43,661 bases of DNA from Megasphaera paucivorans (GTDB taxonomy: Bacteria > Bacillota > Negativicutes > Veillonellales > Megasphaeraceae). The number at the start of each line of letters is the position of its first letter. The first letter of the stretch is position 1. The position numbers and the translations under genes are program-made. The stretch is taken from NCBI RefSeq assembly GCF_900103535.1, contig NZ_FNHQ01000021.1:1-43661 (forward strand). The letters run 5' to 3'. Shown here one piece after another: positions 1-43,661 of this stretch. The notes beneath the pieces are model-generated. The model was not told where the DNA came from, searched no databases, and saw nothing but the letters and a program-made list of their open reading frames with translations.

Positions 1-140
1 CATAATTCCCGTAAAATTTTTCCAATATCTTTTTTTAATTTCCCGTAAATCAATTGTCTACGGTACTTGGGTGCAAACACAAGATGATATTTACATCTCC
101 ATTTTGTATGTGCTAAACTTAAAGTGTCCATGGATAGCAT
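1..140 (-). CDS. tnpA: IS200/IS605-family transposase TnpA, N-terminal part (cut by window edge)
   Basis: The minus-strand reading frame from the ATG at 140 gives a protein beginning MLSMDTLSLAHTKWRCKYHL and continuing with VFAPKYRRQ. This is the typical N-terminus of Y1 (HUH) transposases of the IS200/IS605 group, which move single-stranded DNA by recognising subterminal hairpins. Only about 46 residues lie inside the window, so the catalytic HUH motif and Tyr are not visible. A strong SD (AAGGAGGA, plus-strand 143-150) precedes the first ATG; the internal ATG at 131 is an alternative start. The gene is read out of the window to the left. The family call is confident, but completeness cannot be judged. 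Confidence 0.88.
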   Translation of the reverse strand, partial: MLSMDTLSLAHTKWRCKYHLVFAPKYRRQLIYGKLKKDIGKILREL

Positions 141-143
141 TTT

Positions 144-197
144 CCTCCTTTGCTCTAAGTACGGTTGGCGAACCTGTGCTTAGTATAGCAAAGGAGG
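144..197 (-). promoter_or_regulatory. Hairpin that buries the tnpA ribosome binding site
   Basis: Bases 144-154 (CCTCCTTTGCT) are perfectly complementary to 187-197 (AGCAAAGGAGG). Inner pairings TAAG/CTTA and GGTT/AACC make one long stem-loop. In the minus-strand transcript the outer stem contains the whole SD of tnpA. Such SD-sequestering structures are known in IS200 and keep transposase translation low. The pairing is seen directly; the regulatory role is inferred from the family. Confidence 0.7.
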
Positions 198-233
198 TTT
201 TGCTTTTTCTACCTATAGCTATAAGCTTTTAGA

Positions 234-254
234 ACCATACGCACAGCGTATGGT
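234..254. repeat. Perfect 9-bp inverted repeat in the IS200 leader region
   Basis: ACCATACGC (234-242) and GCGTATGGT (246-254) pair perfectly around a 3-nt loop. It lies between the SD hairpin and the terminator upstream of tnpA. It may be a structural element of the IS left end or of its leader RNA; its role is not established here. Confidence 0.5.
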
Positions 255-269
255 TTTCAATACGACAAT

Positions 270-303
270 AAAAACCGTAGCAGCAATAAATGCTACTACG
301 GTT
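270..303 (-). terminator. Intrinsic terminator upstream of tnpA
   Basis: Bases 273-285 pair with 291-303 (12 of 13 positions) around a 5-nt loop. On the minus strand the stem is followed by TTTTTATT. The direction fits a terminator that stops outside transcription before it reaches tnpA, as described for IS200. Confidence 0.6.
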
Positions 304-346
304 AGGTCTAACTTTATAGGGTCACTACAAAGGCCGAAAAAACTCG

Positions 347-377
347 CCGTTTTTTTTAAACGGGAGCCATTCGGCTC
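347..377. repeat. Subterminal hairpins, probable IS200/IS605 left end
   Basis: Two hairpins sit back to back. The first is CCGTTT (347-352) with AAACGG (358-363). The second is GAGCC (364-368) with GGCTC (373-377) around ATTC. IS200/IS605 ends carry short hairpins recognised by TnpA. The exact cleavage site and element boundary cannot be fixed from one copy. Confidence 0.4.
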
Positions 378-546
378 ATCATTTTATATAACTGGCAAAG
401 GACAGTAGATATGTTCCCTTGCCTTAGTTCCATTGTAGAAGAAGGATAGTGTTAGCACACGGTCATGGAATGTCCGAAATATGGGTTATATCATAAAAAA
501 ACACCGATAATGGTGACGTATTTGAAAACATATGCCTAAAAATAGG

Positions 547-577
547 CAAAAAAATAACCGGACATTAAATGTCCGGT
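547..577 (-). terminator. Intrinsic terminator after the ImmA/IrrE gene
   Basis: ACCGGACAT (557-565) pairs perfectly with ATGTCCGGT (569-577) around a 3-nt loop. On the minus strand the stem is followed by TTATTTTTTT. It lies 16 bp past the stop of the minus-strand gene ending at 593. Confidence 0.8.
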
Positions 578-592
578 CGAATTTAAAACTTT

Positions 593-2482
593 TTATTTTT
601 TTTTACCAAGTAGTTTCATCTTTTGTGAAGTTAGGTATTTATTACATATATCTAAGGAATAAGGCCATTTATATGTCAATAAAAAATGGTACATCAGGTC
701 AAGTGGAGTATTACTCAAACAGTAGCCTGCTTTTGCAAGAAGTTTAAAATTTAAGGGTGGTGGTAAATGGAGTCCTATACATACAGCAACAATTGTTTCT
801 TTTGTTGCTGTATAGTCTGGCTCATTCCTAAGACGCCTGATTGTTCTAGCATCTAGCCTTGATTCTTCGGCCAGTTTTTCAACAGAAATATCTCTCCAAT
901 TTGTCAATGCAACAAAAGCGTCTGAAAAATCATGAGGAAGGCTGCTTAACACCCTATGTATTTCATCATTACAGGCTTGAACGAGTTTAGCATGTTCTTC
1001 TATGGTTAAGTTATTCTTTGAAAGCACATAGGCTGCTTCAAAAATGATATCGGATGATGCGTCACGGAATAGGACACATTCTGTATAAAATTGTTTGCCA
1101 TAAGCGTTTGTAGAAGGATGAACAGATAAATCGAATATAAGGCAGCATTCATCAATATGATGCTGTGCATATTTTGTTAACGTAGGTTGTCCGTTTTCAT
1201 CATTTTCGATGTATTGTGGGGAGTTAATGCAAAAATGTGAATCAACAAATAGATAGGTTCCTTGTTCTAATGTTGCACGAAGTGTTGGATTGACGGAACT
1301 TTCAAATAAGGCATCTCGCATGCTAATGGAAAAAGTTTGATTTTTGGTAAGTGAGCCTTTTTTAAAAGCATGTGGTTTTACATATTGATCATCGATATAG
1401 ATAAATACGCCCATAGCTTCTTCATAGCCAACGTCAACCATGCGGATTTTGGCGGCACAACGTGAAACACAAAAGAAAGTAGCCAGTGCATCAATAACTG
1501 GCTCCATAACATCAATGAGTTCTTTGGTGTGCAGTTCTTTTTGATACTCCTTGATAAGTGCATCTGCTTTTTGCTTAAAAGGGGTAAATGGCATTTGAAT
1601 ACGGGGTGCCAATGAATTTGCCTGCCATTCCATCCAATCAGTTGCTGTCCGGATGTTATCTTTTTTTATGCCACCTACTACTTGGCAGCGGATATGTGTC
1701 AGCTCTTTATTATAGAGCCGTTCTAATTCGAAGGCTTTTCGATGCAAATCCCAGTGAACACATTCATGGATGACAGTATTATTCACAGCACCAAGGCTTC
1801 GCAGAAAAAAGGCGTTCGGATTGACAAGTATGGTGCCTTTGTTAACATGAATGGTTTTGATGGAATCGGTGTCCTCGTCATAATACTCGGTATCACAATC
1901 AGCAAAGCAGATTTGACCGAAAACTGAAAAATCTGAAGTAATGGTTTTTAAATCAACAGAAAGTCCCATACGATCTGCAAGATCAACGGGACTGAGCGAC
2001 ATAGGAGTAGCAAGTGCTTCTGGATAATGTCTTTGTAGAAAATCAGTGGCAACTTTTTCTAACTGGTCCTTACGAATAATAAGGACGAGTGAATCTGACA
2101 TGGGATGCTGTTGTTTGTCTTTGCAGTTGTATTCTTCAATGGCATTAGTGGAAAAATCGTCAAGGTTGTGGGATAGATCACCCGTGCAGGAAATCTTAAA
2201 CCATGGATAGGCATCATCATTTCTATCCGTATGGCGATCATATTCGGATATTTCAAGCTGGGCTTCGACAAGGACATCGAAAGCTATTTTCATACCGGGT
2301 TGGTTATCAATATAAACGCCTTTGATCTCGATGTCTGAAAGCTTAGCCTCGTCAATAGCCGTCACGTGTTGTGAGACAACATGCAAGTTGCCGTGGTTTT
2401 CTTCTAAAAAGTTGGAAAGCGCCGTAAACAACTCGTTATATAGATGATTTGCTACATAATCTTTAAAAGAATGATCCTGCAT
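593..2482 (-). CDS. ImmA/IrrE-type zinc metallopeptidase with C-terminal HTH
   Basis: The product is 629 aa. A metallopeptidase M78 (ImmA/IrrE) core is visible: HECVH at about residues 239-243, followed by EWQAN at about 285-289, where the family usually places the second part of the metal site. An N-terminal segment of about 220 aa has no motif I recognise. A helix-turn-helix-like segment (EKLAEESRLDARTIRRLR) sits near residues 550-575. ImmA/IrrE proteases usually cleave repressors or immunity factors in response to DNA damage or stress, so this may be a one-protein sensor-regulator. It is next to and divergent from the Type I RM locus. No strong SD precedes the ATG at 2482, so the start is uncertain. 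Substrate unknown. Confidence 0.75.
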   Translation of the reverse strand: MQDHSFKDYVANHLYNELFTALSNFLEENHGNLHVVSQHVTAIDEAKLSDIEIKGVYIDNQPGMKIAFDVLVEAQLEISEYDRHTDRNDDAYPWFKISCTGDLSHNLDDFSTNAIEEYNCKDKQQHPMSDSLVLIIRKDQLEKVATDFLQRHYPEALATPMSLSPVDLADRMGLSVDLKTITSDFSVFGQICFADCDTEYYDEDTDSIKTIHVNKGTILVNPNAFFLRSLGAVNNTVIHECVHWDLHRKAFELERLYNKELTHIRCQVVGGIKKDNIRTATDWMEWQANSLAPRIQMPFTPFKQKADALIKEYQKELHTKELIDVMEPVIDALATFFCVSRCAAKIRMVDVGYEEAMGVFIYIDDQYVKPHAFKKGSLTKNQTFSISMRDALFESSVNPTLRATLEQGTYLFVDSHFCINSPQYIENDENGQPTLTKYAQHHIDECCLIFDLSVHPSTNAYGKQFYTECVLFRDASSDIIFEAAYVLSKNNLTIEEHAKLVQACNDEIHRVLSSLPHDFSDAFVALTNWRDISVEKLAEESRLDARTIRRLRNEPDYTATKETIVAVCIGLHLPPPLNFKLLAKAGYCLSNTPLDLMYHFLLTYKWPYSLDICNKYLTSQKMKLLGKKK

Positions 2483-2548
2483 GATGCTGTCACGTCCAAT
2501 CTTTTCAATACCATGATTTGTCTGCGATATGTAAAAGTACTAGTTTTT

Positions 2549-2578
2549 AGTATAATATTGTAGTATCATAAAAATCAA
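2549..2578 (-). promoter_or_regulatory. Candidate sigma-A promoter for the ImmA/IrrE gene
   Basis: On the minus strand, TTGATT (complement of 2573-2578) and TATACT (complement of 2549-2554) are separated by 18 bp. The spacing is acceptable and the -10 box is good. The -35 box lies inside the inverted repeat at 2568-2616. Confidence 0.4.
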
Positions 2579-2616
2579 GCTATTACAGCAATAATCAGCA
2601 ATAACTTGATTTTTAT
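2568..2616. repeat. 12-bp perfect inverted repeat between the divergent defence genes
   Basis: ATAAAAATCAAG (2568-2579) is repeated inverted as CTTGATTTTTAT (2605-2616) with a 25-bp spacer. It lies in the intergenic region shared by the ImmA/IrrE gene and hsdM and overlaps the candidate promoter, so it could be an operator. No T-tail supports a terminator on either strand. The rest of 2483-2807 holds an open frame without a start (see rejected items) and the hsdM SD. Confidence 0.45.
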
Positions 2617-2807
2617 ACATGATTTTCATAAGCAATTGTTTAATAGACAAACTGCTAACCAATATTATGGTATAGCATTGAACTGTGATATATCTGATAT
2701 TATGGAAATGGTTGATATACCAGAAAAAGATGAAGTCCAGACAATGGGATAGCAAAAAGTGGATAATGAAGATACACCAATAGAGAAAAAATAGGAGGAA
2801 TCAGAAA

Positions 2808-4312
2808 ATGACTGATAAAAACAATGCTAACATTGGTTTTGAAAAACAGATCTGGGATGCGGCTTGCGTACTTTGGGGGCATATCCCGGCTGCTGAATAT
2901 AGAAATGTAATTATTGGACTTATATTCTTGAAATATATTTCCACAGCATTTGATAAAAAATACAAGCAGCTCGTAGCCGAAGGTGACGGCTTTGAAAATG
3001 ACCCGGATGCATATCTGGAAGATAACGTGTTCTTTGTACCAGCTGAGGCTCGTTGGGATAAGATCGCGGCTACTGCTCATAAGCCGGAAATCGGTACGGT
3101 TATCGATGATGCCATGCGTGAAATTGAAGCAGACAATAAAAAACTGAAAAATGTTCTTCCGAAAAACTACGCAAGTCCGGATCTGGATAAGAGGATATTA
3201 GGTGACGTTGTTGATCTCTTCACAAATATGGACATGGGTGAGACGGAGGGAAATCGTGATGTTCTCGGTAGAACTTATGAATACTGTATCGCTCAATTTG
3301 CTGCTAAAGAGGGTAAAGGCGGTGGAGAATTCTATACGCCATCAAGTATTTTAAATACGCTGGTTTCTGTTCTAAAGCCATATTCAAATTGCCGTGTATA
3401 TGATCCTTGCTGTGGTAGCGGCGGTATGTTTGTTCAGTCTGCAGAATTTATTCAGGTACATTCCAGTAACATAGGGGCTATCTCCATATATGGTCAGGAA
3501 GCAAATCCGGATACTTGGAAGATGGCTGTTATGAACCTAACTATTCGTGGCCTTGATGCCAATCTAGGGCCATATCATGCAGACACATTTACAAATGATC
3601 TGCATCCGACGTTGAAAGCGGATTTTATTCTCGCAAATCCACCTTTCAATTATAATCCTTGGGGGCAGGAGAAATTAAAGGACGATGTTCGCTGGAAGTA
3701 TGGACTTCCTCCGGCGAGCAATGCCAACTTTGCATGGATTCAACATATGATTCATCACCTTGCACCAAACGGAAAAATCGGACTTGTACTCGCAAATGGA
3801 GCACTTTCCACACAGAGCAGCGGTGAAGGTGAGATAAGAAAGAAAATTATAGAGGATGATCTGGTTGAAGGGATTATCGCTATGCCTACACAGCTTTTCT
3901 ATAGCGTAACAATCCCTGTCACACTTTGGTTTATTACTAAAGGTAAGAAGCAGGAAGGTAAAACAGTATTTATTGATGCTCGCAAAATGGGACATATGGT
4001 GGATCGTAAGCATCGAGATTTTACCGATGAAGATATTCAGAAGATAGCAGATACTTTCGAGGCTTTCCAGAATGGAATTCTCAAGGATGAAAAAGGTTTT
4101 GTTCTGTTGCTACACTGCAAGACATTGCAAAACAGGATTATATCTTAACGCCCGGACGTTATGTTGGAATTGAGGAACAGGAAGACGACGGCGAGCCGTT
4201 TGATGAGAAGATGATGCGGTTGACTTCAGAGCTTTCGGAAATGTTTAAAAAATCCCATGAACTTGAAAATGAGATTTGCAAAAAGCTTGCAGCTATTGGC
4301 TATAGCAAATAA
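2808..4312 (+). pseudogene. hsdM: Type I RM methyltransferase subunit HsdM, frameshifted near its C-terminus
   Basis: This is the N6-adenine methyltransferase subunit that pairs with HsdS to modify DNA. The SAM-binding motif DPCCGSGGMF lies at residues 199-208 and the catalytic NPPF at 277-280, after an N-terminal helical domain. The start ATG at 2808 has an AGGAGG SD. The main frame stops at 4148 after 446 aa with a non-family tail. From 4103 the +1-shifted frame continues the normal family ending (SVATLQDIAKQDY, then ILTPGRYVG) to TAA at 4310. A single missing T in the run at 4097-4100 restores the frame and a protein of about 500 aa. The C-terminal helices usually contact HsdS, so the truncated protein is probably impaired. 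A sequencing error cannot be excluded. Confidence 0.85.
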
Positions 4313-4354
4313 GATATATCGTGATTTATCGGATCAAGAAAGGAGAGAATAAAT

Positions 4355-4915
4355 ATGGGAGAACATACAGATGTTGTTCTTGCAGATTTATTGCAGAAAA
4401 AAGGCTATATACGAGGACCATTTGGTTCAGCCCTAAAAAGATCAGAAATGAAATCCGAAGGGGTTCCTGTATATGAGCAGCAACATGCAATATATAATTT
4501 GCGAGACTTTAGATTTTATATAGATGATCAGAAATTTGAAGGGCTAAAGAGATTTCAAGTAAAAACTAACGATTTGGTCATTAGCTGTTCTGGAACAGTA
4601 GGAAAAGTAACAATTATCAGAGAGAATGACCCTAAAGGTATTATTAGTCAGGCACTTCTATTATTGAGAGTAGATGCTTCAAAGGTACTACCAGAATATT
4701 TAAAGTATTTTTTTAGTTCACAAAAAGGCTACAACGCTATTGTATCAAGATCAAGTGGATCAGTTCAGGTTAATATTTCAAGACGAGAGGTAATTGAACA
4801 GATACCATTGTCATTACCTAATTTAGATGAACAAAAGAAGATAGTGGATATTTTAAAAACAATAGATGATAAAATTGTAACTAATGAAGAGATAAACAAG
4901 AATTTAGCGGCTTAA
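4355..4915 (+). CDS. hsdS: Type I RM specificity subunit HsdS-1, 5' half only (switched-off orientation)
   Basis: The protein has 186 aa: one target recognition domain followed by the central conserved helix ending DDKIVTNEEINKNLAA. A normal HsdS has two such units, about 390-400 aa. The ORF ends because recombination site a (4894-4914) supplies LAA and a stop. The missing second unit is directly downstream on the opposite strand (4912-5619). Joining residue 184 to the inverted half gives 184 + 209 = 393 aa, the same length as the intact HsdS-2. It follows hsdM by 42 bp with SD AAAGGAGAG. A half-HsdS can sometimes dimerise and work, so the product may not be inert. Confidence 0.88.
   Translation: MGEHTDVVLADLLQKKGYIRGPFGSALKRSEMKSEGVPVYEQQHAIYNLRDFRFYIDDQKFEGLKRFQVKTNDLVISCSGTVGKVTIIRENDPKGIISQALLLLRVDASKVLPEYLKYFFSSQKGYNAIVSRSSGSVQVNISRREVIEQIPLSLPNLDEQKKIVDILKTIDDKIVTNEEINKNLAA
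4894..4914 (+). repeat. hsdS inversion site a (stop-type)
   Basis: This 21-bp site contains the core AAACAAGAATTTAG followed by CGGCTTA. It is identical to site d (7832-7852) in inverted orientation and shares the 14-bp core with sites b and c. Read from HsdS-1 it encodes NKNLAA and then a stop. It is the left border of the first invertible 3'-half cassette. Confidence 0.9.
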
Positions 4916-5619
4916 AGGGCAAGGTTAGATATGTCCAGCTCGCCGGACATCAGTTTCGGTAAAAGCGTATCTCGGGTAATAATAAGCCTGTCGTTTTCGG
5001 CACGAAGGTTACGAATCTGTGCGAAAAATGGCTGTATAGAAGCATCAAATTCTTTTAGCTCACTTTCTGACGGTATGATTACAGGGATCTTGTTAAGGTT
5101 GGCTTGATTAATCTTAGGTTGAACGGCTCCTGTGACAATCGACTGAACGCTTGTTAAGCTGAAAAGCAGATACAGGAGTTCTACAGAAAAACCGTTCTTA
5201 CCTGTAATAATGTGAGCATGATTGTTTACCCAAAACTTTCCTTCTACGTATTGCAGAATAGGAAAACCTTTACTGTTGACAACGGTACCGTCTTCACCAA
5301 TAAGCAGATAGATTCCGTCAAACAGATATCTATCCACATAGTCCATGACGGAGGTAGCACCATAATATGGATATATTTTTGCAAGGTCAGCACGTTCACG
5401 ATTTGAAAGCGGAATGCGCTTAGAATCGTGCAGTTCTATTATTTCGAAAACTGTACCAAGACGCCAATCGTCCGGCAATACGCCATCAAATTGACTTATA
5501 TCTATAAAGCGATCTTTATAAAGAGTCCGTGCTTGCTGCTCTAAATTCTTGTTTAACATACAACCATAACTCTTGCGAGTGGCAAGAGCTAAATTGAGGG
5601 ACTGCCACTCCGTAGTCAT
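4912..5619 (-). CDS. hsdS: Inverted 3' half of hsdS-1 (silent specificity cassette)
   Basis: The 235-aa frame on the minus strand contains a second HsdS target recognition domain (LPDDWRLGTVFEIIELHDSK at its start) and the C-terminal conserved ending TLLPKLMSGELDISNLAL, parallel to the end of HsdS-2. Real HsdS homology begins at NKNLEQQ, residues 23-29, exactly at site b. The 21 residues before that look like read-in sequence rather than HsdS. There is no good SD before the ATG at 5619, so it is probably not translated in this orientation. Its stop (4912-4914) overlaps the stop of the 5' half, as expected for an inverted cassette. Recombination between sites a and b would fuse it in frame to HsdS-1. 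Confidence 0.88.
   Translation of the reverse strand: MTTEWQSLNLALATRKSYGCMLNKNLEQQARTLYKDRFIDISQFDGVLPDDWRLGTVFEIIELHDSKRIPLSNRERADLAKIYPYYGATSVMDYVDRYLFDGIYLLIGEDGTVVNSKGFPILQYVEGKFWVNNHAHIITGKNGFSVELLYLLFSLTSVQSIVTGAVQPKINQANLNKIPVIIPSESELKEFDASIQPFFAQIRNLRAENDRLIITRDTLLPKLMSGELDISNLAL
5534..5555 (-). repeat. hsdS inversion site b (read-through type)
   Basis: The complement of 5534-5555 reads TAAACAAGAATTTAG followed by AGCAGCA. All 22 bp match site c (7179-7200) in inverted orientation, and the 14-bp core matches all four sites. Read in the HsdS frame it encodes NKNLEQQ, which keeps the frame open. It is the right border of the first cassette. Confidence 0.9.
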
Positions 5620-5629
5620 TCTCTATAAT
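5602..5629 (+). promoter_or_regulatory. Candidate promoter of the integrase gene
   Basis: A perfect TATAAT (5624-5629) lies 16 bp after CTGCCA (5602-5607), a weak -35. It sits just upstream of the integrase SD (AAGGAG, 5635-5640). An imperfect inverted repeat, TAGTCATTCTC against GGAGAGATGACTA, spans this promoter and could be a binding site. The promoter lies outside the a-b cassette, so integrase expression would not flip with it. Confidence 0.4.
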
Positions 5630-5648
5630 AGAAAAAGGAGAGATGACT

Positions 5649-6638
5649 ATGAAACAAAAAGTGATTACCGAGGTTATGCAAGAAATGCTTGGCAGTCTCA
5701 ACAATGCGCAGCTGGAACGGCTGCAGGAGGTATTGGAACATGCGCTGTTCTATAAAGAAATAACAGAAATTGAGCAGGGTTCGGAAAATGGTACAACAAA
5801 TAAGCAACTGCTTAAGTCCTTTTTATCCTCAAAACGAATTGAAGGGTGCTCGGAAAAATCACTGACATACTACAGAACAACGATTGAAACAATGTTAGAT
5901 AAAGTCGAAAAAAACATACGGGAGATAACCACAGACAATCTTCGTGCTTATTTGACAGAATACCAACAGGAGAAGAATTCCAGTAGAGTTACAGTAGATA
6001 ACATTCGTCGCATACTTTCCAGCTTCTTCTCGTGGTTGGAAGATGAAGACTATATTTTGAAAAGCCCGGTGCGCCGGATACATAAGGTTAAGGCGTCATT
6101 GACGATTAAAGGAACATATTCGGATGAAGCATTGGAAAAGATGCGCGATAACTGTGAAAAGCCAAGGGATTTGGCATTGATTGATATGCTAACTTCTACA
6201 GGAATGCGTGTGGGAGAGCTGGTTCTCCTGAATCGTGATGATATAAATTTTGAAGAGCGAGAATGTGTGGTATTTGGTAAAGGCAGCAAGGAGCGGATGG
6301 TTTACTTTGATGCTCGAACCAAAATACATCTGCAGAGTTATCTGCAGGAACGAATGGATGATAATCCGGCGCTGTTTGTATCATTGCGGGCGCCGCATGA
6401 CCGATTGAAAATCGGAGGTGTCGAGTGCAGATTAAGAGAATTTGGCCATAGATTGGATATACCAAAGGTGCATCCGCATAAGTTTCGCCGGACACTTGCT
6501 ACAATGGCAATAGATAAAGGAATGCCAATAGAGCAACTACAGCAGCTTCTTGGACATAAACGGATAGATACGACGCTTCAGTATGCAATGGTAAAACAGA
6601 GCAACGTAAAACTTGCACATCGAAAGTATATAGGATAG
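5649..6638 (+). CDS. Tyrosine recombinase (XerC/D-like integrase), likely hsdS invertase
   Basis: The protein has 329 aa. An N-terminal SAM-like DNA-binding domain (about residues 50-140) precedes a catalytic domain with all expected residues: Arg in STGMRVGEL (about 187), Lys in GKGSKER, HPHKFRRT (about 275-282), GHKRIDTT (about 303) and the nucleophile Tyr in LQYAMV (about 312). The ATG at 5649 is chosen because AAGGAG at 5635-5640 is 8 bp upstream; the ATG at 5643 would be too close. It lies between two hsdS genes with four inverted copies of one site around it. By analogy with phase-variable Type I loci in Streptococcus and Bacteroides, it probably inverts the specificity cassettes. Confidence 0.9.
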   Translation: MKQKVITEVMQEMLGSLNNAQLERLQEVLEHALFYKEITEIEQGSENGTTNKQLLKSFLSSKRIEGCSEKSLTYYRTTIETMLDKVEKNIREITTDNLRAYLTEYQQEKNSSRVTVDNIRRILSSFFSWLEDEDYILKSPVRRIHKVKASLTIKGTYSDEALEKMRDNCEKPRDLALIDMLTSTGMRVGELVLLNRDDINFEERECVVFGKGSKERMVYFDARTKIHLQSYLQERMDDNPALFVSLRAPHDRLKIGGVECRLREFGHRLDIPKVHPHKFRRTLATMAIDKGMPIEQLQQLLGHKRIDTTLQYAMVKQSNVKLAHRKYIG

Positions 6639-6652
6639 GAAGGCACAGAAAA

Positions 6653-7834
6653 ATGAGCGAATGGGAAAAAACAAGGCTTGGAGATGTTATTGAAACAAAT
6701 ACAATCTCTTATTCGACAAAGGAAGGGTGGAAATTTGTTAATTATCTCGACACGGGCAATATAACGGAGAATGTTGTTGCTGAGATTCAAAGGATTGATT
6801 TGAATACTGAAAAACTTCCTAGTCGAGCTAAGCGAAAAGTTCATTATAATAGTATTCTTTATTCGACAGTTAGACCTAACCAACGTCATTATGGAATTGT
6901 TAAGGAACAGCCGGAGAACTTTCTGGTATCTACTGGATTTACAGTTATCGATGCGGATGAATTCAAGGTGGATGCAGACTTCCTTTATTTCTTTTTATCA
7001 CAAGATAACTTGGTTGAGCTGTTGCACTCAATAGCAGAACAGAGTGTTTCAACTTACCCTTCAATCAAAGCATCTGATATAGAAAACATCGAGGTGGAAT
7101 TACCACCTCTGGTTGAGCAAAAACGGATTGCATCTATTCTAAATGCATTATCAGATAAGATACGTCAGAATACGGAGATAAACAAGAATTTAGAGCAGCA
7201 GGTAGAGCTCTTGTTTGCTGATTGCTTTCTTAACCTTTCGGAAATTCCAGATGGATGGAAAGAATCTAATTTGCTTGAAATTGCTGACTACCTTAATGGC
7301 CTTGCCATGCAAAAATATCGTCCCGAAGCTGATGAAAAAGGTATTCCAGTCCTTAAAATCAAGGAGCTTCGTCAGGGTTTCTGTGATTCGAGCAGTGAAC
7401 TGTGTACGCCAAGCATTAAATCTGAGTACATTATTCATGATGGCGATGTAATCTTCTCATGGTCAGGCAGCCTCCTTGTTGATCTTTGGTGTGGTGACAT
7501 ATGTGGACTTAATCAACATCTCTTTAAAGTCACTTCGTCAAAATATGACAAGTGGTTCTATTATGCTTGGACAGCACATTATCTCTCGCGTTTTGCAGCA
7601 ATTGCCGCTGATAAGGCAACAACAATGGGACATATCAAACGAGAAGATCTTGGTAAAGCTAAAGTTTTAATTCCTTCGGATGAAGATTATCACAGGATCG
7701 GAGTTCTTCTTCAACCCATTTATGACCTCATCATCAGTAACAAGATTGAAAACCGTCAGCTGGCATCTGTTCGAGATAGCTTGTTGCCAAAGCTTATGTC
7801 TGGCGAACTTGATGTCTCCAACACTGATATCTAA
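6653..7834 (+). CDS. hsdS: Type I RM specificity subunit HsdS-2, full length
   Basis: The 393-aa protein has the complete architecture. The first target recognition domain (1-160) begins MSEWEKTRLGDVIETNT. A central conserved helix follows (EQKRIASILNALSDKI, then NTEINKNLEQQ). A second domain begins at IPDGWKESNLLE, and the C-terminal helix ends LLPKLMSGELDVS. SD AGGAAGG precedes the ATG and the gene lies 14 bp after the integrase. Site c cuts the protein in frame at residues 177-183. Site d begins with the stop codon itself (TAA 7832-7834), so the 3' half can be flipped out as in HsdS-1. In this orientation the gene is ON and should set the methylation target. Confidence 0.93.
   Translation: MSEWEKTRLGDVIETNTISYSTKEGWKFVNYLDTGNITENVVAEIQRIDLNTEKLPSRAKRKVHYNSILYSTVRPNQRHYGIVKEQPENFLVSTGFTVIDADEFKVDADFLYFFLSQDNLVELLHSIAEQSVSTYPSIKASDIENIEVELPPLVEQKRIASILNALSDKIRQNTEINKNLEQQVELLFADCFLNLSEIPDGWKESNLLEIADYLNGLAMQKYRPEADEKGIPVLKIKELRQGFCDSSSELCTPSIKSEYIIHDGDVIFSWSGSLLVDLWCGDICGLNQHLFKVTSSKYDKWFYYAWTAHYLSRFAAIAADKATTMGHIKREDLGKAKVLIPSDEDYHRIGVLLQPIYDLIISNKIENRQLASVRDSLLPKLMSGELDVSNTDI
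7179..7200 (+). repeat. hsdS inversion site c (read-through type)
   Basis: All 22 bp are identical to site b in the opposite orientation. In HsdS-2 the site encodes NKNLEQQ and keeps the reading frame open between the two target recognition domains. It is in direct orientation relative to site a. Confidence 0.9.
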
Positions 7835-7852
7835 GCCGCTAAATTCTTGTTT
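7832..7852 (-). repeat. hsdS inversion site d (stop-type)
   Basis: All 21 bp are identical to site a in the opposite orientation (GCCGCTAAATTCTTGTTT at 7835-7852). It overlaps the stop codon of hsdS-2. Inversion between c and d would cut hsdS-2 to a half gene ending NKNLAA, mirroring the present state of hsdS-1. Confidence 0.9.
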
Positions 7853-7928
7853 GAAACGGAAAAATTGTAAAAGGAAACCACCTCTGAAAAGAGGATAATA
7901 TAAAAAACAAAGTAAAGGAGTGAGACTC

Positions 7929-10900
7929 ATGCCAGAATTCTATACCGAAGCGGATTATGAAAATTCTATTATAGAGCTTTTTGAAAGCCTGGACTATCGT
8001 CATGTTTATGCACCTGCTTTAGAACGTGACTTCTATAGCCCTTTATATGAAGAAGAACTTAAGTCCGCGCTGCATAGGCTGAATCCAGATATGCCGGAAG
8101 GTGCAATAGCAGACGCCTTATGCAAACTGAAAAATTTTGAAAATGCGGAACTTGTACAGAAGAATGCTTTATTCATGGAATATCTTCAGCACGGAATCGA
8201 AGTGCGTTATTTTGTGAAAGGTGAAGAACGTTCTGGTCTGGTTTATCTTGCGGATTACAAGAATCCGGGAAAAAACTCCTTTGTAGTAGCAAACCAATGG
8301 ACTTTTATTGAAAACAGTAATAAACGTCCGGATGTTATCATTTTCTTAAACGGCTTACCTGTTGTTTTGATAGAACTTAAATCTCCTTCACGTGAAGAAA
8401 CAGATGCATCAGAGGGATATTTGCAGATTAGGAACTATATGCAGGAAATTCCGTCGATGTTTATCTATAACTGTATCTGCGTAATTAGTGATCATTTGAC
8501 GAGCAAAGCCGGAACGATTACTTCCGGTGAAGACCGCTTTATGGAATGGAAAACGAAGGATGGCAGCTACGAAAATACGCAGTATGCTCAGTTTGATACA
8601 TTTTTCGAGGGCATGTTTACACAGGAACGACTTCTCGACATTATTAAAAATTTTATTTGTTTTTCCAATGAAGGCTTGAAACAATTCAAGATATTAGCAG
8701 GATATCATCAATATTTTGCTGTTAATAAAGCAATTGAGTCCACAAAGCATGCTACTGCTACTGATGGGAAAGGTGGTGTTTTTTGGCATACACAAGGCAG
8801 TGGTAAGTCATTGTCTATGGTCTTTTATGCACATTTATTGCAAGAAGTCTTAAACAGTCCGACTATAGTTGTTATTACTGATCGAAATGATCTTGATGAC
8901 CAGCTTTATGGGCAGTTTGTAAAATGCAAAGATTTTCTGCGCCAGGAACCGGTTCATGCAACTTGTCGCAAGCTTAGTGAACATTCTTCTAAGGATGAAG
9001 TCGGCTTGAAAGATTGGTTGGAAGGACGCCAGGCAAACGGCATTATCTTTACTACTATGCAGAAGTTCGAGGAATCCTCCGAGCCGTTGTCGGAACGTCG
9101 GAATATAGTTGTTATGGCTGATGAAGCCCATCGCAGTCAATATGGTCTTAAAGAAAAAGTTGATACCAAAACCGGTGAGATCAAAATTGGCACGGCACGT
9201 GTTATAAGAGATAGCCTACCCAATGCTACATACATTGGATTTACCGGTACACCTATTGCAACAAAAGATAGAAATACCCATGAAGTTTTTGGAGATTACA
9301 TAGATATTTATGATATGACGCAAGCTGTAGAGGATGGTGCTACAAGACCTGTCTATTATGAAAGTCGTGTTATCAAGCTGGAATTTGATGAAGCTACGCT
9401 GCACAAAATAGATCATGAATATGACATTATGGCAAATAATGCTGATCCTGAAGTTGTAGAAAAGAGCAAGAAAGAACTTGGCCAGATGGAGGCTGTTCTT
9501 GGAAATGACGCAACGGTAGATTCGCTGGTGAAAGATATCATTGATCATTATGAAAACTATCGTGAAAACCTGCTGACAGGAAAAGCAATGGTAGTAGCGT
9601 ATTCTCGTGCCATTGCTATGAAGATCTACAATCGTATACTTGAGCTGCGTCCAAGTTGGAAAGAAAAGGTTAAGGTCGTAATGACCGAGAGCAATAAAGA
9701 TCCCAAAGAGTGGCGTGCTGTTATTGGAAATAAGCGTCGCAGAGATGAGCTCGCCAAGGAATTCAAAGACAATGATAGCGAAATGAAAATCGCCATTGTT
9801 GTTGATATGTGGCTAACCGGATTTGATGTTCCTTCTCTTGCGACTATGTATGTTTATAAGCCGATGCAGGGCTATAATCTGATGCAGGCGATTGCGCGTG
9901 TTAACCGTGTCTTCCGAGATAAGGAAGGCGGCTTGATTGTCGACTACGTTGGCATCGCATCCGCTTTGAAGCAGGCTATGAATGATTATACAGTTCGTGA
10001 TAAAAAGAACTACGGTGATACCGATATTGCTAAGGTTGCTTACCCGAAGTTCCTCGAGAAGTTAGATGTTTGCCGTGATATTTTCCACGGTTACGATTAT
10101 TCAAAGTTTGCAATCGGAACAGATCTGGAAAGATCAAAGGCTATTACTGGTGCTGTGAACTTTATTATGGCACTTGATAAGGAAGATAAGAAGATTGACT
10201 TCATAAAGGAATCATTGCTTCTGAAGCAGGCACTGTCGCTTTGCTCTTCTCTTACAGAACGTGATCTGCGAGTGGAAGCAGCATTCTTTGAATCTGTGCG
10301 AGTTCTTGTTAACCGTCTTATGAATCAGGGCGACGGTCACAAGGTAAGCCTGAAGGAGATGAATGACCGTATAAATGAACTCTTGAAATCAAGTATAAAG
10401 AGTGACGGAGTAATCAATCTCTTTTCGGATGTGAAGGAAGAGTTTTCGCTGTTTGATCCGAAGTTCCTTGAGGAAATCTCCAAGATGAAGGAAAAAAATC
10501 TTGCTGTTGAGCTTTTGAAAAAATTAATTGCTGAACAGGTTAAGGTCTTTCGTAGGACAAATGTTGTGAAATCCGAGAAGTTCAGCGAACGGATGCAGAA
10601 AGTTATGAACTCCTATCTTAATGGCATGTTATCAAATGAGCAGGTTATAGAAGAACTTTTAAATATGGCAAAACAGATTGCAACGGCAAATAAGGAGGGC
10701 GATGCTCTTGGACTTACGCCTGATGAATTGGCATTTTATGATGCATTAACAAAACCGCAGGCAATAAAAGACTTTTATCAGAATGACGAACTTGTTGCTA
10801 TCACAAAAGAATTGACGGAAACACTGCGGAAAAATCGCACAATAGATTGGCAGAAGCGTGACTCAGCAAGAGCCAAAATGCGCATGATGATAAAACGTCT

Positions 10901-11126
10901 TTTGAGAAAGCATAAGTATCCGCCGGAAGGTATGGAAGATGCGGTTCAAACTGTCATGATGCAGTGTGAATTGTGGACAGACAGTGTTATGGACGTAGAT
11001 AAGGATCAATCAAACATATATAACTTTCACAGCAATGAGACACTTTCTATGGTAGCTGAAGATGTGACATCAAAATCATCATATCATCTCAAGGATAAAA
11101 TTGGACATATTCCCAAAAACGGGTAA
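7929..11126 (+). CDS. hsdR: Type I RM restriction subunit HsdR
   Basis: The 1065-aa motor-nuclease subunit cuts unmodified DNA after ATP-driven translocation. The N-terminal PD-(D/E)xK nuclease is visible as RPDVIIFLNG with IELK (Asp about 135, Glu-x-Lys 149-151). The helicase motor has Walker A TQGSGKS (about 288-294), DEAH box (about 398-401), FTGTPI, and motif VI QAIARVNRVFRD. The C-terminal helical part ends at 1065. ATG at 7929 is chosen because AAAGGAG (7914-7920) is 8 bp upstream; the GTG at 7920 overlaps the SD. The gene is intact. If HsdM were non-functional, unmodified DNA would pose a self-restriction risk, but HsdR needs the HsdM-HsdS complex to bind DNA, so loss of M should also silence R. 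Confidence 0.95.
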   Translation: MPEFYTEADYENSIIELFESLDYRHVYAPALERDFYSPLYEEELKSALHRLNPDMPEGAIADALCKLKNFENAELVQKNALFMEYLQHGIEVRYFVKGEERSGLVYLADYKNPGKNSFVVANQWTFIENSNKRPDVIIFLNGLPVVLIELKSPSREETDASEGYLQIRNYMQEIPSMFIYNCICVISDHLTSKAGTITSGEDRFMEWKTKDGSYENTQYAQFDTFFEGMFTQERLLDIIKNFICFSNEGLKQFKILAGYHQYFAVNKAIESTKHATATDGKGGVFWHTQGSGKSLSMVFYAHLLQEVLNSPTIVVITDRNDLDDQLYGQFVKCKDFLRQEPVHATCRKLSEHSSKDEVGLKDWLEGRQANGIIFTTMQKFEESSEPLSERRNIVVMADEAHRSQYGLKEKVDTKTGEIKIGTARVIRDSLPNATYIGFTGTPIATKDRNTHEVFGDYIDIYDMTQAVEDGATRPVYYESRVIKLEFDEATLHKIDHEYDIMANNADPEVVEKSKKELGQMEAVLGNDATVDSLVKDIIDHYENYRENLLTGKAMVVAYSRAIAMKIYNRILELRPSWKEKVKVVMTESNKDPKEWRAVIGNKRRRDELAKEFKDNDSEMKIAIVVDMWLTGFDVPSLATMYVYKPMQGYNLMQAIARVNRVFRDKEGGLIVDYVGIASALKQAMNDYTVRDKKNYGDTDIAKVAYPKFLEKLDVCRDIFHGYDYSKFAIGTDLERSKAITGAVNFIMALDKEDKKIDFIKESLLLKQALSLCSSLTERDLRVEAAFFESVRVLVNRLMNQGDGHKVSLKEMNDRINELLKSSIKSDGVINLFSDVKEEFSLFDPKFLEEISKMKEKNLAVELLKKLIAEQVKVFRRTNVVKSEKFSERMQKVMNSYLNGMLSNEQVIEELLNMAKQIATANKEGDALGLTPDELAFYDALTKPQAIKDFYQNDELVAITKELTETLRKNRTIDWQKRDSARAKMRMMIKRLLRKHKYPPEGMEDAVQTVMMQCELWTDSVMDVDKDQSNIYNFHSNETLSMVAEDVTSKSSYHLKDKIGHIPKNG

Positions 11127-11499
11127 AAGCACAAAATGCCGTTTACTTGTTTCCAAGGACGAATGGGTGTCAAAAACACACTGAAAATACATCCAAAACA
11201 TCCAGATGAGCCCTTGGAACCACGTTGAGACAGTAGTATTGATGTCTAGGACTGGGAAGTAAAAACGCTGGGAAGTGTAGTAAATAAGCTATCCTCACGA
11301 TTTTGAGATTAAAAATGAGAAACTTAAAATCGAATTTTCATCACCCCATGGGAACATATCAACGCAATCCATTTTTTGATAGTTTAGACGGTGGGTTGGA
11401 TAATGGGCTCATGAGTGTATAAGTTGGATGTTTTGTGGAAAAATGGTTTTGTGAGTGAGCAGGTTGGATGTTAACCGTCAATTTAGGAAGCGTGACTGC
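11127..11499 (+). other. Intergenic stretch without a recognisable gene
   Basis: These 373 bp hold no convincing coding sequence. The motif GTTGGAT occurs three times (near 11395, 11424 and 11463), and CTGGGAAGT occurs twice near 11251-11277. CCAAGG and CCTTGG flank a possible stem near 11154-11218. No T-rich terminator was found directly after hsdR. It could be decayed sequence at the edge of the RM island. Confidence 0.4.
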
Positions 11500-12069
11500 A
11501 TGACTAGAAAATTATCTGATATGGATTTAGAAGAATTATGGCAATTATTTCCTATATGTTTGGAACAACATAATGAATGCTGGAAAACTTGGTATAAAGA
11601 GGAACTCGCCATACTTCAAGCTATATTGCCTTCTAATGTGATAAAAAGGATTAGTCACATTGGAAGTACTTCAATCAATACGATATGGGCAAAGCCTACT
11701 GTTGATATTCTTATCGAAGTGATTAATGGATATGATTTGCAGTACATAGCAAATATCTTGGTTCATAAGGGATACCTCTGCATGAATAAAAGTAAAAACA
11801 GGATTTCTTTAAACAAAGGATACATGATAAACGGGTTTGCAGAAAAGGTATATCATTTGCATATAAGCTATGAAGGTGATAATGCAGAACTTTATTTTAG
11901 GGATTATCTTATTGAGAATGTAAACATTGCAAAAAAATATGAAAAATTAAAACTTGAATTGTGGAAAAAATATGAACATAATCGGGATGCATATACAGAT
12001 GCGAAAACGGATTTCATTGTAAAATATACGAAACAAGCCGAAGCGTTATATAAGAATAGATATCGCTAA
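11500..12069 (+). CDS. GrpB-family (UPF0157) nucleotidyltransferase-like protein
   Basis: The 189-aa protein begins MTRKLSDMDLEELWQLFPI and carries the family signature RISHIGSTSINTIWAKPTVDI (residues about 49-69), the nucleotidyltransferase-fold GS...D-x-D region of GrpB proteins. The later HLHISYEGD fits the third acidic position. These proteins are widespread and their substrate is unknown; some are next to dephospho-CoA kinase and others move with resistance genes. ATG 11500 is preferred because TAGGAAG lies 9 bp upstream and homologues start here; an upstream GTG at 11455 would add 15 residues of unrelated sequence. Confidence 0.85.
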   Translation: MTRKLSDMDLEELWQLFPICLEQHNECWKTWYKEELAILQAILPSNVIKRISHIGSTSINTIWAKPTVDILIEVINGYDLQYIANILVHKGYLCMNKSKNRISLNKGYMINGFAEKVYHLHISYEGDNAELYFRDYLIENVNIAKKYEKLKLELWKKYEHNRDAYTDAKTDFIVKYTKQAEALYKNRYR

Positions 12070-12134
12070 GTATTGATGTTGGTAATATTAAAAAATGGTT
12101 TGAAATTTAAAGTTCTATTATTGTGGAGAAGATT

Positions 12135-12473
12135 ATGAAAAAATTTCCTGAATTTATGACAAGACCTACGAATAAAGTTCCGATGCAGCAGCAAAATACG
12201 CCGGATATTCAAGGCTACTATTATACAGCGGCAGATGGAAGCCAAATGGCTTTCTGGACATGTATGGCTGATAGAATATCCAAAGAGCACCAGCATGATT
12301 ATGATGAATATATGGTCTGTTTGTCTGGTGAATATGTTGTTACCATTAATGGAAAAGAAACTATTTTGCATGCGGGTGATGAATTGTTTATTCCGAAAGA
12401 AACTTTGCAAGGTGGCAGGTGTAAGGCAGGGACAAGGACTATTCATGCATTTGGTGGCAGACGTATTGTTTAG
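12135..12473 (+). CDS. Small cupin-domain protein
   Basis: A single cupin barrel of 112 aa. Motif 1 is HQHDYDEYMVCLSGEYVVTI (residues about 50-69), with two His and a Glu that normally bind metal. Motif 2 is AGDELFIPKETLQGGR, where the usual final His is replaced by Gly or Gln, so metal binding may be altered. Small stand-alone cupins act as sugar or amino-acid binding or isomerase enzymes, and no substrate can be read from this one. ATG 12135 has SD GGAGAAG; the GTG at 12123 overlaps it. It lies 65 bp after the GrpB-like gene, probably in the same transcript, and is followed by a terminator. Confidence 0.8.
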   Translation: MKKFPEFMTRPTNKVPMQQQNTPDIQGYYYTAADGSQMAFWTCMADRISKEHQHDYDEYMVCLSGEYVVTINGKETILHAGDELFIPKETLQGGRCKAGTRTIHAFGGRRIV

Positions 12474-12503
12474 TTAAACAAAAAAATTGTAATATTAGTA
12501 AAC

Positions 12504-12554
12504 AGGAACAGGGTACTTTACAATATCGGTTGTAGAGCATCTTGTTCCTTTTTA
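12504..12554 (+). terminator. Intrinsic terminator after the cupin gene
   Basis: AGGAACA (12504-12510) pairs with TGTTCCT (12543-12549), and inner TACAA/TTGTA pairing extends the stem. TTTTT follows at once. Confidence 0.75.
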
Positions 12555-12616
12555 ATTATGTAATGTTTTCATCAATGTGTACATATTTATCAGTAGAGTA
12601 ATCGCACCGGAAGGAG

Positions 12617-12976
12617 GTGATAATTATTGAAAAACGCTTAAAAATTCAGGAAACGAAAAAATGGAAAAAAGGAAGGAGGACAGAACGACACCGTGAGGAG
12701 GAAAAGGAACGTATCCGTAAGGTTTTTTCTGGAAATCAGACAAGTGAAATCATTCCTGCTAAATATAAGGGAGGCACGGCTGCACATCGGTATCTTCGTG
12801 TTGCAGCATATTGTCGAGTCAGTACATATGGGGATGCGCAGGCGGGAAGCTTTGAATTACAGATTCAGCATTTCAAGGAACAGATAACCAAAAATCAGGA
12901 TTGGCAGTTTGTTAATATATATTTGGATGAAGGAGTGTCAGGTACATTCATCAAGCTGCCGCCGTTCATTCGGTGA
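12617..12976 (+). pseudogene. Large serine recombinase, N-terminal remnant
   Basis: The frame encodes 119 aa. A basic leader of about 60 aa is followed by the resolvase/invertase N-terminal motif LRVAAYCRVST (with the catalytic Ser) and by NIYLDEGVSGT, the conserved end of the first catalytic block. Transposon-type large serine recombinases run to about 500 aa. Here the homology ends at about 12945 and nine unrelated residues (FIKLPPFIR) lead to a stop. The remaining catalytic and DNA-binding domains are gone. The breakpoint lies directly against the 3' end of the MFS gene (12966), so a rearrangement fused them. SD AAGGAGG at 12611-12617 is strong, but no ATG follows in frame. Confidence 0.8.
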
Positions 12977-14144
12977 AATAATATAATAAGGCTGCCAATG
13001 GTATTGCCATGCCTAGAATAGATGCGAGCCACCAACTGCCATATGCATAGGCCCAGCCCCCTATTGCTGAACCGATGGCTCCGCCGATAAAAAACACCGC
13101 CATGAATATACCGTTTACCCGTCCGCGGATGTCACTTCCCAGTGCATAAACTGCGCGTTGACCGAGGACGAGGTTGCCGGATACGGCCATATCTAGTGCA
13201 ATGGCTGCGATGACAAACATAGTCAATGATAGAACTGGATTATCTTCAAATATATGCGTAATCACAAATGCCAAGACTGCAATTCCGATAGCCATACCTG
13301 TCAATGGTTTTGTCCAGCCCCTGTCGGCTAGTCTTCCGGCAACAGGAGCAGCTATGGCCCCAGCTACACCAGCAAAAGCGAATAAGGCAATACCTTGCTG
13401 TGATAAGTGGAAGTGATGGGCTAACCACAAAGGGACGACTGTCCAAAACAGACTAAAGGCACCAAACAAGCAAGCTTGATATAAGGAACGGCGGCGTAAA
13501 ACCGATTTTGTTTTAAACAGTTGCCATAAGGAACAGAGCAGCGTACCATAATTCATAGTAGGTATGGGGACACGTTTGGGAAGAATACAAGCTAATAATA
13601 CAGCTGGGATAGTGGTAATAACAGCCGATAAAGCAAAAACGGCCCGCCATCCCCAAAGATCCGTAATCATACTTGCAACAGGTCGGGCAAGCATGATTCC
13701 CAATAAGAGACCACTCATCACATTTCCCACAACTTGACCGCGCTGCTTTTCGGTTGCCAGATGAGCTGCGTAGGGGACTAGAATTTGTGTTGCTACTGAA
13801 CCTATACCGATCAACATGGCTGAAACAAGAAAGAACAATGCCGTATGTGCCAGATATGCCGCAGCTAATGCGCAAATAACGACGGCTAATGCTGCCAAAA
13901 CCAATCGTCTATTTTCCACGAGATCGCTGAGGGGCACAATAAACAGCAAACCTAAAACATAGCCGATTTGGGTCAGCGTTACGATAAAACCTGCTGAGGC
14001 TAGGGGAATATGGGTATCTGTGCTGATAGGACCAACTAAGGGTTGGGCATAATAGAGATTTGCCACAATAACTCCACATGAAACAGCTAATAGGAATGTA
14101 ATCCATAGAGGAGTTTTTTTTGTTTCGGGGTGAATATTCATCAT
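12966..14144 (-). CDS. MFS efflux transporter (drug:H+ antiporter type)
   Basis: The 392-aa protein has about 12 hydrophobic segments. The MFS signature between TM2 and TM3 is visible as PLSDLVENRRLVL, and a repeat of it in the second half as GRLADRGWTKPLTG. It resembles the DHA1-type group of multidrug exporters. The start has SD AAGGAAGGG; a second Met is adjacent. The gene is divergent from a TetR regulator with shared operators, the standard layout for an inducible efflux pump. Its 3' end abuts the serine recombinase remnant. Substrate cannot be told from sequence. Confidence 0.85.
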   Translation of the reverse strand: MMNIHPETKKTPLWITFLLAVSCGVIVANLYYAQPLVGPISTDTHIPLASAGFIVTLTQIGYVLGLLFIVPLSDLVENRRLVLAALAVVICALAAAYLAHTALFFLVSAMLIGIGSVATQILVPYAAHLATEKQRGQVVGNVMSGLLLGIMLARPVASMITDLWGWRAVFALSAVITTIPAVLLACILPKRVPIPTMNYGTLLCSLWQLFKTKSVLRRRSLYQACLFGAFSLFWTVVPLWLAHHFHLSQQGIALFAFAGVAGAIAAPVAGRLADRGWTKPLTGMAIGIAVLAFVITHIFEDNPVLSLTMFVIAAIALDMAVSGNLVLGQRAVYALGSDIRGRVNGIFMAVFFIGGAIGSAIGGWAYAYGSWWLASILGMAIPLAALLYYFTE

Positions 14145-14171
14145 AGAAGAATCCCTTCCTTTGGTTAATGT

Positions 14172-14248
14172 ATAATAGTGTTAAATACAAATACTGTACG
14201 TTCAGTTTCGTATTTAACACTATTATAAACTAAACGTACAGTATTTGT
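14172..14248. promoter_or_regulatory. Interleaved inverted repeats with TetR operators O1 and O2
   Basis: Two inverted repeats overlap in the tetR-MFS divergent region. The first is a perfect 17-bp pair at 14172-14188 and 14210-14226. The second is a 22-bp pair with one mismatch at 14187-14208 and 14227-14248. The second contains two palindromic cores, ACTGTACGTTCAGT (14193-14206) and ACTAAACGTACAGT (14229-14242), centred 36 bp apart. These are the likely binding sites of the adjacent TetR protein. Confidence 0.7.
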
Positions 14249-14288
14249 AAAGACATAATTTCTTTGCTTGCAAGAAATTATATTGTAT

Positions 14289-14302
14289 AATGTACGTATA
14301 GT
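14289..14302. promoter_or_regulatory. Third TetR operator-like site (O3)
   Basis: AATGTACGTATAGT matches the O1/O2 pattern (TGTACGT followed by AGT) and lies 60 bp from the centre of O2, close to the tetR start. It may give autorepression. Confidence 0.5.
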
Positions 14303-14339
14303 TTTAACTAAAGAAAAACATACAAGAAGGTGTTGTCAT

Positions 14340-14924
14340 TTGGAAAAGAAAAAGGGGCGTCCCCGTAATCTCGAAACACAAAAAGCTATTCTTACGTCTG
14401 CCTATGATTTGTTGTTGGAGACCAATTTCGAGACCGTAACAGTTGAAAAGATTGCTGAGCGGGCAAAAGTCAGTAAAGCGACAATCTATAAATGGTGGCC
14501 AAATAAAGCTGCCGTTGTGATGGACAGCTTTTTGTCTGCTGCTTCAGCAAGGCTTCCTGTACCGGATACAGGTTCGGTTGTCGATGATATAGTGATACAG
14601 GTCAGCAATCTGGCTAAATTTTTGACGAGCCGGGAGGGAAAAGTAATTAATGAGTTGATTGCAGAGGGACAGTTTGACCTAAAGCTGGCGGAAGAATATC
14701 GGGTAAGATATTTTTATCCTCGGCGGCTGGACTCACACCATATCTTGGAGCGTGGAGTAAAACGGGGTGAATTGAGAGAAGATCTTGATATAGAACTAAG
14801 CATAGATTTGATTTATGGGCCGCTCTTTTATCGTCTATTAATAACTGGGGAAACATTGGATGAACATTTTATCAGGACTTTAATTCATTATGCGTTTGCG
14901 GGAATTCAGACAAAGGGAGAATAG
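14340..14924 (+). CDS. TetR/AcrR-family repressor of the divergent MFS pump
   Basis: The protein has 194 aa. The N-terminal HTH is clear: KKGRPRNLETQKAILTSAYD, then TVEKIAERAKVSKATIYKWW with the usual TIYKWWPNK recognition helix. A C-terminal helical ligand domain follows (TetR_C_11-like, with an AEGQFD segment). The TTG at 14340 is chosen because AGAAGGTG lies about 8 bp upstream and the protein then begins directly before the HTH; the upstream ATG at 14268 would add 24 residues and overlap the operator region. It is divergent from the MFS gene and surrounded by three operator-like palindromes, so it probably represses both. Confidence 0.88.
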   Translation: MEKKKGRPRNLETQKAILTSAYDLLLETNFETVTVEKIAERAKVSKATIYKWWPNKAAVVMDSFLSAASARLPVPDTGSVVDDIVIQVSNLAKFLTSREGKVINELIAEGQFDLKLAEEYRVRYFYPRRLDSHHILERGVKRGELREDLDIELSIDLIYGPLFYRLLITGETLDEHFIRTLIHYAFAGIQTKGE

Positions 14925-15202
14925 CAAATACTGAAATGATATATTTTATTCAGGATAACTTTGGTATATCATCAGATGACTGTTTAAAACAAGTAATTTT
15001 TTATAACAAAGAGTAATAAATACGACACGGATGCAGGTATATAAATTGCAATTGATAACGAGCAAGTATTTTAAAGGATAGATATTGATGAACAGGCGTA
15101 TCGTACACAATAAAAGTTTGTAAACCGTTTCTGTAAGGTGCGGGATGAAAGATAGAACGGATAGACATTCATTGAAAAGATAAAGAGTGAGGTGGTGTAA
15201 TA

Positions 15203-15775
15203 ATGATTATATATGTGACAAAACAAACGTTTGACAGGTATAAATTAAAAATGCCGGAATGTTTAACACCTCCTATGGACAAGCTGGCACAGACGGTAAT
15301 AGAAAAAGAAGGGGGAGATACTCTTTGTGAGTGGGGAGGCAAACTGTTTTATTTTGATCATAGGAAATGTATTCAAATCGTAAATTTTGCAAGTAAATTC
15401 ACATTATTTCTAGTTGATGTAAAAATAAATGATTTACCTAATATAGGAGAGTATATTGCAGAATATTTACTTGATATCTATGCGACGGATAGAGAAATGA
15501 AAAAAGCCCTTGAACATATGTTCAAGGAACATCCTGCACTATGCTTTTCTAAGCTTACAAATAAAAGTATAATTTCCACATTAAATATGACACAGAGAAG
15601 TTTTGCGGAGGATGGATATAGATTATATGACTTTATTAGTGATGGAATTTTGCATACGAAAAAAATTAATTATACCGTAAATTTTAACTGGTTATTTACC
15701 ATGAAGCAAAACGGAAAAACTGATTATTATTATGCGGGGAAAAAATTTAGGGAGATGGTCGTAGCAAAATATTAA
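15203..15775 (+). CDS. DUF6933-like hypothetical protein
   Basis: The 190-aa protein starts MIIYVTKQTFDRYKLKMP and contains GGKLFYFDHRKCIQIVNFAS, which resembles the small DUF6933 family found in Firmicutes. No catalytic motif, membrane segment or signal peptide is visible. SD GAGGTGGTG precedes the ATG. It is monocistronic, with 278 bp before it that hold no gene I can support (only a 24-codon frame at 14937 without an SD). Function unknown; the family name is from memory and unverified. Confidence 0.7.
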   Translation: MIIYVTKQTFDRYKLKMPECLTPPMDKLAQTVIEKEGGDTLCEWGGKLFYFDHRKCIQIVNFASKFTLFLVDVKINDLPNIGEYIAEYLLDIYATDREMKKALEHMFKEHPALCFSKLTNKSIISTLNMTQRSFAEDGYRLYDFISDGILHTKKINYTVNFNWLFTMKQNGKTDYYYAGKKFREMVVAKY

Positions 15776-15794
15776 ATAATTCAGAAGTATGCAT

Positions 15795-15822
15795 AGGTAT
15801 AAAAGTACTTTTTCCTATACCC
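15795..15822. terminator. Hairpin between convergent genes
   Basis: GGTATA (15796-15801) pairs with TATACC (15816-15821), and AAAGTACTTT fills the centre. It lies between two convergent genes and carries T- and A-rich flanks, so it may end both transcripts. Confidence 0.45.
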
Positions 15823-15879
15823 TATTTTGATTCATTTATTCTGCAAACCAATGATCCACGAATCATACCTGTCTTTACT

Positions 15880-17046
15880 TTACAACATATGGTGCTTTTG
15901 ATATAAAACATAATACAGGAAGCAGTCAAACAGCAGAATTCCGGCAGCGATACGGTACATGACCGGGAATCCATAGACGGCGGCCAGCGGTCCTAGTACG
16001 ATGGCTCCTAACGCAGCGCATCCGTCAAAACATAAAAAATAGGTAGATGTTGCAACACCCGTCCGGGAAGCGGGGACTACTGTAACAACGAGGGCTTGTA
16101 AGGAAGAGAACAGACTACCGTTTCCCAGTCCGACTAAGATTCCGGTTAGCACTAAAACCACACCCGTAGTTGTCATACTGACTAGCCAAAGACCAAGTGC
16201 AAATATAACCAGCGCCGTCTGTATAATCAGATTCGGACCATGCACATCAAATGCTTTTCCGACGTTGGGTCTGGATAGTAACACGGTAACAGCCATAAAC
16301 ATATAGAAATAGGGAGCATAAGATAATTGACCTAATTCAGCAGCATATAATGTAATAAAGGTAGATATAGAGCTAAAAGAAAAAGAAGTAAGACCTGCTA
16401 TTATGCCAATGGGAATAGCTGCCGGTTCAATATATTGCTGCCATCTCGATAGGGCAGTATTCTTTTTGCGGGTAGTTTCCGCATGACTGGATTTTTGCAA
16501 AAATACAATAGCAAAAAAAACCAGCGCTGCAAAAACTAAACTGGACATATATACGTAGTAATAGTTGTATTCTAGCAATGATAAACCCAGCAATGGACCC
16601 AAAATCATGCCCAATGTCATAAAGACGGCAAAATAACCGATTCCTTCCCCCATATGTTCTCGTGGAAGTGTATCGGCAACACTGGCCATGGTGGCCGTAG
16701 AAAGAGCACCAAATACCAGCCCATGCAGCAGTCGCAGCAAAATTAATAATGACACGGAGGTCATCATAAAATATAAAATAAAAGGAATAATAAAGAGCGC
16801 AAAGGTATACAGCAATACCGTTTTTTTATCGTATTGATCGATGAGCCGGCCCATTATGGGACGACTTAGCAACGCTCCGAATAAATACATGCCGTTGATC
16901 AGGCCGACTTGTTCCTTTGAGGCACCCATAATAGTAGTAGAAATGATCGGTAAAGTCGCCATCAATATAAAATGCGCCATAAATTGAAAATAGTTATTGG
17001 CACAACATAGCATGTAATTTTTAGAAATAATACCTTTAACCGACAT
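15880..17046 (-). CDS. MFS transporter
   Basis: The 388-aa protein has about 12 membrane segments. The loop 2-3 signature is visible as GRLIDQYDKKTVLL after PIMG, and PNVGKAFDVHG marks the equivalent loop in the second half. The family covers small-molecule and siderophore-type exporters; substrate unknown. ATG at 17046 is chosen because GGAG lies about 10 bp upstream; the longer frame from 17082 adds 12 residues with no SD. It is convergent with the DUF6933-like gene and stands alone as a transcription unit. Confidence 0.82.
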   Translation of the reverse strand: MSVKGIISKNYMLCCANNYFQFMAHFILMATLPIISTTIMGASKEQVGLINGMYLFGALLSRPIMGRLIDQYDKKTVLLYTFALFIIPFILYFMMTSVSLLILLRLLHGLVFGALSTATMASVADTLPREHMGEGIGYFAVFMTLGMILGPLLGLSLLEYNYYYVYMSSLVFAALVFFAIVFLQKSSHAETTRKKNTALSRWQQYIEPAAIPIGIIAGLTSFSFSSISTFITLYAAELGQLSYAPYFYMFMAVTVLLSRPNVGKAFDVHGPNLIIQTALVIFALGLWLVSMTTTGVVLVLTGILVGLGNGSLFSSLQALVVTVVPASRTGVATSTYFLCFDGCAALGAIVLGPLAAVYGFPVMYRIAAGILLFDCFLYYVLYQKHHML

Positions 17047-17153
17047 ATAATGCATCTCCATCAATAGTGTATTCCTAATCAATTATAGCACATACGTAGC
17101 GGTAGTACTGTGAGCAGAATACTTATACGGACATATTTGTGCAATATATCAAA

Positions 17154-17342
17154 TTAATTTGAATAGGCTTTAATTTCAGCGCAGCATATTGTAACATAGT
17201 AATATACGGTAAACTGTTCTGTTGGTTGATCCACATCGAATATAAATGATGCCAAATCAAGCGGAAAATAGAAATCAAAGGTACGCGGCTCATGATTTTT
17301 TGGGTAAGGAAAACCATGGGAAAGGGAATTTTCAATGCAATC
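17154..17342 (-). pseudogene. Possible C-terminal coding remnant, unknown protein
   Basis: A 63-codon open frame without a start reads, in part, HGFPYPKNHEPRTFDFYF and FDVDQPTEQFTVYYYV. The composition is protein-like, but there is no start codon and no recognised family. It may be the tail of a lost gene. Weak evidence. Confidence 0.2.
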
Positions 17343-17481
17343 AACTATATATAGAAAAATTTTATTATTTATGCTTACTGTGGGTATTAGTTCTATTGCG
17401 TATTATTTATCATTGAGTGAAAAGAATATATGGATATACTCTGGAAAAACAGTGATTAATCGAGATGAGGCATGGACATGA
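17335..17481 (+). CDS. Small single-pass membrane protein coupled to the flavodoxin
   Basis: A 48-aa frame begins MQSTIYRKILLFMLTVGISS and continues IAYYLSLSEKN, which gives one clear membrane helix at residues 8-26 with a basic N-side. AAAGGGAA lies 8 bp before the ATG. Its stop overlaps the flavodoxin start as ATGA (17478-17481), the classic arrangement for translational coupling, which argues that it is real. No family is recognised. It may anchor or accompany the flavodoxin. Confidence 0.5.
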   Translation: MQSTIYRKILLFMLTVGISSIAYYLSLSEKNIWIYSGKTVINRDEAWT

Positions 17482-18014
17482 AAATAGCAGTTATATATAA
17501 ATCCAAAACTGGTTTTACTAAAAAGTATGCTGAGTGGATTGCAGAAGCTGTGTCAGCAGATATTTTTGAAATATCGACAGTCCATATTCCTATGCTTGAT
17601 ATCTATGATACTATTATTTATGGAGGCAGCGTCCATATATCAGAGATTATTGGCGTAAAACTAATAACAGAAAATATGGATTGACTTGCGAATAAACGGT
17701 TGATCGTCTTTGCAACTGGCGTTTCCCCTCTAAGAAAAAGTGTCGTTATGGATGTTCAAAATAAAAATTTTGATTTAATGCAGCAGAAGAAAATCAAGTT
17801 TTTTTATTTACGGGGCGGTTTTGACTATAGCAAACTGAATTTTCTGGATAAATTTCTGATGACACTATTGAAATGGAAAATTAAAAGAAAAAACAAAATA
17901 AATTTAACAGCCGATGAGATAGGTATGCTTGCTATATATGACAAACCAGCAGACTTTACAATGAAGGAAAATATAGATACCATTTTAAATATAGTACGTG
18001 GTGATGTTTGTTGA
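17478..18014 (+). pseudogene. Flavodoxin-domain protein interrupted by an in-frame TGA
   Basis: The N-terminal half (MKIAVIYKSKTGFTKKYAEW) carries the FMN phosphate loop of the flavodoxin fold (SKTGFTKKYA) and the second strand IIYGGSVH. TGA at 17682-17684 interrupts ENMD-stop-LANKRLIVFATG, where homologues would have Trp, so a TGG-to-TGA change is likely. The frame then runs on to 18014 with no further stop and keeps the family's later motifs (FYLRGGFDYSKL). The intact protein would be 178 aa. Either the gene is dead or, less likely, the TGA is read through. Confidence 0.82.
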
Positions 18015-18110
18015 CTGTATTCTTCGGCTAATAGCAATTTCCTGCTTGGATCAATGTTTCTTACAGGGGTGATACAAGATAAACAGGAGCGGAAAGGAGA
18101 CTGTTATCGT

Positions 18111-18755
18111 ATGATGGGACCGGATAAGAATAAACTATACCCCAATGAAACAATCAAGACGGTATGTTACATCAGTAATCTTCCCAAAAGAGCAAATGTT
18201 GAGATCGGGGATTATACATAGTATAGTGATAATAAAAAGTCACCGGAACAGTTTTATGATGCCATCGAACATCAGTATGAATTTTTGGGTGATAAATTAA
18301 TCATTGGGAAGTTTTGTGCGATTGCCGAAGGCATTCTCTTTATCATGAATGGTGCGAATCACGGCATGAAAGGTATTACAACCTATCCATTCCATATCTT
18401 CGGCAGTGGCTGGGAAACAGTAACGCCGACTATGGAACAGCTGCCATTTCGTGGAGATACAGTAATTGGTAATGATGTATGGATAGGTCAATATGTAACG
18501 ATTATGCCTGGAGTCAATGTGGGAGATGGTGCGATTATTGCAGCAAATTCGACTGTTGTAAAAAATGTTGAACCGTATTCCGTTGTAGGTGGTAATCCTG
18601 CTAAAATTATTAAAAAACGCTTTGACGATGAAACCATTGAATTGCTTTTAAAACTGCAATGGTGGAACTGGGATGAGGAAACATTATTTGATCATCTTGA
18701 AGACCTGGCGTTTGCGGATAATCCAGCTGCGTTAAAAAAACTGCTTTGCCGATAG
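18111..18755 (+). pseudogene. Vat/CatB-type xenobiotic acetyltransferase with an internal TAG
   Basis: The frame from ATG 18111 (SD AAAGGAGA) reads MMGPDKNKLYPNETIKTVCY, then VEIGDYT, a TAG at 18219-18221, then YSD and the rest of the left-handed beta-helix. Vat family hallmarks include NGANHGMKGITTYPFHIFG with the catalytic His, VIGNDVWIGQYVTIMPGV, and VVGGNPAKIIKKRF. The normal sequence is GDYTYYSD, so a Tyr codon became TAG. Vat enzymes acetylate streptogramin A and CatB acetylates chloramphenicol; the subtype is not certain. Restart at TTG 18285 could give a fragment of about 156 aa lacking the first coils. Total intact length would be 214 aa. Confidence 0.85.
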
Positions 18756-18773
18756 CATATGAGGATATCTATG

Positions 18774-19522
18774 GAGAATCAATTTGTAAATATAACCACG
18801 GAAAATCTTGTTCATGAACATTTGTGCTGTATTATCCGCAGTACGAAGCTGCATCCTGGTATTGAAGCAAAGCGTCAGTGGCTTTCGGCACGGCTGTATG
18901 AGGGCATGTCTTTAGAAAATTATCTGCAAAGGTTGCGGTTTTTATTGAATATGTACCGTTGGAAACGGCTTGGGTACCTATTGTGGGGAATTCATATTAT
19001 TATATATATTGTCTATGGGTTATCGGCAGTGCGTATAGAAAGAAAGGATACGGCAAGGCTTTAATGGAGTATTGTTTAGCGGATGCTAAAGAAAAAAATA
19101 AATCCGGTGTTTGCATGCTTGGATCAAATAAGCAAAAGGCATGGCCTGCTGACCAATCGTTTGCAAAAAAGTATGGCTTTGAGGTTGTTGATAGTACGGA
19201 GAATGGATATGAATTGTTGGCGCGTTCTTTTGATGGAACTATTCCTAAATTTGCACCGCAGGTGAAAGATAACAGGATTGAAAATAATGAACTGACCATA
19301 TATTATGATAGGCAATGTCCTTATGTGAATCAAGCGATTGAACGGATAAAACAGTATTGCGGATTGAATCGTGTTCCGGTATCTTTAATTGAAGTAGATA
19401 CATTGCAAAAGGCAAAAGAATTACCTTGTGTTTTCAATAATTGGGGTGTATTTTATAAAGGAATCTTTGAAACTGTAAATGTATTGGACATTGCTTATCT
19501 AAAAAGGATATTGAAGAAATAA
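18774..19522 (+). pseudogene. GNAT-YoaP acetyltransferase, frameshifted
   Basis: The first frame begins MENQFVNITTENLVHEHLCC and breaks at EGMSLENY. The second frame continues with ETAWVPIVGNSYYYIYCLWV, the GNAT acetyl-CoA loop RKKGYGKAL, and a C-terminal YoaP-like domain (LTIYYDRQCPYVNQAI, then ELPCVFNNWGVFYKG). Adding one G to the GGG run at 18902-18904 restores EGHVFRKLSAKVAVFIEY, an uninterrupted fold of about 249 aa. The ATG at 18774 has a GAGGAT SD. Substrate unknown. It follows the Vat-like gene by 18 bp. Confidence 0.85.
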
Positions 19523-19550
19523 AATCGTTTGTTTTAAAGGAGGGAATATC

Positions 19551-19619
19551 ATGATTATTTGCATTGCTGCCGCTTCATACAAAGTTAGCTGCAGCGGCGG
19601 TTGTATGAAGCGAGTATAG
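19551..19619 (+). CDS. 22-codon leader peptide upstream of the CAT-like gene
   Basis: AAAGGAGGG lies 6 bp before the ATG, one of the best SDs in the window. The peptide reads MIICIAAASYKVSCSGGCMK and two more residues. It ends 63 bp before the CAT-like start, and its coding region contains the stem at 19571-19612. This is the layout of drug-induced translational attenuation known for cat genes, where ribosome stalling opens a hairpin. The peptide is seen; regulation is inferred. Confidence 0.45.
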   Translation: MIICIAAASYKVSCSGGCMKRV

Positions 19620-19669
19620 TCGCTGACGGCTGATTTTGCTATGAGTATGAATTTAATTAATATAGCAAA
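19571..19669 (+). promoter_or_regulatory. Leader hairpins before the CAT-like gene
   Basis: Stem 1 pairs 19571-19582 (CGCTTCATACAA) with 19601-19612 (TTGTATGAAGCG), 12 bp perfect, inside the leader peptide. Stem 2 pairs TTTGCTAT (19635-19642) with ATAGCAAA (19662-19669) and ends directly at the SD AGAAGG (19669-19674). Together they could control access to the CAT-like start. Confidence 0.45.
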
Positions 19670-19682
19670 GAAGGCTGATGAA

Positions 19683-20333
19683 ATGAATTATAAAAAAGTA
19701 GATTTAAAAACATATTACCGTCGTGGTGTATACCGGCATTTTTCCAAAGATTGTAAATGTTCTATTTCGATGACCCACACTATTGATGTGACTGCACTGG
19801 ATGCATTTTCCAGACGAACAGAAACAAAGTTTTATATTAATTTTCTGTATATTTTAACAAAAGTGCTAAATGCCAGAGAAGATTATCGAATGGCATATCT
19901 ATGGGAGAGTGATGAAGTTATTGTGTATGATCGGATTCATCCTACGCAGTACATCTTCCATGAAGATACAGAAACCTGTACGCCTGTTTATACAACCTAT
20001 CATCCAGCATATAATATTTTTTATGAAGGTTGCGCAGCGGATATCGAAAAAGCCAAGCAATCCCGGCAGTATGGACTCGATATGGAGCATCATCCTAACT
20101 GGTTTGATGCATCTTATGTTTCCTGGCTGTCTTATGATGCACTGCACGTGGAACTGCCGGATGGCTATCTTTATTTTATGCCTATTGTGAACTGGGGCAG
20201 GTATCGGAAAGAAAATGGCCGTCTTGTGATGCCGGTCAGTGTCAGATTAAACCATGCCGCAGCGGATGGATATCTTTTGGCAAAGGTTTATTTACTTTTA
20301 GCACAGGAAATAGCCGTACTCACATCGTTGTAA
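19683..20333 (+). CDS. Chloramphenicol acetyltransferase-like protein (CatA family), copy 1
   Basis: The 216-aa length is usual for trimeric CatA enzymes, which transfer acetyl from acetyl-CoA to chloramphenicol. The C-terminal catalytic block PVSVRLNHAAADGY (about residues 184-197) has the general-base His at about 191 in HxxxDG. SWLSYDAL matches the weaker central motif. The usual His after DG is Leu here, so drug activity is uncertain. Some divergent CatA relatives are not proven resistance enzymes. ATG 19683 is chosen because AGAAGG is 8 bp upstream and family members start here; the upstream ATG at 19641 adds 14 non-family residues. A leader peptide precedes it. Confidence 0.82.
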   Translation: MNYKKVDLKTYYRRGVYRHFSKDCKCSISMTHTIDVTALDAFSRRTETKFYINFLYILTKVLNAREDYRMAYLWESDEVIVYDRIHPTQYIFHEDTETCTPVYTTYHPAYNIFYEGCAADIEKAKQSRQYGLDMEHHPNWFDASYVSWLSYDALHVELPDGYLYFMPIVNWGRYRKENGRLVMPVSVRLNHAAADGYLLAKVYLLLAQEIAVLTSL

Positions 20334-20381
20334 ACTGAATATATCGAAAAAATTTATTTGATTTTATAATACTGTGTGTAC

Positions 20382-20417
20382 AAAAAGACGTTCAATATTC
20401 GTATTGAACGTCTTTTT
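20382..20417. terminator. Strong bidirectional terminator
   Basis: Bases 20382-20397 pair perfectly over 16 bp with 20402-20417 around a TTCG loop, with A-tract and T-tract ends. It serves the CAT-like gene on the plus strand and fetB on the minus strand. Confidence 0.9.
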
Positions 20418-20453
20418 GCAATGAGTGGCTTCCTATTTATTTTGCTGCATCGG

Positions 20454-21224
20454 CTATTTTATAAAGAGCAATTGTTTTTTACTATTGAAAAAACTCCGGT
20501 ACGCTAAATAACAGGCAATAAATGAAGCGATGGAAGAGGTAGAAAGAAGCATAAAGGTAACCATGATCTGATATTTTATTGCTTCCATCGGAGAGGATCC
20601 GGCTAGGATTAGTCCGGTCATCATACCTGGAAGTGATACGATTCCCAGTGTTTTGGCAGAATCAATCGTTGGCAGCATGCCCGTTTTTATGCAGTTGCGT
20701 ATAATATCAATAGAGGAAGGCAGTATATCGGCACCTAATGAAAGTTTTGTTTCCACTTCGTCTCGCTTGTTTTTAAAATCAGCTGCGATTTGTCTATAAC
20801 ATAATCCAAGGGCGACCATAGCGTTGCCGATAATCATACCGCTGACAGGAATGATTTGGTATGGCTCATATTCAATTGTTTTTGATGCAACAAGAATTGT
20901 CAGCGTGGCAATGGTTCCAATTGATATAGATAAGAAAGAGATATAAAAACCATTTTTGACATCGTTGCCTCTTTTTGCAGCATTATAGGCTGCATTGAAT
21001 ATCATAAAAATAAGCAGGAGAGTTGTAAAAACAGGGCTTTTTAGGCCAAAAATATATTCCAGTACGTATCCTACTATAATAAGTTGAACTACAGCTCGGA
21101 TAACCCCAATGATGACTTCCTTTTCAAGTTTTAGCTTTTGCCAATAGGAGAAAAAAAGCGTTACAAGTACCAATGAAGATGAAATAAGTAAAGATGTTAT
21201 ACTGATTGCAGTTGAACTATTCAT
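20454..21224 (-). CDS. fetB: FetB-type (UPF0014) metal-export permease
   Basis: The 256-aa protein has about seven hydrophobic segments. Family blocks are visible as VIRAVVQLIIVGYVLEYIFG, the central ISVGTIATL-like stretch, PVSGMIIGNAM, and LPGMMTGLILAGSSPMEAIKY. In E. coli FetB (YbbM) forms an ABC exporter with FetA and lowers free iron under oxidative stress. Its start overlaps the FetA stop by 4 bp (ATGA), so translation is coupled. It is last in a marR-fetA-fetB transcript ending at the hairpin at 20382. Confidence 0.88.
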   Translation of the reverse strand: MNSSTAISITSLLISSSLVLVTLFFSYWQKLKLEKEVIIGVIRAVVQLIIVGYVLEYIFGLKSPVFTTLLLIFMIFNAAYNAAKRGNDVKNGFYISFLSISIGTIATLTILVASKTIEYEPYQIIPVSGMIIGNAMVALGLCYRQIAADFKNKRDEVETKLSLGADILPSSIDIIRNCIKTGMLPTIDSAKTLGIVSLPGMMTGLILAGSSPMEAIKYQIMVTFMLLSTSSIASFIACYLAYRSFFNSKKQLLFIK

Positions 21225-21877
21225 TTTATAACCTCCCAGGATTTTATTTCGCCGTCTGCTATAGATAAGAGTTTATTCGCATATTTCCTGCTTTGTTCAG
21301 GATTATGAGTTACCCATAAAATGGTCATACCTTCCTTATTTAATGTATTAATGACAGCTTCAACAATGTTTGTATTTGTTACATCAAGGGCAGAGGTAAT
21401 TTCATCTAAAAGAAGAATCTCCGGTTTGAATAGTAAACTGCGGATCAGAGCTATCCGTTGTTTTTCTCCACCGGAAAGATTCCGTACGTCTTTGTTCAAA
21501 TAGGCGGTGGTCATATGAAACATAGAAAATAAAGCAGTGATCCTTTTTTGATCTGGATTGCGGTTTCGTATAGAGAAAGGGAAATTGATATTTTCCATGA
21601 CAGTATCACCAAAAAGATAGGGTGTCTGAAAACAGTAGGAAATATTTTTTCTTAACTCCGTTGGCTCATAAGAGGTGAAATTTTTGTTTTTAAAAAGGAT
21701 ACCGCCTTTAGTAGGGCTGATCAAATAGCTGCAAAGTTTAAGAAAGGTGCTTTTGCCGCTGCCGGACGGACCAACAATTGAAATAAAATCATTTTCTTCA
21801 ATTTGTACAGATATATCGTTAAGAATGGATTTACCTTCATTATTAAAAGATACGTTTTGAAATTCTAGTAATGACAA
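21221..21877 (-). CDS. fetA: FetA-type ABC transporter ATPase
   Basis: The ATP-binding partner of FetB, 218 aa. It shows Walker A GPSGSGKS (about 36-43), Q-loop FQTPYLFG, signature LSGGEKQR (about 134-141), Walker B ILLLDEITSALD (catalytic Glu about 159), and the H-loop His in VTHNPEQ. The TTG at 21877 is preferred because GGGGGG lies about 7 bp upstream; the GTG at 21886 falls inside that SD. It is downstream of the MarR gene by about 17 bp and overlaps fetB. Metal specificity is inferred from the FetB partner. Confidence 0.88.
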   Translation of the reverse strand: MSLLEFQNVSFNNEGKSILNDISVQIEENDFISIVGPSGSGKSTFLKLCSYLISPTKGGILFKNKNFTSYEPTELRKNISYCFQTPYLFGDTVMENINFPFSIRNRNPDQKRITALFSMFHMTTAYLNKDVRNLSGGEKQRIALIRSLLFKPEILLLDEITSALDVTNTNIVEAVINTLNKEGMTILWVTHNPEQSRKYANKLLSIADGEIKSWEVIK

Positions 21878-21894
21878 AATAAACACCCCCCAGG

Positions 21895-22332
21895 CTATTT
21901 TTTATTCAGAGTAAATAAAGAATCTATATGTATATTATCCAATACTTCTTCAAGCAGTTCCTTTAGTTTTTCTTTTTTTTCCGGTTCCAATGTATTAAAG
22001 AAATGATTTGAAAATAGTATGTCTTCTTTTATATGTTTTTCTACTATTGTTTTTCCTTTCGGTGTAGCAATAAGTTCTATCGCTCTTCGATCGATATTTG
22101 TTCGTAGTCGCTCAATCAATTCTTTATTTTCCAGTCTGTCAATAATTCCTGTAAGTGTAGATGGGGGAATCCCATATTGTTGGGTAAGTTTCTTGATTGT
22201 TGTTTTTTTGCTGCAGTATATCCTCTCCAAAATATACATGTCCTGTGGTTGGATAGCAGAAGTTTTACGCTGATACTCACTTTTATATTCGAAAACGTCG
22301 AGAAGTTTATGTATTATCGTATTTTCATCCAA
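21895..22332 (-). CDS. MarR-family regulator of the fetAB operon
   Basis: The 145-aa protein has the winged HTH of MarR proteins: TIKKLTQQYGIPPSTLTGIIDRLENKELIER (about residues 46-76), followed by the wing with RAIELIATPKG. It is the first gene of a three-gene minus-strand operon, with its SD (AAGGAGG) about 11 bp before the ATG. A 55-bp near-perfect palindrome covers its promoter and SD region, so autorepression is likely. The ligand could be a metal, an oxidant or a drug; the sequence does not say. No clustered Cys or His residues point to metal sensing. Confidence 0.87.
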   Translation of the reverse strand: MDENTIIHKLLDVFEYKSEYQRKTSAIQPQDMYILERIYCSKKTTIKKLTQQYGIPPSTLTGIIDRLENKELIERLRTNIDRRAIELIATPKGKTIVEKHIKEDILFSNHFFNTLEPEKKEKLKELLEEVLDNIHIDSLFTLNKK

Positions 22333-22344
22333 TGCCTAGTCCTC

Positions 22345-22399
22345 CTTATACTATATTTACGAGTATCGTAATATACGATGCTCGTAAATATAGTATAAG
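22345..22399. promoter_or_regulatory. 55-bp near-perfect palindrome, probable MarR operator
   Basis: Arms 22345-22370 and 22374-22399 are complementary at 25 of 26 positions with a 3-bp centre. The left arm includes the MarR SD (22340-22346 on the complement), so the transcript may also fold over its own start site. The size exceeds the 16-20 bp typical of one MarR dimer site and would fit two dimers. Confidence 0.65.
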
Positions 22400-22543
22400 C
22401 ATTAAAGCGTATTTTATCAATGCCGATATAGATACTTGGATATTATTAAATATTATTGTAAAATATAAAACATACAATAAATAATTAATAATTAAGGAAA
22501 AATAGATGGGGTATATATTTTGGTAGAATGGGGGATACTCGTC

Positions 22544-23059
22544 ATGGAATTGAGATTGGCTGCTAGTGATGATTTATCGAAGATTCAGGCCATGTATAGA
22601 AACATAATCCGTAATATGAACGAAAACACTATCTCAATTTGGGACGAAGTATATCCATGTGAGTTTTTCAAAAATGATATAGAACAAAATAGACTCTATG
22701 TTTTGGAAGAACATGATGAAATATGTTCCGCGTTTGCTTTATGTGATTCCAATTCAGGAGCAGGGGACGTAAGGTGGAAAAATAATGATAGCACGGCGGT
22801 ATATATTGAGCGGCTAGGTGTACATGTCGATTATTTGGGAAATGGAATAGGCAGTATGCTGCTCCATCAAGCAGTCGAACTAGCAAAACAAAAAGGAGCG
22901 GATTATGTAAGGCTGTTTGTTGCCGATATAAATAAACCGGCAATACATCTTTACGTAAAAAATAAATTTGAAATAGCAGATGGAATTTATGAGGAACGTA
23001 TTGATGACAATCTTATATTGCACGAATTGGGATTTGAAATAAAAATATCAAGAGAATAA
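22544..23059 (+). CDS. GNAT-family N-acetyltransferase
   Basis: The 171-aa protein has a complete GNAT fold. Motif A is visible as IERLGVHVDYLGNGIGSMLL (the acetyl-CoA pyrophosphate loop G-x-G-x-G/A), followed by AVELAKQKGADYVRLFVADIN and the C-terminal NKPAIHLYVKNKFE. ATG 22544 has GGGGGA upstream; the longer frame from 22520 lacks an SD. Substrate not identifiable. It stands alone between the fet operon and the K+ channel gene. The 259 bp that follow hold no gene and no clear terminator. Confidence 0.85.
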   Translation: MELRLAASDDLSKIQAMYRNIIRNMNENTISIWDEVYPCEFFKNDIEQNRLYVLEEHDEICSAFALCDSNSGAGDVRWKNNDSTAVYIERLGVHVDYLGNGIGSMLLHQAVELAKQKGADYVRLFVADINKPAIHLYVKNKFEIADGIYEERIDDNLILHELGFEIKISRE

Positions 23060-23318
23060 AAAATGTCTGTATTTTTATTGAACTTTTAAATTGCACGATA
23101 ACGAATTAACATTTACAAGGCGGGGATAGTTTGGTAAAATAAGTCCATTAAAGGCCGTGCATCTGCAGTAAGTTTATATATATAAGTTCGATAAGGGATG
23201 CGGATACCTTTATTTAAAAGAAATCCGGTCAATGAATATTTTTTGAAACAGGTAATGGAATAGTAGGTTGACAAAATAAAGCAGTTGGATAAAAATACGC
23301 GAAAAAGAGGCGGGCCCG

Positions 23319-24305
23319 ATGAATCGATTAAAAATGGCTGTCGTATATGTTCTCTGCATAGTGACTATTGGAATCCTTGGGTTTGCTTTTATTGAACATT
23401 TATCTTGGCTTGATGCTATTTATGTAACCGTTACTACACTCAGTACAGTTGGTTATGGAGATATTGTTCCGGTAACTGTTGCTGGAAAGATATTTACCAT
23501 TTTTTTTATTGTTTCCGGCGTGGGTACGGCAGGATATATGCTCGTATTAATTTTGAGCATTATTGTTGAGGGGCATATAAAAGATCAATTTGGGAGGCGT
23601 ACCATGTTACAAAAAATAGCGAAACTTAATCATCATGTCATTGTTTGTGGAGCAGGGCGAGTTGGTGAACAAGTAATAGAAGGATTGAAAAATAGTGCCA
23701 AACCTTTTGTGGTAATTGAATCGGATCAGGAAAAAGCCAATTCCTTGCAATCAGATGATATTCTGACTATTTGCGGCGATGCCAAATTGGATAAAGTGCT
23801 CCAGACAGCGGGGGTTAAAAGAGCCGCAATTTTGGTGTCGGCATTGTCCGATGACGCTGACAATGTATATGTTACTCTCTCGGCTAAAAGTCAAAATCAG
23901 AGTATTATTATTGCAGCACGAGCTGATGAAGAAGAAGCGGAATCTAAATTGAAGCAGGCGGGTGCGACAATGGTTATATCGCCTTCTATTTCAGGGGGAA
24001 GACAGATATTGGCGGCGATAGAACATCCGCTTGCCTATGATTTTCTGCAAAACATGTTTTACAATCAAAAATTTGATGTGGATATGGCTGAAATACGAGT
24101 TTGTGAAAAATCAAAACTTGTGGGAGAAAGACTTGCGGATTTTTGGGCTAAAGAAGCTCTTAATTTAACTATTGCGGCTATTAAACGAAATAATACATTT
24201 TTATCTACTTCACTTGAAACGGAAACGATAGCAGCCCGTGATATTCTTATTGTTATAGGACAACCGATGTCTATCCGAAAATTGATTACATTGGCAGAAA
24301 CTTAA
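23319..24305 (+). CDS. Potassium channel with RCK/TrkA regulatory domains
   Basis: The 328-aa protein has two membrane helices around the pore loop TLSTVGYGDI (selectivity filter TVGYGD, about 43-48), an RCK domain (TrkA-N) with Rossmann motif CGAGRVGE (about 110-117), and a TrkA-C domain at the C-terminus (about 245-325). This is the MthK/Kch type of ligand-gated K+ channel. The acidic end of the first domain's beta-2 strand (VIESDQEK) fits NAD(H) or nucleotide binding. SD AGGCGGG precedes the ATG. It is monocistronic with no partner Trk membrane gene nearby. Confidence 0.92.
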   Translation: MNRLKMAVVYVLCIVTIGILGFAFIEHLSWLDAIYVTVTTLSTVGYGDIVPVTVAGKIFTIFFIVSGVGTAGYMLVLILSIIVEGHIKDQFGRRTMLQKIAKLNHHVIVCGAGRVGEQVIEGLKNSAKPFVVIESDQEKANSLQSDDILTICGDAKLDKVLQTAGVKRAAILVSALSDDADNVYVTLSAKSQNQSIIIAARADEEEAESKLKQAGATMVISPSISGGRQILAAIEHPLAYDFLQNMFYNQKFDVDMAEIRVCEKSKLVGERLADFWAKEALNLTIAAIKRNNTFLSTSLETETIAARDILIVIGQPMSIRKLITLAET

Positions 24306-24391
24306 TAGATACGTAAGGGAATGAAAAACATATCCATTATTTTTATGTACATCTATTTTACAAATAAATCTATGGAGGGAGGAAAAGAGTG

Positions 24392-24532
24392 ATGATGCCA
24401 TCGAGTGCGAACACAATGCGAGTTTTGAAATCACCTGTTTTTATAGTTCGCTTACCTGCACAAGGGATACGTCTGTCCTTTTTTAGACAAAAGCATAGAA
24501 ATGATGATGGCAGTGTTTTTTGTTGTATATAA
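24392..24532 (+). CDS. 46-aa ORF in the leader of the second CAT-like gene
   Basis: GGAGGGAGG lies 10 bp before ATG 24392, and the frame runs 46 codons beginning MMPSSANTMRVLKSPVFIVR. It is rich in Arg, Phe and Ser and shows no domain. It ends 25 bp before the terminator at 24557, which precedes the CAT-like gene. It could be a leader peptide or chance; the strong SD is the only positive evidence. Confidence 0.35.
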   Translation: MMPSSANTMRVLKSPVFIVRLPAQGIRLSFFRQKHRNDDGSVFCCI

Positions 24533-24556
24533 ATAAATTTCTTGGGCTATGTACTA

Positions 24557-24580
24557 AGGACGCTGCCGGCGTCTTTTTTT
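24557..24580 (+). terminator. Intrinsic terminator (possible attenuator) before the CAT-like gene
   Basis: GACGC (24559-24563) pairs with GCGTC (24569-24573) and is followed by a run of T. It lies 45 bp before the CAT-like start, so it either ends a short upstream transcript or works as an attenuator. Confidence 0.7.
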
Positions 24581-24624
24581 ATGCTTATTTATAATTGATA
24601 ATCGATCTTAGGAGGAATGTGTAA

Positions 24625-25284
24625 ATGAAAACATATTTTCATGCAGTTGATATGAATACATGGCCTAGAGCGCAAACCTATACATATTTTACTAATACTG
24701 TATCTACCCTTATTTATTCTATTAATGTGACACTGGATGTCACGATAGTAAAAAATGCATTAAAAAAACAAAAATTAAAATTTTTTCCGGCGTATTTGTA
24801 TCTGATTACGCATGTGTTAAATGAACAAAAAGAGTTTCTTATGGCTGTGCAAAATGATACATTAGGGTATTGGAATGATAGAACACCTTGTTATCCGATA
24901 TTGCATAAAGATGATAAAACACTAACTTTTCTTTGGACCGTGTATAACGACAATTTTAATAGGTTTTATGAACAGTATATGTCAGATATGGATCAATATG
25001 GTAAGCAGCACGGAATCTTGTCTGCTAAAGGAAAACCGCCTTCTAATAGTTATATTATTGCTTGTACACCATGGTTTTCTTTTAATAGTCTGTCCATGCA
25101 GTTACAAAATGCGACATATTATTATGCTCCTCTTTTCGAAGCAGGAGGATTTTCTCAAATTGGAAATACTATTGGGATGCCTTTGTCTATTACCGTCAAT
25201 CATGCGGTCATTGATGGATATCATATAAAGGTGTTTTTAGAGAAATTGCAGTGGATGATGGATCATCCGGAAAATTGGTTGTAA
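24625..25284 (+). CDS. Chloramphenicol acetyltransferase-like protein (CatA family), copy 2
   Basis: The 219-aa protein carries the CatA catalytic block PLSITVNHAVIDGYHIKVFL with the general-base His at about 193, and the conserved TPWFSFNSL that shapes the active site. Both motifs are closer to classical CatA than in the copy at 19683, and the two copies are clearly divergent from each other rather than a recent duplication. It would acetylate chloramphenicol at the 3-hydroxyl if the substrate pocket is conserved. SD AGGAGG precedes ATG. Many anaerobes carry such CAT relatives whose resistance role is untested. Confidence 0.85.
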   Translation: MKTYFHAVDMNTWPRAQTYTYFTNTVSTLIYSINVTLDVTIVKNALKKQKLKFFPAYLYLITHVLNEQKEFLMAVQNDTLGYWNDRTPCYPILHKDDKTLTFLWTVYNDNFNRFYEQYMSDMDQYGKQHGILSAKGKPPSNSYIIACTPWFSFNSLSMQLQNATYYYAPLFEAGGFSQIGNTIGMPLSITVNHAVIDGYHIKVFLEKLQWMMDHPENWL

Positions 25285-25617
25285 CGAAGAAAATAGAAAA
25301 CTGCGTTGTTGATTTAGATGATTTAAATGCATAGGCAGAAATTTGACAATTTTTAAGGAGCATGATACGCTATGAATTATTAGAAAGAGGTGTGTTGATG
25401 TCAGTCATCTAGGTCGTATAAAGAGGTACTTATTGTGTCACAAAAGCGGGATTATGGCCTGCTTTCTTTGTGTATCCTAATGCCTTGCGGAATGACGGCG
25501 AAGAGTTGGCTAGCACATCTTTCAGTTGGTTGTTTTGCAGCGCAGTGGATAACTGCGCTTTTTTATTGCCGCAAGACTGTTGGATATGTATAGACGTTAT
25601 GAAAGGATTTGAATCTA
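25285..25617 (+). other. Leader region of the RsgA-type gene, no full gene
   Basis: These 333 bp contain no normal-length gene. A 16-codon frame (ATG 25362 to TAG 25410-25412) and two tiny frames, MNY-stop and MSVI-stop, occur near AAGGAG and AGAGG. An intrinsic terminator follows at 25539. The arrangement resembles leaders that control ribosome-related genes by attenuation, but no specific class is recognised. Confidence 0.4.
25539..25566 (+). terminator. Intrinsic terminator (possible attenuator) before the RsgA-type gene
   Basis: AGCGCAGT (25539-25546) pairs perfectly with ACTGCGCT (25552-25559), followed by TTTTTT. It lies about 50 bp before the RsgA-type start and inside the region that must be transcribed from any upstream promoter. 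Confidence 0.75.
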
Positions 25618-26694
25618 TTGCATATCAATTTAAAACATTACGGCTTAGACGAATATTTTCAACAACAAGCAAATTCTTACGAGAGTTGGCTTGTTGCCAG
25701 AGTGACTGTACAGCATCGTGAAGTATATAACGTAATAAGTGAATACGGAGAGATCGAGGCAGTTGTTTCCGGTAAATTTGCGTATCAGGCAGAGGATTAT
25801 ACGGATTTTCCTGCTGTTGGTGACTGGGTAATGGTAGAGCGGGTTGATGGAAATTATGGCAGGACTGTTATTCATAAGGTCCTGCACCGCCGCAGTGCTT
25901 TGATGCGGAAAGTTGCGGGTGCGGAGACTTCAGGGCAGATCATTGCTGCCAATATTGATACTATTTTTATTTGTATGTCCCTTAATGCGGATTTTAATAT
26001 CCGGCGTATTGAGCGGTATTTAACCATGGCCTGGGATAGTATGGCTTCTCCTGTTATTGTCTTGACAAAAGCGGATTTGTGCAATGATTTGCCAGAAAAA
26101 TTAAATCAAATTTATTCTGTGAGTATGGGTGTTGATGTTATTTCCTGTTCTTCTGAAAATAGAATGGGATACGACACTATTTATGCGTATGTTGAGGAAG
26201 GAAAAACAATCGCATTTGTTGGCTCCTCGGGAGTCGGAAAATCTACACTTATCAATTATCTGATGGAACAAGATGTATGTAAAACAAACATGATACGAGA
26301 AGCGGATGATAAAGGAAGACATACTACTACATGTCGTCAGTTGCTGCTTTTGCCAAAGGGGGGAATTGTCATAGATACACCGGGGATGCGGGAACTGCAA
26401 ATTTTCACAGGAAATCTGTCTAAAACTTTTGCCGATATGGAAGCGATTGCCGCTCAGTGCAGATTTAGCAATTGTTCTCATGGAACCGAGCCGGGATGTG
26501 CTGTTAGAGAGGCAATCGCAAACGGAAGTGTATCTGAGAAACGATTTGTCAGCTATCAGCGATTGCAGCGAGAGATAGCGTATGCTGGATTAAATTCCCG
26601 CCAGCTTGAAAATGAGAAAATCAACAGAATGTTTGGTAGTAAAGGAGAAATGAAACGGGTAAAGAAACAGTTTAAAAATAAGAAAAGCAGATAA
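25618..26694 (+). CDS. rsgA: RsgA-family ribosome small-subunit GTPase
   Basis: The 358-aa protein is a circularly permuted GTPase that checks 30S subunit maturation. An N-terminal OB-like domain (VVSGKFAYQAEDYTDFPAVG) is followed by G4 TKAD (about 150-153), the P-loop GSSGVGKS (about 202-209), the switch segment DKGRHTTTCRQ, and G3 DTPG (about 253-256). The C-terminal zinc knuckle has Cys 281, Cys 286, His 288 and Cys 294. Length is at the long end of the family (about 300-350). The start is uncertain: TTG 25618 has AAAGGA 10 bp upstream, whereas TTG 25609 is too close to it. No other ribosome gene is nearby, and the leader terminator hints at conditional expression. Confidence 0.9.
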   Translation: MHINLKHYGLDEYFQQQANSYESWLVARVTVQHREVYNVISEYGEIEAVVSGKFAYQAEDYTDFPAVGDWVMVERVDGNYGRTVIHKVLHRRSALMRKVAGAETSGQIIAANIDTIFICMSLNADFNIRRIERYLTMAWDSMASPVIVLTKADLCNDLPEKLNQIYSVSMGVDVISCSSENRMGYDTIYAYVEEGKTIAFVGSSGVGKSTLINYLMEQDVCKTNMIREADDKGRHTTTCRQLLLLPKGGIVIDTPGMRELQIFTGNLSKTFADMEAIAAQCRFSNCSHGTEPGCAVREAIANGSVSEKRFVSYQRLQREIAYAGLNSRQLENEKINRMFGSKGEMKRVKKQFKNKKSR

Positions 26695-26829
26695 GTGAGA
26701 AAGGGGCGTTGTCTTATTATTCACTATAACCTTCCATCGGTAGTATGTGCAGCAAGGACTGCCGCATGATTCAACGATGACGATAGTTCTTGCGTAATCC
26801 TGAGATTTTCATTATAAGGGAGGCGCACA

Positions 26830-27105
26830 ATGGGCTATAAAAATGCAGTGAGTGTATTGCCGGAGCATTTGCTTGCAGCCGTGCAACAATATATAGACGG
26901 AGAATATTTGTACATTCCCAGAAAAATAGAAAATAAAAAAGCATGGGGAGAAATAAAAAATAGCAGACACATATATACAGAAAGGAATATCGCCATTTTC
27001 GAAGCGTATACCTGTGGAATATCTGTGGCAGAATTGGCAGAGACATACTATTTGTCCTGCAAAACTGTCTATAAAATAGTGTCTATGATGAAAAAAAGAA
27101 CATAA
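26830..27105 (+). CDS. CD3324-family small HTH protein
   Basis: The 91-aa protein reads MGYKNAVSVLPEHLLAAVQQ, then IDGEYLYIPRK, and ends in a HTH-like segment ISVAELAETYYLSCKTVYKIV. The same layout occurs in the Mor-activator-like CD3324 family of Clostridia. It probably binds DNA. SD AAGGGAGG precedes the ATG. It is a single-gene unit with its own terminator; target unknown. Confidence 0.78.
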   Translation: MGYKNAVSVLPEHLLAAVQQYIDGEYLYIPRKIENKKAWGEIKNSRHIYTERNIAIFEAYTCGISVAELAETYYLSCKTVYKIVSMMKKRT

Positions 27106-27111
27106 AGTATT

Positions 27112-27148
27112 AAAGGCGGCATGGAGCTTATTATCATGTCGCCTTTTT
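27112..27148 (+). terminator. Intrinsic terminator
   Basis: AAAGGCGGCATG (27112-27123) pairs with CATGTCGCCTTT (one mismatch) and is followed by a T run. It closes the small HTH gene. Confidence 0.85.
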
Positions 27149-27247
27149 GTGTTTTACTTGTTTAGCAGGAATCTTTTATAAAAAAGCGAAATATAATTAA
27201 ATTATACCAAAATAAGCATTATTTAGAGTTAGAAAGGAATGCTGAAG

Positions 27248-27967
27248 ATGAAATATGATAAGAGTCAAAAGTATAATACGCCTGAATTACTAACTAAAAT
27301 TATGGGACCGAATCCGTTTAAATTACAAGAGGAACTGTTGCTCCATCATAAAATTCCTGCGAAAAGCATTGTTTGTGATCTTGGGAGCGGACAGGGGCTT
27401 ACCAGTATTATGCTCGCAAAGGACTATGGGTTTACTGTATATGCTGCGGATTTATGGAGTGATCCGCAGGAAAATCGAGAATTTTTTGATAAAATGGGTT
27501 TTTCTTATGAACAAATCATACCGATTAAAGCAGATGCAGAACATCTTCCGTTCGAAAAGAATTTTTTCGATGCCGTAATTAGTACGGATTCATATAACTA
27601 TTGGGGGCGTGATCCGGAATATCTGGATGCAAAACTGATTCCCTTTGTTAAACGCGGAGGATATCTTTATATTTGTGTTCCCGGCATGAAAAAAGATTGC
27701 CATCATAATCTGCCGGAAGAATTGCTCCTTTCATGGACACCAGAGCAGCTTGCATATCTGCATGATATTACATATTGGACAGATATTGTAAATAATAGCC
27801 GGGATGCTGAGGTGATTTCCCTTTATGAGATGCAAGGAAAGGGAGATGAACTTTGGGGAGACTGGATTAAGCAAGATAATGAAATTGCAGTTCATGATCG
27901 AAAAGCTATAGATGCCGGCGGTGTAAAATATTTAAATTTTATTGCTTTTGTTCTGCGAAAAAAGTGA
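27248..27967 (+). CDS. Class I SAM-dependent methyltransferase
   Basis: The 239-aa protein has the Rossmann methyltransferase motifs: motif I VCDLGSGQGLTSI (about 42-54), motif II acidic YAADLW, post-II IKADAEHLPF, and motif IV DAVISTDSYNYWG. These belong to the UbiE/Methyltransf_11 type acting on small molecules. ATG 27248 is used because AAAGGA lies 9 bp upstream; ATG 27239 is directly against it. Substrate unknown. The gene is convergent with enolase and the two share a long hairpin. Confidence 0.85.
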   Translation: MKYDKSQKYNTPELLTKIMGPNPFKLQEELLLHHKIPAKSIVCDLGSGQGLTSIMLAKDYGFTVYAADLWSDPQENREFFDKMGFSYEQIIPIKADAEHLPFEKNFFDAVISTDSYNYWGRDPEYLDAKLIPFVKRGGYLYICVPGMKKDCHHNLPEELLLSWTPEQLAYLHDITYWTDIVNNSRDAEVISLYEMQGKGDELWGDWIKQDNEIAVHDRKAIDAGGVKYLNFIAFVLRKK

Positions 27968-27976
27968 TAAAAAAAC

Positions 27977-28039
27977 ATCGTGATCATACAAAAAAACAAC
28001 GTCAAGACGTCTTGACGTTGTCTTTTGCATGATCACGAT
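27977..28039. terminator. Long palindromic bidirectional terminator
   Basis: The region folds on itself over about 63 nt. The outer arms are ATCGTGATCAT and ATGATCACGAT, the middle is A-tract against T-tract, and the 26-bp centre is a perfect palindrome (27996-28021). It separates two convergent genes. Confidence 0.85.
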
Positions 28040-28065
28040 AACTCTTCCTTCAGAAGAATAAATGG

Positions 28066-29355
28066 TTACCTATTAAAAGCTTGGATGCCTGGATATACAG
28101 CGCTTTTGCCTAACTCTTCTTCGATGCGCAGCAGTTGATTATATTTGGCAACGCGTTCACTGCGGTTTGGAGCACCTGTCTTTATTTGGCATGTATTCAA
28201 GGCGACAGCCAGGTCGGAAATCGTTGTGTCTTCCGTCTCTCCGGAACGATGGGAAACAATGGCGGTATAGCCGGCCTTGTGCGCTTTTTTTATCGCTTCT
28301 AGGGTTTCTGAAACAGAGCCGATTTGATTTAATTTGATTAAAATAGAATTAGCACAGTGTAATTTGATTCCTTTTTCAAGTCGGGCTGTATTGGTGACAA
28401 ACAAATCATCACCTACCAATTGGATCTTTTTACCTAGCTGCTGTGTCATCCATTGCCAGCCTTCCCAATCCTCCTCGTCCAAACCATCTTCAAGCGAATA
28501 AATAGGGTAGTTACTGCATAATTCCTGCCAGTGTTTGACTAATTCTACAGAAGTAAATGTTTGTCCGCTTTTTGGTAAAATATATTTTCCCTTAGTGGCA
28601 CTTTTCCATTCACTGGCGGCAGCATCTATCGCTAACACAAAATCTTTTTTCGGTTCATAACCAGCTTTTATTATGGCAGCTAAAATATATTCAATGGCTT
28701 CTGTGTCACTTTTCAGATCAGGAGCAAATCCACCTTCGTCACCGACAGAAGTTGTCATTTTTTTCGCTTTCAGGAGATCGGCTAAGGTGTGGAATACTTC
28801 GGTACACCATTGCAATCCTTCGTGGAAATGGGAGGCTCCTACCGGCATAATCATAAATTCCTGTACATCTACCGTATTTGCAGCGTGTGCACCGCCGTTC
28901 AATATATTCATCATAGGCACGGGCAGACGGTTGGCATTGACTCCACCCAGAAAACGATATAGCGGCAGACCTAATGCCGCGGCAGCAGCTCGTGCGCAGG
29001 CAATGGAAACAGCAAGAATAGCATTTGCCCCTAACTTAGACTTATCCGCTGTTCCATCGAGGGCTATCATTACGTTATCTATATTATATATATCGGCTGC
29101 ATCTAATCCGGACAATGCAGGAAAAATAATTTCGTTGATATGTGTTACTGCTTTAGAAACGCCTTTACCCATGAAGCGGGCGGCATTATTATCACGAAGC
29201 TCTAACGCCTCAAATTTTCCGGTGGAGGCACCGCTGGGAACATCTCCCCGTCCTATAGTGCCATCCATTAGATAGACTTCGGCTTCTACGGTAGGATTTC
29301 CTCGGGAATCGATAATTTCTCTGCCAATTACGTTATTGATTATTGTCTTTTTCAT
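28066..29355 (-). CDS. eno: Enolase (phosphopyruvate hydratase)
   Basis: The 429-aa glycolytic enzyme interconverts 2-phosphoglycerate and phosphoenolpyruvate. Visible active-site parts include DSRGNPT near the N-terminus, the SGAS loop, VGDEGGFAP (catalytic Glu), [11 protein letters not shown] and GDDLFVTN (Mg2+ ligands), LIKLNQIG (catalytic Lys), and SHRSGETED. Length and motif order match bacterial enolases. It is monocistronic here and faces the methyltransferase gene across the palindromic terminator. Glycolysis neighbours (pgk, tpi, gpm) are absent from the window. A good SD, AAAGGAG, lies just upstream. Confidence 0.97.
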
Positions 29356-29481
29356 AATAAAACTCCTTTCTGCAGCAGCCGTTTATAGTACGGCCGGCTT
29401 TGTACGAATGTTCTTTTCTATGTTTTTTTTATTGTATCATGTTTTTACGCTATAGTAATATTTTATATAAACATTAAATCA

Positions 29482-30033
29482 TCAATTAGGATAAAAATTA
29501 ATGACGATGAATTTTAATAATGTAGTTTGCCTGTTCATGTATGTATGATTAATAGAAGAGTCAAAAGCTAGAGAATCTCCTTCTTTTAATGTATAGTTTT
29601 CAGCAGATGTTGTAAGTTCTAATTCTCCATTCATTATATAAATATACTCCTGGGCTTTTTTTGAATGACCAATAGAAGCATTTGAAGTATGAGGGTCTAA
29701 TTCCACATAGAATAATTCGAAATTTCGGACCGGTGTACTTGGAAAATAACAATATACACGATAATGTTTAGTTTCATTGGATTGCATTACTGCTTCGTTT
29801 CTGCGTACAAGGGTGGCTTCATTTTCAATTCCCTCCATTAAGCGGGTATAGGGAACATTTAAGCCATTTGCGATTTTCCATATGGTGTTTATGGTAGGAT
29901 TACTGCTTCCTTTTTCGATATCGGATAGCATTCCTTTGCTGATGCCTGATATTTTTGATAGTTGACCAAGCGTGAGGTTGCGTTCTGTGCGCAGTTCTTT
30001 TAAATTGATAGCAATGATTATACCTAATTCCAT
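29482..30033 (-). CDS. XRE-family regulator with C-terminal cupin domain
   Basis: The 183-aa protein has an N-terminal HTH_3 (LKELRTERNLTLGQLSKISG, then KGMLSDIEKGSSNPTINTIWKIANGL) and a C-terminal cupin (SKKAQEYIYIMNGELELTT, then EGDSLAFDSSINHTYMN). This two-domain type often senses a small metabolite and regulates the adjacent transport gene. ATG 30033 is used because AAGGAG lies upstream; the longer frame starts at a TTG inside the leader. It is divergent from azlCD, so it most likely controls branched-chain amino-acid export. Confidence 0.87.
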   Translation of the reverse strand: MELGIIIAINLKELRTERNLTLGQLSKISGISKGMLSDIEKGSSNPTINTIWKIANGLNVPYTRLMEGIENEATLVRRNEAVMQSNETKHYRVYCYFPSTPVRNFELFYVELDPHTSNASIGHSKKAQEYIYIMNGELELTTSAENYTLKEGDSLAFDSSINHTYMNRQTTLLKFIVINFYPN

Positions 30034-30071
30034 CAATTTCTCCTTTTTTATTGACAATTATATTGAACAAA

Positions 30072-30089
30072 TGTACAATATATTATACA
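30072..30089. promoter_or_regulatory. Candidate operator between XRE-cupin and azlC
   Basis: TGTACAATATATTATACA is an imperfect 18-bp palindrome in the divergent promoter region, with AT-rich flanks that could hold both promoters. Confidence 0.45.
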
Positions 30090-30173
30090 ATAGTTCGATA
30101 TAAAGAACAATTATATGATATGCATATTATATCAGAAAATGAGAAATAATAGCAAGGAGTAAGGAGTATAATT

Positions 30174-30869
30174 ATGAGAATAAAAGCTTTTAAAGCAGCA
30201 TTGCCACACACATTGCCTATTTGTATAGGATTTCTTTTTATTGGAATCTCTTATGGTTTTCTTATGACAAGCAAAGGATTTTCTTTTTTTTATCCCATGT
30301 GCATGAGCCTATTTATTTGTGCAGGGTCCATGGAGTTTGTTACGATACAATTATTGGTATCTTCGTATAATCCATTCTATGCTTTTTGTCTTGCGCTGAT
30401 GGTTAATGCCAGACATTTATTTTATGGAATTTCTATGTTAGATACATATAATCACATGGGATGGAAGAAGTGGTACCTTATATATGCTATGTGTGATGAA
30501 TCATTTACTCTCAATTATGCGATAACACCGCCGGATGATGTTGATCGTGGATGGTTTATGTTTTTTGTCACCGTATTGAATCATTGTTACTGGGTTACCG
30601 GTGCAACACTGGGAGCTCTTTTAGGTTATATAATTCATTTCAATACCAAGGGAATAGATTTTGTAATGACGATACTTTTTGTTGTACTATTTATAGAACA
30701 ATGGGATAAAAGTAAGATCCATTTTCCGGCGATTACAGGCATACTCTGTTCTATAAGCTGCCTTTTTGTGTTTGGAAGTCAAATTTTTATTTTACCTGCC
30801 ATGGCTGCCATTATTGTTTGTTTCATGGTAGTAAACGGTAAGAAGAAAGAGAAGATGATAAAACTATGA
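30174..30869 (+). CDS. azlC: AzlC-family branched-chain amino-acid exporter, large subunit
   Basis: The 231-aa membrane protein has five or six hydrophobic segments. The family blocks are visible as LPHTLPICIGFLFIGISYGF, the early segment MCMSLFICAGSMEFVTIQLL, and ALMVNARHLFYGISM. AzlC with AzlD exports branched-chain amino acids and their analogues. SD AAGGAG lies in the run before ATG. AzlD follows with a 4-bp overlap. The divergent XRE-cupin protein is the likely regulator. Confidence 0.9.
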   Translation: MRIKAFKAALPHTLPICIGFLFIGISYGFLMTSKGFSFFYPMCMSLFICAGSMEFVTIQLLVSSYNPFYAFCLALMVNARHLFYGISMLDTYNHMGWKKWYLIYAMCDESFTLNYAITPPDDVDRGWFMFFVTVLNHCYWVTGATLGALLGYIIHFNTKGIDFVMTILFVVLFIEQWDKSKIHFPAITGILCSISCLFVFGSQIFILPAMAAIIVCFMVVNGKKKEKMIKL

Positions 30870-31183
30870 CGATTGAGCAACATATTATAACTATATTAGC
30901 AGTGACTGCCGGGACTAGTATTACTCGTTTTTTTCCATTTTTTATTTTCCCGGAAAATAAAAAAACGCCGGATTATATTACCTATTTTGGCGTGGTACTT
31001 CCTCCGGCTGTAATCGGTTTGTTGATTGTGTATTGCTTAAAAGATGCAGTTTTTACATCCATGCATGGATTGCCGGAGGTACTAGTGATATTTTTTGTTG
31101 CCGCATTGCACAAATGGAAAAAAAATATGTTTTTGAGTCTTACTGTTGGAACGATACTATATATGATTTGGGCTCAGTATTAG
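30866..31183 (+). CDS. azlD: AzlD-family small transport subunit
   Basis: The 105-aa protein has three or four hydrophobic segments and the family start ITILAVTAGTSITRFFPFFI, with the later YFGVVLPPAVIGLLIVYCL. AzlD proteins are small partners of AzlC. Its ATG overlaps the azlC stop (ATGA), so translation is coupled. After the stop there is only a weak hairpin (ACCGT/ACGGT, about 31311-31323) before the convergent pit gene. Confidence 0.9.
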   Translation: MTIEQHIITILAVTAGTSITRFFPFFIFPENKKTPDYITYFGVVLPPAVIGLLIVYCLKDAVFTSMHGLPEVLVIFFVAALHKWKKNMFLSLTVGTILYMIWAQY

Positions 31184-31340
31184 TTTTTGCCGAAAAGAGC
31201 AGGATATACAACGGAAAATATGCAGGCAATTGCCGGAAAGAGGAAGTGCAATAAAAAATAGATGAAACTAAGGTGGGATAATCATATTTTGGGATGGGAA
31301 GAACTTTTACACCGTGTTACGGTTTTAGCATAAGTCGGTT

Positions 31341-32369
31341 CTATCCTTTAACTAATAGGTAAAAAGGCAGTATAGTTGTGAATATATAACGGATCACCAC
31401 ATAGAAAACAGCTCCTAACATACAGGTGCAAGGCAGCGTTATCAGGGTATCTGTCAGTATGTTTTTCGCTACATTCCAGTGAATTGCTTTGATTCGTTCT
31501 GCCATTCCAATTCCTATAATTGTCCCGGAAACGACATGTGTAGTAGAAACTGGCAGAGATAGCAGTGTTGCACCCAATATTACGACAGCTGAATTTAAAT
31601 CGGCAGAAAATCCGTGAATAGGGTGCATTTTAAATATTTTATTTCCTACCATATGCATGATTTTCCAACCGCCAATTCCAGTGCCAAGTGCTAATACAGC
31701 GGCACAAACGATTTTTATAATTATAGGTACTTCTAATGTCTTAATAATATTATTCGATACTAACGCCAGTGTAATAATTCCCATGGATTTCTGCGCGTCA
31801 TTGGAACCATGTGCAAAGGCCATGAAGGCTGCCGATATGATTTGCAGGCGGTTAGCTAATTTGTTTACTTTTGACGGTTTATAGTTTCTGCATAGATATA
31901 TGATATAATTCATGCTGATATAACTGATTACCATGGCAATGAATGGGGAAACTATCAATGATACAATGATAAGGATAATGCCTGAAATATTTAGGACGGG
32001 TAAACCGACTGAGATAAAAACGGCTCCGATCAGGCTTCCAATGAGTGCATACGATGAGCTGGAGGGCGTATTCAGATACCACATTGCCAAGTCCCAAAAA
32101 ATAGCGCCTAATAATCCGGCTATAATAATTACTTCATTTATTACAGCCGCTGAAATTACAATATTATTTCCGATTGTTTGAGCTACCCCTGTAAACACGA
32201 GGGCACCAATAAAGTTAAGCAGGCAGGTTCCTGCTACCGCTAATTCAGGACGAATGGCGCGTGTGGCGACACACGTTGCAATCGCATTAGCCGTATCATG
32301 AAATCCATTAATAAAGTCAAAGCATAGTGTTAAAAAAATAACAGTAATCATAAGGTATGTATCAAGCAT
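31341..32369 (-). CDS. pit: Inorganic phosphate transporter, PiT family
   Basis: The 342-aa protein has the two duplicated PiT signatures: FDFINGFHDTANAIATCVAT near the N-terminus and AFAHGSNDAQKSMGIITLAL in the middle, each with the essential Asn/Asp. About ten membrane helices are visible. PiT proteins bring in metal-phosphate by proton symport. Its start overlaps the stop of the upstream DUF47 gene by 8 bp, a tight coupling typical of pit loci. Confidence 0.93.
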   Translation of the reverse strand: MLDTYLMITVIFLTLCFDFINGFHDTANAIATCVATRAIRPELAVAGTCLLNFIGALVFTGVAQTIGNNIVISAAVINEVIIIAGLLGAIFWDLAMWYLNTPSSSSYALIGSLIGAVFISVGLPVLNISGIILIIVSLIVSPFIAMVISYISMNYIIYLCRNYKPSKVNKLANRLQIISAAFMAFAHGSNDAQKSMGIITLALVSNNIIKTLEVPIIIKIVCAAVLALGTGIGGWKIMHMVGNKIFKMHPIHGFSADLNSAVVILGATLLSLPVSTTHVVSGTIIGIGMAERIKAIHWNVAKNILTDTLITLPCTCMLGAVFYVVIRYIFTTILPFYLLVKG

Positions 32370-32988
32370 ATTTCATGATCACCTCTTTTAATATATTACT
32401 AAGATACTCTACTTGGTCAGAGGTGTTTTCTAATATATTTAGCAGATCCTGCCATTTTATAATATCTAAAAGAGGAATATTCCCTTCAAATATGCGGGAT
32501 ATTTCTTTCCGATATATAGTATCTACGGCACTTTCTATAGTACCTAAATGAGTACTTTTTTTCATTAATACAGATTCATTTTTAGATATATTTTTTAACA
32601 GCTGAAATAATTCTACGAGAGCTGCCGACATATCGATTAATAGTGTTGTTATTTGAATGGCAGCGGTCGTGGATTCTTTCATGTGGTATAATTCGGTACG
32701 CATCAGAAAGTCATGCATTCGATCTACACAATCTTCTAAATTACAGGCAAGTTTGTAAAAATCTTCCCGGTCAATAGGGGTAACAAAAATACAAGAGAGT
32801 TGTGTAATGATTTCTTGGTTGATTTGGTCCGCGCGGTGTTCAAGATGAAACATTTTTTCCCTATGATGGGGGATTTTTAAAATATCGAGCATGGCTTCAT
32901 TGGCAAGAATAGTTCCTTGATTAAAAATTCCCGCAAGGTCAATAAGATAATTAAAAAGTTCTGTATGATTGTTGTTAATATGGATCAT
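32362..32988 (-). CDS. DUF47 (PhoU-like) Pit accessory protein
   Basis: The 208-aa helical protein is of the DUF47/YkaA type: repeated acidic and His positions (EHRADQINQEIITQL, LEDCVDRMHDFLMRT) form PhoU-like metal sites. These proteins occur next to pit and modulate phosphate uptake. ATG 32988 is chosen because AAAGGGG lies 8 bp upstream; the longer frame from 33012 adds 8 residues. First gene of a two-gene operon. Confidence 0.9.
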   Translation of the reverse strand: MIHINNNHTELFNYLIDLAGIFNQGTILANEAMLDILKIPHHREKMFHLEHRADQINQEIITQLSCIFVTPIDREDFYKLACNLEDCVDRMHDFLMRTELYHMKESTTAAIQITTLLIDMSAALVELFQLLKNISKNESVLMKKSTHLGTIESAVDTIYRKEISRIFEGNIPLLDIIKWQDLLNILENTSDQVEYLSNILKEVIMKYA

Positions 32989-33455
32989 TGACAGCACCCC
33001 TTTATGCAGCATAATTTCTTTATCAATATTTTTATGAAAACAATATATAATCTGGTTACAAAGGCTGCAGAACGAATATATGCCGTTAACAGAGGAATAA
33101 AGTGTATGGCAGTATTCTTACGTTTACTATACCTGCTGTATATATGGATGCAGTAAATTTTGTATTTAAGGTGAGTAAAAGATAGTATAATGTTTTTAAA
33201 AAATATATTTTGAGAAAGAGAATAGGTTGTATGGTCAGTTTATATTTGAAAATAATGCAATTTTATCATAAAAATAGGCAAGGACGGAGGCAAGGGAAAA
33301 GAGTATATATTTTTTTACATATTTTTAAGATAAAGTTTACAGAATCTCCATGTTGCTCTGTTATATTAAATAAAAAAAAATTTAAGTTTCATTGTTGACA
33401 TGGCATTGTTTGAATGCAATGTATTGAGTATGTTTTCAATCAGGAGATGATGAAA
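32989..33455 (+). other. AT-rich intergenic region, leader of the small membrane protein
   Basis: No gene larger than about 60 codons with an SD is visible. It carries the promoter of the minus-strand DUF47-pit operon at its left side. TTGACA at 33395-33400 on the plus strand is a plausible -35 for the small ORF at 33456, but the -10 is poor. Confidence 0.4.
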
Positions 33456-33560
33456 ATGGACATGATGGATCTTAACGAATTTGTATCTACTACAGCAGTC
33501 GTCATATTGCTGCTTTCTATTGTTGTATTGCACTTGTGTAATACAAACAAAAAAGTATAA
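33456..33560 (+). CDS. Tiny membrane protein (34 aa)
   Basis: CAGGAG lies about 9 bp before ATG 33456. The peptide begins MDMMDLNEFVSTTAVVILLL and ends with a short Asn/Lys tail, giving one hydrophobic helix of about 18 residues with a positive C-terminus. An intrinsic terminator follows within 14 bp. SD, ORF and terminator in a row make a real small gene likely. No family recognised. Confidence 0.55.
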   Translation: MDMMDLNEFVSTTAVVILLLSIVVLHLCNTNKKV

Positions 33561-33573
33561 TGTAACTTTTAGG

Positions 33574-33609
33574 CGGAGCATTCCTATGGATGGGATGTTC
33601 CGTTTTTTT
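33574..33609 (+). terminator. Intrinsic terminator after the tiny membrane protein
   Basis: CGGAGCATTCC (33574-33584) pairs with GGGATGTTCCG (33592-33602), including two G-U pairs, and is followed by TTTTTTT. From here to 33834 no gene is seen. Confidence 0.85.
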
Positions 33610-33834
33610 ATTGCTTCTATATGTGAATATGCTAAGATAATTGTATCGTGTTCTTTATATCGCCGGTGGAACGAAAAAATCCCTATTTTTTCATAGGAGG
33701 GTTGCCAAAAGAACAGAATACTTGAATAATATAGATAGCGTTATTGATTATCTCTTTGCCAATAAAACATAGTTGCATCACTTGTTTTTGATAAGAAAAA
33801 TGTTAATTTAAAGTGATAAAGGAGAGGAAGACTT

Positions 33835-34641
33835 TTGGCTCGTATTATAGAAATACAAGATATCGCAGCCCCGGAATTAGCTTTGTTTGCTCATTTAACG
33901 GAAGTGCAGCTGCGCAGCCGGTTGGAACCGGAAAAAGGAATTTTTATTGCGGAAAGTCCTAAGGTGATACAGCTGGCTTTAAAAAATGGCTGTAAACCAC
34001 TGGCACTTTTAATGGAACGAAAACGAATTAAAGGGCAAGCTAATTGTATTATTGAACGGTGCGGTGATATACCGGTGTACACGGGAGATAGGGAAGTGCT
34101 GGCGGACTTGACGGGATATAGGCTTACCCGCGGCATTTTGTGTGCTATGGCTCGTCCGGTACTGCCGGCAGTAGAGAATTTAATTATGCAAGCCCGCAGA
34201 ATAGCAGTTCTGGATGGCATGACAGATTCTACGAATGTGGGGGCTATATTTCGCTCGGCAGCAGCTTTGAATATAGAGGCTGTGCTTGTTACCCCTTCTT
34301 GTTGTGATCCACTATGCCGGCGTTCCGTGCGTGTCAGTATGGGAACTGTTTTTCAAGTACCATGGACACATATGGGAACCGATATTTCCATATTGCATTC
34401 AATGGGTTTTAAGACTGCCGCTATGGCACTATCCATGAATGCCGTAAGTATAGAAGACAAGAAACTGGCAGCAGAAAAAAAATTAGCCTTACTATTCGGT
34501 ACAGAGGGGTATGGATTATCACAATCTATTATTGACGCCTGTGATTATACGGTGAAAATACCTATGTCTCACCAGGTGGATTCACTTAACGTAGCTGCGG
34601 CAAGTGCAGTAGCTTTTTGGCAGTTGAGAATTAGGGGATGA
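33835..34641 (+). CDS. SpoU/TrmH-family RNA 2'-O-methyltransferase
   Basis: The 268-aa protein has an N-terminal substrate-binding domain (FIAESPKVIQLAL) and the SPOUT catalytic domain with its three motifs: motif 1 DGMTDSTNVGAIFRSAAAL, motif 2 LLFGTEGYGLS, and motif 3 IPMSHQVDSLNVAAASAVAF. It methylates rRNA or tRNA; the target cannot be assigned. The start is a TTG with SD AAAGGAG. It stands alone as a transcription unit. Confidence 0.92.
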   Translation: MARIIEIQDIAAPELALFAHLTEVQLRSRLEPEKGIFIAESPKVIQLALKNGCKPLALLMERKRIKGQANCIIERCGDIPVYTGDREVLADLTGYRLTRGILCAMARPVLPAVENLIMQARRIAVLDGMTDSTNVGAIFRSAAALNIEAVLVTPSCCDPLCRRSVRVSMGTVFQVPWTHMGTDISILHSMGFKTAAMALSMNAVSIEDKKLAAEKKLALLFGTEGYGLSQSIIDACDYTVKIPMSHQVDSLNVAAASAVAFWQLRIRG

Positions 34642-35094
34642 ACGGCGGCTTTACTTTACCAACATTTCCATATACATGTATCGTATGTTATTTATAAGAA
34701 AAATATAGTTGCTGTTAGCAGTATAGAAGACGTGTATTTAATGAAATAATAAGCATTATGAAAAAAATTTAAATTGATTGAATAACGTAGATACAGTCGA
34801 CTAAGGGATTGAATTTATATTATTGATTTTTTCATAAATAAAAGTATAAAAATACATAGTCTTATTTACGTTATAAAAAATTTAAATATTTATGGAAGTA
34901 TAGAAAAAATATATAAATGTTTAAATTTAATAATAATATTATTTTTTCGCAATGTGAATGTTATTTTCAACTATTGACATTTTAATAAAATCCTGTATAT
35001 TGAGATTAAGTAATATCGCGTGTGCTGTTTCTGCATAATTTAATATAGGGTCATTTCTTTAGTTTGATTTTCTTTGTCGAAGGAGGCGTTTTGT
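34642..35094 (+). other. Very AT-rich intergenic region with the promoter of the flavin oxidoreductase
   Basis: About 450 bp with no coding sequence I can support. The SD AAGGAGG of the next gene lies at its right end. The first part is simple-sequence AT-rich DNA. Confidence 0.5.
34974..35001 (+). promoter_or_regulatory. Sigma-A promoter for the flavin oxidoreductase
   Basis: TTGACA (34974-34979) and TATATT (34996-35001) are separated by 16 bp. The -35 is perfect and the -10 matches five of six positions. It leaves a 5' leader of about 85 nt. Confidence 0.65.
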
Positions 35095-37098
35095 ATGTCG
35101 AGAAGTATACTATTTGATCCAATTAAAATCGGTCATGTACAGATTAAAAACAAAATTGCCATGGCTCCTATGGGGGCTTTCGGACTTGTTGATGAAAGCT
35201 GTTGTTTTACCCAGCGTGCAATTGATTACTACGTGGAAAGAGCTAAAGGCGGAACGGGGCTTATTATTACTAGTGTCTGCAAAGTTGAAAATGAACTAGA
35301 TCAAATTGTCCCCGGATTACTTCCCTGCACTTCAATAAAACCAATGAGGTTTGCACTTACGTCGTCGGAAATGACGGAGCGAATTCATGCATACGGTTCA
35401 AAAGTATTTTTGCAGTTGTCTATGGGATTTGGGCGTAGCGGAGCTCCTGGGATTCTTCTCACAAAGCAGCCTGTTTCGGCTTCAGCTGTTCCTAATTACT
35501 GGGATCCCACAGTAACCTGCAGAGAATTGACGACGGATGAAGTAGAATGGATAGTGAAAAAATTTGGTGAAGCAGCCGCTATCGCAAAACATGCAGGATA
35601 TGACGGTGTTGAAATTCATGCAGTACATGAAGGATATTTGCTTGATCAGTTTACGTTGTCAGTCTTTAATCGCAGGACAGACAAATATGGGGGCGATCTT
35701 AAAGGAAGATTGACACTGCCGACTGAAATAGTTCAGGAGATTAAAAAAACGGTAGGAGAAGATTTCCCAGTTATATTAAGATTCAGTATAAAGAGCTGTA
35801 TGAAAGATTGGCGACAAGGCGGTCTTCCTGATGAAGCATATGAGGAAAAAGGGCGCGATCTGGAAGAAGGGCTGGAGGCTGCTAAAATTTTATCGGCAGC
35901 AGGCTATGATGCTTTTGATGCTGATGAAGGTACATATGATGGCTGGTATTGGGCTCATCCGCCTATTTACCAAAAACATGGATTATATCTTGATTGTACG
36001 GATAAATTGAAAAAAGTGATACATAAGCCGGTTATTGTAGCAGGGAAAATGGATATACCGGAAATGGCGGAGAATGCGTTAAAAGATAAAAAAGCAGATA
36101 TGATCGTATTGGGAAGAGCGTTGTTGGCTGATCCGTATTGGCCCCAAAAGGTAAAGACCGATTGTGAACAGTCTATTCGTCCGTGTATTGGCTGTCATGT
36201 GGGGTGTATGGGCCGAGGATTTGAAGGTAAGCATTTGTCTTGTGCTGTCAATCCGGCTTGTGGCAGAGAACGCTATTATGAAATAAAGAAAACGAATACT
36301 CCTAAAACAGTGATGATTGCAGGCGGCGGCATTGCGGGAATGGAAGCGGCAAGGATTACAAAAATGAAAGGACATGATGTGAGTTTATATGAAGCGTGCG
36401 GACAACTTGGCGGAAGTGTCATTCCCGGGTCTGTCCCCGAATTCAAGTACGATGATAGACGGCTGCTTGATTGGTATAGAAACGAGATAAAAGAACTTGG
36501 GATTCCTGTTGTTTTTAATACAAAGGTAACGGAAGATCTCATAGAGCAGAAAAAGCCGGATGTCCTCATACTCGCGACGGGTGCGACTGAGAAAATACCG
36601 CAGGTTCCGGGCATTGATACCGACAAGGTTTGTACTGCGGTGGAGGTTTTGAATGGGACAAAACAAACGGGAAACACTGTTTTAATGATCGGCGGCGGTT
36701 TGGTGGGATGTGAAACTGCATTATGGCTTGCACAGAAGGGCAAGAAAGTAATGGTAGTGGAAGCTCTTGAAAATATTTTAAGTGCAGGAAAGCCTATTCC
36801 GCATATGAATAAAATTATGCTTATTGATCTTATGAAGTATCATCATGTTCAAACGATTACCGGTACGTGTTTGCTTAATATAACGGATGATGGTGCTGTT
36901 TTGATTAATAATAAGTTTGAAAAACAGGAAGTAAAGGCGGATTCTGTTGTCATTTGCGTTGGTTTTTGCTCCAATAATGTATTATATGAAAAAGTTCATA
37001 TGAAAGTCAGGGATGTCTATGTAGTCGGTGATGCTGAAAATCCGGCAAATATTATGGATGCTATTTGGTCGGCTAATGAGGTAGCATTGCAAATTTAG
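35095..37098 (+). CDS. NADH:flavin oxidoreductase / enoate-reductase type FeS flavoprotein
   Basis: The 667-aa protein has an N-terminal old-yellow-enzyme TIM barrel (FMN site; NKIAMAPMGAFG, then DGVEIHAVHEGYLLDQF and FNRRTDKYGG). A 4Fe-4S site follows: Cys 364, 367, 371 and 383 with C-x2-C-x3-C-x11-C spacing. The C-terminal part has an FAD motif (GGGIAGMEAARI) and an NAD(P)H motif (GGGLVGCETALW). This is the architecture of 2,4-dienoyl-CoA reductase, 2-enoate reductase and the bile-acid enzyme BaiCD; substrate is open. ATG 35095 has AAGGAGG 11 bp upstream; the frame extends 7 codons to a TTG at 35074 before the SD. Confidence 0.92.
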   Translation: MSRSILFDPIKIGHVQIKNKIAMAPMGAFGLVDESCCFTQRAIDYYVERAKGGTGLIITSVCKVENELDQIVPGLLPCTSIKPMRFALTSSEMTERIHAYGSKVFLQLSMGFGRSGAPGILLTKQPVSASAVPNYWDPTVTCRELTTDEVEWIVKKFGEAAAIAKHAGYDGVEIHAVHEGYLLDQFTLSVFNRRTDKYGGDLKGRLTLPTEIVQEIKKTVGEDFPVILRFSIKSCMKDWRQGGLPDEAYEEKGRDLEEGLEAAKILSAAGYDAFDADEGTYDGWYWAHPPIYQKHGLYLDCTDKLKKVIHKPVIVAGKMDIPEMAENALKDKKADMIVLGRALLADPYWPQKVKTDCEQSIRPCIGCHVGCMGRGFEGKHLSCAVNPACGRERYYEIKKTNTPKTVMIAGGGIAGMEAARITKMKGHDVSLYEACGQLGGSVIPGSVPEFKYDDRRLLDWYRNEIKELGIPVVFNTKVTEDLIEQKKPDVLILATGATEKIPQVPGIDTDKVCTAVEVLNGTKQTGNTVLMIGGGLVGCETALWLAQKGKKVMVVEALENILSAGKPIPHMNKIMLIDLMKYHHVQTITGTCLLNITDDGAVLINNKFEKQEVKADSVVICVGFCSNNVLYEKVHMKVRDVYVVGDAENPANIMDAIWSANEVALQI

Positions 37099-37132
37099 GA
37101 TGAAACCTGTTGATAATCAAAATACTGAATTC

Positions 37133-37161
37133 TTGACAAATCGGCGTGGACATGATAAGGT
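37133..37161 (+). promoter_or_regulatory. Promoter upstream of the Mn2+ riboswitch
   Basis: TTGACA (37133-37138) is followed 17 bp later by TAAGGT (37156-37161). It lies about 20 bp before the aptamer. Confidence 0.5.
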
Positions 37162-37177
37162 GTAAAAATAATTTAAT

Positions 37178-37275
37178 GCTCTGTGAGGGAGTAGTTTGCG
37201 CAGGTATTGTGTGCCAAGTCAACACACTGACCAATTTGGTCTGGCTTGTCTTAAAAAACGAGACTCACGTATGGT
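37178..37275 (+). ncRNA. yybP-ykoY-like (Mn2+) riboswitch
   Basis: The leader has the class landmarks: GAGGGAGTAG at the 5' side, a central AAGTCAACACACTGACC, and GAGACTCACG at the 3' side. GTGAG at the start pairs with CTCAC at the end to close P1. The 3' strand of P1 is also the 5' strand of the terminator at 37260-37305, so Mn2+ binding would hold P1 and let transcription continue. The gene behind it is a P-type cation ATPase, a known partner of this class. Motifs recognised by eye; a covariance search was not run. Confidence 0.8.
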
Positions 37276-37305
37276 TTTATTGCCATGCGCGGGTCTCATT
37301 TTTTA
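37260..37305 (+). terminator. Riboswitch expression platform (conditional terminator)
   Basis: Bases 37260-37274 pair with 37283-37297 at 14 of 15 positions including G-U pairs, followed by TTTTTT. The 5' strand overlaps the aptamer P1 stem, so the two are exclusive. Confidence 0.82.
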
Positions 37306-37360
37306 TAAGCAAATACGCGTGAGCTATATATGAAAAGTTTAAGCAAGGAGGGCAATGTCG

Positions 37361-40039
37361 ATGAAAGAATTTATGATGAATCAGGATGAAGTGCTTATAC
37401 AGTTTCATACCAGTTTATCGGAGGGGCTATTATCTGATCAAATTATACAAAATCGAAATCAATATGGGAGTAATTCTCTATCCCGAAAAAAGCCTAAATC
37501 ATTAGCTCGCAGAATTTTTGAAGCGTCTATAGAACCGATGATTCTGATGCTGATTATGGCGGGCCTGATTGATGTGGCTGTCAATGTAATTCGTACAGCT
37601 ACCGGAAGTGAAGCTGATTTTTTAGAATGTGCAGGAATTTTTGTAGCAATTTTTCTTTCCGTTGTTATTACGGTTGTGATGGAAGGAAGAAGTGCAAAGG
37701 CATTTGAGACTCTTTCCAAAATTAATGAAGATAGTTATGTAAAAGTTCTCCGGAATGGGAAAACGGAAATGATAGTTCAAAATGAACTCGTTGCCGGAGA
37801 TATCGTTATGCTTGCGACAGGAGATAAAATCCCGGCGGATGGGAGACTTTTGGAAGGTGTTGATTTAGAATCCGATGAATCGGCTCTTACCGGAGAAAGT
37901 GTTCCTGTAAGAAAAGATTCGGAAACTTTTTTTACCGATGAAAAAACGCCTCTTGCAGAACGCAGTAATATGCTTTATTCGGGAAACTACATTACCAATG
38001 GATATGGGAAAATGGCAGTTACTGCAGTGGGAGATCATACGGAGTTTGGTAAAATTGCGCAAGAATTGACGGATATGGGACGTACCTCTACGCCGCTGCA
38101 GGAAAAACTTGCGCGTCTTGGAAAAATTATCACCATGTTGGGTGTTATGGCGGCAATCGTTGTATTTGCTGTAGAAGTTTTTTCTTTTGTGCAAGCAGAC
38201 GAAGTAAGTCTTGGAAGTATTATGGAAGCCTTTGTTACCAGTATTGTTCTTATTGTTGCAGCTGTGCCGGAAGGGCTGCCGACAATCGTAGCGGTGTCGC
38301 TTTCTATTAATATTATCAAGCTGGCAGGCCAGAATGCACTGGTCAAGAAAATGATCGCATCAGAGACAGTAGGGTGTATTAACGTAATCTGTTCGGATAA
38401 GACAGGGACACTTACAGAAAATAAGATGACAGTTTCCGCTTTCTTTGACAGTGTCTTTCATTCGCATCCAGAAACGTTGTCATCAGAATGGATTGCTCAC
38501 AATGTATGTCTTAATTCTACTGCAGATGTATCTCCGGAAGGAAATTTTATCGGCAATCCGACAGAATGTGCTATGTTAAATTTTTATGAAGGATCCGAAG
38601 CCCGAAAAAAAAGCGGGAAATCATATAGAGAGGAACGTGTTGCACATGATGTGCTGATGGCGTTTCCTTTTTCATCGGATTTAAAACATATGACAACGGT
38701 CAGCAATGTCGATGGCAAAATTATTTCTTATGTAAAAGGAAGTCCGGAAGCTATATTTTCAATGTGTGCACCTCTTTCCGATTTGCAGCGCCGGGAAATT
38801 GAACGGCACATTATGACGGTTCAGGAAAAAGCCATGCGTGTCATTGCTTTTGCTCATAAGGAATTGGACTCCATGCAGGATTATAAAAATGAACAACTGC
38901 ATGCTAAGATGGAAACAAATATGATTTTTGACGGCTTTGTTGCCATTTCCGATCCATTAAGGGAGGATGTGTACGAGGCGGTGAAAAACTGTCGTCGGGC
39001 AGGTATAGATTTAAAAATCCTGACGGGCGATAATATTATTACGGCAACGGCAATTGCCAAAGAACTTCATATTTTGGAAAATGGCCAAATTGCAGTGGAA
39101 GCTAAGGATATTTTTGATAAGGACGATGAAGAATTACTGCAGCTTCTTCCTTGTATCAGTGTGATTGCCCGCAGTACACCTACGATTAAAATGAGAATCG
39201 TAAAATTGCTGAAAAGTCAGGGGAATGTGGTGGCTGTTACAGGAGATGGCATTAATGATGCTCCGGCTTTGAAAAACGCTGATGTTGGTATTGCTATGGG
39301 AATTTCGGGAACGGATGTTTCAAAAGAAGCAAGTGACATTGTTTTGCTGGATGATTCTTTTTCAACAATTGTAAAGGCGATTGCATGGGGACGTGGAATT
39401 TATGAAAATTTCAAGCATTTTATCCAATTTCAATTGACCGTTAATGTTGCTTCTGTTACGGTAGTTCTGGTTTCTATTATTCTTGGTTTTAAAGCACCTT
39501 TTACGGCACTTCAACTATTATGGATCAATCTTATTATGGATGGTCCCCCGGCATTGACATTGGGATTGGAACCGATTTATAGTGATTTGATGGCACATCC
39601 GCCGACCAAGAGAAACGAGAGCATTGTTTCTATGCCAATGGTATTGAGAATTGTTTCAACAGGCATATATATTTCCATTGTATTTTTGTGCCAATATGCG
39701 TTTGATTTTTTACATGCCGGACAGGAACAGATGATAACGGTCCTCTTTACTATGTTTACGTTATTTCAGCTGTTTAACGCTTTTAATTGCCGGGAACTTC
39801 ATGCTGTAAGTATTTTTAAACATTTTCTTAAAAATAAACTTATGTTAGGTGTCGTTTTTCTTACGTTTGTGCTGCAGATTTTAATTATTCAGTTTGCCGG
39901 TGCTTTTTTTGGTACTGTTCCCCTGGATGGTATGATGTGGCTGAAGATTATGGCGGTTTCAGCCAGCGTTATTTTCTTATCTGAAGTGGTAAAGCTGATA
40001 TATCGCTTAGCGGTAGTTGATAAGGTGCAAATGAATTAG
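37361..40039 (+). CDS. P-type cation-translocating ATPase (Ca2+/Mn2+ exporter type)
   Basis: The 892-aa protein has the full P2-type layout. Actuator TGES lies in DESALTGESVPV, and the phosphorylation site is CSDKTGTLTENKM (Asp about 346). The nucleotide domain includes SYVKGSPEAIF, hinge TGDGINDAPAL lies at about 627-637, and about ten helices are visible. M4 carries VPEGLP and M6 NLIMDGPPAL, the ion-site motifs of Ca2+ ATPases. With a Mn2+ riboswitch in its leader, the likely role is export of excess Mn2+ (and Ca2+), as for YoaB/MgaA-type pumps. ATG 37361 has AAGGAGG 9 bp upstream; the earlier ATG at 37355 is too close. Confidence 0.92.
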   Translation: MKEFMMNQDEVLIQFHTSLSEGLLSDQIIQNRNQYGSNSLSRKKPKSLARRIFEASIEPMILMLIMAGLIDVAVNVIRTATGSEADFLECAGIFVAIFLSVVITVVMEGRSAKAFETLSKINEDSYVKVLRNGKTEMIVQNELVAGDIVMLATGDKIPADGRLLEGVDLESDESALTGESVPVRKDSETFFTDEKTPLAERSNMLYSGNYITNGYGKMAVTAVGDHTEFGKIAQELTDMGRTSTPLQEKLARLGKIITMLGVMAAIVVFAVEVFSFVQADEVSLGSIMEAFVTSIVLIVAAVPEGLPTIVAVSLSINIIKLAGQNALVKKMIASETVGCINVICSDKTGTLTENKMTVSAFFDSVFHSHPETLSSEWIAHNVCLNSTADVSPEGNFIGNPTECAMLNFYEGSEARKKSGKSYREERVAHDVLMAFPFSSDLKHMTTVSNVDGKIISYVKGSPEAIFSMCAPLSDLQRREIERHIMTVQEKAMRVIAFAHKELDSMQDYKNEQLHAKMETNMIFDGFVAISDPLREDVYEAVKNCRRAGIDLKILTGDNIITATAIAKELHILENGQIAVEAKDIFDKDDEELLQLLPCISVIARSTPTIKMRIVKLLKSQGNVVAVTGDGINDAPALKNADVGIAMGISGTDVSKEASDIVLLDDSFSTIVKAIAWGRGIYENFKHFIQFQLTVNVASVTVVLVSIILGFKAPFTALQLLWINLIMDGPPALTLGLEPIYSDLMAHPPTKRNESIVSMPMVLRIVSTGIYISIVFLCQYAFDFLHAGQEQMITVLFTMFTLFQLFNAFNCRELHAVSIFKHFLKNKLMLGVVFLTFVLQILIIQFAGAFFGTVPLDGMMWLKIMAVSASVIFLSEVVKLIYRLAVVDKVQMN

Positions 40040-40132
40040 TTAAAACTACCTGTAATGGTGTATCATTGTGATTTTTGCTAATGTATGATATGGTAATTAA
40101 CAGCATAGTATGGGAAAGGATGGCGGTGTGAA

Positions 40133-40543
40133 ATGGAACGGGATCAACGGGTGAAAAACGATAATTCATGGTGTTTTGCTTGCGGCGAAGAAAATCCAAT
40201 AGGCCTTAAGCTGAAAATGAGCATACAGGGGGAATGCTGTACTGCTTATTTTACACCGCAAAAAGAACATCAAAGTTATGATGGAAATATGCATGGTGGA
40301 CTTATCAGCACATTGCTGGATGAAGTTATGGGAAATTATGTATATCAAGTAGAACATCGTAAAGCATATACTGCAAAAATAGAAATTCGCTTTCGACAAC
40401 CTGTGCTGATTGGTGAAACTATAAAAGCAGAAGGAAAAGCGGTAAGCCAGCATGGCAGATTACGGACGATGGAAGGGAAAATTTGGAAAAAGGATGGTAC
40501 TATAGCAGCCGAAGCAACTGCGAGTATGATGCTTGAAACGTAG
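40133..40543 (+). CDS. PaaI-type hotdog thioesterase
   Basis: The 136-aa hotdog-fold protein begins MERDQRVKNDNSWCFACGEE, a Cys-x2-Cys start common in this subgroup, and contains the catalytic-loop motif MHGGLISTLLDEVMGNY (about 51-67). KIEIRFRQPVLIGETIKAEG is the next family block. It hydrolyses acyl-CoA or related thioesters; the substrate is not known. The preceding 93 bp hold no clear terminator, so it may be co-transcribed with the P-type ATPase. Confidence 0.85.
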   Translation: MERDQRVKNDNSWCFACGEENPIGLKLKMSIQGECCTAYFTPQKEHQSYDGNMHGGLISTLLDEVMGNYVYQVEHRKAYTAKIEIRFRQPVLIGETIKAEGKAVSQHGRLRTMEGKIWKKDGTIAAEATASMMLET

Positions 40544-40700
40544 AAATAAGCATAGCTGACATTATATCTTTTACAGGAGATGCCATTGGGGAGTGCCAGA
40601 CAAGGTTATATTGAAGAACAGGCATTTTGCATAAAAGAACCTATTTACTTGAAGTTAGTTAACGTAGTTGTATATAACGAATATGTGGGGAGACATAAAA

Positions 40701-40910
40701 ATGAATGGTACAGAACGAAAGAATATCAGGCCGGGCATTAGTGTAAAAATAGTACAAAAGCAACATCAAAAAACAGGACAATTAACAGAAGGTATTGTAA
40801 AGGATATCTTGACTCATAGTGCAGTACACCACAGAGGTATAAAAGTACGCCTTGATACGGGTATTATTGGGAGAGTGCAGGAGATTTTAGATATATCTGA
40901 TAAAATATAA
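40701..40910 (+). CDS. ywbE: YwbE-family protein
   Basis: The 69-aa protein reads MNGTERKNIRPGISVKIVQK, then TGQLTEGIVKDILTHSAVHH and RGIKVRLDTGIIGRVQEIL, matching the small conserved YwbE family (function unknown, KOW-like beta fold). ATG 40701 has GGGGAGA 8 bp upstream; the upstream ATG at 40668 adds 11 residues without an SD. A terminator follows. Confidence 0.88.
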   Translation: MNGTERKNIRPGISVKIVQKQHQKTGQLTEGIVKDILTHSAVHHRGIKVRLDTGIIGRVQEILDISDKI

Positions 40911-40943
40911 AAATTTTTCATTTTGAATTTTGAAGATAGAATT

Positions 40944-40977
40944 GGAAGCATGTAAATTAATAGATGCTTCCTTTTTT
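40944..40977 (+). terminator. Intrinsic terminator after ywbE
   Basis: GGAAGCAT (40944-40951) pairs perfectly with ATGCTTCC (40964-40971), followed by TTTTTT. Confidence 0.88.
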
Positions 40978-41054
40978 GTCGTATATATGTCCGAAAACAG
41001 CCAGTGTTTTATGGAGGACATGATATAATAATACCATTAAGAGAGGAGTTGCTT

Positions 41055-42533
41055 ATGGAAGAAAAAAAACGAAGAATATATTATGCGGCGTTTAGATCTA
41101 AAGATAGACGGTTTGATGGACAGTTCTTTGTTGGCATTTCTTCTACTGGCATCTACTGTCGTCCTATATGCAGAGCAAGACTTCCGAAAGAAGAAAACTG
41201 TCGTTATTTTAAGACAGCGGCAGAAGCAGAACAAGCCGGATTTCGTCCGTGTCTGTTGTGTCGGCCGGAGCTTGCACCTGAAAAATCATTTACAGAAACA
41301 GGAGAAGAAATAGCAATTCAAACTGCCAGATTATTAGAAGAACATTGCGGAAGTGGTGTCAGCATAACGGTCTTGGCTAAGCAGCTGGCATGTACAGATC
41401 GCCACCTGAGGCGTGTCTTTGCGGCAGCGTATCATGTAACTCCTGTTGCGTATTTGCAGACCTGTCGCCTTCTTTTGGCAAAAAGCCTGCTTACAGATAC
41501 TGATTTATCTATGCTCGAAGTGGCTATGGCGGCGGGATTTGGAAGCCTAAGACGCTTTAATGAATTATTTAAAAAACAGTATCATTTGGCACCAACGGCT
41601 CTTCGCAAAGAATTAAAAAAGAAAAGGGAAAAAAATGAGGTACTTACCGTTGGTATAGGCTACCATCCCCCTTATGAATGGAAAAAAATGCTTGACTTTC
41701 TTTCTTTGCGGGCCATACCAGGTGTAGAAGTTGTACAAAATGACTGCTACATGCGTACAATGAGTCAGGTTGACAGGCAGGGAATTTATCGATCAGGATG
41801 GATAAAAGTAAAAAATAATCCAGTAAAAAGTGTGCTGTTAGTGATGCTAAGTGATAACTTGATTACTGTTATTCCACAGATTTTGGGTCGAATTAAGTGT
41901 TTATTTGATGTATATTGTGATCCTGAAATCATATATACAGCATTGCTGTCCATGAATACGATAAAATCAGGATTATGTGTAAAAGGGACACGTGTACCCG
42001 GTTGTATAAATTCGTTTGAACTGGCTGTACGTGCCGTACTTGGGCAGCAAATTACGATAAAGGCTGCAAAAACACTGGCAGGAAGATTTGCAGAAACTTT
42101 TGGGACACCGATAGAAACAACGATACAAGGATTATCCTATGTGTTTCCAACTGCCGAAAAGATTGTTGGTCTTGGGACAACTGGGGAAAGTAAAATAGCA
42201 TCATTGGGAATTATTTCGACACGGGCAAGGACAATTAAGGCCTTGGCGCAGTTATTTTATCAGGAGGATAATTACTGTCAAGTATATGCAGATCCAGAAA
42301 AAGAAATAAAAAAATTGCTGGCAATTCCCGGGATCGGTGTGTGGACGGCTGGATATATAGCGATGCGGGCAATGGGATGTACAGATATTTTTTTAGAGAC
42401 TGATTATGGAATAAAAAAGGCAATGGAACCTATGACCACAAAAGAAATGCTGCAGCAAGCGGAAAAATGGCGGCCATGGCGAAGTTACGCTGTGATGAAT
42501 TTGTGGGATTTTTTATCAGAAAAGGGGCATTGA
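41055..42533 (+). CDS. Ada-AlkA fusion: methylphosphotriester sensor and 3-methyladenine DNA glycosylase
   Basis: The 492-aa protein joins three parts. The N-terminal Ada zinc domain has Cys 35, 39, 66 and 69, with the same spacing as E. coli Ada (38, 42, 69, 72); Cys 35 would accept methyl groups from phosphotriesters. An AraC-type HTH pair (about 85-195: ITVLAKQLACTDRHLRRVF, LEVAMAAGFGSLRRFNELF) follows. The C-terminal AlkA part has the HhH-GPD core LLAIPGIGVWTAGYIAMRAM and the catalytic Asp in LETDYGIKKAM. It senses alkylation and removes damaged bases. SD GAGAGGAG precedes ATG 41055. ogt follows with a 2-bp gap. Confidence 0.93.
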   Translation: MEEKKRRIYYAAFRSKDRRFDGQFFVGISSTGIYCRPICRARLPKEENCRYFKTAAEAEQAGFRPCLLCRPELAPEKSFTETGEEIAIQTARLLEEHCGSGVSITVLAKQLACTDRHLRRVFAAAYHVTPVAYLQTCRLLLAKSLLTDTDLSMLEVAMAAGFGSLRRFNELFKKQYHLAPTALRKELKKKREKNEVLTVGIGYHPPYEWKKMLDFLSLRAIPGVEVVQNDCYMRTMSQVDRQGIYRSGWIKVKNNPVKSVLLVMLSDNLITVIPQILGRIKCLFDVYCDPEIIYTALLSMNTIKSGLCVKGTRVPGCINSFELAVRAVLGQQITIKAAKTLAGRFAETFGTPIETTIQGLSYVFPTAEKIVGLGTTGESKIASLGIISTRARTIKALAQLFYQEDNYCQVYADPEKEIKKLLAIPGIGVWTAGYIAMRAMGCTDIFLETDYGIKKAMEPMTTKEMLQQAEKWRPWRSYAVMNLWDFLSEKGH

Positions 42534-42535
42534 TT

Positions 42536-43054
42536 ATGAAGTATGCAGCAAAAGCGCAAACACCTTTGGGGGAAGTCTTGCTGGCTAGTGATGGAAGTTA
42601 TCTTACCGGTGTATGGTTTGCAGGGCAAAAATATTACGGGGCTGGTATGGATAACGATATAATATATGATCAGCATATCCCTGTATTTACTCAAACTGTA
42701 TCTTGGCTGCAGCGATATTTTTCGGGGGAGAATCCGAAAATACATGAATTGCTTCTTGCTCCTGCGGGAAGTACATTTAGGCAAATCGTCTGGAAAATTT
42801 TGTGTGATATTCCGTATGGACACGTTCGTACTTATGGTGATATTGCTGCGGAAGTGGCGGTATATAATGGAATAAAAACCATGTCGGCACAGGCGATCGG
42901 CGGGGCTGTGGGGCATAATCCAATTTCTATTATTATTCCGTGCCATAGAGTGGTCGGGTCTAATGGAAGTCTTACCGGATATGCCGGCGGCATAGAAAAA
43001 AAACAACGATTACTTGCAGCAGAAGGAGTTGATATGAGTAAATTATCTATTTAA
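42536..43054 (+). CDS. ogt: Methylated-DNA-protein-cysteine methyltransferase (Ogt)
   Basis: The 172-aa suicide repair enzyme removes O6-methyl groups from guanine. The active-site motif IIPCHRVVG is present with Cys at 136, and the DNA-binding part GHVRTYGDIAAEVA lies just before. LGEVLLASDGSYLTGVWFAG is the usual N-terminal domain start. ATG 42536 has AAAGGGG upstream and lies 2 bp after the Ada-AlkA stop, so the two form one operon; Ada-AlkA lacks its own methylguanine transferase, which Ogt supplies. Confidence 0.94.
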   Translation: MKYAAKAQTPLGEVLLASDGSYLTGVWFAGQKYYGAGMDNDIIYDQHIPVFTQTVSWLQRYFSGENPKIHELLLAPAGSTFRQIVWKILCDIPYGHVRTYGDIAAEVAVYNGIKTMSAQAIGGAVGHNPISIIIPCHRVVGSNGSLTGYAGGIEKKQRLLAAEGVDMSKLSI

Positions 43055-43356
43055 GTTGCACTTGGTTTAAATGGGAGTTGTTGGATATGGCTGAATTACC
43101 TTGGAACTTTTAACAATTGGTTTGTATGTGATACATATACATTTTTTGGACAAAAGTGGAAAGTTTTCTAAAATTCCAGATAGTAGCAATCCTACTGCTG
43201 TTAAAAATTAATAGTCATCACATAATGTTCCAATAGATAAAAGTTTGGGCGTTGATTGGTTTGGGACTTCTGGAAATCACTGCATATATGGTATTGGCGA
43301 AATAGTATTTATTTTAAAGATACCTGCTGGTATTTATAATAAAAATATTTTCAAAA
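43055..43356 (+). other. Intergenic region between ogt and the IS256 element
   Basis: About 300 bp with no intact gene. It holds the coding remnant at 43107-43211. No terminator with a T-tail was seen after ogt. Confidence 0.4.
43107..43211 (+). pseudogene. Short C-terminal remnant of an unknown membrane protein
   Basis: A 34-codon frame without a start reads LLTIGLYVIHIHFLDKSGKF and ends DSSNPTAVKN-stop. A hydrophobic helix followed by a polar tail looks like the end of a membrane protein whose front is lost or frameshifted. No family recognised. Confidence 0.25.
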
Positions 43357-43382
43357 GATAGTATAAAATTTTATGTGTAAAC
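43357..43382 (+). repeat. Probable left terminal inverted repeat of the IS256-family element
   Basis: GATAGTATAAAATTTTATGT and the six bases after it resemble IS256-type ends, which usually contain TGTGTAAA. The partner end is outside the window, so the boundary is tentative. Confidence 0.45.
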
Positions 43383-43403
43383 TCTAAGAGGCCCATAGGA
43401 AAA

Positions 43404-43462
43404 GGAACCTCATTCCTGTATAGTGTTAAGTGCTAACAAAGACACTAAAGAAATGAGGTTCC
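43404..43462 (+). promoter_or_regulatory. Hairpin over the transposase ribosome binding site
   Basis: GGAACCTCATT (43404-43414) is perfectly complementary to AATGAGGTTCC (43452-43462), with inner TAGTGT/ACACTA pairing. The SD ATGAGG of the transposase is in the stem, so outside transcripts would be translated poorly. Confidence 0.6.
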
Positions 43463-43465
43463 CTA

Positions 43466-43661
43466 ATGTCAAATCTTAACACAAAACTCATGCAAGCGCT
43501 AGTAGAAAAACAATCTGTTGAAGATGTCTTTCGTCAAGAACTTGAAGATGCCATCAACCAGTTGCTTAAGGTTGAACTTTCTAGTTTTCTAGGATATGAG
43601 AAACATAGTTCCAACGGCTGGTCTTCTGGTAATAGCCGCAACGGTTTTTATTCTCGCGAAC
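43466..43661 (+). CDS. IS256-family (mutator-type) transposase, N-terminal part (cut by window edge)
   Basis: The visible 65 residues begin MSNLNTKLMQALVEKQSVED and continue with LLKVELSSFLGYEKHSSNGW and NSRNGFYSRE, the conserved start of IS256 DDE transposases. The catalytic residues are beyond the edge. ATGAGG precedes the ATG by 7 bp and is buried in a hairpin. Together with the IS200 element at the left edge, it brackets the window. Confidence 0.92.
   Translation, partial: MSNLNTKLMQALVEKQSVEDVFRQELEDAINQLLKVELSSFLGYEKHSSNGWSSGNSRNGFYSRE

Follow-up and report, generated by a model that had tools for sequence, protein, structure and literature searches.

How a Type I restriction locus with two hsdS genes and a recombinase between them determines which of the two is complete is the question raised by one end of a 43,661-nucleotide stretch of Megasphaera paucivorans DNA (contig NZ_FNHQ01000021.1; the window, that is, the whole stretch that was analysed), which is part of a 2.9-Mb draft genome in 76 contigs. 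Between 2808 and 11126, open reading frames, Pfam and NCBIfam give the one-strand order hsdM, hsdS, tyrosine recombinase, hsdS and hsdR, with the following parts:

2808..4312, plus strand: hsdM, modification subunit (Pfam HsdM_N, N6_Mtase; three-frame translation and alignment to the related loci L154 and L002)
4355..4915, plus strand: hsdS-1 5' half with the first recognition domain, truncated (OFF), 186 aa (Pfam Methylase_S; ORF)
4908..5540, minus strand: left 3' cassette with a second recognition domain, antisense to hsdS-1 (Methylase_S on the minus-strand ORF 4912-5619)
5602..5629, plus strand: promoter-like sequence before the recombinase (10/12 matches, such hits being no commoner in the region than in shuffles)
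5643..6638, plus strand: XerA-like tyrosine recombinase, 331 aa (Pfam Phage_integrase; NCBIfam XerA_Arch above cut-off)
6653..7834, plus strand: hsdS-2, complete (ON), 393 aa, its 5' half reaching up to site c (ORF; Pfam)
7194..7838, plus strand: right 3' cassette with a second recognition domain, sense with hsdS-2 (ORF; Pfam)
7920..11126, plus strand: hsdR, restriction subunit, with an alternative start possible at the ATG at 7929 (Pfam HSDR_N, SWI2_SNF2, T1RH-like_C; NCBIfam hsdR above cut-off)

As the initial annotation had it, hsdS-1 is OFF and hsdS-2 is ON in the sequenced state, the open reading frames of 186 and 393 aa leaving exactly one complete hsdS. The catalytic set of the recombinase (R, K, H-x-x-R, H, Y) is intact, being represented by R189, the K in GKGSKER, H279/R282, H305 and Y314.

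Both 3' recognition domains are flanked by identical short inverted repeats, with one site type present at four places. The four cores (AAACAAGAATTTAG) first noticed in the initial annotation are all exact, at 4894-4907 (+), 5541-5554 (-), 7180-7193 (+) and 7839-7852 (-), and so are the two identical pairs that it described, a/d over 21 bp (4894-4914 and 7832-7852) and b/c over 22 bp (5534-5555 and 7179-7200). Gene and site positions also agree with its proposal that the cores bracket the 3' halves of the two hsdS genes around the tyrosine recombinase. Shifted by one base from the core, the site reads TAAA-CAAGAA-TTTA, two short inverted arms with six bases between them, and is placed as follows:

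4893..4906, plus strand: site a, flank type T (GCGGCTTA, leads to stop), by sequence match to the site formula
5542..5555, minus strand: site b, flank type E (GAGCAGCA, reads into the second recognition domain)
7179..7192, plus strand: site c, flank type E, by sequence match to the site formula
7840..7853, minus strand: site d, flank type T, first base C and not T (13/14 of the formula)

Sites a, b and c are exact to TAAA-N6-TTTA and site d is one base off. Over the 2.9 Mb of the genome, exact matches to the core are found at four places, all of them in this locus, and a reversed control pattern is found at one; a weak window-wide shuffle test, with two mismatches allowed, gave a mean of 1.3, with 3 of 100 shuffles reaching four. 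Chance is ruled out because the cores are exact, are placed at the hsdS halves and recur in relatives. Virtual inversions indicate what each pair of sites could yield: a flip between a and b gives a 393-aa HsdS, just as had been claimed, and one between b and c a 389-aa HsdS composed of the hsdS-2 5' half and the left cassette, while a c-d flip shortens HsdS-2 to 182 aa and an a-d flip leaves hsdS-1 truncated at 186 aa. Translation of a parked cassette from an in-frame ATG ahead of sites b and d was rejected, such a start being unconserved (14/98 and 12/98 loci, respectively).

A search of GTDB genomes with the recombinase as the query returned at least 570 relatives. Loci were set in the direction of the recombinase, and a script scored their sites, half genes and cassette directions; most of the resulting comparisons are between species, and metagenome assemblies may join mixed states and could in this way create or hide exceptions. 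The recombinase is present in 26/396, 36/396 and 18/213 genomes of three sampled families, in only 6 of the 398 genomes drawn from the phylum of the locus, and, as a close relative, in only 2 of 17 sampled genomes of its own family, this genome included. About 100 relatives have a common layout, with sites in + and - orientation, the recombinase, and again sites in + and - orientation, hsdM lying at the left and, in most, hsdR at the right. In all 92 loci with at least four sites (92/92) a single spacer is found at every site, as compared with at most 5 in 1000 shuffles, in a test that used a degenerate pattern and did not require identity between sites, and the 6-bp spacer differs from locus to locus. 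If strands are exchanged between identical six-base regions, such private identical spacers are what one would expect to be maintained. Flank types pair in the same manner (a with d, b with c) in 90 loci. Among the variants, the locus L048 contains three cassette units, and a pair of its cassettes is 100% identical. A relative of the recombinase with 57.5% identity is encoded on an archaeal plasmid (Methanosphaera; L184, 6501-7499), where two DUF2207 genes lie nearby and no hsd genes are annotated within about 6.5 kb.

The survey also reveals how the two hsdS genes relate to each other. Exactly one complete hsdS is found in 90 of 95 intact four-site loci, and two or none in the remaining 5. 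In particular, relative to the recombinase, the left cassette is sense and the right antisense in 54/95 loci, the left antisense and the right sense in 36/95, both antisense in 3/95 and both sense in 2/95. The rule holds when loci are grouped by recombinase identity, with 65 of 70 clusters obeying it and 5 not at 95% (p = 2e-14 against one half), and 21/23 clusters at 80%. Exceptions are L040, L050, L062 (contig cut), L079, L088 and L179, the last of which is a Ligilactobacillus salivarius plasmid locus from a complete record in which both hsdS genes are truncated. Both modes are present in nine of the 95% clusters, and thus the identity of the ON gene changes often in evolution and exclusivity is retained. 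In 82 of the 87 discordant loci in which hsdM can be seen, the recombinase and hsdM have the same direction.

Alternative junctions in related genomes, the absence of which the initial annotation would have counted against the switch, are found: among near-identical relatives, cassettes are inverted or relocated precisely at the sites, and for this reason the switch is regarded as real. Four Lactococcus plasmid loci (L180-L183) are near-identical outside the cassettes, with flanks at 99.6-100% and three of them sharing one recombinase accession. Two of these (L180, L183) carry cassette X in sense at the left and cassette Y in antisense at the right; L181 carries Y in sense at the left and X in antisense at the right; and L182 carries X in both places, antisense at the left and sense at the right, with hsdS-2 ON. 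In all four, one hsdS is complete and the direction of the recombinase is unchanged. Elsewhere, an in-place inversion of 878 bp (99.8% identity), with its ends at sites a and b, distinguishes L069 from L071, and the two also carry different right cassettes; L007 and L009 fit an inversion of everything from a to d as one unit; and between L011 and L027 a cassette has moved with inversion. Over all loci, homologous cassette pairs in the same place number 13 in the same orientation and 7 flipped, and those in the other place 8 in the same orientation and 9 flipped. No single reaction gives all of these relations. In three loci (L088, L103 and L182) the same cassette is present at both positions with 98.8-100% identity, which suggests that two DNA copies exchanged sequence or that the duplication arose in assembly.

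The explanation that we consider highly probable is that a XerA-like recombinase shuffles two 3' cassettes onto two hsdS 5' halves, with one of four specificities present at a time. The recombinase would exchange DNA at the four copies of TAAA-N6-TTTA, and either 3' cassette could be joined to either 5' half. With the cassettes in opposite orientations relative to the recombinase, one 5' half would be followed by a sense cassette and form a complete hsdS, and the other would be followed by an antisense cassette and end in a stop; the output is likely to be one of four specificities at any time. In this strain the locus is predicted to switch, presumably by the action of its own recombinase.

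The open frame of hsdM stops at 4148 after a one-base frameshift near 4100, as judged against L154 and L002, a frameshift that the initial annotation had overlooked. The homologous C-terminal stretch resumes in another frame, with its stop at 4310-4312, and about 65 C-terminal residues are lost; the hsdM genes of L154 and L002 are in frame at the same stretch. As assembled, then, HsdS-2 and HsdR are intact and HsdM is frameshifted near 4100, and the sequence leaves two readings: the system may be inactive in this strain, or the assembly may be in error by a single base. A decayed locus, in which hsdM is broken, the shuffling sites are kept and this strain has neither methylation nor restriction, would be compatible with the shuffling explanation of the anatomy, and we regard it as possible, if rather unlikely. 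The loss of those C-terminal residues speaks for it, whereas the recombinase, hsdS-2 and hsdR are all intact, the single-base difference adjoins a short run of T in a draft assembly, and the two relatives are in frame at this point.

The initial annotation saw in this design the most distinctive feature here, but the same layout and site formula are already present in SsuCC20p of Streptococcus suis CC20 (PMC10790761; PMC5198162). The two have in common the gene order around the recombinase, TAAA-N6-TTTA, identical repeats flanking the 3' domains, four alleles, one complete hsdS at once and a downstream hsdS able to be ON, a likeness that rests on the published repeat and map of SsuCC20p. Its repeat forms two identical 14-bp sets, TAAATCATCATTTA, i.e. 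TAAA-TCATCA-TTTA; deleting xerD locked the allele in one state; the hsdS downstream of xerD was both transcribed and active in DNA methylation; and only one complete hsdS was found in assemblies, long reads and PCR (PMC10790761). Here, hsdS-2 is predicted to be expressed behind the recombinase, and switching would alter methylation, an effect demonstrated for SsuCC20p. The spacer is CAAGAA here and TCATCA in SsuCC20p, the latter spacer being found also in the Lactococcus loci and in L083, L132 and L142. SsuCC20p differs also in its location within a prophage region and in having two additional hypothetical genes, and the hsdM frameshift belongs to the present locus.

The authors of that study speculate on coordinated double recombination (PMC10790761). 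A coordinated double exchange over the four sites, by which the cassettes would swap or flip as a pair and skip the state with two or no complete genes, can be put forward tentatively. The 90-to-5 rule extends the pattern across many species; single steps that occur rarely, through intermediates that are unstable or selected against, would fit as well.

Excision and reintegration at direct repeats (a-c, then b-d), by which a cassette would change place and keep its orientation to the recombinase, a route put forward for the pneumococcal tvr locus, is unlikely as the general explanation. By construction it preserves the opposite orientation of the cassettes and the direction of the recombinase, and it matches the 8 homologous pairs found in the other place in the same orientation (e.g., L096/L099 at 99.5%), but it cannot produce the in-place flip of L069/L071 or the moves with inversion of L180/L181 and L011/L027. 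It may be one of several routes.

Decidedly unlikely is a scheme that restricts recombination to sites sharing an outer flank (the pairs a-d and b-c), in which the cassettes swap via two successive inversions and the ON gene is constant. The 21-22 bp shared within a/d and b/c and the matching of flank types in 90 loci agree with such a restriction, as do L180/L181, which fit an a-d plus b-c product, and L007/L009, which fit an a-d flip. However, the ON hsdS differs between L180 and L182, both modes are present in nine recombinase clusters at 95% identity, and the S. suis isolate 861160 holds both hsdS-1-ON and hsdS-2-ON forms of SsuCC20p; moreover, a single a-d or b-c step would reverse the recombinase relative to hsdM, a state found in only 5 of the 87 discordant loci that show hsdM.

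Finally, the reading of a-b and c-d as two independent inversion switches that flip separately and give two, one or no complete hsdS, which the initial annotation had favoured, is very improbable: the 14-bp core common to all inverted pairs, the 393-aa HsdS restored by the virtual a-b flip, the in-place flip of the left cassette in L069/L071 and the few loci with two or no complete hsdS are in its favour, but about half of the loci would then be expected to have two or none and 5/95 do (90 loci against 5, and 65 clusters against 5, p = 2e-14 against one half), the right cassette has also changed in L069/L071, with one gene still ON, and SsuCC20p long reads and PCR give only single-hsdS forms (PMC10790761).

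Other phase-variable Type I loci share part of the shuffling design. The SpnIII/Spn556II cod locus of Streptococcus pneumoniae, with PsrA (CreX), likewise shuffles Type I hsdS genes by a locus-encoded tyrosine recombinase and a short (15-bp) repeat (PMC4948785, PMC7096588), but it has three different repeat pairs (15, 298 and 85 bp) and three hsdS genes, and its functional hsdS is only the one behind hsdM, whereas here there is one site type and the ON hsdS is behind the recombinase. The Listeria monocytogenes ST8 hsd locus (PMC4783014) also comprises hsdR, hsdM and an integrase with an hsdS gene on either side, in four arrangements; its hsdS genes are oppositely oriented and its two repeat pairs differ in sequence, whereas at the present locus both 5' halves are on the plus strand and one site type is found. 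The SpnIV tvr locus of S. pneumoniae is likewise phase-variable and changes specificity by recombination, but the route described for it is excision and reintegration (PMC6265443).

The Megasphaera locus itself is a further case of the switch known from S. suis, and it is the survey that matters more. SsuCC20p was reported as limited to streptococci; defined by site and layout, and as far as genome sequences tell, this kind of locus is much wider than that. Recombinases of this family are common in certain families of Bacillota (36/396 genomes in one that was sampled), and an observation from one lineage becomes a general rule, with a private spacer per locus and almost always one complete hsdS. 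Harmless hosts, for instance those of dairy Lactococcus plasmids, offer a setting where the mechanism of exclusivity could be tested.

Two further genes were noted beside the locus. The minus-strand gene at 593-2482 encodes a 629-aa protein with no Pfam match, the middle of which weakly matches the PADLOC capP model (E 8e-8) and which holds an HExxH stretch typical of metalloproteases. At 12617-12976 (+), a 119-aa open frame resembles, as judged by eye, a truncated N-terminal portion of a serine recombinase.
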